DNA of 64,000 bases from Rhodospirillales bacterium (GTDB lineage: Bacteria > Pseudomonadota > Alphaproteobacteria > ATCC43930 > CGMCC-115725): positions 62,001 through 126,000 of the forward strand of contig DAHUYF010000158.1 of assembly GCA_027315365.1 (NCBI GenBank), read 5' to 3'. Within the stretch, counting starts at the first letter, position 1. Each line of letters starts with the position of its first letter. Made by a program: the position numbers and the translations under genes. This document shows, piece by piece, positions 1 to 64,000 of the stretch. The notes beneath the pieces were generated by a model, which was given only the letters and a program-made list of their open reading frames with translations, did no database searches and had not been told where the DNA came from.

Positions 1-573
1 GACCAGCCGCTCGACTGGGTGGCGGCGGTGCTCGACCTGCTGGAGGGCGCGGGGCTCGCCGGCGGCGATCTCATCGGCGCCTCGGTCGGCGGCACGCTGG
101 CGGCGGAAGCGGCGGCGATGGCGCCCGGCCTGGTGCGCCGGCTGATGCTGATCGCGCCCTTCGGGCTCTATGACAAGGCATCGCCGCCTGCCGATCCCTG
201 GGCGCAGAAGCCGGGAACGCTGCCCGCGCTGCTCTCGGCCCGGCCCGAGACCTATGCCGCCTTCGTCGCCCCGCCCGAGGGCAGCGACGTCGGCGAATGG
301 TCGATTGCCGCGACCCGCGCCGGCGAGGCCGCGGCGCGGCTGCTCTGGCCGCTCGGCGACACAAGGCTCGAGCGCCGCCTCCACCGCATCCGCTGTCCGA
401 CGCTGATCCTATGGGGCGCCGAGGACAAGGTGCTACGTCCGTCCTATGCCGAGCGCTTCGCCGCGGGGATTGCCGGCAAGAGCACGCTGCGCCTCATCCC
501 CGACGCCGGCCATCTCGCCGATCTCGACGCGCCGGGCGCCGCGGCCGAGGCGGTGTTCGAGGCGCTGGACTGA
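1..573 (+). CDS. Alpha/beta hydrolase, 5' end outside window
   Basis: The reading frame is open from the first base and ends at TGA 571-573, so the gene begins upstream and only about 190 residues are visible. The visible part holds the core of an alpha/beta-hydrolase fold: the nucleophile elbow GASVGG near the start, an acid residue in LWGAEDK, and the catalytic His in DAGHLAD close to the C-terminus. The triad therefore looks intact. Enzymes of this type hydrolyse esters, lactones or C-C bonds in the cytoplasm; nothing here fixes the substrate. A perfect hairpin follows 28 bases after the stop, so this is probably the last gene of its operon. The fold assignment is firm, the substrate unknown. 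Confidence 0.8.
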   Translation, partial: DQPLDWVAAVLDLLEGAGLAGGDLIGASVGGTLAAEAAAMAPGLVRRLMLIAPFGLYDKASPPADPWAQKPGTLPALLSARPETYAAFVAPPEGSDVGEWSIAATRAGEAAARLLWPLGDTRLERRLHRIRCPTLILWGAEDKVLRPSYAERFAAGIAGKSTLRLIPDAGHLADLDAPGAAAEAVFEALD

Positions 574-600
574 CCGGTTGCGGATAGACGACCAACGCGA

Positions 601-632
601 AACGGCGTCCGGGGCGGGCCCCGGACGCCGTT
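601..632. terminator. Perfect 14-bp hairpin between convergent genes
   Basis: AACGGCGTCCGGGG is followed, after a 4-base loop, by its exact reverse complement. It lies between the hydrolase (plus) and the small minus-strand gene ending at 664, so it can serve both. No T-run follows, so a strong stem-loop or Rho-assisted end is more likely than a classical intrinsic terminator. Confidence 0.6.
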
Positions 633-663
633 CGTGCTCGCGCGCCGGACGGGCGCCGGCGGC

Positions 664-906
664 TCAGTCGAGCGCGCTGGCGCGCTGCGCGTAGTGCATG
701 TGCACCGCGAGGCAGCGGTGGAACGTGCTGGGCACCTCGCGGCGGAACAGGCGGCCGAGCGGACGCCGCGCCGGCTGCACCGCGCGCGGCGCCGGATTGG
801 CGGCGGGGGCGGGGGTCGGGGTGGGTGCCTGCGCCGGGCGGTCGGACCGGTGCGCCTTCAGCGCCTCGCTGATCGTCTTTGCATAGCCGGGGATCGTGAG
901 TTCCAT
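664..906 (-). CDS. Small hypothetical protein, 80 aa
   Basis: I do not recognise this protein. It starts at ATG 906 with a good ribosome binding site (AAGGAG about 9 bases upstream), which supports it being real. The N-terminus (MELTIPGYAKTISEALKAHR) could form an amphipathic helix. The middle is Pro/Ala-rich with short TP/AP repeats, and the C-terminal third is basic. There is no signal peptide or membrane segment. It is convergent with the hydrolase and transcribed from the AT-rich region to its right, which is shared with the VOC gene. Function unknown. Confidence 0.55.
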   Translation of the reverse strand: MELTIPGYAKTISEALKAHRSDRPAQAPTPTPAPAANPAPRAVQPARRPLGRLFRREVPSTFHRCLAVHMHYAQRASALD

Positions 907-1237
907 GACAAGAGGCTCCTTCGGGCTGTTCTTGGCCTTAACAGAACGTTAACCCGCCCAAGAAGCCAAGGCCTTTTGTGTAAAAAATTGTAAGAATTTT
1001 ATTGAAAAAGCGGAACGAATTCCGGCGAAAACTCTAAGTACGCAGAATCGTAATGGTTTTCGGAACGTTAATATTAACCTTGATCTCTACAAGTCTATAA
1101 AAGTGGTGGGGCAGATATTCGCACATTGCATGACGCCGGCGCCTGCGCCGGCCTCGCTGCGGCCATTGCCGGGCCGGCTGGACGGCAACGCAGGTTGGGT
1201 GTAGGAGGCGCCGACACGAGGTGAAACGAGGCGAGCC
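907..1237. other. AT-rich divergent intergenic region
   Basis: This 331-base stretch separates two divergent genes. Bases about 940-1100 are clearly more AT-rich than the surroundings (for example TGTAAAAAATTGTAAG near 978), as expected for promoters. I found no convincing -35/-10 pair or operator and no gene on either strand. Confidence 0.5.
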
Positions 1238-1810
1238 ATGGCATCCCGAAGTGACGAATTGAAGAGCTACAAACGGCCGCAGGGGCTGCCGTTCCGCGTC
1301 AACAAGATCGGCCATGTCGTGCTCAATGTGAGCAATCTCGATCGCTCGGTGCGGTTCTATACGCAGCTTCTGGGATTCCATGTGTCGGACATCTATCCGG
1401 ACTCGATGGTGCCCGGCGGCATGGTGTTCATGCGCTGCAACGCCGACCATCACGGCGTCGCTCTGGTCGGCTCGCTCGCGCACGCCTCGGCGAGCGACGA
1501 GCTCAACCACATGGCCTTCGAGGTCTCGAGTCTCGATGAGGTGCTGCGCGCGCGCGATCATTTGCGCCGGCACGGCGTGACCATCGATTTCGAGGGCCGG
1601 CGCCGCGCCGGCTGCCAGATCGCCGTCGAGTTCCGCGATCCCGACGGGCATCGGCTGGAGATCTATTGGGGCCTCGACCAGGTCGGTAGCGATGGCATCG
1701 TCCGGCCGGAGAACGAATGGAAAGGCGCGCCGACGCTGGAGCAGGCGATCGCCGATCCCGTGCGCGGCCAGGACACCAGCCTGCGCGATCCCTCGTTGCT
1801 GCGCAACTAG
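1238..1810 (+). CDS. VOC-family (glyoxalase/extradiol dioxygenase) protein
   Basis: A 190-aa single-domain vicinal-oxygen-chelate protein. The start ATG 1238 follows a purine-rich stretch. The two beta-alpha-beta-beta-beta halves are visible: GHVVLNVSNLDRSVRFY near residue 25 and NHMAFEVSSLDEV near 90. The expected metal ligands are His26, His91 and Glu141 (in LEIYW), giving the 2-His-1-carboxylate site of extradiol dioxygenases and related enzymes, and HHGVAL near 71 resembles the substrate-side His of catechol 2,3-dioxygenases. It would act as a cytoplasmic metalloenzyme on a diol, thiol adduct or similar substrate. The neighbouring kinase gene starts 48 bases downstream on the same strand, so the two may be co-transcribed. 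Substrate not predictable. Confidence 0.8.
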   Translation: MASRSDELKSYKRPQGLPFRVNKIGHVVLNVSNLDRSVRFYTQLLGFHVSDIYPDSMVPGGMVFMRCNADHHGVALVGSLAHASASDELNHMAFEVSSLDEVLRARDHLRRHGVTIDFEGRRRAGCQIAVEFRDPDGHRLEIYWGLDQVGSDGIVRPENEWKGAPTLEQAIADPVRGQDTSLRDPSLLRN

Positions 1811-1858
1811 ACGCCGATCGGCGGCCACGGCCGCCGGCTCGTCTCCCGGGAGCCGGCT

Positions 1859-3403
1859 ATGGACGATCAACACGCGGCCATCGCCTTCCTCTCGGCGGGA
1901 GAGAGCTACGGCCTTCCCGGTGCCGCGGTCGAGCAGATCGTCACCCATTGCTCGATCGTCTTTGTCGTGGGTGAGCGTGCCTACAAACTGAAGCGGGCGG
2001 TGCGCTTCTCCTATCTCGATTACTCCACGCTCGCCCTGCGCGAGCGGTTCTGCCGCGCCGAGCTCGCGGTCAACCGCCGCACCGCGCCGGGACTGTATCT
2101 CGGCCTGCGCGCGGTGACGCGTGCGGCGGATGGCGGGCTCGCCTTCGACGGCGCCGGCGCGGCGGTCGACTGGGTGCTGGAGATGCGGCGCTTTCGCGAG
2201 GCCGATCTGTTCGACCGCATGGCCGAGGCGCAGCGCCTGACGCCGGCGCTGATGCGCGCGCTCGCCGACATCATCGCCGCGTTCCACGAGCAGGCCGAGC
2301 CGACCCCCGAGCATGGCGGCAGCGCCAGCCTTGCCGCCACCATCGTCGGCAACGACGAGAACCTGCGCCTCGCCTCGCCGCCGCTCGACCGCGCCGCGAT
2401 CGACCGGCTGCGCGCGGCGTCGACGGCGCGGCTGGACGAGATCGGCGGCCTGCTCGAGGCGCGGCGCGCCGGCGGCAAGGTGCGGCGTTGCCACGGCGAC
2501 CTGCACCTGCGCAACATCTGCCTCTTCGAGCAGCGGCCGACGCTGTTCGACGCCATCGAGTTCAACGACGATTTCGCCTGTATCGACGTGCTCTACGATC
2601 TGGCCTTTCTGCTGATGGACCTGATCGCGCGCGGCCTCGGCGATCACGCCAATCTCGTCCTCAACCGCTATCTCGATCGCAGCGGCGACAGCGGCGGGCT
2701 GCCGGCGCTGCCGCTCTTCCTGTCGCTGCGCGCGGCGGTGCGCGCGCATGTGCTAGGCGCGCTGCTGCGCTCGGGCAAGCCGGAGACGGCGGCGGAGAGC
2801 CGGGCGGCGGCCGAAGCCTATCTGGCGCTGGCGCTGAGCCTGCTGCGGCGTTCGCCGCCGCGCCTGGTTGCGGTGGGCGGGCTCAGCGGCACCGGCAAGT
2901 CGATGCTGGCGCAGGCGCTGGCCGCGCGGCTACCGCCGCCGCCGGGGGCGCGGCTGCTGCGCAGCGACGTGCTGAGGAAGCGCCTCGCCGGCGTCGCGCC
3001 CGAGACGCGGCTGTCGCGCGAGAGCTACAGCTTCGCCGCCGCGCGCGCCGTCTACGCCGCCTTGCAGGACGAGGCCGCCGCCGCGCTCGCCGCCGGCTGC
3101 AGCGCCATCGTCGACGCCACCTTCCTGCGGCCGGACGAGCGCGACGCGGTGGCGGCGCTGGCCGCGCGCGCCGGCGTTGCCTTCACCGGGCTGTGGCTGG
3201 AGGCGCCGCCGGCGGTGTTGGCAGCGCGCATCGCGGCGCGGCACGACGACGCTTCCGACGCCGACCGCGCGGTGCTCGAACGGCAGCTCGCCATGGATTC
3301 CGGCGCGATCTCCTGGCGGCGGATCGACGCCGCGCGCGGTCCCGCCGAGACGCTCGCGCAGGCGCTCAATGCGACAGGAAGACCGGAACCGTCATCGTCT
3401 TGA
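1859..3403 (+). CDS. Fusion kinase: aminoglycoside-phosphotransferase-like domain plus P-loop AAA domain
   Basis: A 514-aa two-domain protein. The N-terminal two thirds resemble the COG2187 family of APH-fold kinases, with an ATP-binding Lys in RAYKLKR and the Brenner-type catalytic motif HGDLHLRN around residue 212. From about residue 335 a zeta-toxin/gluconate-kinase-like P-loop domain follows, with Walker A GLSGTGKS. The pairing of COG2187 and COG0645 in one chain is a known arrangement in proteobacteria; its substrate is not established. Its 3' end overlaps the convergent USP gene by 38 bases (3366-3403), and the gene sits with USP, CBS and nitroreductase genes, a set often controlled by low-oxygen regulators. 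A role in stress or dormancy is inferred from this context only. Confidence 0.8.
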   Translation: MDDQHAAIAFLSAGESYGLPGAAVEQIVTHCSIVFVVGERAYKLKRAVRFSYLDYSTLALRERFCRAELAVNRRTAPGLYLGLRAVTRAADGGLAFDGAGAAVDWVLEMRRFREADLFDRMAEAQRLTPALMRALADIIAAFHEQAEPTPEHGGSASLAATIVGNDENLRLASPPLDRAAIDRLRAASTARLDEIGGLLEARRAGGKVRRCHGDLHLRNICLFEQRPTLFDAIEFNDDFACIDVLYDLAFLLMDLIARGLGDHANLVLNRYLDRSGDSGGLPALPLFLSLRAAVRAHVLGALLRSGKPETAAESRAAAEAYLALALSLLRRSPPRLVAVGGLSGTGKSMLAQALAARLPPPPGARLLRSDVLRKRLAGVAPETRLSRESYSFAAARAVYAALQDEAAAALAAGCSAIVDATFLRPDERDAVAALAARAGVAFTGLWLEAPPAVLAARIAARHDDASDADRAVLERQLAMDSGAISWRRIDAARGPAETLAQALNATGRPEPSSS

Positions 3404-4223
3404 GCAGCGTGCGCGTGACGCCGCCGAAGGTGAATTCGCGCAGCCGCGAATGGCCGTAGCCGCCGGCGACGATCAAATCGGCACCGGTCTCGTCGGCATG
3501 GTTCAGCAGCGCGTCGGCCTCGGAGATCTCGGTCGCCACCGTATGCGCGGCCGCCGCCTTGACGCCGTGGCGCGCGAGATGAAGAGCGATGTCGGCGGCG
3601 GGCACGTCGCCGTCGCCGCCGATCCCTTCCTCGGGATTGATCGCGAGGATGGTGACCGACTGCGCCTGGCGCAGCAGCGGCAGCGCATCGTTGACGGCGC
3701 GGGCGGCTTCGCGGCTGCTTTTCCAGCCCACCAGAACCCGCTGCGCCAGCGTCGCGACCGTGCCGACATAGGGGATCATCAGCACGGGCCGGCCGGAGGA
3801 GAGCAGCGTGTTGGGCGCGACCTGCGCCGCGCTGCCGACGGTGGTGGCGTCGGGATCGTCCTGGCCGAGGATGGCGAGATCGGCGTAGCGGGCGTGCAGC
3901 GCGACGGTTTCCGCGGTGCTGCCGTCGACCAGCCGCCATTCGCCTTCGATGCCGTCGCGGTGCAGCCGCTCGCGGAACTCCCGCTCGACGCGCGACGCCT
4001 CGACCATGGCGCGCTCGCGCATCTTCTCCATCATCTCGTCGATCAGCCGCGCGTCGACATAGCCGCCGGGATCGCCGTAGAACCAGGCGGCCGGCGGTTG
4101 CTCGATGACGAAGACGGCGGTGAGGTGCGCCGAATGGCGGCCGGCGAGATCGGCCGCGACGCCGAGCCGGACGCTGCTGCGCGGCGCGGCGTCGAGATGC
4201 ACGAGAATATCCTGGATCGCCAT
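3366..4223 (-). CDS. Tandem universal stress protein (UspA family)
   Basis: 285 aa, about twice the size of one USP domain, with two repeats: residues 1-150 starting MAIQDILVHLD, and about 160-285. The second repeat keeps the nucleotide-binding loop, GGYGHSRLREFTFGG followed by VTRT (G-x2-G-x9-G-S/T type). The first lacks a clear version, so only the C-terminal half probably binds ATP. The start ATG 4223 has AGGAGA at good spacing. Tandem USPs are cytoplasmic stress proteins induced by growth arrest or oxygen limitation. It lies downstream of the receiver gene on the same strand (30-base gap) and its 3' end overlaps the convergent fusion kinase gene. Confidence 0.9.
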   Translation of the reverse strand: MAIQDILVHLDAAPRSSVRLGVAADLAGRHSAHLTAVFVIEQPPAAWFYGDPGGYVDARLIDEMMEKMRERAMVEASRVEREFRERLHRDGIEGEWRLVDGSTAETVALHARYADLAILGQDDPDATTVGSAAQVAPNTLLSSGRPVLMIPYVGTVATLAQRVLVGWKSSREAARAVNDALPLLRQAQSVTILAINPEEGIGGDGDVPAADIALHLARHGVKAAAAHTVATEISEADALLNHADETGADLIVAGGYGHSRLREFTFGGVTRTLLKTMTVPVFLSH

Positions 4224-4253
4224 GGCGGCGTCTCCTCTGTCGGGAGCAGGAGC

Positions 4254-4625
4254 CTAGCAGACGGCGCCGTCGACGGCGCTGCGGATGGCCGTCATGAGCC
4301 TGTCGTCGACCACCGGCTTTTCGAGATAGGCGCTGACGCCAAGCTCGGCCGCGCGCGCGCGCATCATGTCGTCGCCGCGGCCGGTAACCAGAAGCACCGG
4401 AAGACCGAGCCTCGACCCTTCGGGAGATGCGAGAAAATCCAGTCCGGTTGCACCGGGAAGGTGCTGATCAAGAATCAGGCACTGCCGCGCGCCGGGACGA
4501 TAATCCCGCACGAATTCCGCGGTCGAGCCATAATCGACCACCGTCAGGCCATAGGATTCCAGCAGCAGCTTGAGCGAATCCCGCACCGCCTCGTCGTCAT
4601 CGACGATGAAGATGGTGGCTGGCAT
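4254..4625 (-). CDS. Receiver-only response regulator (FixJ/CheY type)
   Basis: 123 aa, a complete receiver domain with no output domain. Start ATG 4625 was chosen because the domain begins there (MPATIFIVDDDEAV) and a GAGGGAGA stretch precedes it. The acidic pocket is D9-D11, the phospho-acceptor is D53 in ILDQHLPG, and the conserved Lys is K103 in LEKPV. The sequence around D53 and the ATGLDFL segment resemble FixJ/TodT-type receivers. No histidine kinase gene is present in the window, so it is an orphan that would act through protein contacts or a phosphorelay. It sits between the CBS and USP genes on the same strand. Confidence 0.9.
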   Translation of the reverse strand: MPATIFIVDDDEAVRDSLKLLLESYGLTVVDYGSTAEFVRDYRPGARQCLILDQHLPGATGLDFLASPEGSRLGLPVLLVTGRGDDMMRARAAELGVSAYLEKPVVDDRLMTAIRSAVDGAVC

Positions 4626-4759
4626 GCCGGCAGCGATCTCCCTCGGCCCGTGGTCTTGTGACGGCATCACTCTATGCCGGCGGTCGGCGCCGGCAACATA
4701 AGGACTTATCCCTATTCCCGGCATAGCTCCGGCGAGGGCTGCCGAGCGCGGTTCCGGCC

Positions 4760-5461
4760 TCATCCCTCGATCACCATGCCGGAGATCGGCTCGACCCAGA
4801 CGAGGTGGTCGCGCACGCCCTTGACGCCCGGCACGTTCTCGGCCGCCACCCTGAGCGCCGTGCGCTCGCGCTCGTCGGTGATCGCGCCGCGCAGTTCGAC
4901 CACGCCCTCGGTCACGACGACGTCGATCGAGGCGCGGGGCGCCCAGCGCCCCCGGTCTATCTCGCTCAGCACGCGTGCGCGGATCTCGCGGTCGGAGCCG
5001 GCGCCCGGTCGCGCTTCCGCCAGCATCTCGAGCAGCGCGCTCAGCAGATTGGCGCGGCTGACGATGCCGACGAGCCGTCCTTTGTCGATGACCGGCAGGC
5101 GCTTGACGTGCCGCTGCTCCATCAGCGTTACCGCCTCGGCAAGCGGCGTCTCCGGGGCGATGGCGATGACGTCGCGCGTCATCACCTCGCCGACCTTGCG
5201 CGCATGGCTGTGGACGTAGTCGGCCGCCAGCCGCCCGGGGCCGAGCAGCAGCTCCAGCCAGCGTCCGCGCCGGCGCTCGGTGCCGATCTCGGTGCGCCGC
5301 AGCAAATCGCCTTCCGTCACCATGCCGATCACGGCACCCCCGGCGTCGACCACCGGCAGGCCGCTGACGCGGTGGCTCAGCATCAGCCGCGCCGCCGCCT
5401 CTACCGTGCCGTCCGCGGTCGCCGTGAGTGCGCCGCGGGTCATGACGTCCGATGCTTTCAT
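4760..5461 (-). CDS. CBS-CBS-BON domain protein
   Basis: 233 aa. Start ATG 5461 begins the first CBS motif exactly (MKASDVMTRGALT). Residues 1-60 and about 90-145 form a Bateman pair; the second repeat starts GEVMTRDVIA and contains HVKRLPVID. Residues about 155-225 form a BON domain (IDVVVTEGVVELRG, PGVKGVRDHL). Bateman modules sense adenine nucleotides, and BON domains are associated with membranes or lipids. There is no signal peptide, so it is probably cytoplasmic. It shares strand with the receiver and USP genes downstream and the nitroreductase upstream (29-base gap), suggesting one operon led from the FNR-box region at 6.2 kb. Confidence 0.9.
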   Translation of the reverse strand: MKASDVMTRGALTATADGTVEAAARLMLSHRVSGLPVVDAGGAVIGMVTEGDLLRRTEIGTERRRGRWLELLLGPGRLAADYVHSHARKVGEVMTRDVIAIAPETPLAEAVTLMEQRHVKRLPVIDKGRLVGIVSRANLLSALLEMLAEARPGAGSDREIRARVLSEIDRGRWAPRASIDVVVTEGVVELRGAITDERERTALRVAAENVPGVKGVRDHLVWVEPISGMVIEG

Positions 5462-5490
5462 GGTCTCTCCTGCGGCGATCCTCGCGCGGC

Positions 5491-6108
5491 TCAGCGATAT
5501 TCCACGATCTGGTCGAGCGCAAGCCGATGCTTTGGCGGTTGTGGCTGGTTGCGATATCCGAGCGCCAGCAGCAGCGCCACCTCGAACCGGCTGCGGTCGA
5601 TCGCCAGCACCTCGGCGACCGCCTCCGGCTCGAAGCCGCCCATCGGGCAGCTGTCGATGCCGATGGCGGCCGCGGCCAGCATCATCTCGGCGGCGGCGAT
5701 GTGGCATTGCGCGACGCTCCAGGCGTTGAGGTCGCCATGGGTGATGCCGTGATAGATCTGCATCGCCTCGTCCAGTTCGCCATCCGTGGCCACCAGGCGG
5801 CGCAGCATGCGCCGGGCGTAGCCGGTTTCCGATCTGAGCTCGGCGGTGAGCGCGAGAATGACGACGACCGCGCTGGCGCTGGTGATCTGCGACTGGTTCC
5901 AGCAGGCCGGCCGCAGATGGCGGCGCAGAGTGTGGTCCTCGATCACGAGGAAGCGCCAGGGCTCGAGGCCGAGCGAGGACGGCGCCAGCCGTCCGGCCTC
6001 CAGCACATAGTCGAGATCGGCGCGTGCGACCGGCCGCGTTTCGTCGAACAGCTTGCAGGCGTGGCGGAACCGCAGCAGCCGCATGAAGCCTTCGCGCATC
6101 TCCTGCAT
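5491..6108 (-). CDS. Nitroreductase-family protein (NfsB/YfkO type)
   Basis: 205 aa FMN-dependent nitroreductase. I chose ATG 6108 (MQEMREGFMRLL) because GAAGGACGGGA precedes it and the longer frame upstream would run through the FNR-type box. Typical features are the phosphate-contacting RFRHACKLFD near the N-terminus, LAPSSLGLEPWRFLVI (the family motif APSS.N..PW), and GGFEPEAVAEVL near the C-terminus. The family uses NAD(P)H to reduce nitro groups, quinones or enones. In alphaproteobacteria such genes commonly sit with USP and CBS genes in hypoxia regulons, and here the first gene of the minus-strand group faces two Crp/FNR-type boxes. Confidence 0.88.
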   Translation of the reverse strand: MQEMREGFMRLLRFRHACKLFDETRPVARADLDYVLEAGRLAPSSLGLEPWRFLVIEDHTLRRHLRPACWNQSQITSASAVVVILALTAELRSETGYARRMLRRLVATDGELDEAMQIYHGITHGDLNAWSVAQCHIAAAEMMLAAAAIGIDSCPMGGFEPEAVAEVLAIDRSRFEVALLLALGYRNQPQPPKHRLALDQIVEYR

Positions 6109-6178
6109 GATCGTCCCGTCCTTCGCCAACTCCGTCTGCGAGCTTCGCCAACCATAGGCGGCTTTGCGTCGCGCCGAA

Positions 6179-6192
6179 TTGATGTAGCTCAA
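6179..6192. promoter_or_regulatory. Crp/FNR-family box 1 (TTGATGTAGCTCAA)
   Basis: TTGAT-N4-CTCAA differs from the FNR/FixK consensus TTGAT-N4-ATCAA at one base of the right half. Its centre is about 77 bases upstream of the nitroreductase start. It lies in the divergent region shared with the small gene at 6291. Confidence 0.6.
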
Positions 6193-6221
6193 TGGGTATC
6201 GGGGCCGGTGCCGGCCGCCGG

Positions 6222-6235
6222 TTGATGCAGGTCAA
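6222..6235. promoter_or_regulatory. Crp/FNR-family box 2 (TTGATGCAGGTCAA)
   Basis: TTGAT-N4-GTCAA is a near-perfect FNR/FixK/DNR-type site and lies 43 bases, about four helical turns, from box 1. Its centre is about 62 bases upstream of the plus-strand gene at 6291. Oxygen or nitric-oxide control of both divergent units is inferred from the site type and the stress-gene neighbourhood. Confidence 0.65.
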
Positions 6236-6290
6236 CGCACCGCGCGAGGGCGGTTCTATCCTCAGGCGTGGTTAACGGCGGGACGAGGCC

Positions 6291-6590
6291 ATGGGCTTGC
6301 TGTACGAGCGGGAGATCAGGGACGATCTCGCGCGCAAGAGCGAGAGGCTGGCGGCGCGGGAGGGCACGTTCCGCGGTTGGACCGCCAGCGACCCCGTGCC
6401 CGCCGCGGGTCTGGCCGCGGCGCTGGACGAGGCGCGTGCGGCGGTGCGCGACTGCGCCGTCCTGCTGGAGAACCATTTCGGCGGGCTCATCCCGCTCGAG
6501 GCGGAGACGCTGGGCGAGGCCACCATCGTCCTGCGCGCCGCCGACGCGGTGATCGCGCGCGTCATCGAGGCGCTGACGCCGCGCCGTTGA
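6291..6590 (+). CDS. Small helical hypothetical protein, 99 aa
   Basis: I do not recognise a family. The protein is predicted almost entirely helical and rich in Ala, Arg and Glu, with a segment ENHFGGLIPLEAETLGEA in the middle and no signal peptide or Cys pair. It starts at ATG 6291 and is divergent from the nitroreductase across two FNR-type boxes, which is the main reason to take it as a real, possibly oxygen-regulated gene. Its stop codon (6588-6590) overlaps the -35 element of the following TetR promoter. Function unknown. Confidence 0.6.
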   Translation: MGLLYEREIRDDLARKSERLAAREGTFRGWTASDPVPAAGLAAALDEARAAVRDCAVLLENHFGGLIPLEAETLGEATIVLRAADAVIARVIEALTPRR

Positions 6591-6617
6591 CATTTTGTCA
6601 TGATTGACAAACAATCA
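6587..6617 (+). promoter_or_regulatory. TetR-type operator inside a sigma70-like promoter
   Basis: TTGACA at 6587-6592 and AACAAT at 6610-6615 are separated by 17 bases. Between them lies the perfect palindrome TTTGTCATGATTGACAAA (6594-6611, 7-bp arms, 4-base centre). A second overlapping palindrome, TGATTG-N5-CAATCA, covers 6601-6617. The layout fits autorepression of the TetR gene that starts 18 bases downstream. Confidence 0.7.
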
Positions 6618-6634
6618 GTACGTGAGGTGAGGCG

Positions 6635-7297
6635 ATGGAATCGGCGCAGCAAGACGCCGCGCCCGCTGGGCGTGGCGACCGGCGCAAGTCGGAGAGTCGG
6701 CAGCGGCTCCTCGCCGCGGCGCGCCGGCTGTTCATCGAGCGGGGATATCACGCGACGCGGCCGCAGGACATCGCCCGGGCCGCCGATGTCGGCTACGGTA
6801 CCTTCTATCTCCATTTCACCGACAAGGGCGACTGCTTCCTTGCCTTTGCCGAGGCTGCGCGCGCCGAGCTTTCGGCTTTCGTCGGCGCTCGCCTCGCGGG
6901 GGTCGACGGGGTCGAGCGGCAGCTGCGCGCGCTGCTCGAGGCGCTGGTCGATTACGCCGTGCAGCATCCGGGCGTGCTCAAGGCGGCGATGGCCGACGTG
7001 TCGGTGATCGCCAGCGACGGCGCCGGCGGCGTGTCGCTGGTCGAGCGCTGGGCGGCGGAATGGGCGGCGCATATCCGCGCCGGCGCACGCGTCGGCGCCA
7101 TCCATGCCGATTACGACCCCGAGGTGGCGGGGAACGCGATCGTCGGGCTGATCCGCGGCGCGGCGCATTGCGGCCGGGACCGCCGCGCCGCGCTGGTCGA
7201 CACGGTGGCGCGGTTTCTCACGCGGGCGCTGGTGCCGAGCGGCGCGGCGGAGGCGGCGCCGCACCACAAGCTCCTCGAGGGAGAGGGCGAGCCATGA
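6635..7297 (+). CDS. TetR/AcrR-family transcriptional regulator
   Basis: 220 aa. The N-terminal helix-turn-helix spans about residues 20-70: RQRLLAAARRLFIERGYHAT, then PQDIARAADVGYGTFYLHF, a textbook TetR recognition helix. The C-terminal ligand-binding half is not assignable. It begins a four-gene operon: its TGA overlaps the ATG of the ferritin-like gene, which in turn overlaps the SDR gene, followed by the LLM oxidoreductase. The palindrome just upstream is a likely autoregulatory site, so the regulator probably controls this oxidative pathway in response to its substrate. Confidence 0.92.
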   Translation: MESAQQDAAPAGRGDRRKSESRQRLLAAARRLFIERGYHATRPQDIARAADVGYGTFYLHFTDKGDCFLAFAEAARAELSAFVGARLAGVDGVERQLRALLEALVDYAVQHPGVLKAAMADVSVIASDGAGGVSLVERWAAEWAAHIRAGARVGAIHADYDPEVAGNAIVGLIRGAAHCGRDRRAALVDTVARFLTRALVPSGAAEAAPHHKLLEGEGEP

Positions 7298-8322
7298 CCC
7301 AGCTGATCTATGGCGAGGCGGAGCTGATGGCGGAGCATCGCTACGCACGGCCGCAGATCGAGGCCGGATATCGCCTGCATGGCGGCTTCGATGCGAGCGG
7401 CGCCTATATCTCGCCGCGCACGCTGCGGCGCTGGCCGGCGGTGCGCGCCTGGCAGGCGGCGCTGGCGGCGCAGGGATTCCCGCTGATCGACGCCTCGACC
7501 CGGCTGCTGAGCCGCGGCAACTATCCGAGCTTCGAGCAGCAGAAGCTGCTGCTCGATCTCGGGCTCGGGCAGACCTTGTGGAATGCGCTCACCGTCACCG
7601 GGTGCGTCGAGGCGCGCGGCCGCCGGCTGGCCGAGTTCATGCCGCCGGATTTCGCGGCGATCATCGCCGAGGACATCTCCGGCACCGCGATCGGCCATCT
7701 CGGCACGGGGCTGATGAAGGCGCACGGGCTCGACGAGGGCGGCAGCGCCGAACGCGGCGAGGGCGGCCATGATACGATGTGGTTTGCGGGGCGCGACCTG
7801 CTTTTCGGCAAGGACGCCTATCCCCTACCGGTGGTGCCGGAGAGCCTGGCACGGCCGGAATTCGGCAGGCTGATGCCGCAGATCCCGCTGCCGCACGAGC
7901 AGACCATCCTGCTGCTGATGAACGTGCTGATGATCGAGATCCGCGCCGAAGCGTTCTTCGCCTTCTGCACGCGGCTGATGCGCGCGCCGGAGCTGTTCCG
8001 CGATCGCCGTGCGCCGGCAGCGCACGCGGCGGTGCTGGTCGAGCGCATCCGCCAGGACGAGGCGATCCATGTCGCCTATCTCCAGACCGCGGTCTCGGAG
8101 CTGCGCAGCGTCACCTTCCGCGGCGAGGGCGGGGCGCTCGTGCCGGGCAAGGCGCTCATCGATCCCGTCTGGAACGGCATGGTGCAGTGGCATTCCGTCA
8201 CTGCCCTCGATCACGCGCGCGCCCAGGCGCGGGACGCGATCGCGGCGCAGCTGCTGGCGGCGCTGGACGGCGCCCGGCGTCTCGCCGCCTTCGACGCGCT
8301 GGCGCCGCGCGAGGCGGCGTGA
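7294..8322 (+). CDS. Putative ferritin-like (diiron) protein of unknown function
   Basis: 342 aa; ATG 7294 overlaps the TetR stop (ATGA). I cannot name the family. The helical second half has features of a four-helix diiron carboxylate protein: E126 in AAIIAEDISG with H135 nearby, E215 and E219 in MIEIRAEAFFAF, and an E-x2-H pair, E256/H259, in RQDEAIHVAYLQ. If these ligate iron the protein could be an oxygenase or oxidase component. No signal peptide or membrane span is present. The operon with an SDR and an LLM flavoprotein suggests catabolism or modification of a hydrophobic compound. The diiron reading is an inference from motif spacing only. Confidence 0.6.
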   Translation: MTQLIYGEAELMAEHRYARPQIEAGYRLHGGFDASGAYISPRTLRRWPAVRAWQAALAAQGFPLIDASTRLLSRGNYPSFEQQKLLLDLGLGQTLWNALTVTGCVEARGRRLAEFMPPDFAAIIAEDISGTAIGHLGTGLMKAHGLDEGGSAERGEGGHDTMWFAGRDLLFGKDAYPLPVVPESLARPEFGRLMPQIPLPHEQTILLLMNVLMIEIRAEAFFAFCTRLMRAPELFRDRRAPAAHAAVLVERIRQDEAIHVAYLQTAVSELRSVTFRGEGGALVPGKALIDPVWNGMVQWHSVTALDHARAQARDAIAAQLLAALDGARRLAAFDALAPREAA

Positions 8323-9161
8323 TGCGCGAGCTTCAGGGAAAGACCGCCTTCGTCACCGGCGGCGCCAGCGGCATTGGTCTGGCGCTCGGTCGCGCGTTTG
8401 CCGCAGCGGGCATGAAGGTGATGCTCGCCGATATCGAAGCGGCGCCGCTCGCCGAAGCGGTGCGCGGGCTGGCAGCGACGGGCGCCTCGACGAAAGGCGT
8501 GGTCTGCGACGTCGCCGACCGCGTCGCGGTCGAGCGCGCGGCGGCGGAGACCATCGCGGCCTTTGGCAAGGTGCATATTCTCTGCAACAATGCCGGGGTC
8601 AGCGCTTGGGGCGGGCCGGTAGAGCGGATTCCGCCCGGCGATTGGGACTGGGTGATCGGCGTCAATCTGATGGGCGTGATCCACGGGATCGCGGCCTTCC
8701 TGCCGCACATCAAGGCGCAGGGCGAGGGCGGTCATATCGTCAACACCGCCTCGATGGCGGGGATGGTGAGCCCGCCGCGCATGTCGCCCTACAACGTCAC
8801 CAAATTCGCCGTGGTGACGCTGTCGGAGACGCTCGCCGCCGAGCTGGCGGACAGCGGCATCGGTGTCAGCGTACTTTGTCCCGGATGGGTCCAAACACGT
8901 ATCAACGAAAGTGCGCGCAACCGTCCGCCGCGCTTGGGGCCGATGCGAACCCCGACGCCCGAGGCGCTCGCGCGCAGGGAACAGCTGGCGGACCTGCTGC
9001 GCGCGGGCATGAGCGTCGATGAGGTGGCGGCGCGCGTCATGGCGGCGATCCGCGATGATGACCTCTACGTCTTCACCCATCCCGAGATGCGCGGCGTGCT
9101 CGAGGACCGCTTCCGCCGCATTCTCGCGGCCTATGACAAGGCGGACGCCTTCCAGCCATAG
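8322..9161 (+). CDS. Short-chain dehydrogenase/reductase
   Basis: 279 aa classical SDR. ATG 8322 shares bases with the preceding stop (TGATG). The NAD(P)-binding motif TGGASGIGLALG is at residues about 12-23, NNAG near residue 90, the catalytic Ser in NTASMAG, and Tyr/Lys in YNVTK. An acidic residue after the second strand (LADIEA) favours NAD(H). It probably oxidises an alcohol or reduces a ketone in the same pathway as the adjoining ferritin-like and LLM enzymes. Substrate unknown. Confidence 0.9.
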   Translation: MRELQGKTAFVTGGASGIGLALGRAFAAAGMKVMLADIEAAPLAEAVRGLAATGASTKGVVCDVADRVAVERAAAETIAAFGKVHILCNNAGVSAWGGPVERIPPGDWDWVIGVNLMGVIHGIAAFLPHIKAQGEGGHIVNTASMAGMVSPPRMSPYNVTKFAVVTLSETLAAELADSGIGVSVLCPGWVQTRINESARNRPPRLGPMRTPTPEALARREQLADLLRAGMSVDEVAARVMAAIRDDDLYVFTHPEMRGVLEDRFRRILAAYDKADAFQP

Positions 9162-9170
9162 GAGCCAGGC

Positions 9171-10475
9171 ATGAAGTTCGGCATCTTCTACGAGCATCAG
9201 CTGCCGCGGCCGTGGCAGGAGGGCGACGAGCACCGGATCTATCGCGAGGCGCTCGATCAGGTGGAGCTGGCCGACCGCCTGGGCATCGACCACGCCTGGG
9301 AGGTCGAGCATCATTTCCTCGAGGAGTATTCGCATTCCTCGGCGCCCGAGGTGTTCCTCGCCGCCTGCTCGCAGCGCACCAGGCAGATCCGGCTGGGCCA
9401 CGGCATCGTGCTGATGCCGCCCAACTACAACCATCCCGCGCGCGTCGCCGAGCGCATCGCTGCGCTCGATCTGGTCTCGGACGGGCGCGTCGAGTTCGGC
9501 ACCGGCGAGTCGGCGTCGATCATGGAGCTGGGCGGCTTCGGTGTCGCGCCCGATGAGAAGCGGGCGATGTGGGCCGAATCGCTCGAGCAGTGCCTCAACA
9601 TGATGGTGATGAGCCCCTATCCTGGCTTCGAGGGGAAATATTTCTCGATGCCCTGCCGCAACGTCGTGCCGAAGCCGTTGCAGAAGCCGCACCCGCCGGT
9701 CTGGGTGGCGTGCTCCAACCGCGAGACGATCAAGCTCGCGGCGCGGCTCGGCATCGGCGCGCTGACCTTCGCCTTCGTCGACCCCGCCGAGGCGCGGCAA
9801 TGGGTCGACGATTATTACCGCATCTTCAAGGAGGAGTGCGTGCCGATCGGCCATGCGGTCAATCCCAACGTCGCGATGGTGACCGGCTTCTCGGTGCATC
9901 CCGATCGCGAGGAGGCGGCGCGGCGCGGCGAGGACGGCTTCCGCTTCTTCGGCTATGCGCTGGGGCATCACTATATTTTCGGAGAGCACAAGCCCGGCCG
10001 CACCGACGTCTGGGCGAATTTCGAGCGGGCGCGCCCGGCGCTGCCGCCTGCCGGCGCCAGTCGCGGCATCGGCACGCCCGAGGATCTGCGCCAGCACCTC
10101 GCGGCCTTCGAGGCCTCCGGCGTCGACCAGGTGGCCTTCATCCAGCAGGGCGGCCGCAACCGGCACCAGCACATCTGCGAGGCGCTCGAATTGTTCGCAC
10201 GCGAGGTGATGCCCGAGTTCAAGGAGCGCGAGGCGGCGCACCAGCGGCACAAGGCCGAGGCGCTGCAGCCCTATATCGATCAGGCGATGGCGCGCAAGCA
10301 GCGCCTGCGGGAGCTTGCCGAGGACGAGATTCCGAGCTACGTCGCGCTGGGTCGACAGATTGCCGAGCAGGGCAAGGAGACCGAGCAGCAGCGCCGGAAC
10401 CGCGAGAAGTGGTCGGCGACCTCGCAGGTGCCGCTGGTCGACCCGCTCAAGGGTGGCGCCCCGGCTGCCGGGTAA
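9171..10475 (+). CDS. LLM-class flavin-dependent oxidoreductase
   Basis: 434 aa, luciferase-like monooxygenase family. The beginning MKFGIFYEHQLPRPW and segments RLGHGIVLMPPNYNHP, GRVEFGTGESAS and PPVWVACSNRETI follow the TIM-barrel core of the long-chain flavin monooxygenases. The C-terminal roughly 80 residues (from about 345) form a charged, probably helical extension beyond the usual core length. It would use reduced flavin and O2 to oxygenate or desaturate a substrate in the cytoplasm. It is the last gene of the TetR operon, 9 bases after the SDR gene. Confidence 0.88.
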   Translation: MKFGIFYEHQLPRPWQEGDEHRIYREALDQVELADRLGIDHAWEVEHHFLEEYSHSSAPEVFLAACSQRTRQIRLGHGIVLMPPNYNHPARVAERIAALDLVSDGRVEFGTGESASIMELGGFGVAPDEKRAMWAESLEQCLNMMVMSPYPGFEGKYFSMPCRNVVPKPLQKPHPPVWVACSNRETIKLAARLGIGALTFAFVDPAEARQWVDDYYRIFKEECVPIGHAVNPNVAMVTGFSVHPDREEAARRGEDGFRFFGYALGHHYIFGEHKPGRTDVWANFERARPALPPAGASRGIGTPEDLRQHLAAFEASGVDQVAFIQQGGRNRHQHICEALELFAREVMPEFKEREAAHQRHKAEALQPYIDQAMARKQRLRELAEDEIPSYVALGRQIAEQGKETEQQRRNREKWSATSQVPLVDPLKGGAPAAG

Positions 10476-10512
10476 CCCTTTGTGGTCGGGGATCGATCCG
10501 CCGCTGGCGGCG

Positions 10513-10518
10513 TATAAT
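10513..10518 (+). promoter_or_regulatory. Perfect TATAAT -10 box upstream of the OmpA-like gene
   Basis: TATAAT lies 34 bases before the ATG at 10552, with AGGAGG close to that ATG. No good -35 hexamer is at the expected distance, so only the -10 is supported. Confidence 0.4.
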
Positions 10519-10551
10519 GTCGACGTGCCGTAACGTTAGGAGGGTTAAGCT

Positions 10552-11667
10552 ATGATTCGGTCGGCAATGCGGGCCACGCTGGGCTTGTTCACGACGGTGC
10601 TGGTGGGGGCGCTGGCGGCAGGCGCTTCGGCCCAGGATAGCGCGGTATCGTCGACGCCAACGCCGACGCCGAGCACGGGCCTCTATATCGGCGGCGGCGC
10701 TGGTGTGAATTTTCAGGATGAGAACCGGTTCCGCGGCGGCGGCGCCGACAGCAACACCACCTATGACAACGGCTTCGTCGGCCTGCTCAGCCTCGGCTAC
10801 GGGCTGGGCAATGGGATGCGCGTCGAACTCGAGCCGGGCTGGCGCGTCAACGGGGTGCACGAGGCGGGCGGTGTCAGCGGCGGCGGCCACACGAATGTCG
10901 GCTCGCTGATGGTCAATGGGCTCTACGACTTCAATACGCCGAGGCTGAACGGCTGGGTGCCGCATCTCGGCGCCGGCGTCGGCGTCGCGCGGGTCGGCAA
11001 CGCCAGCTATTCCAGCGATACGCCATCGGTCTCGGGCAACGACACCGTGCCGGCCTTCCAGGCCATCGCCGGTGTCGACTACCCGGTCACGCAGCAGCTG
11101 AGGCTCGGTATCGACTATCGCTATTTCGTCGCCCATGACACCGGCTTCCACAACGACGTCACCGGCGCTCCGGTCAAGGGCGGCGACTTCAACGACAATG
11201 CGGTGCTGCTGACCTTCCGCTGGCAGTTCGGCGCCGCCCCGGCGCATGCGACGCCCGCGGCCTACATGCCGCCGGCGCCACCGGCCGCGCCCCCCGCCGC
11301 GCCGGCCGCGCCGCCGCCGCCGGTGGCGCGGAACTTCACCGTCTATTTCGATCTCGACCGGGCGACGCTCACCGAGGCCGGCCGCGCCGTGGTTCGTGCC
11401 GCCGCAGCCAACGCCAAGCAGGGCGAGGTCACGCATATCGACGTCACCGGGTATACCGACACGACGGGATCGGCGCGTCACAACCAGGGCCTCTCGGAGC
11501 GGCGCGCGGCGACGGTCCGTGCGGCGCTGATCGCCGACGGTTTGGCTCCCGACCAGATCGTCACCCGCGGCCGCGGCGAGTCCGATCTCGCCGTGCCGAC
11601 CGCCAACGGCGTCAACGAGCCGCGCAACCGCCGCGTCGTCATCGTCGAACAGGGACCGGGAACCTGA
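10552..11667 (+). CDS. Outer-membrane beta-barrel protein with OmpA C-terminal domain
   Basis: 371 aa. Strong RBS AGGAGG before ATG 10552. A signal peptide is visible, cleaved after about residue 27 (GASAQ). Residues about 40-225 form an eight-stranded-barrel-like region with alternating aromatic/Gly strands (GLYIGGGAGVNF, FVGLLSLGYGLGNG, RLGIDYRYF) ending in LTFRWQF. A Pro/Ala linker (about 228-260) leads to a peptidoglycan-binding OmpA domain (FTVYFDLDRATLTEAG to NRRVVIVEQ), with the conserved HIDVTGYTDTTGS and LSERRA segments. It anchors the outer membrane to the wall. It has its own promoter and is not part of the LLM operon. Confidence 0.92.
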   Translation: MIRSAMRATLGLFTTVLVGALAAGASAQDSAVSSTPTPTPSTGLYIGGGAGVNFQDENRFRGGGADSNTTYDNGFVGLLSLGYGLGNGMRVELEPGWRVNGVHEAGGVSGGGHTNVGSLMVNGLYDFNTPRLNGWVPHLGAGVGVARVGNASYSSDTPSVSGNDTVPAFQAIAGVDYPVTQQLRLGIDYRYFVAHDTGFHNDVTGAPVKGGDFNDNAVLLTFRWQFGAAPAHATPAAYMPPAPPAAPPAAPAAPPPPVARNFTVYFDLDRATLTEAGRAVVRAAAANAKQGEVTHIDVTGYTDTTGSARHNQGLSERRAATVRAALIADGLAPDQIVTRGRGESDLAVPTANGVNEPRNRRVVIVEQGPGT

Positions 11668-11689
11668 TCGCGCCCCGCTTGGCTGCGCG

Positions 11690-12583
11690 CTAGGCGGGCG
11701 CGCGGTTGACGAGATAGATGCCGATGCCGACCAGGATCAGCGCCGCCACCAGCGCGGCGCTGATCGGCTCGCCCAGCAGCACAGCGCCGGCCAGCACGCC
11801 GAACAACGGCGTCAGGAAGGTGAAGGACGACAGCCGCCCCGCGGGGTAGCGCGCGATCAGCCAGAACCAGGCGAGATAGCTGGCGAAGGCGACGACCACG
11901 ATCTGATAAGCGAGCATGGCGAGGACGATCGGCGTCGGCGCGACGATGCCATGCTCGCCGACCGCCCAGGACAGCGCCGGCAGGAGGAGGGCGGAGATGC
12001 CGAGCTGGTAGAGCAGCGTCTTCTCCGGCGGGATGCGCGCCAACCGGCTCGCCTTGACCAGGACGGTGGTGCCGCCCCACAGCAGGGCGGCCGCGAAGGC
12101 CATGGCGTCGCCCAGCAGCTCGCGATGGCTGGGAAAGCGCAGGGCGTCGCCGAAGGCAAGCGCCGTGCCGACGAAGGCCGCGGCGAGGCCGAGCCCCTGC
12201 AGCGGGCGGAGCCTTTCATTTGGCACGAAGAAATGCGCGCCCAGCGCCACGGCGAAGGGCGCGGTGTAGAGAAACAGCACGGCCCGCGACGCGCTGGTGA
12301 AGACCAGGCCGGTGTAGAGCAAGACGAACTCGCCGCCGAACAGCAGCCCGATGAGGATGCCGAAACCGAGGCTACGGTCGCGCCCGAACAGCCGGACGCC
12401 GCGATGGGCCGACCAGGCCCATAGCAGCAGCGCCGAGCCGAAGGAGCGCAGCCCCGCCTGCAGCATCGGCGAGATACCGGCATTGGCGAGCTTGATCGCG
12501 ACCTGATTGAAGCCCCAGCAGGCGCACAGCAGCACCATGAGCAGGATGGCGGCGGCGTCGAGTCGGGGGCGCGGGCTGGACAT
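11690..12583 (-). CDS. EamA/DMT-superfamily exporter
   Basis: 297 aa from ATG 12583; a GTG nine codons upstream (12610) is the alternative start, and I prefer the ATG because GAGG precedes it. About ten hydrophobic helices form two EamA repeats. The first contains CWGFNQVAIKLANAGISP, the typical first-helix signature, and the second contains LLWGGTTVLVKASRLARI and LTPLFGVLAGAVLLGEPIS. Such inner-membrane permeases export metabolites, often amino acids or purines. It is convergent with the OmpA-like gene; nothing indicates the substrate. Confidence 0.9.
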   Translation of the reverse strand: MSSPRPRLDAAAILLMVLLCACWGFNQVAIKLANAGISPMLQAGLRSFGSALLLWAWSAHRGVRLFGRDRSLGFGILIGLLFGGEFVLLYTGLVFTSASRAVLFLYTAPFAVALGAHFFVPNERLRPLQGLGLAAAFVGTALAFGDALRFPSHRELLGDAMAFAAALLWGGTTVLVKASRLARIPPEKTLLYQLGISALLLPALSWAVGEHGIVAPTPIVLAMLAYQIVVVAFASYLAWFWLIARYPAGRLSSFTFLTPLFGVLAGAVLLGEPISAALVAALILVGIGIYLVNRAPA

Positions 12584-12665
12584 CGGGCGCCGAGCCTCGC
12601 CCGATGGCACCGCTCATGCAACCGCTTTCTGCGGCGGTAGCACGCCCGGCGCCGCGGGCGCTCGA

Positions 12666-14123
12666 TCAATAGGCGTTGTGGTGGACGAAGCCGACCAGCA
12701 GGGTACGCAGCAGGATGAGCAGGTCGAGGCGCAGCGACCAATTCTCGATGTAGTGGATATCGCATTTGACGCGCTCGTGCATCGCCGTGACGTCGGCGGT
12801 CTCGCCGCGCCAGCCATTGACCTGCGCCCAGCCGGTGATGCCCGGCTTGACGCGATGGCGGCGGAGATAGCCGTCGATCTGCTCCGCGTAATATTCGTTA
12901 TGGGCGATGGCGTGCGGCCGCGGGCCGACCAGCGACATCTCGCCCTTGAGCACGTTGATGAGCTGCGGCAGCTCGTCGAGGCTGGTGCGGCGCAGGAAGC
13001 GGCCGATGCGCGTGACGCGCGGGTCGCCTCGCTTGGCCTGCGGCACGTTCTGGTCGCGCCCGGCCTCGGCGGTCATCGAGCGGAATTTGAGCACGGTGAT
13101 CGGGTTGTTGTTGAAGCCGAAGCGCGGCTGGCGGAACAGCACCGGGCCGCGGCTGTCGAGCTTGATCAGGAGGCCGATCAGCAGCATCAGCGGCGCGAAG
13201 AACAGCAGCAGCAGCGCGCTCAACACGATGTCCTCGGCGCGCTTCAGCACCTTCGCCCAGGCCGAGAGCGGCCGCTCGAAGACATTGATCATGAAGGTGT
13301 GCTGCAGCATCGTGAGCTTGCGCGGCGAGATCTCGAGGTCGGAGAGATCGGGGCAGAGATTGACGTTGACCGGCAGCTCGCTCAGCTTGCGCAGCACGCC
13401 GTTGAATTCGGCGTCGCGCTTTTCCGGCAGGTGCACGATGATCTCGTCGATCGGCATCTTGCGCGCCAGCCGCAACAGACCCGCCACGGTTGCGTCCGAG
13501 GCGACGCCGGTCCCGGCGGCCGCGAGTCGCGGCGCGAAGATGCCGACGACGCGTACCTCGGCGTCGCCCGGCCAGGTGATCTGCTGCATCACCTGTTGGG
13601 CGAAAGGTTCGCAGCCGACAATGGCGACGTTGACGGAGAGCGTGCCGGTGCGCTGCCGACGGCCGAGATAGGCGGCGACGCCGACTCGCGCCGCGCCCGA
13701 CATGGCGGCGCCGAGCAGGAACCAGGAGCCGATCCAGACGCGCGAATATTGATCGGAAACTTTATCGAAAAAGGCGATCGTCAGCAGGATGGCGATGCTG
13801 ACGCCCCAACCGCCCACCACCTTCAGCGCCTGCCGCCGCCAGATGCGCAGATCGGCCATGTCGTAGGCGTCGATGGTCGCCATCACATTCGCCACCACCG
13901 CCATGCCGAGAGCGAGGATGAGGCCGTGGCGGAACTCGACCGATACCGAGTGATAGCGCGACACATAGGTGACGAGGCCGGCGACGGGTACTGCGACGAT
14001 GTCGAATGCGCGCAACAGCCCGCTGGCGAGAGACAGGATCTCGTGGCGGACGACCCGCGATCCGTCGCGTTTGCGCCGCCGCACCGTGAAGGGAGTCCTC
14101 TGCGATAGAGAAAGCTGCGCCAT
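12666..14123 (-). CDS. Polyprenyl-phosphate glycosylphosphotransferase (WcaJ/ExoY type)
   Basis: 485 aa. The N-terminal half has four to five membrane helices and a CoA-binding-like NAD-fold domain (NVAIVGCEPFAQQVMQQI). The C-terminal catalytic domain begins with KRAEDIVLSALLLLFFAPLM, followed by FRQPRFGFNN, VLKFRSM, LRRTSLDELPQLINVLKGEM and VGPRPHA, the signature of bacterial sugar transferases. The enzyme loads a hexose-1-phosphate onto undecaprenyl phosphate and so starts exopolysaccharide repeat units at the inner membrane. The Wzz/BY-kinase gene at 60-62 kb could belong to the same pathway. The 277 bases upstream (14124-14400) hold no convincing gene. Confidence 0.92.
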   Translation of the reverse strand: MAQLSLSQRTPFTVRRRKRDGSRVVRHEILSLASGLLRAFDIVAVPVAGLVTYVSRYHSVSVEFRHGLILALGMAVVANVMATIDAYDMADLRIWRRQALKVVGGWGVSIAILLTIAFFDKVSDQYSRVWIGSWFLLGAAMSGAARVGVAAYLGRRQRTGTLSVNVAIVGCEPFAQQVMQQITWPGDAEVRVVGIFAPRLAAAGTGVASDATVAGLLRLARKMPIDEIIVHLPEKRDAEFNGVLRKLSELPVNVNLCPDLSDLEISPRKLTMLQHTFMINVFERPLSAWAKVLKRAEDIVLSALLLLFFAPLMLLIGLLIKLDSRGPVLFRQPRFGFNNNPITVLKFRSMTAEAGRDQNVPQAKRGDPRVTRIGRFLRRTSLDELPQLINVLKGEMSLVGPRPHAIAHNEYYAEQIDGYLRRHRVKPGITGWAQVNGWRGETADVTAMHERVKCDIHYIENWSLRLDLLILLRTLLVGFVHHNAY

Positions 14124-14400
14124 CCTGTGTCACCCGCCGCTCTTGCCTCATTGCCGCTCCGTCGCGTGCCGCGCGGCTCGACCGCCATGCGAACGCTGCG
14201 AGCGCGATTTCCTCTCTGCGCGATACCGTGTCCGGAAGGGAAAGGGGCGGGTTTTGCCTGGCGCGCCACTGAACACCATGGCGCTAAAAAGGTTCCTGGC
14301 CGCGAAATCCCGGATACCGTCGGGTGGTCGCGGCGGTGCGGCACGGGCGCGTCGGGGGCGCCGTCGAGTTGTTAGCGCCGGAAGAAGGGGGACGGCGCCG

Positions 14401-14967
14401 TCAGGGGCGACCGGTATCGGCTCCGGGCGCCAGCGTCGCATAGGGCGCGCCGGCGGCGGCATCGACGGTAAAATGGATCCACATGCCGGCCTGGGCGTGG
14501 CCGGGCGCGCCGCACAGGAAATAGTAGGGGCCGGGCGTCTGGGCGACGAACTCGACCGTGTCGGTCTTGGGCGAGGGAATGCCCTGATCGGGATTGTCGG
14601 TGTAGGCGCGCGGGATGGCGACGGCATCGACGCCCGCCTGGTCGGGGAAGTGGTCGTGGGCGTACGGCTTGGTGACCAGCAGGCTGTGCGGCAGCATGGC
14701 GTCGTTGTTCTTGAAATGGATATCGACCGTCCAGCCCACCGGAACCACTACGGTCAGGTCGCCGGTGAAATAGCCGTTGAAGTTCAGCGCGCCGTTATTG
14801 GCGTTGTAGCCGGCGACGATGTCGAGGTTGACGTGCTTCGTCGACGCGTCGACCTTCATCCAGTCGGGCGTCACATGCTGTTGCGCGCGCGCCGGCGGCA
14901 GCGACAGGAGCAGCAGAGCAAGCACCGCGAGCGCGGCAGCCAGACGACCGGGCATGGGGAAAAGCAT
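14401..14967 (-). CDS. Secreted cupredoxin (type-1 copper protein)
   Basis: 188 aa from ATG 14967 (ATG 14955 is also possible; neither has a clear RBS). A signal peptide MPGRLAAALAVLALLLLSLP ends near PARAQQ. The cupredoxin barrel carries a complete type-1 copper site: a His in MLPHSLLV and the C-terminal C-x4-H-x4-M in LCGAPGHAQAGM. The length and the YNANNGALNFNGY segment resemble sulfocyanin-type blue copper proteins. It lies 59 bases downstream of the PQQ dehydrogenase on the same strand, with a strong hairpin between, so it is a plausible periplasmic electron acceptor for that enzyme in place of a cytochrome c. That role is inferred. Confidence 0.8.
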   Translation of the reverse strand: MLFPMPGRLAAALAVLALLLLSLPPARAQQHVTPDWMKVDASTKHVNLDIVAGYNANNGALNFNGYFTGDLTVVVPVGWTVDIHFKNNDAMLPHSLLVTKPYAHDHFPDQAGVDAVAIPRAYTDNPDQGIPSPKTDTVEFVAQTPGPYYFLCGAPGHAQAGMWIHFTVDAAAGAPYATLAPGADTGRP

Positions 14968-14991
14968 CCGACAGGGGAGAAGAGGAAGCAG

Positions 14992-15020
14992 GGGCGGCGC
15001 CGGAGGCTCCGGCGCCGCCC
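14992..15020. terminator. Perfect 13-bp hairpin between PQQ dehydrogenase and cupredoxin genes
   Basis: GGGCGGCGCCGGA and its exact reverse complement are separated by GGC. It starts seven bases after the dehydrogenase stop and lies 25 bases before the cupredoxin start on the minus strand. No T-run follows. It may act as a partial terminator or as a stabiliser that sets the ratio of the two products. Confidence 0.55.
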
Positions 15021-15026
15021 GCAACA

Positions 15027-16745
15027 TTACTCGAGGCCGAAGACGATGACCGAGTTGCCGTACCGGTAGTTGAGCTGGAAGTTGCCGCCGGCGGCGACGG
15101 CGATATAGGGCTTGCCGTCGATCTCGAAGGCCATCGGCGCGGAATTGGCGCCGGCACCGGTGGCGAACGACCACAGCGCCTTGCCGCTCTTGGCGTCATA
15201 GGCGCTGAACGTGCCGTCGCCCTGGCCGGTGAACACCAGCCCGCCCTTGGTGGTGAGCGCGCCGCCGATCATCGGCTGGTCGGTCTTGACCTGCCAATCG
15301 ACCTTGCCGGTGTCGACGTTGACCGCCGAGATGTTGCCGTACTGCTTCTCGTCGGGAATGGCGACGAAGGCGCCGCCCAGCCACATGTTGGGCGCCTGGG
15401 TGTAGCGCTTGCGGTAGTCGTCCCAGGTCTCGTGCTTGACGATGTAGTTCATCGGCTGGTGCAGGTTGACGCAGTAATTGAGATGCGTCCCCGGGTTGAA
15501 GGCGCAGGGCGACCATTCGACGCCGCCATTGGCGCCCGGCAGCATGCGCGTGCCCTTCTCGGTCGGCAGGGCAAACAGGTTCTCTTGCGGCACCATCGCC
15601 GCGGAGCGCCGGATCAGCTTGCCGGTGTCGCGGTCGAGGACGTAGACCCAGCCGGTCTTGCCGGCCTGGATGACCGCATCGACCATCTTGCCGTTGGCGC
15701 CCTTGACCTGGCCGAGCAGCGGCGGGGAGACCTCGTCCAGGTCCCAGACGTCGTGCGGCACTGCCTGGTAGCCCCATTTGATCTTGCCGGTATTGGCGTC
15801 GATGGCGACGACGCTGTCGCTCCAGCGGTTGTCGCCGGGCCGGTCCAAGCCGTCGAGGTCGGGCGAGGGATTGCCGATCGAGGCGAAGATCAGGCCGCGC
15901 TTGACGTCGATCGCGTTGGTCGTCCAGTTGCCGGCGCCGCCATGCATCCAGGCGTCCTTGTTCTTCTCGACCGACGCCTTCTCCGCGGCGATGTCGCGAT
16001 GCAGGTCGTTGATGCCGTCGGCCTTGGGCGCGAAAGTGCCTTCCCAGCCCTTGGTGCCGTCGGGATTGACGTCATCGGGGCCGGGGATGGTGTGCCAGCG
16101 CCAGACCAGCTTGCCGTCATCGATGTTGTAGGCGCTGATGAAGCCGCGGATGCCGTATTCGCCGCCGGCGATGCCGATGATCGCCGTGTTCTTGTAGACC
16201 GCCGGCGCCGAGGTGAGCGAATACCCCACCTCCGAATCGGCGACCTCGGTGTCCCACACCTTGTCGCCGGTCTTCTTGTCGAGAGCGACCAGATGTGCGT
16301 CGAGCGTGCCGAACAGCACCTTGTCGCCGACCACCACCACGCCGCGGTTGTTTGGGCCGCAGCAGAAGATGTTCTTGCCGAGCTTGTACTGGTAGTGCCA
16401 GAGCTGCTTGCCGCTCTTGGCGTCGATGGCGAAGACGTGATCGTAGGGCGTCGAGACGTACATGACGCCGTTCTCGACGATCGGCGTGTTCTCGAACGAG
16501 CCGACCACGCCGGTCTGGAAGATCCACTTCACATGCAAGCGGCTGACATTGCGGGTGTTGACCAGGCTGCTCGGCCAGTAGCGCATGCCGCCGAGATCGC
16601 CGCCGTAATTGAGCCAGTTGGTCGACTGCTCGCCCGCCTTTTGCAACTCTTCCCAGGTTGCCGCCTGGCCGGGACCCGATAGCCCTACGAAAGCCAGCGC
16701 CGCGCCGGCCATCAACCACCAACGATGTTGGTTCATCACGCCCAT
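15027..16745 (-). CDS. PQQ-dependent alcohol dehydrogenase with lanthanide-type active site
   Basis: 572 aa periplasmic quinoprotein of the methanol/ethanol dehydrogenase family. ATG 16745 was chosen over a longer frame because GGGGAGAGG precedes it and a signal peptide follows (to GPGQAA, residue about 29). The eight-bladed propeller has repeated W-docking motifs (DAKSGKQLWHY, DKKTGDKVWD, DANTGKIKWGY). The vicinal disulfide Cys128-Cys129 and the catalytic Asp335 are present. Asp337, two residues on (WDLD), is the extra ligand of lanthanide-dependent enzymes, where calcium enzymes have Ala or Ser. Residues about 237-268 are a charged insert not usual in the family. It is followed by a cupredoxin gene rather than a cytochrome gene. 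Substrate, probably an alcohol, not known. Confidence 0.92.
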   Translation of the reverse strand: MGVMNQHRWWLMAGAALAFVGLSGPGQAATWEELQKAGEQSTNWLNYGGDLGGMRYWPSSLVNTRNVSRLHVKWIFQTGVVGSFENTPIVENGVMYVSTPYDHVFAIDAKSGKQLWHYQYKLGKNIFCCGPNNRGVVVVGDKVLFGTLDAHLVALDKKTGDKVWDTEVADSEVGYSLTSAPAVYKNTAIIGIAGGEYGIRGFISAYNIDDGKLVWRWHTIPGPDDVNPDGTKGWEGTFAPKADGINDLHRDIAAEKASVEKNKDAWMHGGAGNWTTNAIDVKRGLIFASIGNPSPDLDGLDRPGDNRWSDSVVAIDANTGKIKWGYQAVPHDVWDLDEVSPPLLGQVKGANGKMVDAVIQAGKTGWVYVLDRDTGKLIRRSAAMVPQENLFALPTEKGTRMLPGANGGVEWSPCAFNPGTHLNYCVNLHQPMNYIVKHETWDDYRKRYTQAPNMWLGGAFVAIPDEKQYGNISAVNVDTGKVDWQVKTDQPMIGGALTTKGGLVFTGQGDGTFSAYDAKSGKALWSFATGAGANSAPMAFEIDGKPYIAVAAGGNFQLNYRYGNSVIVFGLE

Positions 16746-16937
16746 GTTCCTCTCCCCAAATGGTCGCCTTGCCCCCCGGCGCCGTCTTTGATCCGTGGTG
16801 TCCGTCGGTGCTGCGTCGAGGCCGGTTGCGGCAACAGGCGCCGCCCGCCGGGGCAACCGCCTGCGCGCTTAACCTATACTGCGCGCCGCGGTGGCGTCCA
16901 GCGCGATCGGAGCGCGGGAAGATTGATGCAGCGCACC

Positions 16938-17549
16938 CTATTGCGCGTGCGCCTTGAGCGCGGCGGCGAGTCGGCGCAGCTTGGTTTCGTCATAGGTCAG
17001 GCGATGGCACAGCCGCTCCGCCGTGTCGTCGGCGTCGTCGAGCCCATTGAGATTCTGCCGCCGCGCCTCGACCAGCGACGCCGTCTGGTGCTGGGCGTCG
17101 TCGCCTTGCTTCTGCGCGGCGTCGATCGCGGCGGCGTTCTGCGCCACCGCGTCGGCCAGCACGTGCGAGCGGATGATCTGGTCCTTGAGGCCCTTGAGCA
17201 GAATCTGGCGCAGCTCGTTGCCGCGTTCGACCATGCCGGCGACCACGCGCAGCGCGGTCGGCCGCGGCACCGGTCCGTTCTTTTGCGCGTAGTCGGCGAT
17301 CTCGCGCTCGCCCATCGCCGGCGAGTTCTCGCCGGCGGTGAGGAAGTCCACCAGCTGCCTCGCGACGGGGTCGGCGCGCCAGTCGCCTTCAGCGGGAACG
17401 GCGCCTGCCCACAGCATGGCGGGCTCGAGCGGGCCGGCTAGGGAACCGCTGCAGGGCCAGTCCGGCAGCGGCTTGGGCGGGCCCTTGGCGAAAGCGGGGA
17501 AGGCACAGGCGAGGCAGAGCGACAACAGGACAAGGCGCGTCAGGTTCAT
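16938..17549 (-). CDS. Secreted hypothetical protein, 203 aa
   Basis: Start ATG 17549 is set by GGAGGAAAG upstream and a clear signal peptide (to PAFAKG, about residue 22). The mature part begins with KPLPDWPCSG and has a second Cys in ERLCHRL. It is otherwise predicted helical with many Gln and Ala residues, including a possible coiled stretch in residues 120-170 (AAIDAAQKQGDDAQHQ). I do not recognise a family. It lies 192 bases upstream of the PQQ dehydrogenase on the same strand and could be co-expressed with it; periplasmic location is likely. Confidence 0.7.
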   Translation of the reverse strand: MNLTRLVLLSLCLACAFPAFAKGPPKPLPDWPCSGSLAGPLEPAMLWAGAVPAEGDWRADPVARQLVDFLTAGENSPAMGEREIADYAQKNGPVPRPTALRVVAGMVERGNELRQILLKGLKDQIIRSHVLADAVAQNAAAIDAAQKQGDDAQHQTASLVEARRQNLNGLDDADDTAERLCHRLTYDETKLRRLAAALKAHAQ

Positions 17550-17620
17550 GGCGGTTGCTTTCCTCCGAACGGCGCCTACTCTTGGCCGGAACCCGCCCGC
17601 AGTCAAATCCCGGCTTCGCC

Positions 17621-17902
17621 ATGCGCCTTCGTTTTCTCCTGATCCTGGCGCCTGCCTTGGCCGGTGCGGCCCATGCCGCCGAGCCGGCGACGAGCGACGA
17701 GGCGATGGTCAAGCTCTGCCAGGGCGAACTCGATGACCAGCTCTTCAGCGGCGGTCCTCGCGGCGAGTCTTTCGTCACGGCGCAGAAGATCGAGCGCGGG
17801 TCGGACCGCGTCGTGGTCCGGCTCGACGTCGCCTCCGGCGAGGGCCGCCGCGTCAGCGGCAGCTGCATTTTCCGCGACGGCAAGCTGTTCGACGTGAAAT
17901 AG
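17621..17902 (+). CDS. Small secreted hypothetical protein, 93 aa
   Basis: ATG 17621 begins a signal peptide (MRLRFLLILAPALAGAAHA, cleaved before AEPAT). The mature domain of about 74 residues has two Cys residues (KLCQGEL and GSCIFRDGK) that may form a disulfide. The pattern of an alternating beta strand (DRVVVRLDVAS) and a C-terminal CIFRDGKLFDV resembles small periplasmic proteins, but I cannot assign a family. It is divergent from the 203-aa secreted protein and convergent with the GlcG-like gene. Confidence 0.6.
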   Translation: MRLRFLLILAPALAGAAHAAEPATSDEAMVKLCQGELDDQLFSGGPRGESFVTAQKIERGSDRVVVRLDVASGEGRRVSGSCIFRDGKLFDVK

Positions 17903-17912
17903 ACCGCGGCTC

Positions 17913-18353
17913 TCAGGCGGGGTCGCCGGTATCGGGGATGAGCCCGGCCGCCCGGACGCCATGGACGGCGCAGGCCTCATCCTGCTCGGAGACGTCACCG
18001 CTGATGCCGACCGAGCCGATGATGCCGCCGTCGCCGGCGCGGATCAGGACGCCGCCCGGTACCGGGATGATGCGGCCCTCCGACGCCACGCCGAGGGCGG
18101 CGATGAAAGCCGGCGCGGCGGCGGCGCGACGGGCGAATTCGCGGCCTCCGAAGCCCATGCCGAGCACGCCCCAGGCCTTGCCCTGGGCGATCTGCGGCCG
18201 CAGCAGGCTGGAATTGTCCTCGCGCTTCAGCGCGACCAGATGGCCGCCGGCGTCGAGCACGGCGACGGTGAGCGGCTTGAGCTTGAGGCTGCGCCCGTGC
18301 TCGAGAGCCTTGTCGGTGATGATGGCGGCTTGGGCGAGGGTGACATTGGCCAT
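17913..18353 (-). CDS. GlcG/HbpS-family heme-binding-like protein
   Basis: 146 aa. The sequence matches the GlcG/HbpS (DUF336) pattern: MANVTLAQAAIITDKALEHG, VAVLDAGGHLVALKREDNSS, and the C-terminal GGVLIRAGDGGIIGSVGISGD. AGGAGA stands before ATG 18353. Members form homo-oligomers and some bind heme or act in glycolate, corrinoid or diol metabolism; no signal peptide is present here. It lies 24 bases downstream of the racemase gene on the same strand, so it is probably translated from the same transcript. Specific role unknown. Confidence 0.85.
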   Translation of the reverse strand: MANVTLAQAAIITDKALEHGRSLKLKPLTVAVLDAGGHLVALKREDNSSLLRPQIAQGKAWGVLGMGFGGREFARRAAAAPAFIAALGVASEGRIIPVPGGVLIRAGDGGIIGSVGISGDVSEQDEACAVHGVRAAGLIPDTGDPA

Positions 18354-18377
18354 GGCGATGTTCTTTCTCTCCTAAGG

Positions 18378-19520
18378 TCAGGCAAGTGCGCCGCAGCGCT
18401 TCAAGGCGTCGATCTCGTCCGGCGCGAAGCCCCACTGCGCCAGCGAGGCGTTGCCGCGCTCGCCCGGCGCCTCGGGCGGCGAGGGCGTCGCGGCCGGCGT
18501 GCGGCTGAAGCGCGGCGCCGGTCCCGGCTGGACGATGCCGTCGACCTCGATGAAGGTGCCGCGCGCCAGGTTGTGCGGATGCGCCGGTGCCTCCTCCATG
18601 GACAGCACCGGCGCGAAGCAGGCGTCGCTGCCTTCGAGCAGGCGGCACCATTCCTCGCGCGTCCGCGTCTTGAAGCGCTCTGCCAGCAGCGCCTTTGCCG
18701 CCGGCCAGCGCTTCTTGTCCAGCTTCGCCGGCATCTCGCGCGCGTCGATCTCCATGCGCTCCAGGAATTCGGCAAGGAACTTGTCCTCGATGCAGGCGAG
18801 CGCCACGTACTTGCCGTCCCGGCATTCGTAGACGTCATAGAAGAAGGCGCCGCTGTCGAGCACGTTCTCGCCGCGCGTCAGGCTCATCTGGCCGGCGGCG
18901 CGCATGCCGAAGAACATCGTGGCGAGTGAGGCGGCGCCGTCGACCATCGCGGCGTCGACCACCTGGCCCTTGCCGGAGCGCTGCGCTTCGATGATGCCGC
19001 AGGCCAGCCCTAGCGCCAGATAGAGCGCGCCGCCGCCGAAATCGCCGACCAGGTTGAGCGGCGGCGTCGGCGGCGCGCCGGCGCGGCCGATCGCGTGCAG
19101 CACGCCGGTGAGCGCGATGTAGTTGAGGTCGTGTCCGGCAGCCTCGGCCAGGGGGCCCTCCTGGCCCCAGCCGGTCATGCGGCCATAGACCAGGCGGGGA
19201 TTGCGCTTGAGGCAGGGCTCGGGGCCGAGGCCGAGCCGCTCCATGACGCCCGGGCGAAAGCCCTCGACGAGGGCGTCGGCGGCACCGGCGAGCCGCAGCA
19301 CCAGCTCGACGCCCTCCGGCGTCTTGAGGTCGACGGCGATGGCGTGCCGGCCGCGGTTCATCACCGAAAAGCGCGTCTGGCTGGGCAGGCCCAGCCCGCT
19401 CGGCTGCTGCCGGTCGACGCGCAGCACGGTGGCGCCGAGATCGGCGAGCAGCATGGCGCACATCGGCGCCGGCCCGATCCCGGCCATCTCGACGATCTTC
19501 AGACCCTTGAGCGGACCCAT
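18378..19520 (-). CDS. Alpha-methylacyl-CoA racemase (CaiB/BaiF family)
   Basis: 380 aa. The family III CoA-transferase fold is clear ([20 protein letters not shown] at the start; [16 protein letters not shown]). It keeps the catalytic pair of alpha-methylacyl-CoA racemases, His130 in GHDLNY and Asp160 in NLVGDFGGG, and the AMVDGAASL segment. CoA transferases of this family instead use an Asp near residue 169 of a different motif, so racemase is the better call. The reaction interconverts (R)- and (S)-2-methylacyl-CoA, needed before beta-oxidation of methyl-branched acids. It is divergent from an SDR/MaoC/thiolase group with matching chemistry. GGGAGG precedes ATG 19520. Confidence 0.88.
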
Positions 19521-19728
19521 CGCTCGCCTCCCTGTCGCGGGAGCGACCTTATCGCGCCGGGGCGGGATCGCGCGAGCGGATTTCGCCGCCGACCGCCGGC
19601 CTCCGCATGCGCGCGGAGCAACCCTCGTCGTCGGCGCCGTGCGGTTGCAAAGGGCGGCGAAGCTGGCCTAGGGTGAAGCACCAAGCGGCGGCGGGCCGCA
19701 CCGAAGAAAAATCGGGAGGAAGACGGCG

Positions 19729-20652
19729 ATGGCGGGCGGCGGGTGCCTCGACGGCAAGGTCATCATCATCACCGGCGCGGGGCGCGGCATCGGCCGCGAC
19801 ATCGCGCTGCTCGCCGGGCGCGAGGGCGGCAAGGTCGTGGTCAATGATCTCGGCGCCGGCGCCGACGGCGAGGGCAATGCCGATACCGGACCTGCGCAAG
19901 GCGTCGTCGACGAGATCCGCAAGGGCGGCGGCACCGCCGTCGCCAGCACCGACAGCGTCGCCGAGCCCGCCGGTGCCGAGCGCATCATCGGCACCGCGCT
20001 CGACGCCTATGGCCGGGTCGACGCCGTGGTCAACAATGCCGGCATCCTGCGCGACCGCATCTTCCACCGCATGTCGACCGTGGATTGGGACCTCGTCATC
20101 AAGGTCCATCTGATGGGGAGCTTCTATGTCGCGCGCGCCGCCGCGGCACATTTCCGCGAGCAGCAAGGCGGCTCCTACGTCCATTTCACCTCGACCTCGG
20201 GCCTCATCGGCAATTTCGGCCAGGCCAATTACGCCGCCGCCAAGCTCGGCATCGTCGGCCTCTCCAAATCGATCGCCCTCGACATGGCGCGCTACCACGT
20301 GCGCTCCAACTGCATCTCGCCCTTCGCCTGGAGCCGGCTGATCGGCACCATCCCGACCGAGACGCCTGAAGAGAAGGCGCGGGTCGAGCGCATCAAGACC
20401 GCGACGGCCGAGAAGATCGCGCCGCTCGCAATCTATCTCGCCAGCGATCTCTCGCGCGACGTCACCGGCCAGATCTTCGCCGTGCGCCGCAACGAGATAT
20501 TCCTGATGAGCCAGCCGCGGCCGGTCCGCTCGGTCCACCGCGGCGAGGGCTGGACGCCGCAAACCATCGCCGAGCACGCCATGCCGGCGCTCGAGAAATC
20601 GTTCTTCCCGCTCGACCGCTCCGGCGACATCTTCACCTGGGATCCGGTCTAG
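19729..20652 (+). CDS. SDR 3-hydroxyacyl-CoA dehydrogenase, MFE-2-like
   Basis: 307 aa. N-terminal TGAGRGIGRDIALLAGREGG and NDLGAGADGEGN follow the SDR domain of peroxisomal multifunctional enzyme type 2. NNAG lies near residue 101, catalytic Ser is in TSTSGLIG and Tyr/Lys in YAAAKLG. The C-terminal DLSRDVTGQIFAVRRNEIFLMSQPRP segment is also typical of this subfamily. It should oxidise (3R)-hydroxyacyl-CoA with NAD. The MaoC hydratase gene starts 9 bases downstream, so the two activities that are fused in MFE-2 are separate adjacent genes here. Confidence 0.9.
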   Translation: MAGGGCLDGKVIIITGAGRGIGRDIALLAGREGGKVVVNDLGAGADGEGNADTGPAQGVVDEIRKGGGTAVASTDSVAEPAGAERIIGTALDAYGRVDAVVNNAGILRDRIFHRMSTVDWDLVIKVHLMGSFYVARAAAAHFREQQGGSYVHFTSTSGLIGNFGQANYAAAKLGIVGLSKSIALDMARYHVRSNCISPFAWSRLIGTIPTETPEEKARVERIKTATAEKIAPLAIYLASDLSRDVTGQIFAVRRNEIFLMSQPRPVRSVHRGEGWTPQTIAEHAMPALEKSFFPLDRSGDIFTWDPV

Positions 20653-20661
20653 GAGCCGGCG

Positions 20662-21525
20662 GTGGCGATCGACTATCAGCGGCTCAAGAACTGGCTCTTT
20701 CCCGAGGTCGAGCACAGCTACGCGGCCAGGGACACGATGCTCTATGCGCTGGGGCTGGGCCTCGGCGCCGACCCGATGGACCGCGCGCAGCTGCGCTTCG
20801 TCTACGAGGAGGGGCTGAAGGCGCTGCCGACCATGGCGGTGGTGCTGGCGCTGCCGGGGCAATGGTCGAAGAATCCCGAGACCGGCATCAACTGGAAGCT
20901 GCTGCTGCATGGCGAGCAGGGCCTGGTGCTGCACAAGCCGCTGCCGCCCGCCGGCACGGTGGTCGCGCGCACGGTGATCGAGGAGATCGTCGACAAGGGC
21001 GCGGGCAAGGGCGCGCTGATCTATTCGCGGCGCGACATCCGCGACAAGGAGACCGGCGCGCTGCTGGCCTCGCTCGCCTCCACCAGCTTCCTGCGCGGCG
21101 ACGGCGGCTTCGGCGGCCCGAGCGGCCCGACCAGGCCGGTGCACGATCTCCCCGAGCGCACGCCCGATCTCGTCTCGGACATCGCCACGCTGCCGCAGGC
21201 GGCGCTGATCTATCGTCTCAGCGGCGACTACAATCCGCTGCACGCCGATCCCGAGATCGCCGCCGCGGCGGGCTTCCCGCGGCCGATCCTGCACGGGCTC
21301 TGCACCTTCGGCGTGGCGGGCCACGCGCTGCTGCGCACGCTCTGCGGCTACGATCCCGCGCGCCTCAGGCGCATGGAGGTGCGCTTCTCCTCGCCGGTCT
21401 TTCCCGGCGAGACCGTGCGCACCGAGATCTGGCGCGAGGGCGGGGGACGCTTCGGCTTCCGCTGCCGCGTGCTCGAGCGCGACATCGTTGCGATCAACAA
21501 CGGGTTGGCGGAGATCGCCGCGTAA
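20662..21525 (+). CDS. MaoC-family enoyl-CoA hydratase 2
   Basis: 287 aa, starting at GTG 20662 (MAIDYQRLKNWLF), 9 bases after the SDR stop with GGAG upstream. The double hot-dog fold is seen as an N-terminal non-catalytic half and a C-terminal half with the hydratase 2 motif RLSGDYNPLHADPE, catalytic Asp189 and His194, followed by GFPRPILHGLCTFG. It hydrates trans-2-enoyl-CoA to (3R)-hydroxyacyl-CoA, the substrate of the preceding SDR. Length and architecture match the MFE-2 hydratase domain and 17-beta-HSD4-like bacterial enzymes. Confidence 0.92.
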   Translation: MAIDYQRLKNWLFPEVEHSYAARDTMLYALGLGLGADPMDRAQLRFVYEEGLKALPTMAVVLALPGQWSKNPETGINWKLLLHGEQGLVLHKPLPPAGTVVARTVIEEIVDKGAGKGALIYSRRDIRDKETGALLASLASTSFLRGDGGFGGPSGPTRPVHDLPERTPDLVSDIATLPQAALIYRLSGDYNPLHADPEIAAAAGFPRPILHGLCTFGVAGHALLRTLCGYDPARLRRMEVRFSSPVFPGETVRTEIWREGGGRFGFRCRVLERDIVAINNGLAEIAA

Positions 21526-21542
21526 GGAGCTGGGAGAGAGGC

Positions 21543-23006
21543 ATGGTCGGTATCGCATCCTTCGGCGGTTACATCCCGCGGCTGCGCCTGAGCCGCAAAT
21601 CGATCGTCGACGCCAATGGCTGGTTCAACGGCAGCCTGCGCGCCTATGCCAAGGCGGAACGCGCGATCTGCTCCTGGGACGAGGACAGCCTCACCATGGC
21701 GGTGGAGGCGGCGCGCGACGCGCTCGCCGAGCGGCCGCGCGACGGCTTCCGCGCGCTTTATCTCGCCACCACTTCGGCGCCCTTCGAGGACCGGCAAAAC
21801 GCCGGCATCCTGGCCCAGGCGCTGCGGCTCGGCGAGGCGGTGAACACCATGGATGTCGGCGCCTCGCAGCGGGCCGGCACCACCGGGCTGGTCGCAGCGC
21901 TCGACGCGGTCGCGGCGCGCGGCGGCCCGGTGCTCTACCTGGCCTCCGAGAAGCGGCGCGCGCCGGCGGCGAGCCCGGCCGAGCTGCTCCATGGCGACGG
22001 CGCCGCGGCGCTGATCCTCGACCGCGGCGACGGCGTCGCCAGATTCCTCGGCAGCCGCTCCGCGTCGGTCGATTTCGTCGATCACTACAAGGGCAAGGGC
22101 CGCGAGTTCGACTACGGCTGGGAAGAGCGCTGGATTCGCGACGAGGGCTATCTCAAGCTGGTGCCGCCGGTGATCGCCGGCGTGCTTGCGGAAACCGGGC
22201 TGAAGCCCGGCGACATCGCGCATTTCTGCCTGCCCTGCACGCTGCCGCGGGTCGGGCAGGCGGTCGCCAAGGCGGCGGGCCTGCCGGAGAGCAGCATGCG
22301 GCCCAATCTTGACGGGCTCTGCGGCGATACCGGCGCGGCGCATCCGCTGGTGATGCTGGTGCACGCGCTGCAGGAGGCGAAGCCGGGCGAGCGCATCCTG
22401 GTGGCAAGCTTCGGCAGCGGCTCGGACGCGCTGGTCTTCGAGGCGACGGCGGAACTGCCGGCGATGCAGCGGGCGCGGCGCGGCATCCTCGGCGCGCTCA
22501 GGCGGCGCAAGGAGGAGACCAACTACGCGCGATATCTCGCCTTCAACGATCTCATCAAGATGGAACGCGGCCTGCGTTCGGAGGTCGACAAGCAGACGCC
22601 GCTCACCACGCTCTACCGCAAGCGCGACATGCTGCTGTCGCTGGTCGGCGGCCGCTGCGAGCGCTGCGGCACGGCGCAGTTCCCGAAATCGAACATCTGC
22701 GTCAACCCCAACTGCCGCGCCGCCCACAGCCAGGTCGACCAGCCCTTCTCGGAGTTCGGCGGCAAGATCATGTCGTTCACCGCCGACAGCCTCACCTATT
22801 GTCCGGATCCGCCGGCGCATTATGGCATGGTGCAATTCGCCGAAGGCGGGCGCATGATGGTGGACTTCACCGACGTGGATGCCGGCCAGGTCGAGGTCGG
22901 CATGCCGATGCGCATGGTGTTTCGCATCAAAGAGGTGGACCCGGCGCGCGGCTTCACCAAGTATTTCTGGAAGGCGACGCCCAGCGGCGAGGTCAAGGAG
23001 GTCTGA
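21543..23006 (+). CDS. HMG-CoA-synthase/KAS III-like protein with C-terminal DUF35 OB-fold
   Basis: 487 aa. Residues 1-310 have the thiolase fold of 3-oxoacyl-ACP synthase III/HMG-CoA synthase (MVGIASFGGYIPRLRLSR; NAGILAQALRLGEAVNTMDV; GDGAAALILDRGDG), but the usual nucleophile Cys position reads MDVGASQRAGT with no Cys. The C-terminal 120 residues have a rubredoxin-like zinc knuckle (GGRCERCGTAQFP, ICVNPNCRA) and an OB-fold ending in KYFWKATP, as in DUF35 partner proteins of SCP2-type thiolases. It lies between MaoC and thiolase genes with very short gaps, so it is probably a CoA-binding partner in thiolysis or retro-aldol chemistry. Catalytic competence is uncertain. Confidence 0.82.
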   Translation: MVGIASFGGYIPRLRLSRKSIVDANGWFNGSLRAYAKAERAICSWDEDSLTMAVEAARDALAERPRDGFRALYLATTSAPFEDRQNAGILAQALRLGEAVNTMDVGASQRAGTTGLVAALDAVAARGGPVLYLASEKRRAPAASPAELLHGDGAAALILDRGDGVARFLGSRSASVDFVDHYKGKGREFDYGWEERWIRDEGYLKLVPPVIAGVLAETGLKPGDIAHFCLPCTLPRVGQAVAKAAGLPESSMRPNLDGLCGDTGAAHPLVMLVHALQEAKPGERILVASFGSGSDALVFEATAELPAMQRARRGILGALRRRKEETNYARYLAFNDLIKMERGLRSEVDKQTPLTTLYRKRDMLLSLVGGRCERCGTAQFPKSNICVNPNCRAAHSQVDQPFSEFGGKIMSFTADSLTYCPDPPAHYGMVQFAEGGRMMVDFTDVDAGQVEVGMPMRMVFRIKEVDPARGFTKYFWKATPSGEVKEV

Positions 23007-23008
23007 CG

Positions 23009-24214
23009 ATGGCGAAGGGAATCCGGGACAAGGTCGCGATCCTCGGCATGGGCTGCTCCAAATTCGGCGAGCGCTGGGACCGCGAGGCCGACGACCTGAT
23101 CGTCGAGGCCTATGAGGAGGCGATCAAGGACGCCGGCATCGAGACCAGCCAGATCGATGCCGCCTGGTTCTCCACCGCCATCGAGGAGCAGCATGTCGGC
23201 AAGTCCGGCGTGCCGCTCGCCACTGCGCTGCGGCTGCCCTACATCCCGGTGACGCGCGTCGAGAATTACTGCGCTTCCGGCTCCGAGGCCTTCCGCGGCG
23301 CGACCTACGCGGTCGCCTCCGGCGCCTGCGACATCGCGCTGGCGCTCGGCGTCGAGAAGCTCAAGGACACCGGCTATGGCGGCCTGCCACAGCGCGGCCG
23401 CGGCGCGCTCAACTCGATGTACTGGGCCAACATGTCGGCGCCCGGCAGCTTCGCCCAGCTCGCCGCCGCCTACCGCGCCAAGCACGGCGTCTCGCGCGAC
23501 GATCTCAAGAAGGCGATGGCGCACATCTCGGTGAAGAGCCACGACAACGGCAGCCGCAATCCCAAGGCGCATCTGCAGAACAAGATCACCGAGGAGACCG
23601 TGCTCAAGGCGCCGCTGGTGGCGGAGCCGCTCGGCCTTTACGATTGCTGCGGCGTCAGCGACGGCTCGGCCTGCGCCATCGTCACCACGCCCGAGATTGC
23701 GAAGAGTCTCGGCAAGCACCATCTCGTCACGGTGAAGGCGCTGCAGCTCGCCGTCTCCAACGGCCAGGAGGCGCAGCACAATTCCTGGGACGGCAGCTAC
23801 TTCGCCACCGCGCGGGCGGCGGCCAAGCGCGCCTATCAGGAGGCCGGCATCGACAAGCCGCGCGAGCAGCTGTCGCTGGTCGAGGCGCATGACTGCTTTT
23901 CGATCACCGAGCTGGTGACGCTCGAGGATCTCTACATCTCACCCGAAGGCGGCGCGGTGAAGGACGTGCTCGACGGCTTCTACGATGCCGACGGCAAGGT
24001 GCCTTGCCAGATCGACGGCGGGCTCAAATGCTTCGGCCATCCCATCGGCGCCTCGGGGCTTCGCATGATCTACGAGATCTATCTCCAGATGCAGGGGCGC
24101 GCCGGCGCCCGCCAGCGCAAGCAGGAACCGGTGCGTGGCCTCGTGCACAATCTTGGCGGCATGCCGCACCAGAATGTGTGCTCGATCGCCATCATCGGCA
24201 AGCACGGATCCTGA
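23009..24214 (+). CDS. SCP2-type thiolase
   Basis: 401 aa from ATG 23009, two bases after the preceding stop. The nucleophile Cys is in ENYCASGSEAFRG, and the catalytic His and Cys/His pairs are in VEAHDCFSITE and CFGHPIGASG. The HDCF motif in place of NEAF marks the SCP2-thiolase subfamily. It cleaves 3-ketoacyl-CoA, and in animals the homologous SCPx handles 2-methyl-branched substrates. Together with the racemase, SDR, hydratase and DUF35-fusion genes it completes a branched-chain beta-oxidation set. Confidence 0.92.
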   Translation: MAKGIRDKVAILGMGCSKFGERWDREADDLIVEAYEEAIKDAGIETSQIDAAWFSTAIEEQHVGKSGVPLATALRLPYIPVTRVENYCASGSEAFRGATYAVASGACDIALALGVEKLKDTGYGGLPQRGRGALNSMYWANMSAPGSFAQLAAAYRAKHGVSRDDLKKAMAHISVKSHDNGSRNPKAHLQNKITEETVLKAPLVAEPLGLYDCCGVSDGSACAIVTTPEIAKSLGKHHLVTVKALQLAVSNGQEAQHNSWDGSYFATARAAAKRAYQEAGIDKPREQLSLVEAHDCFSITELVTLEDLYISPEGGAVKDVLDGFYDADGKVPCQIDGGLKCFGHPIGASGLRMIYEIYLQMQGRAGARQRKQEPVRGLVHNLGGMPHQNVCSIAIIGKHGS

Positions 24215-24228
24215 GCGGCGGGGCGGCG

Positions 24229-25113
24229 ATGTTCGAGGGATTCACCGAGCACCGCATCGCCGTCGGCGACGCCGAGCTCCATTGCCTTACCGGCGGCAGC
24301 GGGCCGCCGCTCCTGCTGCTGCACGGCTATCCGCAGACGCATGTCGCCTGGCACCGCCTCGCGCCGCGCCTGATGCGGCATTTCAGCCTGGTGATGCCGG
24401 ATCTGCGCGGCTATGGGCAGAGCCGCGGGCCGCGGCCCGACGCGGCGCATCACAATTACTCCAAGCGCGTCATGGCAAGGGATGCCGCGGAGCTGATGAC
24501 CGCGCTGGGCCATGAGCGCTTCCTGCTCGCCGGTCACGACCGCGGCGCCCGCGTCGGTTTCCGGCTGTGCCTCGACCAGCCCGGACGGGTCGAGCGCTTT
24601 GCCGCGCTGGATATCATCCCGACGCTCGACGTCTGGGAGCAGATGGACGCCGACAAGGCGCTGGCCGGATATCACTGGCTTTTTCTGGCCGTGCCGGCGC
24701 CGTTGCCGGAAACGCTGATCGGCGCCGATCCCGACGTCTATATCCGCCATCTGCTCGATCGCTGGGTCGGGCGGCCGGATGCGCTTCATCCGCAGGCGGT
24801 CGAGGCTTATCTCAAGCAGTTCCATGATCCCGCGGTGATCGCTGCGACCTGCGAGGATTACCGCGCCGGCGCCAGCGTCGACCGCGCCGAGGATGCGGCC
24901 GACCGGCAGCAGGGGCGCAAGATATCCTGCCCGGTGCTGCTGCTGTGGGGGAGTCGCTATCTTTCGAGCAAGACCGGCTCGCCGATCGCCGCCTGGCGCA
25001 AATGGGCGGCCGATGTGCGCGAGCAGGCCTTCGATTGCGGCCATTTCCTTGCCGAGGAAGCGCCCGAGGATTGCGCCCAGGCGATGACGTCGTTCTTCGC
25101 CGGGCATGGCTGA
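24229..25113 (+). CDS. Haloacetate-dehalogenase-like alpha/beta hydrolase
   Basis: 294 aa from ATG 24229. The nucleophile is Asp104, not Ser, in AGHDRGARVGFRL. Arg105 and Arg108 match the carboxylate-binding pair of fluoroacetate dehalogenase, and His149-Trp150 (GYHWLFLA) match its halide-binding pair. The catalytic His is in DCGHFLAEE near the C-terminus. The alternative is an epoxide hydrolase, but the D-R-G-A-R and H-W pairs favour haloacid dehalogenase. It starts 14 bases after the thiolase gene on the same strand, though its reaction does not obviously belong to beta-oxidation. Confidence 0.82.
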   Translation: MFEGFTEHRIAVGDAELHCLTGGSGPPLLLLHGYPQTHVAWHRLAPRLMRHFSLVMPDLRGYGQSRGPRPDAAHHNYSKRVMARDAAELMTALGHERFLLAGHDRGARVGFRLCLDQPGRVERFAALDIIPTLDVWEQMDADKALAGYHWLFLAVPAPLPETLIGADPDVYIRHLLDRWVGRPDALHPQAVEAYLKQFHDPAVIAATCEDYRAGASVDRAEDAADRQQGRKISCPVLLLWGSRYLSSKTGSPIAAWRKWAADVREQAFDCGHFLAEEAPEDCAQAMTSFFAGHG

Positions 25114-25164
25114 GGCCGCCGACGGCGGCAGTGGCAGGAGGGCGTCCGCGCGATCCGAGCCGGT

Positions 25165-26118
25165 TCAGCGCGTAGTGCGGATGAAATCCAGCACCTGACG
25201 CGCGAGATCCTCGTCCTTGGTGTTGATGCTGGCGATCTCCGAAATGTGGTTGTGGCCCATGAGCCAGGCGAGGCGCGGGCATTTGCCGTCCCGCAGGCAG
25301 ACCCGCGCGGCGAGATCGAGGCTCTGTACCTCCAGCCGCGGCGGGTCGTATTCGGCAACCACGATGAAGAGCGGCACTTTGCTCTCGCCGACATGGGTGA
25401 TCGGCGAGCGGGCGGCGAGTTGGCTCGGGTCGCTGCCGAAATAGGCGGCGACGTTCGGCGCCAGCCTCTCGGGCTTTACGTCATAGAGGCCGCTCATCAG
25501 GATCGCGCCGCGAACGCCCGCGCCTGCTTTGGGGTGAAGCTCGGCGTCGAAGAGATAGGAGGCGACATGGCTGGCGCCCGCCGAATGGCCCATCAGGAAG
25601 ATCCGGGCTGCATCGCCGCCGTGAGCGGCGGCGTTGGCCTGCACCCAGGCGATCACCTTGCCGACGTCGTCGGCGCCGGCGGGCCAGGGATGCTGCGGCG
25701 CGAGGCGATAGTTGGCGATTACGGTGAGTAGGCCATGGCGGGCGAAATAAGCGCCGACATTGGCATAGAGCGCCTCGTTGCGGTGCTTGTCGCCGCCGAT
25801 GAAGGCGCCGCCCGGGATGAGGACCAGGACCGGCAGGCGCCGCTTGCCCTCGGGCGCGAAGAGATCGAGCTTGTTCCGCTCGTCGGGTCCATAGGGCAGG
25901 TTCTCGCTCAGCTTGATGCCGGCGAGCGAGGCGGGCTTGGCCAGCGGCGTGAACATCGCCGTCGTCGTGTTGATGAGGTCGGGCGTGAGCACCGCTCCCA
26001 TGGCGGCGATCTTGGCGCGCACTTCCGACGGCAGCGCCGAACTCTGCGCCGCGGCCGGCATGGCGGCGGCGCCGGCGAGGGTAAGGGCGGCAACGAGCGA
26101 GGCGATCAGCGGCTTCAT
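25165..26118 (-). CDS. Secreted alpha/beta hydrolase (esterase/lipase, HSL-like)
   Basis: 317 aa with a signal peptide (MKPLIASLVAALTLAGAAAM, cleaved near AAAQS). The oxyanion region is LIPGGAFIGGDKHRN, the nucleophile Ser is in GHSAGASHV, the acid is probably in EYDPPR and the His in GHNHISE. This is the carboxylesterase/acetyl-esterase branch (COG0657/BD-FAE). It would hydrolyse short-chain esters in the periplasm. It is convergent with the dehalogenase-like gene and lies downstream of the TetR gene at 26.8 kb (52-base gap), so it might be read from the same promoter. Confidence 0.85.
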   Translation of the reverse strand: MKPLIASLVAALTLAGAAAMPAAAQSSALPSEVRAKIAAMGAVLTPDLINTTTAMFTPLAKPASLAGIKLSENLPYGPDERNKLDLFAPEGKRRLPVLVLIPGGAFIGGDKHRNEALYANVGAYFARHGLLTVIANYRLAPQHPWPAGADDVGKVIAWVQANAAAHGGDAARIFLMGHSAGASHVASYLFDAELHPKAGAGVRGAILMSGLYDVKPERLAPNVAAYFGSDPSQLAARSPITHVGESKVPLFIVVAEYDPPRLEVQSLDLAARVCLRDGKCPRLAWLMGHNHISEIASINTKDEDLARQVLDFIRTTR

Positions 26119-26170
26119 CGATTCCCCCTGGCTTTGCGGCGGAGATAGTCGCCCTCCGCCGGGCCGGGCG

Positions 26171-26803
26171 TCAATCCCGCGCGCCGACGTCCCGGCCGGC
26201 CGTCTCCGCCGCCCCCGCCATGCGCAGCGCCGCCGCCGCCATCGTCTCGGCGACTTCCTGCCGCGACAGTCTGCCGCCGCCGCGGTACCAGCGATGCACC
26301 CAGATGATCATGCCGCTGATGGCGAGCCCGGTGACGGCGGGATCGGCGAGGTTGAACGCGCCGTTCGCTGCGCCGTCCGCCAGAATCGAGGTCAGGATGC
26401 GGTCGAACCGCTCCTGCATGCGCAGGATGCGGCGGCGGGAGTCCTCGGGCAGAAACTTCATCTCGCGCGAGGAGATCGCGATGTAGTCCTGGTTGTCGAT
26501 CACGATGCCGGTGAAGTCGTACGCGATCAGACCGAGCTTCGTCGCCGGATCGCCCGTCTCACGCGCGACGCGCTCGGCAAGATCGACCGAGAAGCGCACC
26601 GCCTGCTCGCAGATCTCGACCAGAATCTCGGTCTTGCCGGCGAAATGCTCGTAGATCGCCCGCCGCGACGCCGAGATATCGGCGGTGATTGCGTCGATGG
26701 TGGTGGCGGCGTAGCCGCGCTCGGAGAACAGCTTGGCGGCGGCGCCGAGGACGAGAGCCCGCCTGAACCGGCTCACGCCTTCCTTCATCGCGGAGACTGC
26801 CAT
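26171..26803 (-). CDS. TetR-family regulator of the acyclic terpene operon (AtuR-like)
   Basis: 210 aa from ATG 26803 (MAVSAMKEGVSRF; the internal ATG five codons on is also possible). The helix-turn-helix reads LVLGAAAKLFSERGYAATTI, then DAITADISASRRAIYEHF. The C-terminal half (ILRMQERFDRILTSILADGA) resembles regulators of fatty-acid and terpene catabolism. It is divergent from the SDR/carboxylase operon, with a perfect palindrome between, as in Pseudomonas where AtuR represses the atu genes. The regulator name is by analogy, so no symbol is given. Confidence 0.88.
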   Translation of the reverse strand: MAVSAMKEGVSRFRRALVLGAAAKLFSERGYAATTIDAITADISASRRAIYEHFAGKTEILVEICEQAVRFSVDLAERVARETGDPATKLGLIAYDFTGIVIDNQDYIAISSREMKFLPEDSRRRILRMQERFDRILTSILADGAANGAFNLADPAVTGLAISGMIIWVHRWYRGGGRLSRQEVAETMAAAALRMAGAAETAGRDVGARD

Positions 26804-26846
26804 GGCGCCGCTGCTCTCTTCCACCCGCCTCGTCGTCCATGGTGCC

Positions 26847-26875
26847 TTGACAGAAGCGGTACTGTCCAGTACCGT
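26847..26875 (+). promoter_or_regulatory. Promoter with TetR operator between -35 and -10
   Basis: TTGACA (26847-26852), a 17-base spacer and TACCGT (26870-26875) form a promoter directed at the gene starting 26913. The 18-base perfect palindrome CGGTACTGTCCAGTACCG (26857-26874) fills the spacer. Binding there would block RNA polymerase, so repression by the divergent TetR protein is the simple reading. Confidence 0.75.
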
Positions 26876-26912
26876 TTCGAGAACAAAAAGTACCGAAGGC
26901 CGGGGAGGCGCC

Positions 26913-27794
26913 ATGGACTACCGCTCGATCTTCCGCGACGGGCTTTTTGCTGGACGCCATGCCGTCGTCACCGGCGGCGGCAGCGGCATCGGGCGCTGCA
27001 CCGCGCACGAGCTGGCGGCGCTGGGCGCTGCGGTGGCGCTGGTCGGGCGCAAACGCGAGAGACTCGAGGCGGTGGCCGGAGAGATCGCCGACGCCGGCGC
27101 CGCGCGGCCCACGGTACACGCCTGCGACATCCGCCTCGAAGACGAGGTGGAGCGTACGGTCGGCGATATCCTCGCCGCGCATCCACGCATCGACGCGCTG
27201 GTCAACAATGCCGGCGGCCAGTTCTCGGCGCCGCTCAAGGACATCACGCAAAAAGGCTGGGAGACCGTCGTCCGCACCAATCTCACCGGCGGCTTCCTGA
27301 TGGCGCGCGAATGCTTCCGCCGTTCGATGGAATCCGGCGGCGGCGCCATCGTCAACATCATCGCCGATATGTGGCAGTCGATGCCGGGCATGGGCCATTC
27401 CGGCGCGGCGCGCGCCGGCATGCTCAACTTCACCATGACGGCGGCGGTCGAATGGGCCTATGCCGGGGTGCGCGTCAACGCCGTGGCGCCCGGCTGGATC
27501 GCGTCCTCGGGAATGGCGACATATCCGGTGGCGATGCGGCCGCGGCTCCAGGCGATGTGGCGGCAGGTGCCGCTGAAGCGGCTCGGCACCGAGAGCGAGG
27601 TGTCGGCGGCGATCGTCTTCCTGCTGTCGGAGGCGGCGTCCTTCATCTCCGGCAGCTGCCTGCGCGTCGACGGCGCGGTGCCCAATGCGAGGAGCAGCTG
27701 GCCGCTGCCCGACCACGACCGCTCGCAGCCCTATTACGGCTTCCCGCTGGAGACGCCGCCCGACTTCCTGCGCCGCGACGGCGGCGGGGTCTGA
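26913..27794 (+). CDS. SDR of the 2,4-dienoyl-CoA reductase/AtuG type
   Basis: 293 aa, with GGGGAGG before ATG 26913. TGGGSGIGRCTAHELAALG is the nucleotide-binding motif and NNAGGQFSAPLKDIT follows the 2,4-dienoyl-CoA reductase pattern. The region of the usual catalytic YxxxK reads MGHSGAARAGMLNF, lacking both the Tyr and the Lys, as partly seen in dienoyl-CoA reductases whose mechanism differs from classical SDRs. The C-terminal YYGFPLETPPDFL tail is shared with AtuG/citronellol-pathway SDRs, as far as I can recall. First gene of the operon, directly under the TetR operator. It may oxidise citronellol/geraniol or reduce a dienoyl-CoA. Confidence 0.82.
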   Translation: MDYRSIFRDGLFAGRHAVVTGGGSGIGRCTAHELAALGAAVALVGRKRERLEAVAGEIADAGAARPTVHACDIRLEDEVERTVGDILAAHPRIDALVNNAGGQFSAPLKDITQKGWETVVRTNLTGGFLMARECFRRSMESGGGAIVNIIADMWQSMPGMGHSGAARAGMLNFTMTAAVEWAYAGVRVNAVAPGWIASSGMATYPVAMRPRLQAMWRQVPLKRLGTESEVSAAIVFLLSEAASFISGSCLRVDGAVPNARSSWPLPDHDRSQPYYGFPLETPPDFLRRDGGGV

Positions 27795-27797
27795 GCC

Positions 27798-29417
27798 ATG
27801 GCGGTCATCGAGAGCCGCATCGACCGGGCGAGCGAGGGATTCCGCGCCAACCGCGCCGCCATGCTCGCGTTGGTCGAGGAGTTCCGCGCGCTCGAGGAGC
27901 AGGTGCGCCGCACCTCCAACGCCAAGAAGGAGCAGTTCGCCCGGCGCGGCCAGCTGCTGCCGCGCGAGCGCGTGGCGCTGCTGCTCGACAAGGGCAGCCC
28001 CTTCCTCGAGCTCTCGACGCTGGCCGGGCTCGGCATGCATGACGATGACGGCAAGGAGAACGTGCTCGGCGGCGGGGTGATCGACGGCATCGGCTATGTC
28101 GCGGGGGTGCGCTGCCTGATCTCCGCCTCGGACGCCGCCATCAAGGGCGGCACCACCGCGCCGATGGGGCTCAAGAAGAAGCTGCGCTGCCAGGAGATCG
28201 CCCGCGACGGCAAGCTGCCGCTGATCCAGCTCGTCGAATCCGGCGGCGCCAATCTGAACTACCAGGCGCAGATCTTCGTCGAGGGCGGTCAGACCTTCCG
28301 CAACCAGGCGCGGCTGTCGGCGATGGGCGTGCCGCAGATCACCGTCGTGCACGGCTCCTCGACCGCGGGCGGCGCTTATCTCCCCGGGCTCTCCGATCAC
28401 GTCATCATGGTGAAGGGCCGTGCCAAGGTCTTCCTCGCCGGGCCGCCGCTGCTGCGCGCCGCCACCGGCGAGCGCGCGGAGGACGAGGCGCTCGGCGGCG
28501 CCGAGATGCATGCGACCGTCTCCGGCGTTGCCGACTACATGGCGGAGGATGACGCCGACGGCATCCGGCTCTGCCGCGAGATCGTGGCCAAGCTCAACTG
28601 GAACGAGCGGCTGCCGGTGCGGCAGCCGCGCCCCTCCCGCGAGCCGCGCTACGACCCCGACGAGCTTTGCGGCGTCGTGCCGGTCGATTACCGTAAGCCC
28701 TGCGACGTCCGCGAGGTCATTGCCCGCCTGGTCGACGACAGCGACTTCCTCGATTTCAAGGCGCTCTATGGCGTCCATACCGTCTGCGGCCAGGCCGAAA
28801 TCGAGGGCCAGCCGGTGGGGCTCATCGGCAATAACGGGCCGATCGACGCCGATGGCGCCGTCAAGGCGGCGCAGTTCATCCAGCTCATGTGCCAGGCGGG
28901 CATTTCCATCGTCTATCTCCAGAACACGACCGGCTACATGGTCGGCACCGAGGCGGAGCGGCGCGGCATCGTCAAGCACGGCTCGAAGATGATCCAGGCG
29001 GTGGCCAACGCCACGGTGCCGCAGCTCACGCTTCATATCGGCGCCAGCTTCGGCGCCGGCAATTATGGCATGTGCGGCCGCGCCTACGACCCGCGCTTCA
29101 TCTTTGCCTGGCCCAACAACCGCATCGCCGTGATGGGCGGCGAGCAGGCGGCGAAGGTGCTGTCGATCATCACCGAAGAGCGCCAGGAGCGCCTGGGCCA
29201 GCCGGTCGATCGTCTCCGCCTCGAGGCGATGGAGCGGAAGATCATCGACCAGTTCGCCCGCGAGTCGACCGCGCTCTTCGCCACCGCGCGGCTCTGGGAC
29301 GACGGGCTGATCGATCCCCGCGACAGCCGCAAGGTTCTCGCCTTCTGCCTGTCGATCTGCCGCGAGGCGGAGATTCGTCCCCTCAACCCTACCAGCTTCG
29401 GCGTCGCCCGGATGTGA
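27798..29417 (+). CDS. Acyl-CoA carboxylase beta subunit (geranyl-/methylcrotonyl-CoA carboxylase type)
   Basis: 539 aa carboxyltransferase. Two crotonase-like halves are visible: an N-terminal part with RGQLLPRERVALLLDKGSPF and GGTTAPMGLKKKLRCQEIA, and a C-terminal part with QNTTGYMVGTEAERRGIVKH and SFGAGNYGMCGRAYDPRF. The FLELSTLAGLG and GKENVLGGGVIDG segments are typical of methylcrotonyl- and geranyl-CoA carboxylases rather than propionyl-CoA carboxylase. It starts 3 bases after the SDR stop. With the biotin-carrying alpha subunit at 31.7 kb it would carboxylate a 3-methyl-2-enoyl-CoA. Co-occurrence with an AtuA homologue favours geranyl-CoA (AtuC-like), though methylcrotonyl-CoA is not excluded. 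Confidence 0.9.
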   Translation: MAVIESRIDRASEGFRANRAAMLALVEEFRALEEQVRRTSNAKKEQFARRGQLLPRERVALLLDKGSPFLELSTLAGLGMHDDDGKENVLGGGVIDGIGYVAGVRCLISASDAAIKGGTTAPMGLKKKLRCQEIARDGKLPLIQLVESGGANLNYQAQIFVEGGQTFRNQARLSAMGVPQITVVHGSSTAGGAYLPGLSDHVIMVKGRAKVFLAGPPLLRAATGERAEDEALGGAEMHATVSGVADYMAEDDADGIRLCREIVAKLNWNERLPVRQPRPSREPRYDPDELCGVVPVDYRKPCDVREVIARLVDDSDFLDFKALYGVHTVCGQAEIEGQPVGLIGNNGPIDADGAVKAAQFIQLMCQAGISIVYLQNTTGYMVGTEAERRGIVKHGSKMIQAVANATVPQLTLHIGASFGAGNYGMCGRAYDPRFIFAWPNNRIAVMGGEQAAKVLSIITEERQERLGQPVDRLRLEAMERKIIDQFARESTALFATARLWDDGLIDPRDSRKVLAFCLSICREAEIRPLNPTSFGVARM

Positions 29418-29427
29418 GGTCACACCC

Positions 29428-30600
29428 ATGATCTACAGCGAACAGCACCGCGAGCTCATGCGCTCGGTCACGAAATTCTGCGAGGCCGAGATCAATCCCC
29501 ATGTCGATGAATGGGAGAAGGCCGGCATTTTCCCGGCGCATGAGCTGTTCAAGAAGATGGGCGATCAGGGTTTTCTCGGGATCCACAAGCCCGAGAAATT
29601 CGGTGGGCTCGGCCTCGATTATTCCTACGAGATCGCCTTCTGCGAGGCGCTCGGCGCCTCGCGCAGCGGCTCGGTCACCATGGCGATCGGCGTCCAGACC
29701 GACATGGCGACGCCGGCGCTGGCGCGCCACGGCTCGGACGCGCTGCGCGAAGAGTTCCTGACGCCCAGCATCACCGGCGAGTTCGTCGCCTGCCTCGGCG
29801 TTTCCGAGGTCGGCGCCGGCTCCGACGTTGCCAGCATCAAGACGCGCGCGCGCAAGGATGGCGGCGACTACGTCATCGACGGCGGCAAGATGTGGACCAC
29901 CAACGGCATCCAGGCCGATTGGATGTGCCTTCTGGCCAATACCGGCGACGGGCCGGTGCACCGCAACAAGACGCTGATCTGCGTGCCGATGAAGACCAAG
30001 GGGGTGGAGATCGCGCGCAAGCTCGACAAGCTCGGCATGCGCGCTTCGGACACGGCGCAGATCTTCTTCGACGGCGTGCGGGTGCCGCAGCGCTATCGCG
30101 TCGGCGAGGAGGGGATGGGCTTCATCTACCAGATGCAGCAGTTCCAGGAAGAGCGGCTCTGGGCCGCCGCCGGCGGGCTGGTCAAGATGGAACGCGCCAT
30201 CGCCGACACCATCGACTACACCCGGAACCGCATCGCTTTCGGCCAGAGTATCCTCGACAACCAGGTCGTGCACTACAAGCTTGCGGAGCTTCAGACCAAG
30301 GTCGAACTGCTGCGCTCGCTGGTCTATCGCGCGGTCGAGGAGTACATCAACGGCGCCGACATCACCAAGCTTGCTTCGATGGCGAAGCTCACCGTCGGCC
30401 GGCTGCAGCGCGAGGTGGCCGATAGCTGCCTGCAATATTACGGCGGCATGGGATTCATGAACGAGACCGAGATCACCCGCTTCTTCCGCGACGGTCGCCT
30501 GACCTCGATCGGCGGCGGCGCCGACGAGATCATGCTCGCCATCATCTGCAAGCTGATGGGAACGCTGCCCGGCAAGCCGCCGGCGGGAAGCAATCACTAG
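29428..30600 (+). CDS. Acyl-CoA dehydrogenase (citronellyl-CoA dehydrogenase-like)
   Basis: 390 aa flavoprotein. Conserved regions are CLGVSEVGAGSDVASIKTRA (flavin and substrate contacts), DGGKMWTTNGIQADWMCLL and the C-terminal YYGGMGFMNETEITRFFRDG. It would desaturate an acyl-CoA and pass electrons to ETF. Position between the carboxylase subunits and the enoyl-CoA hydratase, and the AtuA homologue downstream, point to the AtuD role (citronellyl-CoA to geranyl-CoA); isovaleryl-CoA-type substrates are the alternative. It starts 10 bases after the carboxylase beta gene. Confidence 0.9.
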   Translation: MIYSEQHRELMRSVTKFCEAEINPHVDEWEKAGIFPAHELFKKMGDQGFLGIHKPEKFGGLGLDYSYEIAFCEALGASRSGSVTMAIGVQTDMATPALARHGSDALREEFLTPSITGEFVACLGVSEVGAGSDVASIKTRARKDGGDYVIDGGKMWTTNGIQADWMCLLANTGDGPVHRNKTLICVPMKTKGVEIARKLDKLGMRASDTAQIFFDGVRVPQRYRVGEEGMGFIYQMQQFQEERLWAAAGGLVKMERAIADTIDYTRNRIAFGQSILDNQVVHYKLAELQTKVELLRSLVYRAVEEYINGADITKLASMAKLTVGRLQREVADSCLQYYGGMGFMNETEITRFFRDGRLTSIGGGADEIMLAIICKLMGTLPGKPPAGSNH

Positions 30601-30892
30601 CCATGTCGTGCCGGCGGACAGCCCCCCGCCCCAAGCCTCCCCCGCGGGGGCAGGGCAATCTCATATGCATCCGCACCAGCAAGAGAGACTCACCACGGAA
30701 GCACGGAGATCACGGAGATCACGGAGATCACGGAGAAGGTAAGAGTGGCGCGCGTCGCGCGTTCAAGATCTTTTTTCCGTGTCCTCCGTGCCTCCGCGGT
30801 GCACCTCATCGGCGATCGCCCTGCCCTCGAAGGGAGAGGGGATGGTTCGGCGCGCCGTCTTCTTCCTTCTCCCTCGAGCGGGAGGGGGGCCG
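30601..30892. repeat. Intra-operon repeat element: 9-bp tandem repeats inside a long inverted repeat
   Basis: The 292-base gap breaks an otherwise tight operon and holds no gene. CACGGAGAT is repeated three times perfectly (30702-30728), followed by a partial copy (30729-30737). The left arm, beginning CACCACGGAAGCACGGAG (30691), is the imperfect reverse complement of TCCGTGCCTCCGCGGTG ending about 30801, so the whole folds into a large hairpin with a loop near 30738-30769. A small palindrome CCCCGCGGGG lies near 30639, and a second imperfect pair of GAGGGAGA-type arms lies at 30829-30889. It looks like a mobile or REP-like intergenic element of the CACGGAGG type. Confidence 0.6.
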
Positions 30893-31717
30893 ATGACCGA
30901 ACTTCCGGCTTGCAATTCCCTGCTCCTCCACCGCGAGGGCGCGCGCCTCCACGTCACGCTGAACCGGCCGGAGACCAAGAACGCGCTGACCGGCGAAGTG
31001 GTGCAGGAGCTGCTCGCGGCGGTGGCGTTCCTCGAGCGCGCCGAGGATATCGGCACGGTGGTGCTGCGCGGTGCCGGCGGCAGCTTCTGCGCTGGCGGCG
31101 ACATCAAGGGCTTCATGGCGCAGTTCAACGCGCCCTCGCCGATCGCCGGCGAGCGCGACCCGGTGGCCGTGCAGAACCGGCGCTTCGGCAGCTTCCTGGA
31201 GCGCTTCGACGGCCTGCCGCAGACCGTCGTCGTAGCGATCGAGGGCGCGGCCTTCGGAGGCGGCCTCGGCCTTGCTTGCATCGGCGACGTCGTCCTCTGT
31301 TGTGCCGATGCGCGCTTCGCCATGTCGGAGACCGGGCTCGGCGTCGTTCCGGCACAGATCGCGCCCTTCGTCGCCCGTCGCGTCGGCGTCGCTCAGGCGC
31401 GACGTCTGGCGCTCACGGGGATGCGCTTCGACGGGCGCGAGGCGGGGCGGATCGGCCTCGTCCATCATGTCTGCGAGGGCGAGGACGCCTTCGAGGCGAC
31501 GCTGTCGAAGATTCTCGCCGATATCGGCCGCTGCGCGCCCGGCGCCAATGTGGCGACGAAGCGGTTGCTGCTGGCGAGCCGGTCGATGCCGCTGGCGGAG
31601 CTGCTCGACCAGGCGGCCGACGCGTTCGCCGCGGCGCTGCGCGGCGCCGAGGGAAGGGAAGGGGTCACCGCCTTTCTCGAGAAGCGGCCTGCATCCTGGG
31701 TGGACGGGAAGCCGTGA
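30893..31717 (+). CDS. Enoyl-CoA hydratase/isomerase (AtuE-like)
   Basis: 274 aa crotonase-fold enzyme. ATG 30893 follows GGGAGGGGGG, and the longer frame upstream is repeat-derived sequence. Oxyanion-hole segments are GGSFCAGGDIKGF and VAIEGAAFGGGLGLACIGDV; the second catalytic Glu is plausibly in ARFAMSETGLGVVP. It hydrates an enoyl-CoA, by position isohexenylglutaconyl-CoA (AtuE) or methylglutaconyl-CoA. Its TGA overlaps the GTG of the following biotin carboxylase gene (GTGA at 31714-31717). Confidence 0.9.
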   Translation: MTELPACNSLLLHREGARLHVTLNRPETKNALTGEVVQELLAAVAFLERAEDIGTVVLRGAGGSFCAGGDIKGFMAQFNAPSPIAGERDPVAVQNRRFGSFLERFDGLPQTVVVAIEGAAFGGGLGLACIGDVVLCCADARFAMSETGLGVVPAQIAPFVARRVGVAQARRLALTGMRFDGREAGRIGLVHHVCEGEDAFEATLSKILADIGRCAPGANVATKRLLLASRSMPLAELLDQAADAFAAALRGAEGREGVTAFLEKRPASWVDGKP

Positions 31718-33666
31718 CGCGCTTTTCCAAGCTCCTCGTCGCCAATCGCGGCGAGATCGCCTGCCGGGTGATGCGGAGCGCCCGCGCGCTCGGCTATCGC
31801 ACCGTCGCAGTTTATTCCGAGGCCGACCGGGCGATGCCGCATGTGGCGGCGGCCGACCAGGCGGTGCCGATCGGGCCGGCGCCGGCCGCGGACTCGTATC
31901 TCGCGATCGAGCGGATTATCGCCGCGGCGCGGCGGTCCGGCGCCGACGCGATCCATCCCGGCTACGGCTTCCTGTCGGAAAACGCCGCTTTCGCCGAAGC
32001 CTGCGCCGCGGCCGGGATCGTCTTCGTCGGCCCCCCGCCCGAGGCCATCCGGCTGATGGGCAACAAGGCCGCCGCCAAGCGCCGCATGATCGCCGCCGGC
32101 GTGCCCTGCGTCCCCGGCTATGAGGGCGACGCGCAGGACGACGCCGCGCTCGCCCGCGCGGCCGACGCGATCGGCTTTCCGGTCATGGTCAAGGCGACCG
32201 CGGGCGGCGGCGGCAAGGGCATGCGGCTGGTGGCGGAGCCCTCGCTTCTCACCGAGGCCTTGCGCGCCGCGCGCTCCGAGGCGCTGAAGGCCTTCGGGTC
32301 GGACGAACTCATTCTCGAGCGCGCGGTCCTGGAGCCGCGCCACGTCGAGATCCAGATTTTCGCCGACCGCCACGGCAATACGCTCCATCTCTTCGAGCGC
32401 GACTGCTCGATCCAGCGCCGGCACCAGAAGGTGATCGAGGAAGCGCCGTCGCCGGCGCTGACGCCGGCGCTGCGCAAGGCCATGGGCGATGCGGCGGTCA
32501 CCGCCGGAAAGAGCATTGGTTATGTCGGCGCCGGCACGGTCGAGTTCCTGCTGGCACCGGACGGTCGATTCCATTTTCTCGAGATGAACACCCGGCTTCA
32601 GGTCGAGCACCCGGTGACTGAGATGATCACCAGCCTCGACCTCGTCGCCTGGCAGCTGCGGGTGGCCGCTGGCGAGACGCTGCCGCTGCGGCAGGAGGAG
32701 GTCGCGCTCGACGGCCACGCCATCGAGGCGCGGCTCTATGCCGAGGATGCGCAGGGCGACTTCCTGCCGCAGGCCGGTACGCTGCTTGCCTGGGAGCCGC
32801 CCTCCGGTGCGGGCCTGCGCTGCGATCACGGTGTCGCGTCGGGGCTCGCGATCCCGCCCCACTACGACCCGCTGATGGCGAAGATCATCGCCCATGGCGC
32901 GACCCGCGACGAGGCGCGCCGCCGGCTCGTAACCGCGCTCGAGGACACGGTGGCGCTCGGGCTCGGGACCAACCGGCGCTTCCTCATCGACTGCTTGCAG
33001 CACCCGGCCTTCGTTGCCGGCGAGGCCGGCACCGGCTTCATCGAGCGGCATTTCCCGGCGGCGGTGCGTGCCGGCGCTGGTCCAGAGCCGCGGCTGCGGG
33101 CGCTGGCGGCGGCGCTCATCGCCGGGCATGGCGGCGCGCAGGGCCCGTGGCGCAGCAGCGGCCCGGCCGCCGTGCCGCTGCTGCTGCGCAGTGGTCAGTC
33201 CCGAGTTGCACTGTCGGTGACCGGAACCGGCGCGCGAGGCTGCCGCGTCGAGGGCGACGGCCCATCGCAGAATGTCGAGATCCTGGAGGTCGACGGTACG
33301 CGGGTGCGCTTCCTGGCCGACGGGCTCGTCGAGACCGCGCGCCTCGCCCGCGATGGCGGTGCGCTTCACCTCAGCCTCGGCGCCGCCGAAGGGTCTTTCG
33401 AGGACGTGCTGCTGACGGCGAGCGGCGCTGCGGCGGCGGCCGGAGCGGGCGCTGCGCTCGCGCCGATGACCGGGACCATCGCCGCGGTGCGGGTGAAGCC
33501 CGGCGATGCCGTGCGCAAGGGGCAGTGCCTGGTCATCCTCGAGGCGATGAAGATGGAGCACGAGATCGTGGCATCCCAGGACGGTACCGTCGCGGCGGTG
33601 CTGGTGGCGCCCGGAGATCAGGTGGCGACGCGCAAGCTCCTGGTCGAGCTCGCGCCGCCGGGTTGA
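31714..33666 (+). CDS. Biotin-dependent acyl-CoA carboxylase alpha subunit (AtuF/LiuD-like)
   Basis: 650 aa from GTG 31714, which overlaps the preceding stop. Biotin carboxylase domain: FSKLLVANRGEIACRVMRSA, HPGYGFLSENAAFAE, ATP-grasp glycine loop KATAGGGGKGMRL, and EMNTRLQVEHPVTEM. After a poorly conserved linker, a BCCP domain ends the protein with the biotinyl Lys in LEAMKMEHEI. It carboxylates its own biotin with ATP and bicarbonate and pairs with the beta subunit at 27.8 kb. The two subunits are separated by the dehydrogenase and hydratase genes, as in atu and liu clusters. Confidence 0.93.
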   Translation: MTRFSKLLVANRGEIACRVMRSARALGYRTVAVYSEADRAMPHVAAADQAVPIGPAPAADSYLAIERIIAAARRSGADAIHPGYGFLSENAAFAEACAAAGIVFVGPPPEAIRLMGNKAAAKRRMIAAGVPCVPGYEGDAQDDAALARAADAIGFPVMVKATAGGGGKGMRLVAEPSLLTEALRAARSEALKAFGSDELILERAVLEPRHVEIQIFADRHGNTLHLFERDCSIQRRHQKVIEEAPSPALTPALRKAMGDAAVTAGKSIGYVGAGTVEFLLAPDGRFHFLEMNTRLQVEHPVTEMITSLDLVAWQLRVAAGETLPLRQEEVALDGHAIEARLYAEDAQGDFLPQAGTLLAWEPPSGAGLRCDHGVASGLAIPPHYDPLMAKIIAHGATRDEARRRLVTALEDTVALGLGTNRRFLIDCLQHPAFVAGEAGTGFIERHFPAAVRAGAGPEPRLRALAAALIAGHGGAQGPWRSSGPAAVPLLLRSGQSRVALSVTGTGARGCRVEGDGPSQNVEILEVDGTRVRFLADGLVETARLARDGGALHLSLGAAEGSFEDVLLTASGAAAAAGAGAALAPMTGTIAAVRVKPGDAVRKGQCLVILEAMKMEHEIVASQDGTVAAVLVAPGDQVATRKLLVELAPPG

Positions 33667-33692
33667 CGGTCCAGACGATCGGAGGACACGCC

Positions 33693-35501
33693 ATGGCCGA
33701 GAAGATCGTGCGTATCGGCGGCGCATCGGGCTACTGGGGCGACACCGCCTCGGCGCCGCGCCAACTCGTCGAAAAGGGCGGCGTTCACTATCTCGTCTTC
33801 GACTATCTCGCCGAAGTCACCATGTCGATCCTCGCCAAGATGCATGCGCGCTCGCCCGAGGCGGGCTACGCCACCGACTTCATCGCGCTGGCGATGAAGC
33901 CGCTGCTGCGCGACATCGCGGCGAGGAAGATCAAGGTGGTCGCCAATGCCGGCGGCGTCAATCTCGCCGCCTGCCGCGCCGCGCTGGAGCGGATCGCCGC
34001 CGAGGCGGGGGTGGCGCTGAGGATCGGCACGGTCGAGGGCGACGATCTCGTGCCGCGCCTGGAGGAACTGCGGCCGCTCGACCTTCGCGACCTGGCGACC
34101 GGTGCGCCTCTGCCGGAGCGGCTGCTCAGCGTCAACGCCTATCTCGGCGGCTTTCCCATCGCCGCCGCACTCGATGCCGGCGCCGACATCGTGGTCACCG
34201 GCCGCTGCGTCGACAGCGCGCTGGTGCTGGGGCCGCTCATCCATGAATTCGGCTGGGCGCCGGACGATTACGACCGCCTCGCCGCCGGCAGCCTCGCCGG
34301 ACATCTGCTGGAATGTGGCGCTCAGGTCACCGGCGGAAATTTCACCGATTGGCGGGACGTCGCGGACGGCTGGGACGATATGGGCTTTCCCATCGCCGAG
34401 GTCGCCGCCGATGGCGGCTTCGTCATCGCCAAGCCCGAGGGCACTGGCGGTCTGGTCTCGCCGCTCAGCGTTGGCGAGCAGATGCTCTATGAGATCGGCG
34501 ATCCCCGAGCCTATCTGCTGCCCGACGTCGTCTGCGACTTCACATCAGTGCGGCTGACCCAGATCGGCAGGGACCGCGTGCGCGTCACCGGCGCGCGTGG
34601 CCGGGCGCCGACCGGTACCTACAAGGTGAGCGCGACGTATCCCGGCGGCTTCGGCTGTGTCGGCAGCATGGTGGTGGCGGGGATCGACGCGCCGGAGCGG
34701 GCGCGGCGCAACGGCGAGGCGATCTTGAAGAAGACCCGGCGCATGCTCGCCGAGGCCGGGCTCGACGATTTCAGCCAGACCGCCGTGCAGATCGTCGGCG
34801 CGGAGTCGCTCTATGGCGGCAATGCGCGGTCGGCCGCGGCGGAAAGCCGCGAGGTGGTACTGCGGCTTGCCATCCGCCACGCCAAGCCCGAGGGGGCGGA
34901 GCTGTTCTCCAAGGAATATGTCGGCTCCGGTCTCAGCATGTCGACCGGGCGCTGCAGCCTCGGCGCCGGGCGGCCTTCCGTCTCGCCGGTGGTGCGGCTT
35001 CATTCCTTTCTGATCGACAAGCGCCGGCTCGATATCGCCGTGCGCGTCGCCGGCGAGAAAGTGACGCTGGCTCACGCCGTCACGATCGGCGGTGCCGACA
35101 CCGTCCCGCCGGCGGCGGCGATCGCCGACGCGCTGCCGCCCGGGCGGCGCGTCGAGGTGCCGCTCCTCCGTCTGGCGGTGGCGCGCAGCGGCGACAAGGG
35201 GAACGACGCCAACATCGGCGTCATGGCGCGGCGGGAGGCCTATCTGCCGGCGATCCGTGCGGCACTGACGCCGGAGGCGGTGAAGCACTATCTCGCGCAT
35301 TTCGTCGAGGGTACCGTCGAGCGCTTCGATCTGCCGGGCATCCACGCGCTCAATTTCGTGCTGCATGACGGTCTCGGTGGCGGCGGCACGTCCTCGCTGC
35401 GGCTCGACACCCAGGCCAAGACCTATGCGCAGCTGCTGCTGGGCTTCCCGGTGCCGGTGCCGGAAGGCTGGACCAACGAACTCGGCGTCAGCGGCCGGTG
35501 A
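33693..35501 (+). CDS. atuA: Acyclic terpene utilisation protein AtuA (DUF1446 family)
   Basis: 602 aa. The DUF1446 domain begins RIGGASGYWGDTASAPRQLV and contains YLAEVTMSILAKMHARSPE, NAGGVNLAACRAALE, VVTGRCVDSALVLGPLIHEF and GGNFTDW. After about residue 485 an AtuA-like C-terminal domain follows (LLRLAVARSGDKGNDANIG, FVLHDGLGGGGTSSLRLD). In Pseudomonas AtuA is required for growth on citronellol and is thought to act on the 3-hydroxy-3-isohexenylglutaryl-CoA step; the exact reaction is not certain to me. GGAGG precedes ATG 33693. Last gene of the operon and the main evidence that it handles acyclic terpenes rather than leucine. Confidence 0.88.
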   Translation: MAEKIVRIGGASGYWGDTASAPRQLVEKGGVHYLVFDYLAEVTMSILAKMHARSPEAGYATDFIALAMKPLLRDIAARKIKVVANAGGVNLAACRAALERIAAEAGVALRIGTVEGDDLVPRLEELRPLDLRDLATGAPLPERLLSVNAYLGGFPIAAALDAGADIVVTGRCVDSALVLGPLIHEFGWAPDDYDRLAAGSLAGHLLECGAQVTGGNFTDWRDVADGWDDMGFPIAEVAADGGFVIAKPEGTGGLVSPLSVGEQMLYEIGDPRAYLLPDVVCDFTSVRLTQIGRDRVRVTGARGRAPTGTYKVSATYPGGFGCVGSMVVAGIDAPERARRNGEAILKKTRRMLAEAGLDDFSQTAVQIVGAESLYGGNARSAAAESREVVLRLAIRHAKPEGAELFSKEYVGSGLSMSTGRCSLGAGRPSVSPVVRLHSFLIDKRRLDIAVRVAGEKVTLAHAVTIGGADTVPPAAAIADALPPGRRVEVPLLRLAVARSGDKGNDANIGVMARREAYLPAIRAALTPEAVKHYLAHFVEGTVERFDLPGIHALNFVLHDGLGGGGTSSLRLDTQAKTYAQLLLGFPVPVPEGWTNELGVSGR

Positions 35502-35724
35502 TCGCCGCAGGTGCCCAAAAATTAATCCTGCAATGACGACGCGGAACCGGAGGGCTGTGCCGTCCATCGCACCGCGGCGACAGGGATCGTGCATCCGCCG
35601 CGTCAGCCATATATAAATATGACAAGATGAGGTGACGGGAGGTGTGGCCGGCTCCTGCCACGGTCTCCCGACAGTCGCCCGGCTGGCGCCGGTGCGCTGC
35701 GGTGTCGGGTTTACGCGATAGGAG

Positions 35725-36189
35725 ATGACCTTGGGAAAGGTGATGTCGGTAGCCGACGCCGAGAGCGTCGCCCCTTCCTTCAAGCGTCGCACCGTGATCG
35801 TCGATGGTCCCGACCCGATCGACCAGCATGTCGGCGGCCAGTTGCGGTTGCGCCGCGCCCAGGCCGGGATGACGCAGACCGAGCTCGGCGCCAAGGTCGG
35901 GCTCTCCTTTCAGGCGGTGCAGAAATACGAGACCGGCGAGAACCGCATCAGCGCCAGCCGGCTCTATCAGCTGGCGCGCATCCTCGACGTGTCCCTGACT
36001 TATTTCTTCGACGGACTCGACGAGACCGGCCACGCCGACGACGTGGCGGGCGCTGCGGACCTGACGCGCAAGGAGGCGTCGATGGTGCTGGGCGCCTATT
36101 ACGGCATCAAGGACCCGCGGCTGCGCTCGGCCTGCCTGCTGATCATGGCGCGGATGGCCGAGCGAGCGATCGACGAAACCGGGGAATGA
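35725..36189 (+). CDS. XRE-family helix-turn-helix regulator
   Basis: 154 aa. The Cro/CI-type domain spans about residues 35-95: GGQLRLRRAQAGMTQTELGA, then KVGLSFQAVQKYETGENRIS. The C-terminal 50 residues are helical (LRSACLLIMARMAERAID). ATG 35725 touches its own GGAG with no spacer, so the ATG at 35743, preceded by GGGAAAGG, may be the true start. It resembles the common alphaproteobacterial XRE regulators with a short N-terminal arm. The 223-base gap before it contains an AT-rich stretch (TATATAAATATG near 35610) that could be its promoter. Target genes unknown. Confidence 0.88.
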   Translation: MTLGKVMSVADAESVAPSFKRRTVIVDGPDPIDQHVGGQLRLRRAQAGMTQTELGAKVGLSFQAVQKYETGENRISASRLYQLARILDVSLTYFFDGLDETGHADDVAGAADLTRKEASMVLGAYYGIKDPRLRSACLLIMARMAERAIDETGE

Positions 36190-36275
36190 CGACGGACGCG
36201 TGCGCCGGCGTCGTCCGCGCCACGGCGGGCATCGCACGCGCCGCGGCCGGCTCCTGCCGGCGCCGGGCGGGTTTC

Positions 36276-36294
36276 GCGGTTGCTGCGCAACCGC
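36276..36294. terminator. Perfect 8-bp hairpin between convergent genes
   Basis: GCGGTTGC-TGC-GCAACCGC lies midway between the XRE gene (plus) and the cytochrome gene (minus). It could end transcription from both sides; no T-run is present. Confidence 0.4.
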
Positions 36295-36335
36295 TGGCGC
36301 CGCACCCGACGAGCGCTGACGCGCTCGCGGGCGGC

Positions 36336-36707
36336 CTAGTTCAGGGTCTTGAGGTAGGCGACGATGTCGTCGATCTCGCCGGGCTCGAAGGTGCTCTTGA
36401 GCGCCATCCGGTTGCCCTTCACCTTCGCCTGCGGATCGGCGATGTATTCCTTCAGAGTCTGCTCGGTCCAGGTAATGCCGCTGGCGCGCATGGCGCTGGA
36501 ATAGCGGAAATCCTCGATTGAAGCCGCTTTGCGACCGACGATGCCCTTGAGCGTCGGGCCGACCAGCGTGTCATCGCCCTCGGCGGTGATGGGATGGCAT
36601 TTCGCACAGGCCTCGAACAGCGCCTTGCCCTTCGTCGCATCGGCCGCCATGGCCGGCGACGACAGGGCGGCGATCGCGACGCAACCGATCAGTACCAAGG
36701 TTCTCAT
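36336..36707 (-). CDS. Class I cytochrome c, periplasmic
   Basis: 123 aa with a signal peptide (MRTLVLIGCVAIAALSSPAM, cleaved before ADATKG). One heme site CAKCH (residues 34-38) and a distal Met in KGNRMALK, with TLVGPTLKGIVGRKAA in between, typical of mitochondrial-like cytochrome c/c2 proteins. It carries electrons in the periplasm. It starts 24 bases after the end of the chemoreceptor gene on the same strand, so the pair may be co-transcribed, although the functions do not obviously match. Confidence 0.9.
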   Translation of the reverse strand: MRTLVLIGCVAIAALSSPAMAADATKGKALFEACAKCHPITAEGDDTLVGPTLKGIVGRKAASIEDFRYSSAMRASGITWTEQTLKEYIADPQAKVKGNRMALKSTFEPGEIDDIVAYLKTLN

Positions 36708-36731
36708 GGTCCTCTCCTTCTTGTTTCGGGA

Positions 36732-38450
36732 TCACGCCGCCCGCACCTGATCGACAAAAGCGTGCACGTCGCGGTCGAGCCGCGAGGAAGCCTCGCCCAG
36801 CGCCTGGGCCGCAGCGTTCACCGCCTCGGCCGTACGTTGCCCTTCCTGGGCGCTGTCGGCAAGCAATCCGATGACCGCGACGACCTGCTGGTTGCCGGCC
36901 GCGGCCTGCGAAACGTTGCTGGCGATCTCGTGCGTCGCGGTGCTCTGCTGAGCGATCGCGCCGGCCACGGCCGCGGTGATGGCGTCGGCTTCGGCGATGA
37001 CGCCGCGCACCGCGGATATCGATTTGACCGAGCGCGACACCACGGTGTGCAACTCGTCGATCTGCGCCGCGATGTCCTCGGTGGCCTTCGCCGCCTGGTT
37101 GGCGAGGCTCTTGACCTCGCCGGCGACCACGGCGAAGCCTTTGCCGGCATCGCCGGCGCGCGCCGCTTCGATCGTCGCATTGAGCGCGAGCAGGTTGGTC
37201 TGGCTGGCGATCTCGCCGATCAGCTTCACCACGTCGTTGATGCGCGCGGCGGTGGCGGCCACGCTCTCCACGTCCTTGCCGGTCGCTTCGACGTCGTCGA
37301 CCGCCTGCTTGGCGATGGCGGCGGAGCGCTGGATCTGTTGTGCGACCTCGCGCAGGCTGGCGGAAAGCTCCTCGGCGGCGGCGGCGACGGCCTTGACGTT
37401 GTCCGCTGCCTGCCGCGAGGCGTCGCCGGCTTCGCCGCCATGGCGCCCGGTCGCCGCCGCGACGGTGGTCAGGGCTTCCGCCAGGTCGCGCAGCTTGCCG
37501 CCTTCGCTGGTGATGGCGGCGATGAGGCCGCGCATGCGCTCGTCGAAGCGGCCGGCGAGTTCGTCCATCAACGTCCTGCGCTCCTGCGCGGCGCGTTCTC
37601 CGGATTCCTGCCGCTCGCGCTCGAGCGCGTGCATCTTCTCGGTATTGGCGCGGAACACTTCGACGGTCGCCGCCATGGCGCCGATCTCGTCGCGGCGCTC
37701 GCGCGCCGGAATCGCGATGTCGGTGGCGCCCTCGGCCAGAAGCTGCATCGCCCGGGTCAGCTGCTTCAGCGGCCGCAGGATGCTGCGCGTGCTGAAGAAG
37801 AGGAGCGGCACCAGGATGAGCAGCGATCCGGCGAAGGTTGCGAGGTTGACCGCGCTGGCTTTCTCGATCTCGGTCGCGGTGCTGCCGAAATGCCGGCGCA
37901 TTTCCGCTGCCGACGTGTCGGCCATGGTCTCGAGCATCTCGTTGAGGTTGGCGGCTTTCGCGTCATATTGGCCGGCGGCGGCGGCGAGGGCGGCAAAATC
38001 GTCTTTCCCGAGCGCCGGCCTGACCTGCTCATCGATCATCCGGTTGAGCGCGGCGAACTCGCCGGCGGCATCGCGTTCGCCCAGCGCCTTGCTGGCGTCG
38101 CGCATGAAATCGGCGACCTTCTTGGTGCCGCGGGCGAAATCCTTGCGCGCGATGGCGAGGTCCCTGAGGTTCGACTTGCTGAAATCGCCGCGCCGGGCGA
38201 CCGCGTCCTTGACGACGAGTTCCGACTGCAGCACCGCTGTGCGCATCAGGACCAGGTTGTCGCTGATCTCGCGGAAATGGTCGCTATCGCCCATCTTCTC
38301 GCCGACCACCCGGCCAAGTTGCAAATGGAGCAGTGACAATATCGTCACGGCGCTCAGCGACACCACGGCGGTGAGCATCATCTTGGCGCCTATGCTGAGA
38401 CTGAGTCTGCCGGCGACCATGCCGAACCCCGTGCCGATACGTCTTCCCAT
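36732..38450 (-). CDS. Methyl-accepting chemotaxis protein
   Basis: 572 aa from ATG 38450, preceded by AAGGCAGA. Two membrane helices (about residues 20-45 and 190-212) flank a periplasmic four-helix-like sensor of roughly 145 residues with no PAS or Cache signature. A HAMP domain follows ([20 protein letters not shown]), then the cytoplasmic signalling hairpin with the highly conserved [20 protein letters not shown] tip and [14 protein letters not shown]. It transmits a periplasmic signal to CheA. No other che genes are nearby. Ligand unknown; position beside pqqE suggests, but does not show, a link to alcohols. Confidence 0.93.
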
Positions 38451-38619
38451 TGATCTGCCTTGGCATTTCGGCGAGGCCGGGCGACTGCCGCACGGGACGC
38501 GCGACGCGCGCACCCGAAGCCCCACGATCCCCGGACTTTGGACCTTGTGCCTTGATTTTTCGTAAACATTGGCGCTCCGGGAGCCCGCAAAAGAGGCGGC
38601 GCCCGCGGCGTGACCGGGC

Positions 38620-39753
38620 CTAGGGCGACGGCGCCAGGATCGGCCCACTGGCCGCGGCCGGGGCGCCGCCGATCTGGCGGTAGACGAAATCGCCGGCGGG
38701 CGCCGCGGCGTCCGCCTCGCGCAGGCGATCGAGCAACGCCCGGTCGGGGGCGAGCGCGCAGGCCGGGTCGGTGCGCGCGGCATCGCCGGTGAGCGCGAAA
38801 GCCTGGCAGCGGCAGCCGCCCCAATCGATCTCGCGCTTGTCGCAGGAGTGGCAGGGCTCCGGCATCCAGTCGGTGCCGCGGAAGCGGCTGAAGGCGTCGG
38901 AGCGGTACCAGATCTCGGCGAGGCTCGTCGAGCGCACCGAGGGGAATTCGAAGCCGGGCAGGCTCTCGGCGGCGTGGCACGGCAATACCTTGCCGGCCGG
39001 CGAGATGTTGAGGAATTGCCGGCCCCAGCCGCCCATGCACGCCTTTGGACGGCGCGCGTAATAGTCCGGCACGACGTAATCGATAGTGAGGACGCCTTTG
39101 AGCCGCAGGCGCGCTTCGGCGACGATGGCGGTCGCGCGCTCGAGCTGCGCCTCGGTCGGCAGCAGGGCGCGGCGGTTGGCAAGCGCCCAGCCGTAATATT
39201 GCACATGCGCGACTTCGAGCCGGCCGGCGCCGAGCCGCAGCGCGAGGTCGATCATCTCCGGCAGCCGCTCGAGATTCTGCCGATGCATCACCGCGTTGAC
39301 GGTGAGCGGCAGCCCCGCCTCGCGCACCAGCGCCGCGACGGAGAGCTTCTTGTCGTGCGCCCCGGCGAGGCCGGCGACGCGGTCGGCGCCGGCGCTTTCC
39401 GCGTCCTGGAAGCTCAATTGCACATGCTCGAGCCCGGCCTCGACCAGCTCGGCGAGGCGCGCGCGGTCGAGCAGCACACCGGAGGTGATCAGGTTGCTGT
39501 AGAGCCCGACCGATCCAGCATGACGCACCAGCGAGGCGAGGTCGCGCCGCACCAGCGGCTCGCCGCCCGAGAAATGAACCTGCAGGACGCCCAGCGCCGC
39601 CGCCTCGCTCAGCACGCGCTGCCAGCTTGCCTGGTCGAGCTCGGCGCCGGCGCGTTCGAGCTCGAGCGGGTTCGAGCAATAGGGACAGCGCAGCGGACAG
39701 CGATGGGTGAGCTCGGCGAGCAGCGCCAGCGGCGGGCTGATGTCGCCGCTCAT
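38620..39753 (-). CDS. pqqE: PQQ biosynthesis radical SAM enzyme PqqE
   Basis: 377 aa. The radical SAM cluster motif is C19-x3-C23-x2-C26 ([13 protein letters not shown]), followed by [12 protein letters not shown]. The SPASM auxiliary-cluster cysteines include [14 protein letters not shown] and the C-terminal [18 protein letters not shown]. It forms the Glu-Tyr carbon-carbon bond in PqqA while PqqA is held by PqqD. The start ATG 39753 overlaps the pqqD stop (ATGA). Confidence 0.97.
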
Positions 39754-40046
39754 GGCGCGAGCACGCCCTTGTCGGCAAGGTCCTGCAGCATGGCGACGAC
39801 GTCGCCGGCGATGAGCTCGCGCGGCGCCTCAAATCGCCGGGCGAGATCGTCGATCACCGCATCGACGCTCAGCGCGCCGTCGACGAGCTTGAGGATTTCC
39901 ACCGCCTGATCGTCGGGCAGTAGCAGGCGCTCGGGCGCCAGCACGACCCAGCGGCCGCGCGTCTCGTCGTGGCGGAATTTGACATGCGGCGCGAAGCGCA
40001 GCCGGCTCGAGCCGGTGACGAGAAGACGCTGCGGCGCGCCGTTCAC
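39750..40046 (-). CDS. pqqD: PQQ biosynthesis peptide chaperone PqqD
   Basis: 98 aa from GTG 40046, which overlaps the pqqC stop (GTGA), while its own stop overlaps pqqE. This is the RiPP recognition element that binds PqqA: HVKFRHDETRGRWVVLAPER, then LVDGALSVDAVIDDLARRF, with the expected beta strands and helical pair. The usual length is about 90 aa. No in-frame ATG exists upstream within the non-overlapping space, so GTG is the likely start. Confidence 0.95.
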   Translation of the reverse strand: MNGAPQRLLVTGSSRLRFAPHVKFRHDETRGRWVVLAPERLLLPDDQAVEILKLVDGALSVDAVIDDLARRFEAPRELIAGDVVAMLQDLADKGVLAP

Positions 40047-40789
40047 CGGCTGCCTCCGTCGCGCCCGGGCACGAAGGCGCCGGGCGCCACCAGACGCGGC
40101 TCGACATAGGCGAGATAGAGGCCGTCGAGCTGCGACCAGAGCACGTCGCATTTGAAGCGCAGCGCCCCGAGCGCCGCTTCCTGCTGCTCGGGTGTACGTG
40201 CCTCGGCCTTGACATAGGCCAGCGCAAAATCGGCGTCGCGCGGCGCCTGCGAGAGGCGTGGCTTGAAATAGGCAAGGGTATCCATGGTGATGAAGGGATA
40301 TCCCCGCAGCATGCCCTCGACGCGTTCGGCGATGATGCCGGGCGAGAACATCTCGGTGAGCGAGGAGGCGATCGCCTCGAGCACCGAGCGCTCGCGCACG
40401 AAGTTGACGTAGGCGTCCACCGCAAAGCGGGTCGTCGGCAGGATACCCGCGGTCGACTCGACATAGGCGCGGTCGAGGCCAACGCCCTCGGCGAGTTTGA
40501 GCCAACGCTCGATGCCGCCCGGTGCGCTGCCGTCGCCGTCATGATCGACCAGCCGCGAGCGCCAGGCGCGGCGCAGCTCGGCGCTCTGCAGCCGGGCCAT
40601 CAGGCTCGCATCCTTGATCGGGATCTGACGCTGATAGTAATAGCGGTTGAGCGCCCAGGCCTGAACCTGGCCACGGTCGAGCTTCCCGCCATGCAGCAAT
40701 TGGTGGAACGGATGGCGGTTGTGGTAGCGTTCGGCGCCGACGGCGCGCAACGCCCTTTCCAACTCGTCCGATGTCAGTGTCTTGGTCAT
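40043..40789 (-). CDS. pqqC: Pyrroloquinoline-quinone synthase PqqC
   Basis: 248 aa from ATG 40789. Heme-oxygenase-like all-helical fold with the PqqC hallmarks YHNRHPFHQLLHGGKLD, WALNRYYYQRQIPIKDA, DHDGDG, GGIERWLKLAEGVGL and YPFITMDTLAYFKPRL. It carries out the final cofactor-free, O2-dependent eight-electron oxidation and ring closure to PQQ. The gene lies 140 bases after pqqA. pqqB, which usually stands between pqqA and pqqC, is absent here and is found at 50.1 kb. Confidence 0.97.
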   Translation of the reverse strand: MTKTLTSDELERALRAVGAERYHNRHPFHQLLHGGKLDRGQVQAWALNRYYYQRQIPIKDASLMARLQSAELRRAWRSRLVDHDGDGSAPGGIERWLKLAEGVGLDRAYVESTAGILPTTRFAVDAYVNFVRERSVLEAIASSLTEMFSPGIIAERVEGMLRGYPFITMDTLAYFKPRLSQAPRDADFALAYVKAEARTPEQQEAALGALRFKCDVLWSQLDGLYLAYVEPRLVAPGAFVPGRDGGSR

Positions 40790-40878
40790 GGCGCGGTCTT
40801 GATCATGGCGCCCCGTCTTTTGCGCCAGGGGCAGCAACACGCCGCCGCGGGTGCCAGGATATCCCGGGCGGTAGGCCC

Positions 40879-40918
40879 GACCGGCCCCTGCCGAGCGCAA
40901 GCCCGGCGAGGGGCGGTC
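40879..40918. terminator. Long imperfect hairpin just downstream of pqqA
   Basis: Arms GACCGGCCCCTGCCGAGC and GCCCGGCGAGGGGCGGTC pair over about 16 positions around a GCAA loop, beginning 12 bases after the pqqA stop on the minus strand. With no T-run on the exit side it more probably attenuates or protects the pqqA message than fully terminates. This would let pqqA transcript exceed that of pqqCDE, as reported for methylotrophs. Confidence 0.5.
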
Positions 40919-40929
40919 CGCTCCGTGGC

Positions 40930-41010
40930 TTACTTCAGCTCGGCGCAGGCGTAGGAATTGATTTCCAGGCCAACAGCGATCTCGACGATACGCGGGGTCG
41001 TCCACTTCAT
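40930..41010 (-). CDS. pqqA: PQQ precursor peptide PqqA
   Basis: 26 aa. MKWTTPRIVEIAVGLEINSY is followed by a short ACAELK tail. Glu16 and Tyr20 (E-I-N-S-Y) are the two residues cross-linked into PQQ with the canonical spacing. An excellent RBS, GGAGGAGA, stands a few bases before ATG 41010, as expected for a highly translated precursor. It leads the minus-strand pqqACDE group and is divergent from the molybdenum hydroxylase and alcohol dehydrogenase genes. Confidence 0.97.
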   Translation of the reverse strand: MKWTTPRIVEIAVGLEINSYACAELK

Positions 41011-41511
41011 TGTCGTCTCCTCCACGTCAAAGCGGTTTAAAGCGGCTTATGGAACGGCATCACACCCAGCCAATCCCAATTGTTAAAGCTAGGGATCGGG
41101 GAGGGGCCTGTCAACCTGCGATCTCGCCGGCTGGCCGGTCGCGGACCGCTGCCGCGGTCCGGCGGTGATACACCAAATATCAAATGCCGAAGAGTTCCGG
41201 GATATTGCCCATCTTGTCGCCATTGACAGAATCGGTGGGACACTGCAAGCATGCCTAGCATTACATTGCGTCACGGTTTCCGTGGCCTAATAAAGATTAA
41301 GCCTTACGGGGAGGATCGGTGCTCAAGACATCAACAGGCGGAATCCGTGTGCTTGGTCGGGGGCGGCGACGCCCTGCCGGCCCGTACTGCTGCCTCGTCC
41401 GCTAGGGGAACGGCGAGGCGGCGCGCATCCGCCGCCGCCGCTTGTCGCACGCGACGTGCCGTCCGCGGGAAGGCGCCGGCGGCCAGACGAACAACGAGGG
41501 AAGGGGACACC
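41011..41511. other. 501-base divergent regulatory region between pqqA and the alcohol-oxidation operon
   Basis: No gene is supported here. On the plus side TTGCGT (41266-41271), 16 bases and TAATAA (41288-41293) form a reasonable promoter, which would leave a leader of about 200 bases before ATG 41512. TTGACA at 41223 has no matching -10. On the minus side the pqqA RBS lies at 41017-41026. Bases around 41060-41095 and 41165-41190 are AT-rich. The region is a likely site for control of both units by alcohols or lanthanides. Confidence 0.45.
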
Positions 41512-41982
41512 ATGACAATTCTTACCATCAACGGCTTTCGGCGCGTCGTCGATATGCCCGACGATACGCCGCTGCTGTGGGTCATCCGCGAGCATCTGCA
41601 GATGACGGGAACGAAGTTCGGCTGCGGCGCCGGGCTGTGCGGTGCCTGCACCGTGCACCTCAACGGCGAGGCGGTACGCTCCTGCCAGACCAGCCTGTCC
41701 GACGCTGCGGCGGGCGAGGTGACGACCATCGAGGGGCTCGATCCGCAAGGCGAGCACCCGCTGCAGCGGGCCTGGGTCGCCGAGCAGGTACCGCAGTGCG
41801 GCTGGTGCCAGTCGGGCCAGATCATGCAGGCGGCCTCGCTGCTGCAGAAGAACGCGAATCCGACCGATGCACAGATCGTCAAGGCCATGAACGGCAATCT
41901 CTGCCGCTGCATGACCTATGTGCGCATCAAAAAGGCGATCAAGCGCGCCGCTGCCGACATGCGCAAGGCGAAGGAGATTTGA
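41512..41982 (+). CDS. (2Fe-2S) small subunit of a molybdenum hydroxylase (IorA/CoxS-like)
   Basis: 156 aa, with GAGGGAAGGGGA before ATG 41512. N-terminal plant-type ferredoxin cluster: [18 protein letters not shown], with another Cys in RSCQTSL. C-terminal second cluster: [13 protein letters not shown] and [17 protein letters not shown]. It passes electrons from the molybdopterin in the large subunit. It has no signal peptide, so it would be exported together with the Tat-tagged large subunit encoded one base downstream. The partner acceptor is probably a periplasmic cytochrome c, not NAD, since no FAD subunit gene is present. Confidence 0.93.
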
Positions 41983-41983
41983 A

Positions 41984-44278
41984 ATGAGTGAAACACTCGC
42001 GCGCACCGCGGCAGGCTCGACCAACCGCCGCCAATTCCTCATCGGCAGCATCGCTGCCGGCGCCGGGCTCACTTGCGGCTTCGCGCTCATGCCGGTGCTC
42101 GAGGGCAATGCCGGCGAGGCGCTCGCCGCCGGCAACTTCTCGCCGACCGTCTGGTACACCATCGACCGGGGCGGCATCGTCACCGTGCACATCACCAAGT
42201 CCGAGATGGGCCAGCATGTCGGCACCGCGTTGGCGCAGGCGGTGGCCGAGGAGCTGGAGGCGGATTGGCGCGATATGCGGATCGACTATCCCGATCCCGC
42301 CGAGCGCTGGGGCCTGATGGTCACCGGCGGCAGCTGGAGCGTGAACAACACTTTCGACACGCTGTCGCGCTGCGGCGCCGCGGGACGCATGGCCCTGATC
42401 GACGCGGCGGCCGCCAGGATGGGTGTTCCGGCCTCCCAGCTTCACGCGGCCAACAGCCGGGTGATCGGCCCCTCCGGCAAGTCGATGAGCTATGCCGAGT
42501 TGGTCTCCACCGGCAAGCTCGACAAGACCTACACGCCCGACGAGCTCAAGACGATCCAACTCAAGAAGCGGAGCGAATACAAGATCGTCGGCAAGCCGGT
42601 CCAGGCGCTCGACCTGCCGGCGAAGACGGACGGCACCGCGAAATACGGCATGGACATGTTCGTACCGGGGATGGTCTACGCCAAGATCGCCCGCCCGCCG
42701 GTGCGCTACGGCGCCAAGCCGATCAAGGTCGACGACAGCGAGGCCAAGAAGGTGGCGGGCTACCAGCAGTTCGTCTCGATCCCCGATCCGACCGGGACGG
42801 CAGTTGCCTATGTCATCGCCATCGCCGGCAACTATCCGGCCGCGATGGAGGCCGCGCGCGTGCTCAAGATCGACTGGGATCTCGGGCCCAACAAGGACGT
42901 CAGCAGCGACAGCATCATCGCCCATGCCAAGGAGCTGGTCGCGGATCCCAGCAAAGGCCTCTCGTTCTGGGACATCGGCAATGCCACCCAGGCGCTGCAG
43001 ACGGCGGCGATCAAGCACGAGGCGGTCTATATTACGCCGCTCGCCGTGCACGCGCCGCTGGAGCCGATGAACTGCGTCGCCTTCGAGCGCGAGGGCACCT
43101 GGCATATCTATTCGGGCTCGCAGTTCCAGACCCGCTCGGGGCCGCTCTGCGCCGCCGCCGTCGGCGTCAAGCCCGAGCAGGTGCTGATCCATCAGGTCTA
43201 TCTCGGCGGTGGCTTCGGCCGCAGGCTGGAGGCGGACGCGATGGTCCCGGCGGTGCTCGCCTCCAAGGCGGTGGGCAAGCCGGTGAAGCTGATCTACGAC
43301 CGTCCGGAAGACATACAGAACGATTTCTTCCGCACGATCACCTATCAGCGCATGCAGGGCGGCGTCGATGCCGAGGGCAAGCTCTCCGTGCTGACGCAGG
43401 ACGTCTGTTCGGCCTGGGCGACCAAGCGCTGGGGCATCCCGGCGTTCCTCTCCGACAGCACCGACAAGAAGGGGAAGCTCGATTCCTTCTCGGTGAACGG
43501 CTCGGACAGCTGGTACACCATCCCGAACCACCATGTCCGCGCCATCGAGAATGATCTGGCCCAGGCGGCGACGCCATCCGGCCAGTTCCGCTCGGTGGCG
43601 CCGGCCTGGACCTTCTGGGCGGTCGAAAGCTTCACCGACGAGCTTGCGCATATGGCCAAGAAGGATCCGGTTGAGTTCCGCCTTGCCATGCTGGACGCCG
43701 CCGGACTCAACGCCGGCTCCGCGCCCAACTCGGTGGGCGGCGCCAAGCGCATCGTCGAGGTGCTCAAGGTGGCGGTGGAGAAGTCCGGCTACGGCAAGAA
43801 GCAGCTGCCCAAGGGCCATGGCCAGGGCATCGCCGTCGTCTCCTCGCAGGAGCGCAACACGCCGACCTGGACGGCCGGCGTGGCGGAGGTCTCCGTCGAC
43901 AAGGACGGCAAGGTGACGTTGCACAAGATGACGGTGGTCATCGATGTCGGTACCGTGGTCAATCCCGATGGCGTGCGGGCGCAGATGGAAGGCGCGACGC
44001 TGTGGGGCATCAGCCTGGCGCTCTACGAGCAGGCGACGATGCGGCACGGCGAGATCCAGCAGACGAATTTCGACACCTACACGCCGCTGCGCATGGCACA
44101 GGTGCCGGAACTCGACATCCATGTGCTCAACACCGGCAACTATCCCGCCGGCGTGGGCGAGCCGGCGGTGACGGTGGTGGCTCCGGCCATCGCCAACGCC
44201 GTCTACAATGCCGTGGGCGTGCGGGTGCGCACCCTGCCACTGACGCCCGAGCGGGTGCGGGAGGCGATGAAGGCCTGA
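41984..44278 (+). CDS. Molybdopterin-binding large subunit, isoquinoline 1-oxidoreductase/aldehyde dehydrogenase type
   Basis: 764 aa. Tat-type leader with RR at 15-16 (TNRRQFLIGSIAAGAGL), typical of the IorB branch of the xanthine dehydrogenase family. Molybdopterin contacts include KSEMGQHVGTALAQA, GGGFGRRLEAD and QFRSVAPAWTFWAVESF, and the catalytic Glu lies near the C-terminus in GVGEPAVTVV. The enzyme hydroxylates N-heterocycles or oxidises aldehydes in the periplasm. Its place between pqqA and a PQQ alcohol dehydrogenase suggests oxidation of the aldehyde made by that enzyme; this is inference from context. Confidence 0.9.
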   Translation: MSETLARTAAGSTNRRQFLIGSIAAGAGLTCGFALMPVLEGNAGEALAAGNFSPTVWYTIDRGGIVTVHITKSEMGQHVGTALAQAVAEELEADWRDMRIDYPDPAERWGLMVTGGSWSVNNTFDTLSRCGAAGRMALIDAAAARMGVPASQLHAANSRVIGPSGKSMSYAELVSTGKLDKTYTPDELKTIQLKKRSEYKIVGKPVQALDLPAKTDGTAKYGMDMFVPGMVYAKIARPPVRYGAKPIKVDDSEAKKVAGYQQFVSIPDPTGTAVAYVIAIAGNYPAAMEAARVLKIDWDLGPNKDVSSDSIIAHAKELVADPSKGLSFWDIGNATQALQTAAIKHEAVYITPLAVHAPLEPMNCVAFEREGTWHIYSGSQFQTRSGPLCAAAVGVKPEQVLIHQVYLGGGFGRRLEADAMVPAVLASKAVGKPVKLIYDRPEDIQNDFFRTITYQRMQGGVDAEGKLSVLTQDVCSAWATKRWGIPAFLSDSTDKKGKLDSFSVNGSDSWYTIPNHHVRAIENDLAQAATPSGQFRSVAPAWTFWAVESFTDELAHMAKKDPVEFRLAMLDAAGLNAGSAPNSVGGAKRIVEVLKVAVEKSGYGKKQLPKGHGQGIAVVSSQERNTPTWTAGVAEVSVDKDGKVTLHKMTVVIDVGTVVNPDGVRAQMEGATLWGISLALYEQATMRHGEIQQTNFDTYTPLRMAQVPELDIHVLNTGNYPAGVGEPAVTVVAPAIANAVYNAVGVRVRTLPLTPERVREAMKA

Positions 44279-44285
44279 GGCGGCA

Positions 44286-44313
44286 GGCTCCCCGCGGCAC
44301 GCCGCGGGGAGCC
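44286..44313. terminator. Perfect 13-bp hairpin after the molybdenum hydroxylase genes
   Basis: GGCTCCCCGCGGC is followed, two bases on, by its exact reverse complement. It starts 7 bases after the stop and lies about 50 bases before the alcohol dehydrogenase ATG. No T-run follows, so partial attenuation or mRNA 3'-end protection is likely. Confidence 0.55.
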
Positions 44314-44364
44314 CCGGCCCGGGAACGGAAGAGCAAACAATCAAAGATTATTTGGGGAGGGACC

Positions 44365-46047
44365 ATGAAGCGACTACTCATCGCGGCCGTCGTTGCCGCG
44401 TTCCTGCCGGCAGGCGCGCAGGCGCAGACCGCGCAGGACCTCGCGAAAGGTGCCGGCGACACCAAGAACGTGCTCAATTACGGCATGGGCTACAACCTGC
44501 AGCGCTACAGCCCGCTCACCCAGATCAACAAGGAAACCGTCAAGCGGCTGGAGCCGGTCTGGAACTACAGCTACGACGACAACCGCTCGGAGGAGTCGCA
44601 GCCGCTCGTCTACAACGGCGTGCTCTACGTCACGACCAATAGCGCGACGATGGCGGTCGACGCCAAGACCGGGCATCAGCTGTGGAAGACCAAGGTCGAC
44701 TATCCGCCGGAGACGCCGCGCATCGTCTGCTGCGGCATCATCAACCGCGGCGCCGCCCTCTATGACGGCAAGGTATTCCGCACCACGCTCGATGCCAACG
44801 TCGTGGCGCTCGACGCCAAGACCGGCAAGGAGGTGTGGAAGCAGAACGCGATCGACTTCAAGACCGGCTATTCCATGACGGTGGCGCCGCTCGTCGCCGA
44901 CGGCGTGGTCATCACCGGCATCTCCGGCGCGGAGTTCGGCACGCGCCTGTTCATCGACGGCTGGGATGCTGCGACCGGCAAGCATCTCTGGCGCACCTAT
45001 ACAGTTCCGGCGCCGGGCGAAGCGGGCTCCGACACCTGGCCGGGCGACACTTGGCAGCATGGCGGCGGTTCGACCTGGATCACCGGCTCCTTCGATCCCG
45101 AGCTGCATACGGTCTATTGGGGTATCGGCAACCCCGGCCCGTTCAACGCTGCCGTCCGCAAGGGCGACAACCTCTATACCGATTCGGTCCTCGCGCTCGA
45201 TCCGAAGACGGGCAAGGTCAAATGGCACTTCCAATTCTCGCCCAACGACCCCTTCGACTATGACAGCGTCGCCGAGATGGTCCTCGCCGACATCAAGGTG
45301 AACGGCAAGCCGACCAAGGTGGTGATGGATGCCAACCGCAACGGCTTCTTCTATGTGATCGACCGCACCACCGGAAAGCTCCTCGCGGCCAACAACTACG
45401 TCAAGGTGAACTGGGCGAAGGGCATCGACCTCAAGACCGGCCGACCGATCGACACCGACGTGATCGTGAAGGCGCGGGCGGGAGAAAAGGTCGAGCTCTG
45501 GCCGTCCATCCTCGGCGGCAAGAACTGGGAGCCGATCGCCTTCGATCCCCACCGCGGCGTCGCCTATGCCAATACGCTCAACTTCGGCATGCCATACAAG
45601 GCGATCCCGGCCGAGTACAAGGCCGGCGACTGGTATGTCGGCATGGACCTGACGCAGGGCTGGATCTGGCCGAAAACCGCCGACGGCAAGGACGGTCCGC
45701 GCGGCTATCTGAAGGCGATCGACCCGATGACCGGCAAGGCCAAATGGGAGGCGCCGAGCGATATGCCGCGCTTCTCGGGCGTGCTCGCCACCGCCGGCGG
45801 CGTCGTGTTCTCCGGCCAGCTCACCGGTGAGTTCGAGGCATTCGACGCGGATACCGGCCACAAGCTCTGGCACTTCCAGACCGGTTCCGGCGTCGAGGGC
45901 CAGCCGGTCACCTGGGAGCAGGACGGCGTGCAATACGTCGCCGTATCGACCGGCATCGGCGGCGTCTATTCGCTGTTCTCGGGCGACGAGCGGTTGAAGG
46001 GCATTCCGGCCGGGGGCTCGCTCTGGGTCTTTGCGGTCCGGAAATAG
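44365..46047 (+). CDS. PQQ-dependent alcohol dehydrogenase of the ExaF/PedH type
   Basis: 560 aa with TTTGGGGAGGG before ATG 44365 and a signal peptide to about residue 20 (AGAQAQ). Propeller W-motifs recur (DAKTGHQLWKT, DAKTGKEVWKQ, DPKTGKVKWHF). The vicinal Cys pair is Cys122-Cys123 in IVCCGIINRG. Catalytic Asp298 is followed by Asp300 (PFDYD), the extra acidic ligand of lanthanide-dependent quinoproteins. The GGGSTWITGSFDPE and RKGDNLYTDSVLALDP segments place it with ExaF/PedH ethanol dehydrogenases rather than XoxF. It oxidises primary alcohols in the periplasm and passes electrons to the cytochrome c encoded downstream. Confidence 0.93.
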   Translation: MKRLLIAAVVAAFLPAGAQAQTAQDLAKGAGDTKNVLNYGMGYNLQRYSPLTQINKETVKRLEPVWNYSYDDNRSEESQPLVYNGVLYVTTNSATMAVDAKTGHQLWKTKVDYPPETPRIVCCGIINRGAALYDGKVFRTTLDANVVALDAKTGKEVWKQNAIDFKTGYSMTVAPLVADGVVITGISGAEFGTRLFIDGWDAATGKHLWRTYTVPAPGEAGSDTWPGDTWQHGGGSTWITGSFDPELHTVYWGIGNPGPFNAAVRKGDNLYTDSVLALDPKTGKVKWHFQFSPNDPFDYDSVAEMVLADIKVNGKPTKVVMDANRNGFFYVIDRTTGKLLAANNYVKVNWAKGIDLKTGRPIDTDVIVKARAGEKVELWPSILGGKNWEPIAFDPHRGVAYANTLNFGMPYKAIPAEYKAGDWYVGMDLTQGWIWPKTADGKDGPRGYLKAIDPMTGKAKWEAPSDMPRFSGVLATAGGVVFSGQLTGEFEAFDADTGHKLWHFQTGSGVEGQPVTWEQDGVQYVAVSTGIGGVYSLFSGDERLKGIPAGGSLWVFAVRK

Positions 46048-46063
46048 CCGACGGCCATCGGCA

Positions 46064-46096
46064 GGGGCCGCCCCACGGGCGGCCCCCTCCTTTTTT
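46064..46096 (+). terminator. Intrinsic terminator between alcohol dehydrogenase and cytochrome genes
   Basis: GGGGCCGCCC-CAC-GGGCGGCCCC forms a 10-bp perfect stem, followed after CTCC by six T residues (46091-46096). This is the only classical Rho-independent terminator I found. It lies inside the apparent operon, 12 bases before the cytochrome ATG, so downstream expression probably depends on read-through. Confidence 0.8.
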
Positions 46097-46108
46097 GGAA
46101 ATCACGCC

Positions 46109-46462
46109 ATGACGCATCATCGGGAGTTGGCGGCGCTCGGCTTGATGCTGGCGCTGGCGGCGGGATCGTCCGTCGTCGCCGCGGAACAATCGCAGCAATC
46201 GGCGGGCATTTCCGCCGATCTCGCCCAGGTGCAGCGCGGCAAGGGCCTCTACGCCGACCATTGCTCGCACTGCCATGGCTTCAACATGGTGAGTGCCGGC
46301 AATGTAACTTTCGATCTTCGCACTTTCCCGCGCAATCAGCGGGAGCGCTTCTTCAATTCCGTCACCAATGGCAGGGACAATCGCATGCCTCCTTGGGGCG
46401 ATGTCCTGACCCAGGACGAGATCGGCGATCTCTGGGCCTATATCTGCACCGGAGGCAAATGA
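46109..46462 (+). CDS. Cytochrome c (quinoprotein-associated, XoxG/PedF-like)
   Basis: 117 aa with a signal peptide (to about SSVVAAEQ). Heme motif CSHCH at residues 52-56 and distal Met in DNRMPPWGDVLTQDEIGDLW. The short length and the MPPWGD segment are typical of the small cytochromes encoded next to ethanol/methanol dehydrogenases. It is the probable direct electron acceptor of the dehydrogenase encoded just before it. No good RBS is visible before ATG 46109, and the terminator hairpin ends 12 bases upstream. Its stop overlaps the next gene. Confidence 0.9.
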   Translation: MTHHRELAALGLMLALAAGSSVVAAEQSQQSAGISADLAQVQRGKGLYADHCSHCHGFNMVSAGNVTFDLRTFPRNQRERFFNSVTNGRDNRMPPWGDVLTQDEIGDLWAYICTGGK

Positions 46463-47394
46463 TGCGCGCGGCATCGACGGCGATGCTTGCCGCAGTGGCG
46501 CTCGCCGTCGCTTGCCTGCCCGGCGCGACGACGCGGGCGCAAGCGCCGCTCACCGTCTGTCTCGATGAGGATATTCCGATCTATTCCGAGCACCATGGCA
46601 GTGACGGTCGCGGCTTCATGGTGGCGGTCTCCGAGGCGGTGGCCCGACAGCTCGGGCGGCCGCTCCGGATCCAGTGGTTCGAAACCAAGATCGATCCCGA
46701 CGACAGCTCCGTGCTCGGTGCCGACGCGCTGCTCTCCGACGGCCGCTGCCAGCTGGTCGGGGGCTATCCGCTGGTGCGCGATGCGCTTGGCAGGCCGGGG
46801 ATCGGTACGGCCCGGCTGCCGGATTTCGATGGCGCCACGCTCGCCGACCGCCGCCGCCGCGTCGTGCTCGGCGCAATGGTGCCGACACGCGCCGTCAACT
46901 ACGCGCCGATCACCCTCGTGCTGGGCCCGAGCGCGACCAAGCCGGCGGCAAGCCTCGCCGATCTCGAAGGCGTCAAGGTCGGCACCGAGGCGGCGTCGCT
47001 CAGCGACGCCATCCTGATGCTCTATCACGGCGGGGCTCTGGTCGATCACGTCGTCCATCTCGTCCCCGGACGCAACGAGCTGCTGCCGCGGCTGGAGAAG
47101 GGCGAGTTCGACGCCGCGTTGGTCGACCTGCGCCGCTTCGACGCCTATCACGCCGCGCACCCCGGCAGCGGGATCAGGCCTACCGGATATTATTATCGCG
47201 TCGGCTTCAACATGGGCTTCGTCGGCCTCGACAACGAGGCGGCGCTGATAACGCAGGTGAACCGGGCGATCGAGCGGCTGTTGGCGCAGAACGCCGTCGC
47301 ACCGCTTGCCGCCGCTGTCGGAATGACCTATCTGCCGCCGCGTCAGCCCGAGATCCTCGAGCATCTGACCCTGCGCGATCTGCGCGAGGATTGA
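46459..47394 (+). CDS. Quinoprotein-associated periplasmic binding protein (XoxJ/MoxJ-like)
   Basis: 311 aa. The start is ATGATG at 46459; the second ATG (46462) is better spaced from GGAGG at 46451. A signal peptide ends near TTRAQA. The mature domain is a solute-binding-protein fold: LTVCLDEDIPIYSEHHGSDG, FMVAVSEAVARQLGRPLRI, then SLADLEGVKVGTEAAS. Members accompany PQQ alcohol dehydrogenases and are thought to help their maturation or activation in the periplasm rather than transport. It partly overlaps the cytochrome gene, which supports co-translation. Direct role not demonstrated here. Confidence 0.88.
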   Translation: MMRAASTAMLAAVALAVACLPGATTRAQAPLTVCLDEDIPIYSEHHGSDGRGFMVAVSEAVARQLGRPLRIQWFETKIDPDDSSVLGADALLSDGRCQLVGGYPLVRDALGRPGIGTARLPDFDGATLADRRRRVVLGAMVPTRAVNYAPITLVLGPSATKPAASLADLEGVKVGTEAASLSDAILMLYHGGALVDHVVHLVPGRNELLPRLEKGEFDAALVDLRRFDAYHAAHPGSGIRPTGYYYRVGFNMGFVGLDNEAALITQVNRAIERLLAQNAVAPLAAAVGMTYLPPRQPEILEHLTLRDLRED

Positions 47395-47458
47395 TGCGCC
47401 ATGCAATTTCCGGCGTGCCGGGTTGACGGCCGCCGCCGCAGGCGGGACCATTGTCCCC

Positions 47459-48466
47459 ATGCGTAGTATCCTCGACGCGGCGCGATGGAGACGGGCGGCA
47501 GGGTGGCTGGCGGCGCTCGCGCTGCTGTCCGGTGCCGTCGCCGCGCACGCCGAGAGCTTGCCGGTGGTGCGCGTCGGCGTGCTCAAATTCGGTACGGTGA
47601 ATTGGGAGCTCGACGTCATGCGCCGGCACGGTTTCGACCGCGCCCACGGCGTCGCGATCGAGCCGCTGGAGCTCGCCGGCAAGAACGGCGCGGCGGTGGC
47701 GCTGCAGGGCGGCACGGTCGACGTGATCCTGACGGACTGGCTCTGGGTGGCGCGCCGGCGCGCGCTGGGCGGCGATCCCACCTTCGTGCCGCATTCGCAC
47801 GCCGCCGGCGGTCTGATGGTGCGTGCCGATGCCGGGATCAAAGGTCTCGCCGATCTCAAGGGGCGCAAGATCGGCATTGCCGGCGGTCCCGTCGACAAGA
47901 GCTGGCTGGTGCTGCGCGCCTATGCCAAGAAGACCGCCGGCATCGATCTCGCACGCGACGCCGATCCCGTCTTCGCCGCACCGCCGCTGCTGCTGGAGAC
48001 GCTCGAACGCGGCGGTCTCCCGGCGGCGCTCAATTTCTGGCCGTACAATGCGCGCCTGCCGCGGCAGGGCTATGTCGAACTGGTGCGCATCGAGGACATG
48101 CTGCCGGCGCTGGGCCTGCCGGCGGATACGCCGCTGCTTGGCTGGGTGTTCAGCGAACGCTGGGCCGCCCGGCAGCCGGCGGCGGTGCAGGGATTCCTGG
48201 CGGCCGCCAAGGAAGCGCGCGAGCGGCTCGTGGCCTCGCCCGAGGAGTGGCAGGCGATCGCGCCGCTCACCCAGACCGACGATCCCGCGCTGCTCGAGCG
48301 GCTGCGCCAGGCCTATCGGCGGGGCGTCGTCGGCGGCGAGGGCGGGGATATCGCCGCCGCGGCGCAGCGCCTGCTCGACCTCCTCGTCGCGTTCGGCGGC
48401 GTCGATGAGGCGCCGCCCGGCGGCAAAATCCCGCCGGGAACGTTCTTCGCGGGCGGCGGCTCATGA
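47459..48466 (+). CDS. ABC importer substrate-binding protein (NMT1/TauA-like)
   Basis: 335 aa from ATG 47459, with a signal peptide (to AAHAES, about residue 32). The bilobed fold has VVRVGVLKFGTVNWELDVMR at the start and LADLKGRKIGIAGGPVDKSW in the second half of lobe one. The family binds sulfonates, nitrate, pyrimidines or metal chelates. Permease and ATPase genes follow with overlapping start/stop codons, giving a complete importer. Its place inside the PQQ alcohol oxidation cluster, directly upstream of pqqB, suggests an unknown ligand tied to quinoprotein function. Confidence 0.85.
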   Translation: MRSILDAARWRRAAGWLAALALLSGAVAAHAESLPVVRVGVLKFGTVNWELDVMRRHGFDRAHGVAIEPLELAGKNGAAVALQGGTVDVILTDWLWVARRRALGGDPTFVPHSHAAGGLMVRADAGIKGLADLKGRKIGIAGGPVDKSWLVLRAYAKKTAGIDLARDADPVFAAPPLLLETLERGGLPAALNFWPYNARLPRQGYVELVRIEDMLPALGLPADTPLLGWVFSERWAARQPAAVQGFLAAAKEARERLVASPEEWQAIAPLTQTDDPALLERLRQAYRRGVVGGEGGDIAAAAQRLLDLLVAFGGVDEAPPGGKIPPGTFFAGGGS

Positions 48467-49230
48467 CGGCGACGCAATCGCTGCGCGTCGGCGATGTCTG
48501 GCTGCGCTGGCTGGCGGCGGCGAGCCTGCTGGCGGCATGGCAGGCGGCGGCAGGGCTGGTTGCAACGCCGCGGCTGTTGCCGGGCCCGGCCGCCGTTGCG
48601 GCGGCGCTGGTGTGGCTCGTCGCCGACGGCCAGCTGCCGCTCGATCTCGGCATCACCCTGCTGCGGGTCGCCGCCAGCTTCGCGCTGGCGCTAATGGTCG
48701 GCGCGGCGATCGGCATTGCCATGGGCCGCAACCGGCGCGTTGACGCGTTCTTCGATCTCTGGCTGGTGCTCGGCCTCAACATGCCGGCGCTGGTCATCAT
48801 CTATCTCTGCTATCTCTGGGGCGGCCTCACCGAGGCGGCGGCGGTGCTCGCCGTGGCGCTCAACAAGGTGCCGAACACGGCGACGATCCTGCGCGAGGGC
48901 GCCCGCTCCGTCGACCGGGAATTGCTGCAGGTTGCCGAGGTGCTGCACCTGCCGGCGTTGCGGCGGCTGCGTCAGGTCTATCTGCCGCAGCTCTATCCTT
49001 ACCTCATGGCGGCCGCACGTTCCGGCCTGTCGCTGATCTGGAAGATCGTGCTCGTCGCCGAATTCGTCGGCCGCAGCAACGGCGTGGGCTTCCGGCTCGG
49101 CCTCTATTTCGAATTCTTCGACATCACCAACATCCTGGCCTACAGCGCGAGCTTCATCGCGGTGATGCTGGCGGTGGAAAGTTGGGGCTTGCGTCCGCTG
49201 GAGCGGCGGCTGCTGCGGTGGCGCGGATGA
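48463..49230 (+). CDS. ABC importer permease (nitrate/taurine type)
   Basis: 255 aa; ATG 48463 overlaps the stop of the binding protein (ATGA). Six hydrophobic helices are predicted, with the EAA loop in REGARSVDRELLQVAEVLHL before LPQLYPYLMAA. It forms the inner-membrane channel of the importer with the flanking genes. The length and topology are normal for the TauC/SsuC group. Confidence 0.9.
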   Translation: MTATQSLRVGDVWLRWLAAASLLAAWQAAAGLVATPRLLPGPAAVAAALVWLVADGQLPLDLGITLLRVAASFALALMVGAAIGIAMGRNRRVDAFFDLWLVLGLNMPALVIIYLCYLWGGLTEAAAVLAVALNKVPNTATILREGARSVDRELLQVAEVLHLPALRRLRQVYLPQLYPYLMAAARSGLSLIWKIVLVAEFVGRSNGVGFRLGLYFEFFDITNILAYSASFIAVMLAVESWGLRPLERRLLRWRG

Positions 49231-49991
49231 GTGCGCTCGAGATAGCGATCCGACGCAAGCTCTATCACCGCGGCGACGCCGAGTTCGAGGCATTGTCGGG
49301 GCTCGACTTCACCGTGCCGGCCGGGCAGTTCGCCTGCGTCCTCGGTCCCTCCGGCTGCGGCAAGACGACCCTGCTGGCGATCGTCGCGGGGCTCGATCAG
49401 GCCTATGACGGCAGTGTTCGCCGCGCGGCGGGCGAGAGCCGGCTCGGCATGGTGTTCCAGACGCCACGGCTCATGCCTTGGCTCAACGTGCGCGAGAATG
49501 TGCGTCTCGCCCTCGCGCCGTCGCCCAGCGCCGAGGGTCGCGCCGAAGAGCTGCTGCGCGAGATGCAGCTGGGAACCCTGCTCGACGCCTATCCGCGACA
49601 GCTTTCCGGCGGGCAGCAGCGCCGGGTGGCGCTGGCGCGCGCCTTCGTCAACGATCCCGACCTGCTGCTGCTCGACGAGCCGTTCCAGGCGCTCGACGCG
49701 CCCACCGCGCAGCATCTGCGGGAGCTGCTGCTGGCGCTGTGGGCGCGGCGCCGGCCGACGATTCTTTTCGTCACCCATGATCTGCGCGAAGCGCTGAGCC
49801 TCGGTGACCGCGTGCTCTTCCTTTCCGCCGGCCCGGGACGGGTGGCGCTCGACCTGCCACTCGACCTGCCGCGGCCGCGCAGCCCGGATGGCGCTGCCGT
49901 CGAGGCATTGCGCAAGCGGCTGCTGGAGAGCTATCCCGACCTGCTGCGCGGCCTTGCCGCCGTGTCTGCGACAGCGGAGAGCGCGGCATGA
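49227..49991 (+). CDS. ABC importer ATPase (nitrate/taurine type)
   Basis: 254 aa; ATG 49227 overlaps the permease stop (ATGA). Walker A GPSGCGKTTLL, Q-loop VFQTPRLMPW, signature LSGGQQRRVALARA, Walker B LLLLDEPF and the switch His in FVTHDLREA are all intact. It energises the importer. Its end is separated from pqqB by 112 bases that hold no convincing gene. Confidence 0.93.
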   Translation: MSALEIAIRRKLYHRGDAEFEALSGLDFTVPAGQFACVLGPSGCGKTTLLAIVAGLDQAYDGSVRRAAGESRLGMVFQTPRLMPWLNVRENVRLALAPSPSAEGRAEELLREMQLGTLLDAYPRQLSGGQQRRVALARAFVNDPDLLLLDEPFQALDAPTAQHLRELLLALWARRRPTILFVTHDLREALSLGDRVLFLSAGPGRVALDLPLDLPRPRSPDGAAVEALRKRLLESYPDLLRGLAAVSATAESAA

Positions 49992-50103
49992 GCGCGGGAC
50001 GGATCGCCCGCGGCGTCCGGCTTTTGCAGGACGCTACCCGGGGCTATGATCCGCGGTGCGCCCTTTAGCGCCGCCCAGCGGCGGCGCCGGCTTGAGGATC
50101 AGG

Positions 50104-51027
50104 ATGAAGCTCATCGTGCTCGGTGCCGCCGCCGGCGGCGGTTTCCCGCAGTGGAACTGCAATTGCGATACCTGCCGGCGTGGCTGGAACGGTGCCGCGC
50201 CCGCGCAAACACAGGCCTCGGTCGCGGTGAGCGCCGACGGCGCGCGCTGGGTGCTGCTCAATGCGTCCCCCGATCTGCGCGCGCAGATCCTGGCGACGCC
50301 GGCGCTGCATCCGCGTCGGGCGGGCCGCGACAGCCCGATTGCCGGGGCGGTGCTGACCAACGGCGATGTCGACGCCGTGGCGGGGCTGCTGACCCTGCGT
50401 GAGAGCTGGCCGCTGGCGCTTTATGCGACGCCGCGCGTGCTCGACGTCGTCCGGGCCAACAGCATCTTTAATGTTCTCGCCGACGAGCATGTCGCGCGCC
50501 GGCCGATGCAGCCGGGTGCGGCGGTCGAGCTTGCCGCCAAGGACGGCACGCCGCTCGGCCTCAAGGTCGAACCTTTCACCGTGCCGGGAAAGGTGGCGCT
50601 CTATCTCGAGGACGCCGCGATCGAGCAGCGCTTGGCGCAACGCTCGGAGGACACGATCGGGTTGATGATTTCGGAGCCCGCGAGCGGCAAGCGCTTCTAC
50701 TATGTGCCGGGCTGCGCGGCGCTCGACGACGAGCTCGCGGCACGGCTCAGGGACGCGCCGCTGCTGTTCTTCGACGGAACCCTATGGCAGGACGATGAGA
50801 TGATCCGGGCCGGCCTTGGCACCAAGACCGGGCGGCGCATGGGGCATCTCAGCCTGTCCGGTGCTGCCGGCTCGATGGCCGCGCTGGCGGCGCTCGGGGT
50901 GAAGCGCAAGCTCTTCATCCACATCAACAACACCAACCCCATCCTCTGTCCGGGCTCGGCCGAACGGCGGGCCGCCGAGGCGGCTGGCTGGGAAGTGGCG
51001 CGCGACGGGCTCGAACTCGAGCTCTGA
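50104..51027 (+). CDS. pqqB: PQQ biosynthesis protein PqqB (metallo-beta-lactamase fold)
   Basis: 307 aa. ATG 50104 (MKLIVLGAAAGGGFPQWNCN) is preceded by GAGGATCAGG. The zinc-site cysteines NCDTCRRGW, and the C-terminal FIHINNTNPILCPGS, identify PqqB, which hydroxylates the Glu-Tyr intermediate before PqqC acts. In the metal-binding loop the sequence is LTNGDVDAVAGLL; family members usually have an Asp-His pair here, so the His appears replaced by Ala156-type residue, which may affect metal binding. The gene is 9 kb from pqqACDE on the opposite strand, at the end of the ABC importer genes. Confidence 0.95.
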   Translation: MKLIVLGAAAGGGFPQWNCNCDTCRRGWNGAAPAQTQASVAVSADGARWVLLNASPDLRAQILATPALHPRRAGRDSPIAGAVLTNGDVDAVAGLLTLRESWPLALYATPRVLDVVRANSIFNVLADEHVARRPMQPGAAVELAAKDGTPLGLKVEPFTVPGKVALYLEDAAIEQRLAQRSEDTIGLMISEPASGKRFYYVPGCAALDDELAARLRDAPLLFFDGTLWQDDEMIRAGLGTKTGRRMGHLSLSGAAGSMAALAALGVKRKLFIHINNTNPILCPGSAERRAAEAAGWEVARDGLELEL

Positions 51028-51038
51028 GAGTGGATCAT

Positions 51039-52340
51039 ATGACTCTGCCGCGTCTTCCCCCGCCACGGCGCCGGCCGTGGCTGCCGCTCGCCCTGGTCTT
51101 GGCAATCGCCGGCGGCGCGGCCTCGGCGGCTGAGCCCGTGCTCACCGGCGACGCAGCTTATGGCGGCTGGAGCAAGGATGCGCCCGGCGTCACCCGCCAT
51201 CTCACGCCGGCAGACCTGCCGCCGCCTTATGCCACGCGCAGCGTCGCGGGCGGCGCGTCCTTGGCAGCCCGCCCGGACGGGGCGCGGCCGAAGGCGCCGC
51301 CCGGCTTCACCGTCGAGGCCTTCGCCACCGGCCTTGCTGCGCCGCGGCTGCTGCGTACCGCGCCCGACGGCGAGGTCTTCGTGGCCGAGACGGGGCAGGG
51401 CGTCATCGCGACCCTGCACGACAACGGGCGGGGCAGGCCGGCCGCGATCCGAACCTATGCCCAGGGGCTGGATGAGCCTTTCGGCCTCGCCTTCTATCCG
51501 CCGGGGCCGGAGCCGCATTGGCTCTATGTCGGCACGGTGGGCGCCGTGCTGCGCTTCCCCTATCGCAACGGCGATGCTGTGGCCCGCGGTCCGGCCGAAA
51601 CCATCGTGCCGCGCCTGCCCGTCGGCGGGCATCAGACGCGCGATGTCGTATTCTCGCAGGACGGGCGCAAGCTGCTCGTCTCCCTCGGCTCGCAGTCGAA
51701 CGACCAGGAGGGCGGCAGCGACGAGAGCTGGCGTGCCGACATTCTCGAATTCGACCCGGACGGCAAGGCCATGCGCCGCTTCGCCGGGGGCATCCGCAAC
51801 CCGGTCGGGCTGGCGATCCATCCCCTTACCGGCGATCTCTGGGCGGCGGTCAACGAACGCGACGGCCTCGGCGACAATCTGCCACCGGACTACGTCACGC
51901 GTGTGCGCGAGGGCGCCTTCTACGGCTGGCCCTGGTTCTATATCGGCGGTCACCAGGATCCCCGGCATCGGGGCGAGCATCCCGACCTCGCGCCGCACGT
52001 CGCCGTGCCGGACGTGCTGATCCAGCCGCATTCGGCGCCGCTGCAGCTCGCGATCTACACCGGCACGCAATTTCCGGCCGAATACCGCGGCGACGTCTTC
52101 GTGGCTTTGCACGGCTCGTGGAATCGCTCGCTTCCCACCGGCTACAAGGTCGTGCGCGTCATGCTGCACGAGGGCAGGCCCACCGGCGCCTACCAGGACT
52201 TCCTCACCGGCTTCGTCACTGCCGACGGCAAGGCCTGGGGCAGGCCGGTGGGGGTCGCGGTCGCCGCCGATGGTTCGCTGCTGGTCAGCGAGGACGCTGG
52301 CGGCACGGTGTGGCGCGTCTCCTATGAGGGCTCGCGCTGA
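51039..52340 (+). CDS. PQQ sugar dehydrogenase-like protein (sorbosone/soluble GDH fold)
   Basis: 433 aa from ATG 51039 (a GTG at 51030 is possible). Signal peptide to about GGAASAAEP. The six-bladed propeller of the sGDH/sorbosone-dehydrogenase family is seen in PPGFTVEAFATGLAAPRLL, GLDEPFGLAFYP, GGHQTRDVVFSQDG, GGIRNPVGLAIHP and FVALHGSWNRSLPTGYKVV. The family uses PQQ or a related cofactor to oxidise aldoses or aldehydes in the periplasm. It starts 11 bases after pqqB, tying it to PQQ. Actual substrate unknown. Confidence 0.88.
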   Translation: MTLPRLPPPRRRPWLPLALVLAIAGGAASAAEPVLTGDAAYGGWSKDAPGVTRHLTPADLPPPYATRSVAGGASLAARPDGARPKAPPGFTVEAFATGLAAPRLLRTAPDGEVFVAETGQGVIATLHDNGRGRPAAIRTYAQGLDEPFGLAFYPPGPEPHWLYVGTVGAVLRFPYRNGDAVARGPAETIVPRLPVGGHQTRDVVFSQDGRKLLVSLGSQSNDQEGGSDESWRADILEFDPDGKAMRRFAGGIRNPVGLAIHPLTGDLWAAVNERDGLGDNLPPDYVTRVREGAFYGWPWFYIGGHQDPRHRGEHPDLAPHVAVPDVLIQPHSAPLQLAIYTGTQFPAEYRGDVFVALHGSWNRSLPTGYKVVRVMLHEGRPTGAYQDFLTGFVTADGKAWGRPVGVAVAADGSLLVSEDAGGTVWRVSYEGSR

Positions 52341-52395
52341 GGCTGGCATCGCCGCAGCCCACCCATTATGGTCGCTCGGTGACAAGGAGAGGACC

Positions 52396-53223
52396 ATGAA
52401 CGATGCCGCGCCGATCGAGCCGCGGCCCGCTTCGACCGTGCTGCTGCTGCGCGACGGTCCCGGTGGAATCGAAGTGTTGATGGTGACCCGCAATGTTGCC
52501 TCCGACTTCGCCTCGGGCGCGCTGGTGTTTCCCGGCGGCCGGGTCGATGCGGCCGATGGCGGGCCGGCGATGCTGTCGTGCTGCCGCGACGTCGCCGGTA
52601 GCGATCCGGGCGCGATGGCGTTTCGCGTCGCTGCGGTGCGCGAGACCTTCGAGGAGGCGCATCTGCTGCTTGGACGGCGCCTGGGCGGCAACCGGCTGCT
52701 CGCCGCGGGGGAAGTCGAGAGGCTCGAAGCCGCTGCGGCCGCACGTCTCGGCCGGCCGCCGCAGTTCGCCGACCTGCTCGACGGCGGCGAGGTGGAGCTT
52801 GCCACCGAGCTGCTGGTGCCCTTTGCGCATTGGATCACGCCGGTCGGTCCGCCCAAACGCTTCGACACGCATTTCTTCCTCGCTCCGGCGCCGGCGGAAC
52901 AGGTGGCGGCGCATGACGGGCGCGAAGCGGTCGAGACCGTGTGGATCTCGCCGCAGCAGGCGATCGCCGAGTCCGAGGCGCGGCGCGTCACCCTGGTTTT
53001 CGCGACGCGGATGAACCTGGCCAAGCTCGGCCGCAGCCGCACGGTGGCGGAAGCGCTCGCCGCGGCGCGGGCCGATACCATCGTCACGGTCTGTCCGGAA
53101 CTTGTCGAGGCGCCCGAGGGCAAGCTTCTGCGCATTCCGGCAGCCGCCGGCTATGGCATCACCGAGATGCCGGCCGGTCTTACGGCGCGGGCCTGGGTTC
53201 CCCGCGGGACCGGGACGACCTGA
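52396..53223 (+). CDS. NUDIX hydrolase, NUDT19/CoA-diphosphatase-like
   Basis: 275 aa. GGAGAGG precedes ATG 52396. The Nudix region is split as in the NUDT19 group: GALVFPGGRVDAADGG, a spacer of about 30 residues, then AAVRETFEEAHLLLG with the metal-binding Glu residues. The last Gly of the consensus box (EExG) is His here. The C-terminal half contains RFDTHFFLAPAPAEQ. It probably hydrolyses a nucleoside diphosphate derivative such as a CoA ester in the cytoplasm. It lies between the sorbosone-dehydrogenase-like gene and the osmoprotectant importer; no functional link is evident. Confidence 0.85.
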   Translation: MNDAAPIEPRPASTVLLLRDGPGGIEVLMVTRNVASDFASGALVFPGGRVDAADGGPAMLSCCRDVAGSDPGAMAFRVAAVRETFEEAHLLLGRRLGGNRLLAAGEVERLEAAAAARLGRPPQFADLLDGGEVELATELLVPFAHWITPVGPPKRFDTHFFLAPAPAEQVAAHDGREAVETVWISPQQAIAESEARRVTLVFATRMNLAKLGRSRTVAEALAAARADTIVTVCPELVEAPEGKLLRIPAAAGYGITEMPAGLTARAWVPRGTGTT

Positions 53224-53226
53224 ACG

Positions 53227-54159
53227 ATGGGGCGGCGCCGAGCGGCCGTCGTTCGTCTTGTCGTCTGCGCTATTCTCGCCCTCGTCCCGACCGCCGGCAG
53301 GCCCGCCGCCCTGGAGCCGGTGCGGGTCGCCTCCAAGCTCGACACCGAGAGCGCGCTACTCGGCGCGATGATCCTGCTGACTCTCGAGGCAAGCGGGATC
53401 AGCACCGTGGACAAGCTGCAGCTCGGTCCGACCAACATCCTGCGCAGCGCCGTCATTGCCGGCGAGATCGACATCTATCCCGAATACACCGGCAATGGCG
53501 CGCTGTTCTATGGCGACGACCGGGATCCCGCCTGGCGCGACTCCCGCGCCGGCTACGACCGGGTGCGCGCACTGGATATGGCGCGGCGCAGGCTGGTCTG
53601 GCTGGCGCCGGCGCCGGCTGATAACAGCTGGGTCGTCGCCGTACCGCGCGCCGTGGCCGCCGCCCATCATCTCGCAACCATGACCGATTTCGCCGCCTGG
53701 GTGCGAGCCGGCGGCGCGGTCCGGCTTGCCGCCTCGGCAGAGTTCGTCGAAAGTCCGGCGGCGCTCCCCGCTTTCGAGCGGAGCTACGACTTCCGACTCG
53801 GGCCGGCCTCGCTCCTGGTGCTGGCAGGTGGCGACACCGCCGTCACGCTGCGCGCGGCGGCGGAGCATATTTCCGGTGTTAACGCGGCGATGGCTTACGG
53901 CACCGACGGGGCGTTGGCGGTGCTCGATCTCGTTGTCCTCGACGATCCTCGCCGGGCGCAGGTGGTCTATGAGCCGGCACCGGTGGTGCGCGCCGCGGTT
54001 CTCGAACGGTATCCGGTGATCCGCGACCGCCTTGCCACGGTGTTCGGCGGGCTCGACGCGGCAAGCCTGCGCCGCCTCAACGCGAGGATCGCCGTCGATG
54101 GCGAAGTCGCGCGGCGGGTGGCCTCCGACTATCTCGACGCCCGCGGCCTGCTGAGATAG
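53227..54159 (+). CDS. Osmoprotectant ABC importer substrate-binding protein (OsmF/YehZ-like)
   Basis: 310 aa. Signal peptide up to about GRPAAL. OpuAC-type domain: PVRVASKLDTESALLGAMIL, GPTNILRSAVIAGEIDIYPE and YTGNGALFYG. The DIYPEYTG motif is diagnostic for quaternary-amine binding proteins of the OsmU/Yeh group. It starts 3 bases after the NUDIX stop and leads a four-gene importer (binding protein, permease, ATPase, permease), the same order as yehZYXW. Confidence 0.9.
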   Translation: MGRRRAAVVRLVVCAILALVPTAGRPAALEPVRVASKLDTESALLGAMILLTLEASGISTVDKLQLGPTNILRSAVIAGEIDIYPEYTGNGALFYGDDRDPAWRDSRAGYDRVRALDMARRRLVWLAPAPADNSWVVAVPRAVAAAHHLATMTDFAAWVRAGGAVRLAASAEFVESPAALPAFERSYDFRLGPASLLVLAGGDTAVTLRAAAEHISGVNAAMAYGTDGALAVLDLVVLDDPRRAQVVYEPAPVVRAAVLERYPVIRDRLATVFGGLDAASLRRLNARIAVDGEVARRVASDYLDARGLLR

Positions 54160-54163
54160 GGCG

Positions 54164-55315
54164 ATGGTGCGCAACCGCATCCTCCTGGTCCTGGTCGTGA
54201 CGGGTCTGCTTGCCTCGTCCAGCCTCGCCTTCCTGACCGTCGCGCCCAACCGCCTGGTCTCCGGCGTACCGATCGGCTTCGGCAGAGTGCTGCACGGCTG
54301 GTCGCTGGTCGTTCTTGTGCCCGGGTTCGTGCTCGCGCTCGCCGCCTTTCTGCCGCAGCGACCCGTCCTGCAAGCTGGCATTGCGGCGGCGGCGGCGGGC
54401 TTCCTGCTGCTGCTGCTCGGCCTCGCCGGGAGCGCAGCGGCGCTGCTGGCGCAGACCGTGCCGCCGGTCGCTCGGATCTCGCTGGGCGGTGCCTTCTGGG
54501 TGCTGCTGGCGGCCGCGGCGTTGGCGCTGAGTGACGGGCTGCGCCGTCTCGCCCTGCCGCGATGGGCGCTGACGCTGGCGGCGGCGGCACTGCTGGGCGC
54601 GGTCGGCGTGATGCTGCTTTCGGGCACGCTCGACGCGCTGGCGATCCACCGGGAATATGCAGCGCGGCGGACGATGTTCGCCGCCGCCATCCTCCGCCAC
54701 GTCGCCATGGTCGTCCTCGCCCTGCTGCCCGCGACGCTGCTGGGCGTGCCCATGGGCGCGCTGGCACGCCGGCGGCCGGGGGTGTCGGCCTCGCTGTTCC
54801 CGCTGCTCAACATCGTCCAGACGATCCCCTCGATCGCGCTCTTCGGTTTGCTGCTGGCGCCGCTGTCGGGGCTGGCCGGTCTGTTTCCCGCACTTGCCCG
54901 TCTCGGGCTCGGCGGCATCGGCATCCTGCCGGCGGTGATCGCGTTGGTTCTCTATGCGCTGCTGCCGGTGACGCGCAACACCGCCGAGGGCCTTGCCGCC
55001 GTCTCGCCGGCGGTGCTCGAGGCGGGGCGCGGACTCGGCATGACGCAACCGCAGCTGTTCTGGCGCGTCGAACTGCCGCTGGCACTGCCGATGATCCTGT
55101 CCGGCCTGCGCATCGCCACCTTGCAGGCGATCGGTCTTGCCGCGGTGGCGGCACTCATCGGCGCGGGCGGGCTCGGCGCTATCATGTTCCAGGGCCTGTT
55201 TGCCGATGCGCTCGATCTCGTGCTGCTCGGCGTGCTGCCCATCGCGCTGCTGGCGCTCGCGGCCAACGCGCTGTTCGATCTCGGCATCGGCCACCTCCGG
55301 CGGGTGCCGCGATGA
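54164..55315 (+). CDS. Osmoprotectant ABC importer permease 1 (YehY-like)
   Basis: 383 aa. An N-terminal extension with several extra membrane helices (residues 1-170) precedes the permease core, as in YehY. The core has ATLLGVPMGALARRRPG, NIVQTIPSIALFGLLLAPL and the EAA-type loop VLEAGRGLGMTQPQLFWRVE. It forms half of the inner-membrane channel. Its stop overlaps the ATPase start. Confidence 0.9.
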   Translation: MVRNRILLVLVVTGLLASSSLAFLTVAPNRLVSGVPIGFGRVLHGWSLVVLVPGFVLALAAFLPQRPVLQAGIAAAAAGFLLLLLGLAGSAAALLAQTVPPVARISLGGAFWVLLAAAALALSDGLRRLALPRWALTLAAAALLGAVGVMLLSGTLDALAIHREYAARRTMFAAAILRHVAMVVLALLPATLLGVPMGALARRRPGVSASLFPLLNIVQTIPSIALFGLLLAPLSGLAGLFPALARLGLGGIGILPAVIALVLYALLPVTRNTAEGLAAVSPAVLEAGRGLGMTQPQLFWRVELPLALPMILSGLRIATLQAIGLAAVAALIGAGGLGAIMFQGLFADALDLVLLGVLPIALLALAANALFDLGIGHLRRVPR

Positions 55316-56238
55316 TCGAGATCGAGCACGTGACGCAGCGCTACGGCGCGTCGGTCGCCGTCGACGATCTGTCGCTGGAGATCGCCGCCGGCGAGTTCTG
55401 CGTCATCATCGGCACCTCCGGGGCCGGCAAATCGACGGTGCTCAGGATGATCAATCAGCTGGCGCGCCAGTCGTCAGGAGCGATCCGCATCGACGGCGAG
55501 GATGTCAGCCGCCTGCCGCTGGCGCAGCTTCGCCGCCGCATCGGCTATGTCATCCAGTCGATCGGCCTGTTTCCCCATTGGACGGTGGCGCGCAACGTCG
55601 GCGCGGTCCCGGAGCTGCTGGGCTGGCCCAAGGCCAGGACGCGCGCCCGCGCTGCCGAGCTTCTGGCCGCGCTGAAACTGGCGCCGGGCGCCTTTCTCGA
55701 CCGCTACCCGCACGAGCTGTCGATCGGTCAGCAGCAGCGCGTCGGCATCGCGCGGGCGCTGGCGGCGGATCCGGACATTCTGCTGATGGACGAGCCATTC
55801 GGCGCCCTTGACCCGATCACCCGCCAGGCGCTGCAGGCGGAGATCGCCGAGATTCAACGCTCGAACCGCAAGACCGTGGTTTTCGTCACCCACGACATGG
55901 ATGAGGCGCTTCGCCTTGCCTCGCGCATCGCGGTGATGGATCAGGGGCAGCTGGTGCAGGCGGCGACGCCGCTCGAGCTTCTGAGCGCGCCGGCCAACGA
56001 CTTCGTACGCGATCTCGTCGGCCGCGATGATCTCGGCCTCAAGCTGCTCGGGCTCGCGGCGGTCGAAAGGCGGATGCGTCCCGGCGAGCCGGCGCCGGGG
56101 CCGCCGCTTGCCGCCGGCGCCAGCCTGCGCGAGGCGCTGTCGCGGATGGTGGCGGAAGGGTGCGACAGGCTCGCCGTCGTCGACGCCGAGGGTCGGCCGC
56201 TCGGCGCGATCCATCTCGCGGACCTGCTGCGGCGATGA
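55312..56238 (+). CDS. Osmoprotectant ABC importer ATPase (YehX/OpuCA-like)
   Basis: 308 aa from ATG 55312 (overlaps the permease stop). Walker [13 protein letters not shown]-loop [14 protein letters not shown], signature [14 protein letters not shown] (Ile in place of Gly at the second Gly), Walker B ILLMDEPF and the switch His in FVTHDMDEA. The IGYVIQ segment and Gln pattern are typical of the ProV/OpuCA branch. The C-terminal 50 residues ([21 protein letters not shown]) look like a single CBS half, a possible ionic-strength sensor. Confidence 0.93.
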
Positions 56239-56984
56239 CCATGCGGCTGCGCGATCCCCTGCTCTGGGCGAGCCTGGCGCTGACGGCGCTGGCGGCGCTG
56301 ATGCCGCACTCGAAACCGCTCTTCGCCGCGCTTTTTCCCGGCCTCGCGCGGCCGCTCTTCGAGCTTGACGGCTGCGCCGATCTCCTCGCCGGCCATCTGC
56401 TGCTGGTCGGCGCATCGAGCGGAGCTGCGATCCTGCTCGGCGTCGGCGCCGCCATCTTCGTGACGCGGCCCGCCGGCGCCGAGTTCCGCAGCCTCGTGGC
56501 GACGATCGTCGCGATCGGCCAGACCTTTCCGCCGGTGGCGGTGCTGGCGGTGGCGGTGCCGGTGATAGGCTTCGGCTTCTATCCCGCCTTCATCGCCCTG
56601 CTGCTTTATGGCCTGCTGCCGATCGTCGACACCGCCATCGCCGGGCTGGACGCCGTGCCGGCGACGCTGCGCGACGCGGCGCGCGGCATGGGGATGAGCG
56701 AGGGAGCGATCCTGCGCAAGGTCGAACTGCCGCTGGCGGCTCCGGCGATCATCGGCGGCATTCGCATCTCGGTGATCATCAATGTCGGCACCGCGACGGT
56801 GGCCTCGACGGTGGGCGCGCGGACACTCGGCCTGCCGATCATCATCGGCCTCGACGCGGCCAATCCCGCCTATATCCTGCAGGGAGCCATCCCGGTGGCG
56901 CTGCTGGCGATCGTGCTCGATCTCGCTTTCGGCCGGCTGTTGACGGCGCTGCAGCGCCGGCGTCATTCCAGGCCCGGCGGGTGA
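56235..56984 (+). CDS. Osmoprotectant ABC importer permease 2 (YehW-like)
   Basis: 249 aa; ATG 56235 overlaps the ATPase stop. Six membrane helices are predicted. The core has [20 protein letters not shown] and the coupling loop [20 protein letters not shown] with [15 protein letters not shown]. It completes the importer. The last 22 bases overlap the convergent lipoprotein gene. Confidence 0.92.
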
Positions 56985-57352
56985 GCGTCCACGTTGGGCG
57001 GCCGAGTGACCCGTGGGGGTGGGATCGAACTGCCCTCGCCGACCGACGTCTCCACCCGCGTGTAGCCGAACGAATGCAGGCAGACATAGACCTCCGGATT
57101 GCTCATCAGCCCATAAGCCGAGGAATCCTCGATCTGCCAGTTTTGCTGCACCCATCCCTCGCTGCCGAGCGGGTACGGCGTCTGCTGCGCATACACGCGG
57201 TCTGCCATTTCGTTGCCGCAGGCAAGCAGCGCGGATCGCATCTCCCGCGGCCCGACAGGCGTTCCGTCGGACTTCTGCCAAACCGAGGCCGTCTGCTGAT
57301 TGGCCGCACAAGCGCCGACCACAAACAGGACTAAGAGGCCGAGCCAGCGCAT
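56963..57352 (-). CDS. Small putative lipoprotein, 129 aa
   Basis: ATG 57352 begins a type II signal peptide ([19 protein letters not shown]) with lipobox VGAC, so the mature N-terminal Cys would be lipidated. The mature part has two further Cys residues (LLACGNEM and [14 protein letters not shown]) that could form a disulfide and ends in a Pro-rich tail ([13 protein letters not shown]). I do not recognise a family. It is convergent with the osmoprotectant importer and overlaps it by 22 bases. Confidence 0.7.
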
Positions 57353-57741
57353 GAAAAGCTCCGTCGACGACCGGGACATAAACCTCGACGCGAAGAAGAG
57401 GTTCCGGTCGGCGGAGATCGCGTTTCACCGCGGACGTCGGCGGGTGGCTTTGGGCCGGAGGCATAATCGCATGACGGATCCGCGGGTGGTTTGCGTCCCG
57501 CGCGGCAACGCCCCGTCATGCGAGACGGGCATTGACATCCTCGGCGTCGCAGGGATGGCCGACGAGCGGCGATGAAGAGAGAGATCGCTGGCCAAACAGG
57601 GCTGAGAAGATATCATCTGGAACGGGAGCTTTCTCCGCCTTACGGACTCTCAAGGCGGATGGCCTGACCGGCGCCTCAGGATGTTGTGGTCGGGCCCGGA
57701 GAATGGGGTTTATCGGGCAATGCGGGACCTCGGTCCGGGGC
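57353..57741. other. Non-coding stretch before the nucleotidyltransferase gene
   Basis: About 390 bases with no gene I can support on either strand. GC and codon pattern in the open frames are not gene-like, and no hairpin or clear promoter was found. The nucleotidyltransferase frame is open through part of it, so its start may be earlier than I chose (see next entry). Confidence 0.4.
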
Positions 57742-58917
57742 ATGACTAGGCAATCCGAGTACAGGGGCCGCCGAGCCCCCTCCGAAATTTTGCGAATTCT
57801 TTGCCTTTGCCTCAGCGCGCGCCAGGGCTCCGGGACGCAAGACCGCTTGCGCGATATGCTGAGGGATGGTGTCGATTGGGTTGGGCTTGCCGCGCTCGGC
57901 AATGCCCATCTCGTGGCCCCCGCCCTGTGGATCGCCCTCGAGACGAAAGGATTGCTGCCGGACGTTCCCAGCGATTTCCGCGACTATCTTGCCGCGATCC
58001 ACCGCGCGAACGCGATACGCACCGATGCCATGCGTCGCCAGGCCTGTGCTGTCGTCGCGGCGCTCAACGTCTGCGGCATCGTGCCCGTGATCCTCAAAGG
58101 CGGCGCCCGGCTGTTCGAGCCGGGTCCCAGGGACGGCTACGCGCGCATGATGGCCGACATCGACCTTCTCGTGGAGTTGCCGCGCCTGGACGAGGCGCTC
58201 GCGACGCTCCGTCGCCTCGATTATGAGATCGTGGACGTGCCACGCAGCCGCCGGAGTCATGCAACGACGCTGCGGCGCTCCGGCGAGTTGGCCGCCATCG
58301 ACCTTCACCACGACATCGGGCCGCAGCGCGATTTCATCCCCCTTGCGCGCGCCATCGCCGACGCCGTACCCGTAACCCTCGAAGACTGCCGTCTGCGTAT
58401 TCCCTCGCCGACGCACCGCGCCATGCACGTCTTCTTTCATTCTCAGATCCATGATCGCGGACACGCGGGCGGCGTCGTCCCGCTGCGCCATCTCGAGGAA
58501 TTCGCCGGCATCGTCGCTCGGCATGCGGAAACGGTCGATTGGGCGGCCATCGATCGCGCGTGCGATCGCCTGCGGTTGAGCGGCGAATGGGATGCGTGGC
58601 TCTATCTGGCGGCGCGCTGCCTTGGCGTGGTGGCGGCCACGCCGGTGCGCCGGCCTCGACGCGCGTGGCTACACTACCAGCGGTGTCTCTTCCAGCTGGA
58701 CCATGGCTGGGTCTCTGTCGTGCTGAGCGCCGGGCTCGCCGCGACCGAGCCGCTGTCCTACGCAAATATCGACTACAAATATGGTTGCGGCGCGCGCAGG
58801 CTCGGCCTGTTCCGCGCGCGCGTCGCGGAGACGTTGAGCCTTTGCGGCAAGTACCGTCATCGCATCCCCCAGCGGCTCGCCGCCGCGATCCGGGATGCGG
58901 GTGAGGGAGCGTCCTAG
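57742..58917 (+). CDS. Nucleotidyltransferase-family protein (NTP_transf_5 type)
   Basis: 391 aa from ATG 57742 (MTRQSEYRGRRAPSEIL); ATG 57703 is possible, and neither has a strong RBS. Family features are a Lys/Gly segment VPVILKGGARLFEPGPRDGY followed by the acidic pair in RMMADIDLLVELPRLDEA, then an Ile-Asp-Leu-His motif (ELAAIDLHHDIGP) and HVFFHSQIHDRGHAGG. The family is a minimal nucleotidyltransferase often encoded with HPr-kinase-like proteins in lasso-peptide or exopolysaccharide loci. It starts such a pair here, 2 bases before the next gene. Substrate unknown. Confidence 0.85.
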   Translation: MTRQSEYRGRRAPSEILRILCLCLSARQGSGTQDRLRDMLRDGVDWVGLAALGNAHLVAPALWIALETKGLLPDVPSDFRDYLAAIHRANAIRTDAMRRQACAVVAALNVCGIVPVILKGGARLFEPGPRDGYARMMADIDLLVELPRLDEALATLRRLDYEIVDVPRSRRSHATTLRRSGELAAIDLHHDIGPQRDFIPLARAIADAVPVTLEDCRLRIPSPTHRAMHVFFHSQIHDRGHAGGVVPLRHLEEFAGIVARHAETVDWAAIDRACDRLRLSGEWDAWLYLAARCLGVVAATPVRRPRRAWLHYQRCLFQLDHGWVSVVLSAGLAATEPLSYANIDYKYGCGARRLGLFRARVAETLSLCGKYRHRIPQRLAAAIRDAGEGAS

Positions 58918-58919
58918 GC

Positions 58920-60149
58920 GTGGGCAGGGGAGGGGGCCATGGCGGGCGCCTCGTGCCGGCCGAAGGCGTTCATCTCAGGCTTCTGGACGATGAAGGGTTG
59001 CTGTTCGAGCCGCGCAGCGGGACGGCTTATTTCCTCAACACGGCCGCGACCTTGATCTGGTGCCGGATCGAAGGCGAGAACAGCGTTTCTCCAGGGCGCC
59101 AAGCGGTCGCCGCGGCGAGGAAAGCAGACCGACCGGCCAAGCGTGACCGGGATATCATCTCGCAATGGCAGGCCCTCGGGTTGTTGGTCGAGCCGGGCGC
59201 CCCGCCACCTCCGGTGACATCAGCCGCGCGGAAGACGCCACCGCCGCGCGCCGGAAGGCCCGCGCCGTCGGTCGGGCCCGAGGTCGTCAGACGCCATTAT
59301 GCTCTACTCGACACCGATATCGCTCTCTCCTTCGCCGACACCGCGCTGGACGAGCTCGTCCATCCGACCTTGGCGCATCTTGAGCGCGCCACTCCGGTTG
59401 GGGACCCTCTGGTGATTACAATCGACCGTCATGGCGGCCGCTTTCGGCTGATCGAGGGCGGTGGGCTGGTGGATGCCTGCCGCAGACCGAGCGAGGTCGC
59501 GCCGCTGGTCAAATTGCACGTGGCGCGTCTGGCCGTCGATCGATATCCTCACCGGTTGGCCGTCCATGCCGGCGCCCTCGCGACCCCAGCAGGTTGCCTC
59601 TTGATGCCGGCAGCGGCCGGCAGCGGCAAGTCCGTCCTGACGGCGGCGTTGATGGCAGGCGGTTGGAAATACCTTTCCGACGATACTGCGCTGCTGGAGG
59701 ACAGGGACTTCGCGGTCGAGGGCGTCTGTTACAGTCTCACGATCAAGCAAGGCGGCTGGGATGTCGTGTCGCGGCTGCTCCCGGAGCTGCCGCGGCTGCC
59801 GGTGCACATCCGGCCCGACCGTCAGCGCGTGCGATACCTGCCCCCCATCATGCGCCAAGCCGACAGCCGGCCGGACGAGCGCAAGGTGCGCTGGATCGTG
59901 TCTCCGCGGTTTGCCAGCTCCGGCCCGCCGGCGGCACTGAAGCGGCTTGGGCGCGCCGAGGCGCTCCGGCTCGTTCTGGCGAATTGCGGCTGGGTGCGAC
60001 CGCTCGACTTGGAAACGATCGATCGGACGATCGCGTGGCTTGACGCCGTCGAGAGCTATGACCTGGTCTATTCGAGCCTTAGCGCCGCGGTTGAAGCGAT
60101 CGAAGCGATGACGATGAAGCCGCAGGCGGGAGCGGGGCGCGGCTTATGA
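58920..60149 (+). CDS. Fusion of a PqqD-like domain and an HPr-kinase-like domain
   Basis: 409 aa from GTG 58920. Residues about 10-95 resemble PqqD/RRE peptide-binding domains (VHLRLLDDEGLLFEPRSGTA, YFLNTAATLIWCRIEG), as found alone in HprK-rel systems. A Pro-rich linker (95-118) leads to an HprK-like kinase domain: RLAVHAGALATPAGCLLMP, the P-loop AAAGSGKS at 231-238, and Asp254-Asp255 in YLSDDTAL. HprK-family kinases in lasso-peptide clusters phosphorylate precursor peptides. No canonical HPr is nearby. The fused arrangement, with the recognition domain on the kinase, suggests it binds and phosphorylates a peptide. Its end overlaps the convergent autokinase gene by 6 bases. Confidence 0.82.
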   Translation: MGRGGGHGGRLVPAEGVHLRLLDDEGLLFEPRSGTAYFLNTAATLIWCRIEGENSVSPGRQAVAAARKADRPAKRDRDIISQWQALGLLVEPGAPPPPVTSAARKTPPPRAGRPAPSVGPEVVRRHYALLDTDIALSFADTALDELVHPTLAHLERATPVGDPLVITIDRHGGRFRLIEGGGLVDACRRPSEVAPLVKLHVARLAVDRYPHRLAVHAGALATPAGCLLMPAAAGSGKSVLTAALMAGGWKYLSDDTALLEDRDFAVEGVCYSLTIKQGGWDVVSRLLPELPRLPVHIRPDRQRVRYLPPIMRQADSRPDERKVRWIVSPRFASSGPPAALKRLGRAEALRLVLANCGWVRPLDLETIDRTIAWLDAVESYDLVYSSLSAAVEAIEAMTMKPQAGAGRGL

Positions 60150-62453
60150 GCCCACCGAGATTTCGGGTTCGGTATAATCGCTGTAATAGTGATAACGAAC
60201 GGAATCCCCATAGCCGTACCGCGCATGCTGTCGCGGATTGACGCGGGTGATGACGGCGCCGACGACAGTGGCGCCATCGGCCCGCAGCATCCGCAGGCCC
60301 TGCATGACCGATTTGCGCGGCGACGCCTCCCAGCGCACGAGAAACAGGGTGGCGTCGACGATGTGGGAAAGAACGAGCGCATCGGAGACGACGAGAACCG
60401 GCGGCGCGTCCAGGACGACGAGGTCGTAGCGCGCACGCATGGCCTGGAGAAAGGCTTGCATGCGCTGCGAGCCCAGGACGTCCTGGGGGTTGGCGGTCCC
60501 CACCTTCGCAGGAACGACGTCAATGCCGGATTCGTTGTCCCGCGTGATGAGAGTCTCCGGCTCCGCGCCGTCGAATAGATCGAGGAGCGTATGCTCCAGG
60601 CCGCAGCCGGTAAGCCTGGCGATCCCGGGCCGGCGCAGATCGCAGTCGACGACCAGTGCTTTGCCGCCCGAGCGTGCGACCGAGCGCGCCAGCGACAGGG
60701 ACAGCACGGTCTTGCCCTCGCCGGGCAGTGAAGATGTCACCAGCACCAGCTTCGGCGGATGATCTATGTTGGTATATCGAAACGCGGTGCGCACGGCGCG
60801 CACCGCCTCGGAATAAAGCGCCTTCGGCTCTTCTACGATCAACCTCTGCGGCGGGGCCGCGCCGCGCACGTCCGGCACCAGCCCTAGAGTCCGCAGGCCG
60901 AGCACCTGCTCGACCTGATCGCCGCCGCGGAAGCCGTTGTCGAGGCGCTCGAGAGCAAAGGCGAGGACAAGGCCGATGAAAAACGACACGACGACCGCCA
61001 TGCTCATCAGCATCGGCTTGTTGGGGTAGGACGGGCCACCCGGCGGGATGGCCGGGGCGACGAGACGGGCGTCGGGTTGCTGGAGGTCCTCTTGGGCGTT
61101 GGTCTGCTTGAACTTCGACAGGAAGCTTTCGTAAAGGACCTTGTTGGCCTGCGCCTGGCGTTCCAGCTCTCGCGCCTCGATGCTCGCCTGGTCCTGCTGC
61201 TCCGTCGAGTGTTGCAACCCGCCCAAGGCGGTGCGCAGCGCGGCCTCGCGAGCCCGTGCCACCGCGACTTCCGATGCCAGTTCCGCCATGGCCTTGTCGG
61301 TCTCCTGCTGCATCTTGCGGGCGACGTCCTGGATCTCGGCGCGCAAATTCACCATGGTCGGATGCGCCGGCTTGTAGCGCGTCATCAGCTCGGCCTGGCG
61401 CTGCATCAGCTCCGCCTCCTGCTCGCGCAGCTTCTGCAACAGCGGCGAGCTCAGCCCGGCGCCTGACCCCGCTCCGCCCTGTTTCACCTGCTCCTGAACC
61501 GCCTTGAGGCTCGCCTCCTTTTGTGCGCGGTCCCCTGCGGCGACCGCAAGTTGCGCGTTGAGTTCGGTCAACTGCTGCGCCGTGACCGTGCTGCCGCGCG
61601 TCTCCGTGATGTTGTGCTGCTCCTTGAAGAGCTGCACGGCGTTCTCGGAGTCCCGCAGCTTGTCGCGCAGCTCCGTCAGATGCTCGTTGAGCCAGGCGCT
61701 GGTGCGGCGCACCGCGTCGTACTTCAGCTCGAGCTGATTGAGCAGGTAGGTATTGGCATAGGCGTTGGCGATCTTTGCGGCGAGGTCCGCCGATTCCGCC
61801 TGGGCGTGGATGCGCAGGAGGTAGGAACGGCCGTTGGTGGAGACCGAGACATGCCCCATGAGGGACGAGGCGATAGCGCTGTAGGGGTCATTCTCGTCCG
61901 CCGTCGCGATCGGGGCGTGCAGCGGCCGACCGAAAAGGAGCCGCCGCAGCCCGGACATGGCGAAATCCAGCGGATGTCTCAAATAGTCGCCAAAACCGAC
62001 CGGGCGCAGGCTCGGATTGAATTCCGGCTCCCTCTCGAGGCGAAGCTCCCTGGCGACTTTTTCGGAGAGCGGATAGGATCGCAGCAGGTCCATTTCGCTC
62101 TGCACCACGGCGCCGTCGACCTCGAGGCCGGACATCATGTCCTCAAGGCCGAGCCGCACATGCCGTGTGTCCAGCATCACCCAGGCTTCGGCGCTGTAGC
62201 GCGGAACGAGTTGGGATACGTAGACCGCGGCCAGCGCCGTGATGACCACGACGCAACCGACGATCACCGGGAACCGGCGGCGCAGAACACCGAGCATCTC
62301 GCGGATGTCGATAACTTCCGGGTCGCCCTGCGCCTGGCGCCGCCCGGCTTGCGAATGCTTCTCAGATAGTCGATGGAGAGTATCCTCGCGCCGATTGTCG
62401 GGGCGCAGCGACGGGCGGTGATGCTCGACCTCCGCTTTCTCGCTCATAGCCAC
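60144..62453 (-). CDS. Polysaccharide co-polymerase/tyrosine autokinase (Wzz-BY-kinase)
   Basis: 769 aa from GTG 62453, preceded by AAGGGA (ATG 62447 is the alternative). A Wzz domain with two membrane helices (about 60-80 and 480-500) surrounds a long coiled coil (about 190-420) rich in Gln, Glu and Ala. The cytoplasmic kinase has Walker A SSLPGEGKTVLSLSLARSVA, Walker A' LVVDCDLRRP and Walker B DLVVLDAPPVLVV. The C-terminal 25 residues hold six Tyr in a cluster (RYGYGDSVRYHYYSDY), the autophosphorylation tail. It controls chain length in exopolysaccharide export, most likely together with the WcaJ-type transferase at 12.7 kb. Confidence 0.93.
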   Translation of the reverse strand: MAMSEKAEVEHHRPSLRPDNRREDTLHRLSEKHSQAGRRQAQGDPEVIDIREMLGVLRRRFPVIVGCVVVITALAAVYVSQLVPRYSAEAWVMLDTRHVRLGLEDMMSGLEVDGAVVQSEMDLLRSYPLSEKVARELRLEREPEFNPSLRPVGFGDYLRHPLDFAMSGLRRLLFGRPLHAPIATADENDPYSAIASSLMGHVSVSTNGRSYLLRIHAQAESADLAAKIANAYANTYLLNQLELKYDAVRRTSAWLNEHLTELRDKLRDSENAVQLFKEQHNITETRGSTVTAQQLTELNAQLAVAAGDRAQKEASLKAVQEQVKQGGAGSGAGLSSPLLQKLREQEAELMQRQAELMTRYKPAHPTMVNLRAEIQDVARKMQQETDKAMAELASEVAVARAREAALRTALGGLQHSTEQQDQASIEARELERQAQANKVLYESFLSKFKQTNAQEDLQQPDARLVAPAIPPGGPSYPNKPMLMSMAVVVSFFIGLVLAFALERLDNGFRGGDQVEQVLGLRTLGLVPDVRGAAPPQRLIVEEPKALYSEAVRAVRTAFRYTNIDHPPKLVLVTSSLPGEGKTVLSLSLARSVARSGGKALVVDCDLRRPGIARLTGCGLEHTLLDLFDGAEPETLITRDNESGIDVVPAKVGTANPQDVLGSQRMQAFLQAMRARYDLVVLDAPPVLVVSDALVLSHIVDATLFLVRWEASPRKSVMQGLRMLRADGATVVGAVITRVNPRQHARYGYGDSVRYHYYSDYTEPEISVGS

Positions 62454-62671
62454 GAGGTCCCTTTCATCTCGGCCGCTCTATCCTTCATCTCCGCGCTTGG
62501 ACGGCACCCCCGCCTCCATGCCAGGCGGTCGGGTCGACAAGACGGCCGGGGCAGAAATCGAACGCTCCCGCGCCTCCCGGATGCTCGCCCTGCTGGGGCG
62601 CATTCTCTCGCACATTGCTTTCCCAAGACTTGCGCTGGACCGTCAGGTGGGGATCAAATTCATGTCGGACC

Positions 62672-62917
62672 TCACCATCCCTTCCCATTCCCCCAGCCGT
62701 CGCCACCGTCTCCTCCTCCCCAGCAATCGTCGTCTCGGCAGTGATGGTGGTTGTGGTGATGCCCTCCGGATTGCCAGCTATCCGCCGAGGCAGGTGCGCT
62801 GAGCACGGCGGTTATCAGCGGCGGCGTCGCCACTGCGAAGCGGCCGAATTTCCGCAGAAATTCGCGGCGCTCCCGCTGCGCTTGGTCGGAAAGGGCTGGT
62901 CGCCTGCTGCGCTTCAT
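62672..62917 (-). CDS. Small Tat-type protein with His/Gly-rich tail, 81 aa
   Basis: ATG 62917, 81 aa. A twin-arginine-like leader is visible: RERREFLRKFGRFAV, then a hydrophobic stretch ending ITAVLSAPASADS, cleaved near residue 46. The mature peptide is only about 36 residues and highly unusual: GGHHHNHHHC, RDDDC, then GGGDGGDGWGNGKGW. Two Cys and six His suggest metal binding. I do not know the family, though short Tat-signal proteins of this sort can accompany HPr-rel/PqqD-type systems. It lies 218 bases upstream of the autokinase gene on the same strand, so it may be in the same operon; the RBS is weak. Confidence 0.55.
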   Translation of the reverse strand: MKRSRRPALSDQAQRERREFLRKFGRFAVATPPLITAVLSAPASADSWQSGGHHHNHHHCRDDDCWGGGDGGDGWGNGKGW

Positions 62918-63765
62918 GACCAGTGCACACCAACGCAAAATGCAACTCCACAACCAGCGAAGAGCCACCGTTCCGCCCCGCGCTGGCGGCTAAACATCGA
63001 ATGTAACGGGCGAAATGCACTTGAGGAGAGTGTTCCATGCCCCATACTCGCCGGCAATGGGTCGCTTTTCCGCCGCAGGATGTCAATTGAAATTTCGGAT
63101 GGCGCTTTCACCGCTAACGGCGCCACCACCCGATGAGCACGCGGCGCCTCCGCGGTGCAAATGGGCTGGCTCTCGTCGGCGAGCACGGCCGGCGATCGTC
63201 GGCCGGCAGCGATCGACAACATTTTCCGACGCTGCATTGGTGAACTCGGCAACGGCCACTCCATCAAACTATCGTCGGCTCTTAACGACCGTCAGCTCAA
63301 GTCATTTTGCATTAAAAAAGTGGAGAATTTACTTAAATTTTTCCGAAACCAATGCGATCATTACGTCCTTGCCATAAGAGTCTGCGGCTGAACGCATGAG
63401 GATTTACCCTACTTTTGGTCGGTCTCGCTATTGGCCGAAAGATGTAAAGCCTGCCTACCAAAGCGGGGTCATCCGCCGTCGCGAGTCCCAGAATGCGACC
63501 ATGAAGGGGGCGCTTCAGAGAGGGACGCCCGTCCCGGTCCGAGCGCGAGATGTAAGTATTTCCGACCCGACCGCCAATAGAACGGTCACGAAAACGTGAA
63601 GGGCAATTCTGACGGGGAGCGTCCGAATACCGGAATGGTAACCATTATTCAGCCTGCCGAGCGACATCCAACGCCGGTCGCGGGCAACGCGCTACGGAGT
63701 CGCGCCGGATGCTCGTCGCGGCTTGCGACCGCGCTCGCGTCGCGATCATTGCCGCGCGCCTCGGC
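62918..63765. other. 848-base gene-poor stretch with an AT-rich core
   Basis: I see no convincing gene on either strand. Bases about 63280-63365 are strongly AT-rich (for example CATTAAAAAAGTGGAG, ATTTACTTAAATTTTTCC), unlike the rest of the window, and could be a promoter region for the small Tat-type gene and the autokinase on the minus strand, or a remnant of acquired DNA. Short open frames here lack RBS and sequence character. Confidence 0.45.
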
Positions 63766-64000
63766 TCAGGCGCCGCTGGCCTTTTGCTGAAGCTGCTCGG
63801 TCAGCGCCGAGATGCGGCCGTCGTGCTGCTCGATGACCGAGGAAAACTCCTGGCGATAGGTCACCGCCTGGCTGATGCCTTCGATGCTGACATCGGTGAT
63901 CTTGTAGCCGTTGCCGCTCTTGTTCACCTGCCACACCACCTTGGCCGGCGCCTGCCCGCCGGCACGGTCGATCTCGGTCGTGACCATCGCCGTGTTGCCT
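63766..64000 (-). CDS. MlaC/Ttg2D-family phospholipid-binding protein, 5' end outside window
   Basis: Only the last 77 residues are visible; the frame remains open to the window edge (GNTAMVTTEIDRAGGQA). The segment VVWQVNKSGNGYKITDVSIEG followed by ISQAVTYRQEFSSVIEQHDG is characteristic of the C-terminus of MlaC, the periplasmic carrier that moves phospholipids between the outer-membrane MlaA complex and the inner-membrane MlaFEDB transporter. The gene ends with TGA at 63766. Partner genes, if present, lie beyond the right end. Confidence 0.82.
   Translation of the reverse strand, partial: GNTAMVTTEIDRAGGQAPAKVVWQVNKSGNGYKITDVSIEGISQAVTYRQEFSSVIEQHDGRISALTEQLQQKASGA

Follow-up and report, generated by a model that had tools for sequence, protein, structure and literature searches.

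An RRE-HprK fusion kinase, a nucleotidyltransferase and a small Tat-type peptide as a candidate RiPP-like system in Proteobacteria

Results

The window analyzed here, a 64-kb stretch of a Rhodospirillales genome, contains three genes that probably constitute a RiPP-like system which phosphorylates, and probably further decorates, a Tat-exported peptide. These genes encode an NTP_transf_5 nucleotidyltransferase-fold protein, a kinase in which a lasso-type RiPP recognition element (RRE) is fused to an HprK domain, and a peptide of 81 residues. The RRE domain would bind the leader of the small peptide and the fused HprK domain would phosphorylate, in the cytoplasm, one of the first serines of the core, either Ser47 or Ser50, after which the nucleotidyltransferase may add a further group onto the phosphate (a nucleotide, a sugar or a sugar-phosphate). 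As the leader would double as a Tat-type signal peptide, the modified peptide would be expected to leave via the housekeeping Tat machinery and then to be cut by an ordinary signal peptidase. The anatomy of the locus, its intact active sites, the co-occurrence of kinase and peptide and the leader/core pattern were all computed here.

The first-pass annotation had described four genes (NTP_transf_5, a PqqD-HprK fusion, a Wzz autokinase and the 81-residue peptide), all of which were present. The nucleotidyltransferase gene (57742..58917, + strand, 391 aa; PF14907, 116 bits) and the kinase gene (58920..60149, + strand, 409 aa) are oriented opposite to the gene of a Wzz/GNVR polysaccharide tyrosine autokinase (60144..62453, − strand; PF02706, PF13807, PF13614 and TIGR01005) and the peptide gene (62672..62917, − strand). 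The proposal that the kinase/nucleotidyltransferase pair acts on a candidate Tat-type peptide without a lasso cyclase gained strong support, at the level of sequence, from the co-occurrence and the intact Walker A region described below. No lasso cyclase or B2 family protein was identified among 19 scanned neighbors, which were selected ORFs (10 at 47.4–57.0 kb and nine in L010, the continuation of the window). The transporter genes at 47–57 kb were of importer type by Pfam. A Peptidase_C93 transglutaminase-like protease was observed among the scanned L010 neighbors, 4.3 kb beyond the window end.

The C-terminal part of the fusion (residues ~123–400, 59286..60119, + strand) is an HprK/PEPCK-like kinase domain. 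Its HprK_rel_A match (98 bits) spans residues 208–397, and the score of the window kinase against the equivalog model TIGR04352 (98.1 bits) was under the curated cut-off of 200. The domain matched HprK 3tqf by profile (E 8e-5) and PEPCK 2pxz by structure (Z 15, rmsd 5.3, 271 aligned residues), and we take the PEPCK structure matches to reflect the kinship of the HprK and PEPCK folds, not carboxykinase activity. The window kinase has an intact H-K-D-D site, and H216, K237 and D254 were kept in all 30 aligned kinases, with D or E at position 255 in every case. This alignment was made without the HprK-only kinases, L030, L031, L096 and some plasmid near-copies. A dead Walker A region, which the first-pass annotation had raised as an argument against its own reading, was looked for and the motif proved intact throughout: in the GSGKS of residues 234–238 (59619..59633, + strand), G234, G236 and K237 were invariant in 30/30 kinases and residue 238 was S (22) or T (8).

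Assignment of the N-terminal domain (residues ~14–88, 58959..59183, + strand) as an RRE of the PqqD/lasso B1 type was based on profiles and a structural model. By single sequence its matches were weak (Pfam PqqD, E 0.058; TIGR04353, 17 bits; TbiB1, E 0.21). A 14-row kinase profile (A5) searched against the PDB matched, over positions 19–94, the lasso RREs TbiB1 (E 2.8e-8) and TfuB1 (E 1.9e-6). In the AlphaFold model of the fusion kinase (pLDDT 77) the N-terminal domain has the beta3-alpha3 winged-helix topology of the RRE fold, and Foldseek matched it to 5v1v (E 2.1e-3, probability 1.00, rank 22). Both its fold and its sequence profile are thus like those of TbiB1 and TfuB1 (PDB 5v1u, 6jx3), although these are discrete proteins of the lasso pathway and the window RRE is fused to its kinase, a fusion that implies a peptide substrate. 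The RRE structures matched here were determined together with lasso leaders. Among the homologs, the RRE of the L096 kinase was interrupted by a run of N in draft sequence, and that of the L117 kinase was not recognized by the profile. A link to PQQ synthesis had been considered on account of an ORF at 50056–51027 (Pfam, Lactamase_B_2), which presumably resembles PqqB, and was rejected because the N-terminal kinase domain is closest to lasso RREs.

The nucleotidyltransferase gene was within 1.7 kb of the kinase gene in 39 of 43 loci, and in one locus (L031) the two form a triple NTP-RRE-HprK fusion. The motif K-G-x(n)-R-x3-D-x-D was present in all seven aligned NTP_transf_5 homologs. The model of the protein resembles ANT(2'')-Ia, MenT1 and MenT3 (Z 12.4 to 9.3); an FKRP-like identity is not claimed, its Z being just 7.9.

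The 81-residue peptide has a Tat-like leader and a His/Gly/Trp-rich tail, and its homologs are adjacent to kinase genes elsewhere. Its RRxFL motif (residues 17–21, 62855..62869, − strand) places twin arginines ahead of a hydrophobic stretch, and the genome encodes TatC (228 bits). Kinase loci share a peptide family with a Tat-like leader, RRxFLxxxG[KR], and differing tails. Among 29 peptides the second R was conserved in 29, the first R in 28, and F and L in 27 each; sequence identity was 55% in the leader, 14% in the part preceding it and 32% in the tails, which are of low complexity. A His-rich tail was discarded as the family hallmark, being present in just some relatives; the conserved feature is the leader. 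Several peptide copies were found in each of genomes G401 and G408 together with one kinase, and it is this multiplicity, with a variable tail behind a conserved leader, that makes the family precursor-like. Scattered copies had no common neighbors by eye in 11 loci, barring one common to the related genomes G401 and G149.

The candidate phosphorylation site, Ser47 (62777..62779, − strand), is at +2 past a predicted A-S-A cleavage site, and Ser50 of QSGG (62768–62770, − strand) is an alternative candidate. A serine at this position past a signal-peptidase-like site ([AVSGT]-x-A-x-S) was present in 28 of 41 peptides, against a mean of 9.5 and a maximum of 20 in 3000 shuffles, for a pattern picked after the sequences were viewed and a cleavage site inferred by eye. 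The A-x-A-x-S pattern was absent from 13 of the 41, including all three beta/gamma peptides. Near-identical plasmid copies stayed in the set; L137 (a duplicate of L136), the truncated L024, the broken sequences L141 and L142 and a second, weak copy in L074 were omitted.

Co-occurrence of kinase and peptide was determined with a peptide profile built from four other loci, which as seeds were left out of the counts. The peptide was near the kinase in 11 of 17 genomic loci, always within 1.2 kb, and in all 14 plasmid records, including Sinorhizobium meliloti pSymB; the lack of co-occurrence that would have counted against the first-pass annotation was therefore not what these loci displayed. On pSymB of S. 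meliloti 1021 (record NZ_CP021802.1) the peptide is encoded at about 538299–538610, directly preceded by the kinase and nucleotidyltransferase genes. The 17 genomic loci are those remaining without the four seeds, L030 (contig end inside the kinase), L078 (found via its peptide), L118 and five HprK-only loci. Six kinases were without a nearby peptide: L025, L031, L101, L116 (from a genome chosen for its peptide) and the short contigs L022 and L028. Peptide copies were found elsewhere in the genomes of L025 (G408), L116 (G380) and L028 (G114). No peptide was found near five other P-loop/HprK matches of the window's genome.

In 386 genomes of the class, the kinase was present in at least 12 (a lower bound, with at most four candidates scored per genome), the peptide in 11 (E<1e-6; 21 at E<=0.01) and both in at least eight. 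Fisher's test gave p 7e-12 (2.7e-6 without the four seed genomes), a test that ignores kinship and uses a peptide cut-off chosen afterwards. Pairing of kinase and peptide exceeds chance. Among 81 relatives of one genome, the RRE-HprK kinase and the peptide were found in the identical five genomes and 76 had neither, two of these carrying an HprK-only match; profile A6 contains rows from five of the genomes in this set. The kinase was found in 2 of 43 genomes of the window's own order (E<=1e-15) and, in another class of the phylum, in one of 60, namely G453; a scan of genome contigs with the single window kinase as query gave no match. In the peptide-first search, two of three peptide-only genomes turned out to carry the enzymes, G380 as a full fusion kinase and G157 as a split HprK/PqqD/NTP set, and in G409, located via its peptide, the kinase and nucleotidyltransferase genes adjoin the peptide gene.

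Discussion

The closest parallels are with two described groups of phosphorylated peptides. The linear polyphosphorylated peptide (LPP) pathway (Popov et al. 2026, PMC13381572) is described as limited to Bacillota; LppK phosphorylates peptide Ser, a Ser near the core start (Ser3) is a proven phosphorylation site, LppN had no detectable effect, processing is by a signal-peptidase-like enzyme, and the loci are often near polysaccharide loci. Both systems have an HprK-like kinase, an RRE, an NTP transferase and a small precursor with a conserved N-terminus and a variable C-terminus, with no lasso cyclase seen. The Ser site, the type of processing and the nearness to polysaccharide genes likewise have predicted or observed counterparts in the window system. 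Among the features of LPP loci, the window has an HprK-like kinase with intact catalytic residues and an NTP transferase in the cluster. The systems differ in that the LPP RRE is discrete, and in that LPP loci have their own SpI peptidase and MsbA-like exporter, whereas neither an SpI-like leader peptidase nor an MsbA-like exporter was seen among the scanned neighbors of the window locus. The LPP leader motif YxxPxVLxHQxIxFETxxS was absent from the 81-residue peptide (by reading) and from the A6 consensus, in contrast to the Tat-like RRxFLxxxG[KR] of the window family. In addition, the window system is proteobacterial, and some genomes also carry precursor genes away from the kinase.

Phosphorylated lasso peptides (PMC9266682) likewise involve H-K-D-D kinases (PadeK/ThcoK, SyanK) and a kinase and nucleotidyltransferase pair (PsmK and PsmN). 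PadeK phosphorylates peptide Ser, and the phosphate is added first and the hexose next. SyanK is from the proteobacterium Sphingobium, so such kinases were already known in the phylum. Those kinases act on the C-terminal Ser of a lasso precursor with lasso machinery present, unlike the window locus, which had none among its scanned neighbors. The NCBIfam HPr-rel-A families (TIGR04352 kinase, TIGR04353 PqqD) belong to the same kinase lineage and also have an adjacent NTP gene, although their HprK is without a fused RRE. A protein with a Tat-like signal was near the kinase in five HprK-only loci as well (three by motif scan, two by eye).

Several findings speak against a peptide-modifying system. 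The six kinase loci above have no nearby peptide, and G149, a 100% complete genome, has the peptide and no kinase at E<=1e-8. The window peptide itself had no match to Tat signal models up to E 1 (relatives match TAT models below the cut-off, e.g., L080, 14.6 bits vs 16.7), and the [Y/W]xxP RRE-binding motif of lasso and LPP leaders was not found in it by eye. The 13 of 41 peptides without the A-x-A-x-S pattern and the lack of a detectable LppN effect in the LPP pathway also count on this side. It is conceivable, if rather unlikely, that the small Tat protein is inherited together with the enzymes without being their substrate, for example as a periplasmic sensor or regulator, and that the enzymes modify something else, such as a carrier protein or a polysaccharide enzyme. 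Exopolysaccharide genes near several kinase loci are consistent with this, as are G149 and the few kinases without a nearby peptide. However, the RRE-kinase fusion implies a peptide substrate, and the conserved leader, variable tails and multiple copies in G401 and G408 have the look of a precursor family.

We consider it improbable that the set instead controls exopolysaccharide, with the HprK-like kinase or the peptide acting on the adjacent Wzz autokinase. The peptide gene precedes the Wzz gene by 218 bp in the same orientation, homologs or fragments of the autokinase are near the kinases of L100, L116 (6.3 kb away), L101 and L025 (fragments in the latter two), export or sugar genes occur in L025, L101 and L023, and a lipopolysaccharide gene adjoins L133. 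Yet a full homolog was near the kinase only in the window, L100 and L116 of the 43 loci; none was found in the stretch read at most loci, including all 14 on plasmids, and three of four annotated plasmid loci had no polysaccharide gene. The autokinase, noted earlier beside the set, was thus dropped as a conserved part and at best marks an exopolysaccharide setting. That the leader is an ordinary Tat signal only, with the peptide traveling alongside the kinase through mobile-element history, is very unlikely: horizontal transfer is suggested by how patchily the genes occur and by their presence on plasmids, but the linkage is tight, is not confined to a single class and persists in three or more gene orders, and the peptide profile gave no match under E 0.5 in 151 kb of flanking DNA farther from the kinases.

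Our preferred reading therefore remains a peptide-modifying system. More speculatively, and with correspondingly less confidence, these loci may represent a widespread and undescribed group of proteobacterial secreted phosphopeptides, in which one signal serves as both RRE leader and Tat signal, so that peptides would be modified in the cytoplasm before export, one enzyme pair serves scattered precursors, and the phosphate carries a nucleotide or glycan tie to surface polysaccharide. In the open-licence literature we found no paper on HPr-rel-A kinases beyond the existing NCBIfam name, and nothing on an RRE and twin-arginine signal with a kinase or RiPP precursor, or on an HprK and PqqD RiPP.

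The occurrence of the kinase-peptide-NTP trio in many distant bacteria, including S. meliloti, points to a family of secreted, modified peptides that has so far been overlooked. It suggests that the LPP-like pathway has a proteobacterial counterpart and that a signal peptide can also serve as a RiPP leader. For the HPr-rel-A kinase group, candidates are now at hand for both the substrate and the modified Ser, and the role of the NTP_transf_5 partner becomes testable in a standard laboratory organism, S. meliloti (pSymB).

Gene Content of the Locus

The contig that contains the window (C79) is 144 kb long, within a genome of 4.97 Mb. On the forward strand of the window, an NTP_transf_5 gene (PF14907; 57742-58917) is followed, starting two bases beyond it, by the gene for a 409-residue kinase in which a RiPP recognition element (RRE) is fused to an HprK part (58920-60149). 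The reverse strand carries the gene for an 81-residue peptide with a Tat-like leader (62672-62917). The Wzz/GNVR autokinase gene on this strand (60144-62453) lies 218 bp downstream of the peptide gene. Elsewhere in the window, a metallo-beta-lactamase-fold ORF (50056-51027), which we take to resemble PqqB, adjoins a sorbosone dehydrogenase-like gene.

The Fusion Kinase and the NTP_transf_5 Protein

In a single-sequence search the PqqD part of the kinase was weak (TbiB1, E 0.21). A profile of 14 relatives (A5) placed two lasso-peptide RREs at the top, TbiB1 with E 2.8e-8 and TfuB1 with E 1.9e-6, and the HPr kinase 3tqf next (E 8e-5). Residues 18-85 of the AlphaFold model (pLDDT 77) form three strands and three helices in the RRE topology, and the remainder has the PEPCK/HprK fold (Z 15 against 2pxz, rmsd 5.3, 271 aligned); Foldseek returned TbiB1 (5v1v; E 2.1e-3, probability 1.00), ranked below many PEPCK entries. 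For TIGR04352, the kinase family of the HPr-rel-A group, the kinase scored 98 bits versus a curated cut-off of 200 and so falls outside that family by this measure.

The first-pass annotation had made its proposed peptide-phosphorylation system depend on the Walker A region being active in homologues, and no inactivation was seen: Gly234, Gly236 and Lys237, together with His216 and Asp254, were the same in all 30 kinases aligned; position 255 was Asp in 23 and Glu in seven. This is the His-Lys-Asp-Asp set described as essential in lasso-tailoring kinases (PMC9266682). On this evidence the fusion kinase has an intact active site.

The K-G...R-x3-D-x-D motif of the NTP_transf_5 protein was kept in 7 of 7 aligned sequences, and its model resembles the nucleotidyltransferases ANT(2'')-Ia and MenT1/MenT3 (Z 12.4 to 9.3). 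Its gene lay at most 1.7 kb from the kinase in 39 of 43 kinase loci (25 first-set loci, L078, L116-L118 and 14 plasmid records), the exceptions being L022, L024 and L030, where contig ends are nearby, and L117. At L031 (8080-10281) a single 733-residue protein comprises NTP_transf_5, PqqD-like and HprK parts, which argues for their joint action.

Linkage of the Peptide to the Kinase

A peptide profile of four sequences (window, L023, L026 and L027) was applied to 17 non-seed kinase loci and matched at E<=0.031 in 11 of them, each time within 1.2 kb; beyond 3 kb, 151 kb of sequence gave no match below E 0.5. The six loci where the profile found no match were L022 and L028 (short contigs), L025, L031, L101 and L116, and none was found at five loci around other P-loop/HprK matches of the window's genome. 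All 14 plasmid records, found via one kinase, had the peptide at E<=0.004 (frame split in two), although several are near-copies and we count about seven or eight independent cases. The co-occurrence of the small peptide with the kinase elsewhere, whose absence the first-pass annotation had named as refuting its proposal, was thus borne out.

Gene order varied, being NTP-kinase-peptide in Pseudomaricurvus, Rhodocyclaceae and Methylomicrobium (L080, L081, L082) and kinase-NTP-peptide in S. meliloti, with the peptide convergent to the kinase/NTP pair at L023, L027 and L093-L096. The three S. meliloti genes are consecutive on pSymB of Ak57 and USDA1021 (L134:4521-7204, L138:3556-6704). In Ensifer adhaerens Casida A (L141 and L142, 3980-6645) the kinase and peptide frames are both split, as if the set were decaying jointly. 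An FkbM-type methyltransferase gene, possibly encoding a further tailoring enzyme, adjoins the kinase in two related genomes (L093:9413-10168, L027:8584-9339).

Among 386 genomes of the class, the kinase was found in at least 12 (E<=1e-15, from at most four candidates scored per genome), and 11 carried the peptide at E<1e-6, a number that rises to 21 at E<=0.01. Both occurred in eight (Fisher p 7e-12, or 2.7e-6 with the four seed genomes removed, both ignoring kinship). Of the three peptide-only genomes, a more sensitive search showed that G380 has a complete fusion kinase and G157 separate HprK, PqqD and NTP genes; in G149 it gave no kinase at E<=1e-8.

Among 81 relatives of genome G215, five had the RRE-HprK kinase, the same five had the peptide and 76 had neither, two of these (G043, G049) giving an HprK-only match. 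Since the peptide profile used (A6) includes rows from the five positives, the informative part is that no peptide occurred without the kinase. The kinase frame of one of these positives, G815, is broken in the draft by a stretch of N that follows a recognisable RRE start. Within the large genus g74, G815 alone carries kinase or peptide, a pattern suggesting that the set travels as a unit.

The window's genome has one peptide copy. Others have scattered copies (L066-L077; up to four per genome, some Cys-rich), mostly with no kinase nearby: those away from the kinase number two of three in G401, three of three in G408, two of two in G380 and all four in G114, where the kinase contig spans only 6.7 kb. 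By eye, no common neighbour of the scattered copies was seen in 11 loci, beyond one that the related G401 and G149 share.

Leader, Tail and Candidate Serine of the Peptide

The leader was well conserved in 29 peptides (second Arg in 29, first Arg in 28, F, L and G in 27 each, Pro in 26), with a mean pairwise identity of 55%, compared with 14% for the stretch before it and 32% for the low-complexity tails. Tails are His/Gly-rich (window, L023), NNGFGNGxxDGxPG (many alphaproteobacteria), Pro/Thr repeats (L082) or Cys-rich (L077). Tat export is predicted from the RRxFL motif and the TatC gene in the genome; formal Tat models scored the peptides below their cut-offs.

A signal-peptidase-like pattern with Ser at +2, [AVSGT]-x-A-x-S, picked post hoc from the sequences, occurred in 28 of 41 peptides versus a shuffled mean of 9.5 (maximum 20), and the three beta/gamma peptides did not match it. 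In the window peptide (A-S-A|D-S-W-Q-S-G-G), Ser47 matches the pattern and Ser50 is the one resembling the common S-G. In LppA, the core residue proven to be the site is Ser3 (section 7 of PMC13381572).

Polysaccharide Setting

The first-pass annotation had proposed to look for conservation of the Wzz autokinase near the kinase, which the wider survey did not support: among the 43 kinase loci, homologues were near the kinase in the window, L100 and L116, with fragments in L101 and L025. Export or sugar genes were noted at L025, L101 and L023, and a lipopolysaccharide gene adjoins L133, so a polysaccharide setting appears to be recurrent but not general. The linear polyphosphorylated peptide (LPP) clusters of Bacillota have likewise been reported close to capsule loci (sections 6 and 12 of PMC13381572). 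About 8 kb past the window's end (L010:8039-10309) lies another Wzz autokinase, which shares 56% identity with the one in the window.

Comparison with Known Systems

LPP systems (PMC13381572) resemble the present one in having a kinase, an RRE, an NTP transferase, a precursor with a constant front and variable tail, and no cyclase, none having appeared among the 19 neighbours scanned here. However, the LPP RRE is discrete, whereas that of the window is fused to the kinase, and the peptide lacks the LPP leader motif. With these two defining features absent, we classed the system as a variant and not as LPP proper. LPP are said to occur in Bacillota alone (section 12), and the paper's text has no word starting with Proteobacteria or Pseudomonadota. 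A kinase of this type for a lasso peptide, SyanK, is however known from the proteobacterium Sphingobium (PMC9266682). No paper on the kinase-peptide pairing was found in the open-licence literature.

Together, these data indicate that the observed kinase/NTP/peptide set is real, and the small peptide, our candidate, is probably the substrate of the kinase. All steps of the system are computational predictions, with confidence falling from the candidate Ser through a second modification to a surface role. At five HprK-only loci with an NTP gene (L032, L033, L097-L099; the scan left out a sixth, L118, which begins at a contig end), a protein of 75 to about 216 residues with a Tat-like signal lies near the kinase, three found by motif scan and two by eye rather than by profile. 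Based on these proteins, the link between kinase and Tat-like protein may hold across the whole HPr-rel-A group (TIGR04352 kinase, TIGR04353 PqqD).
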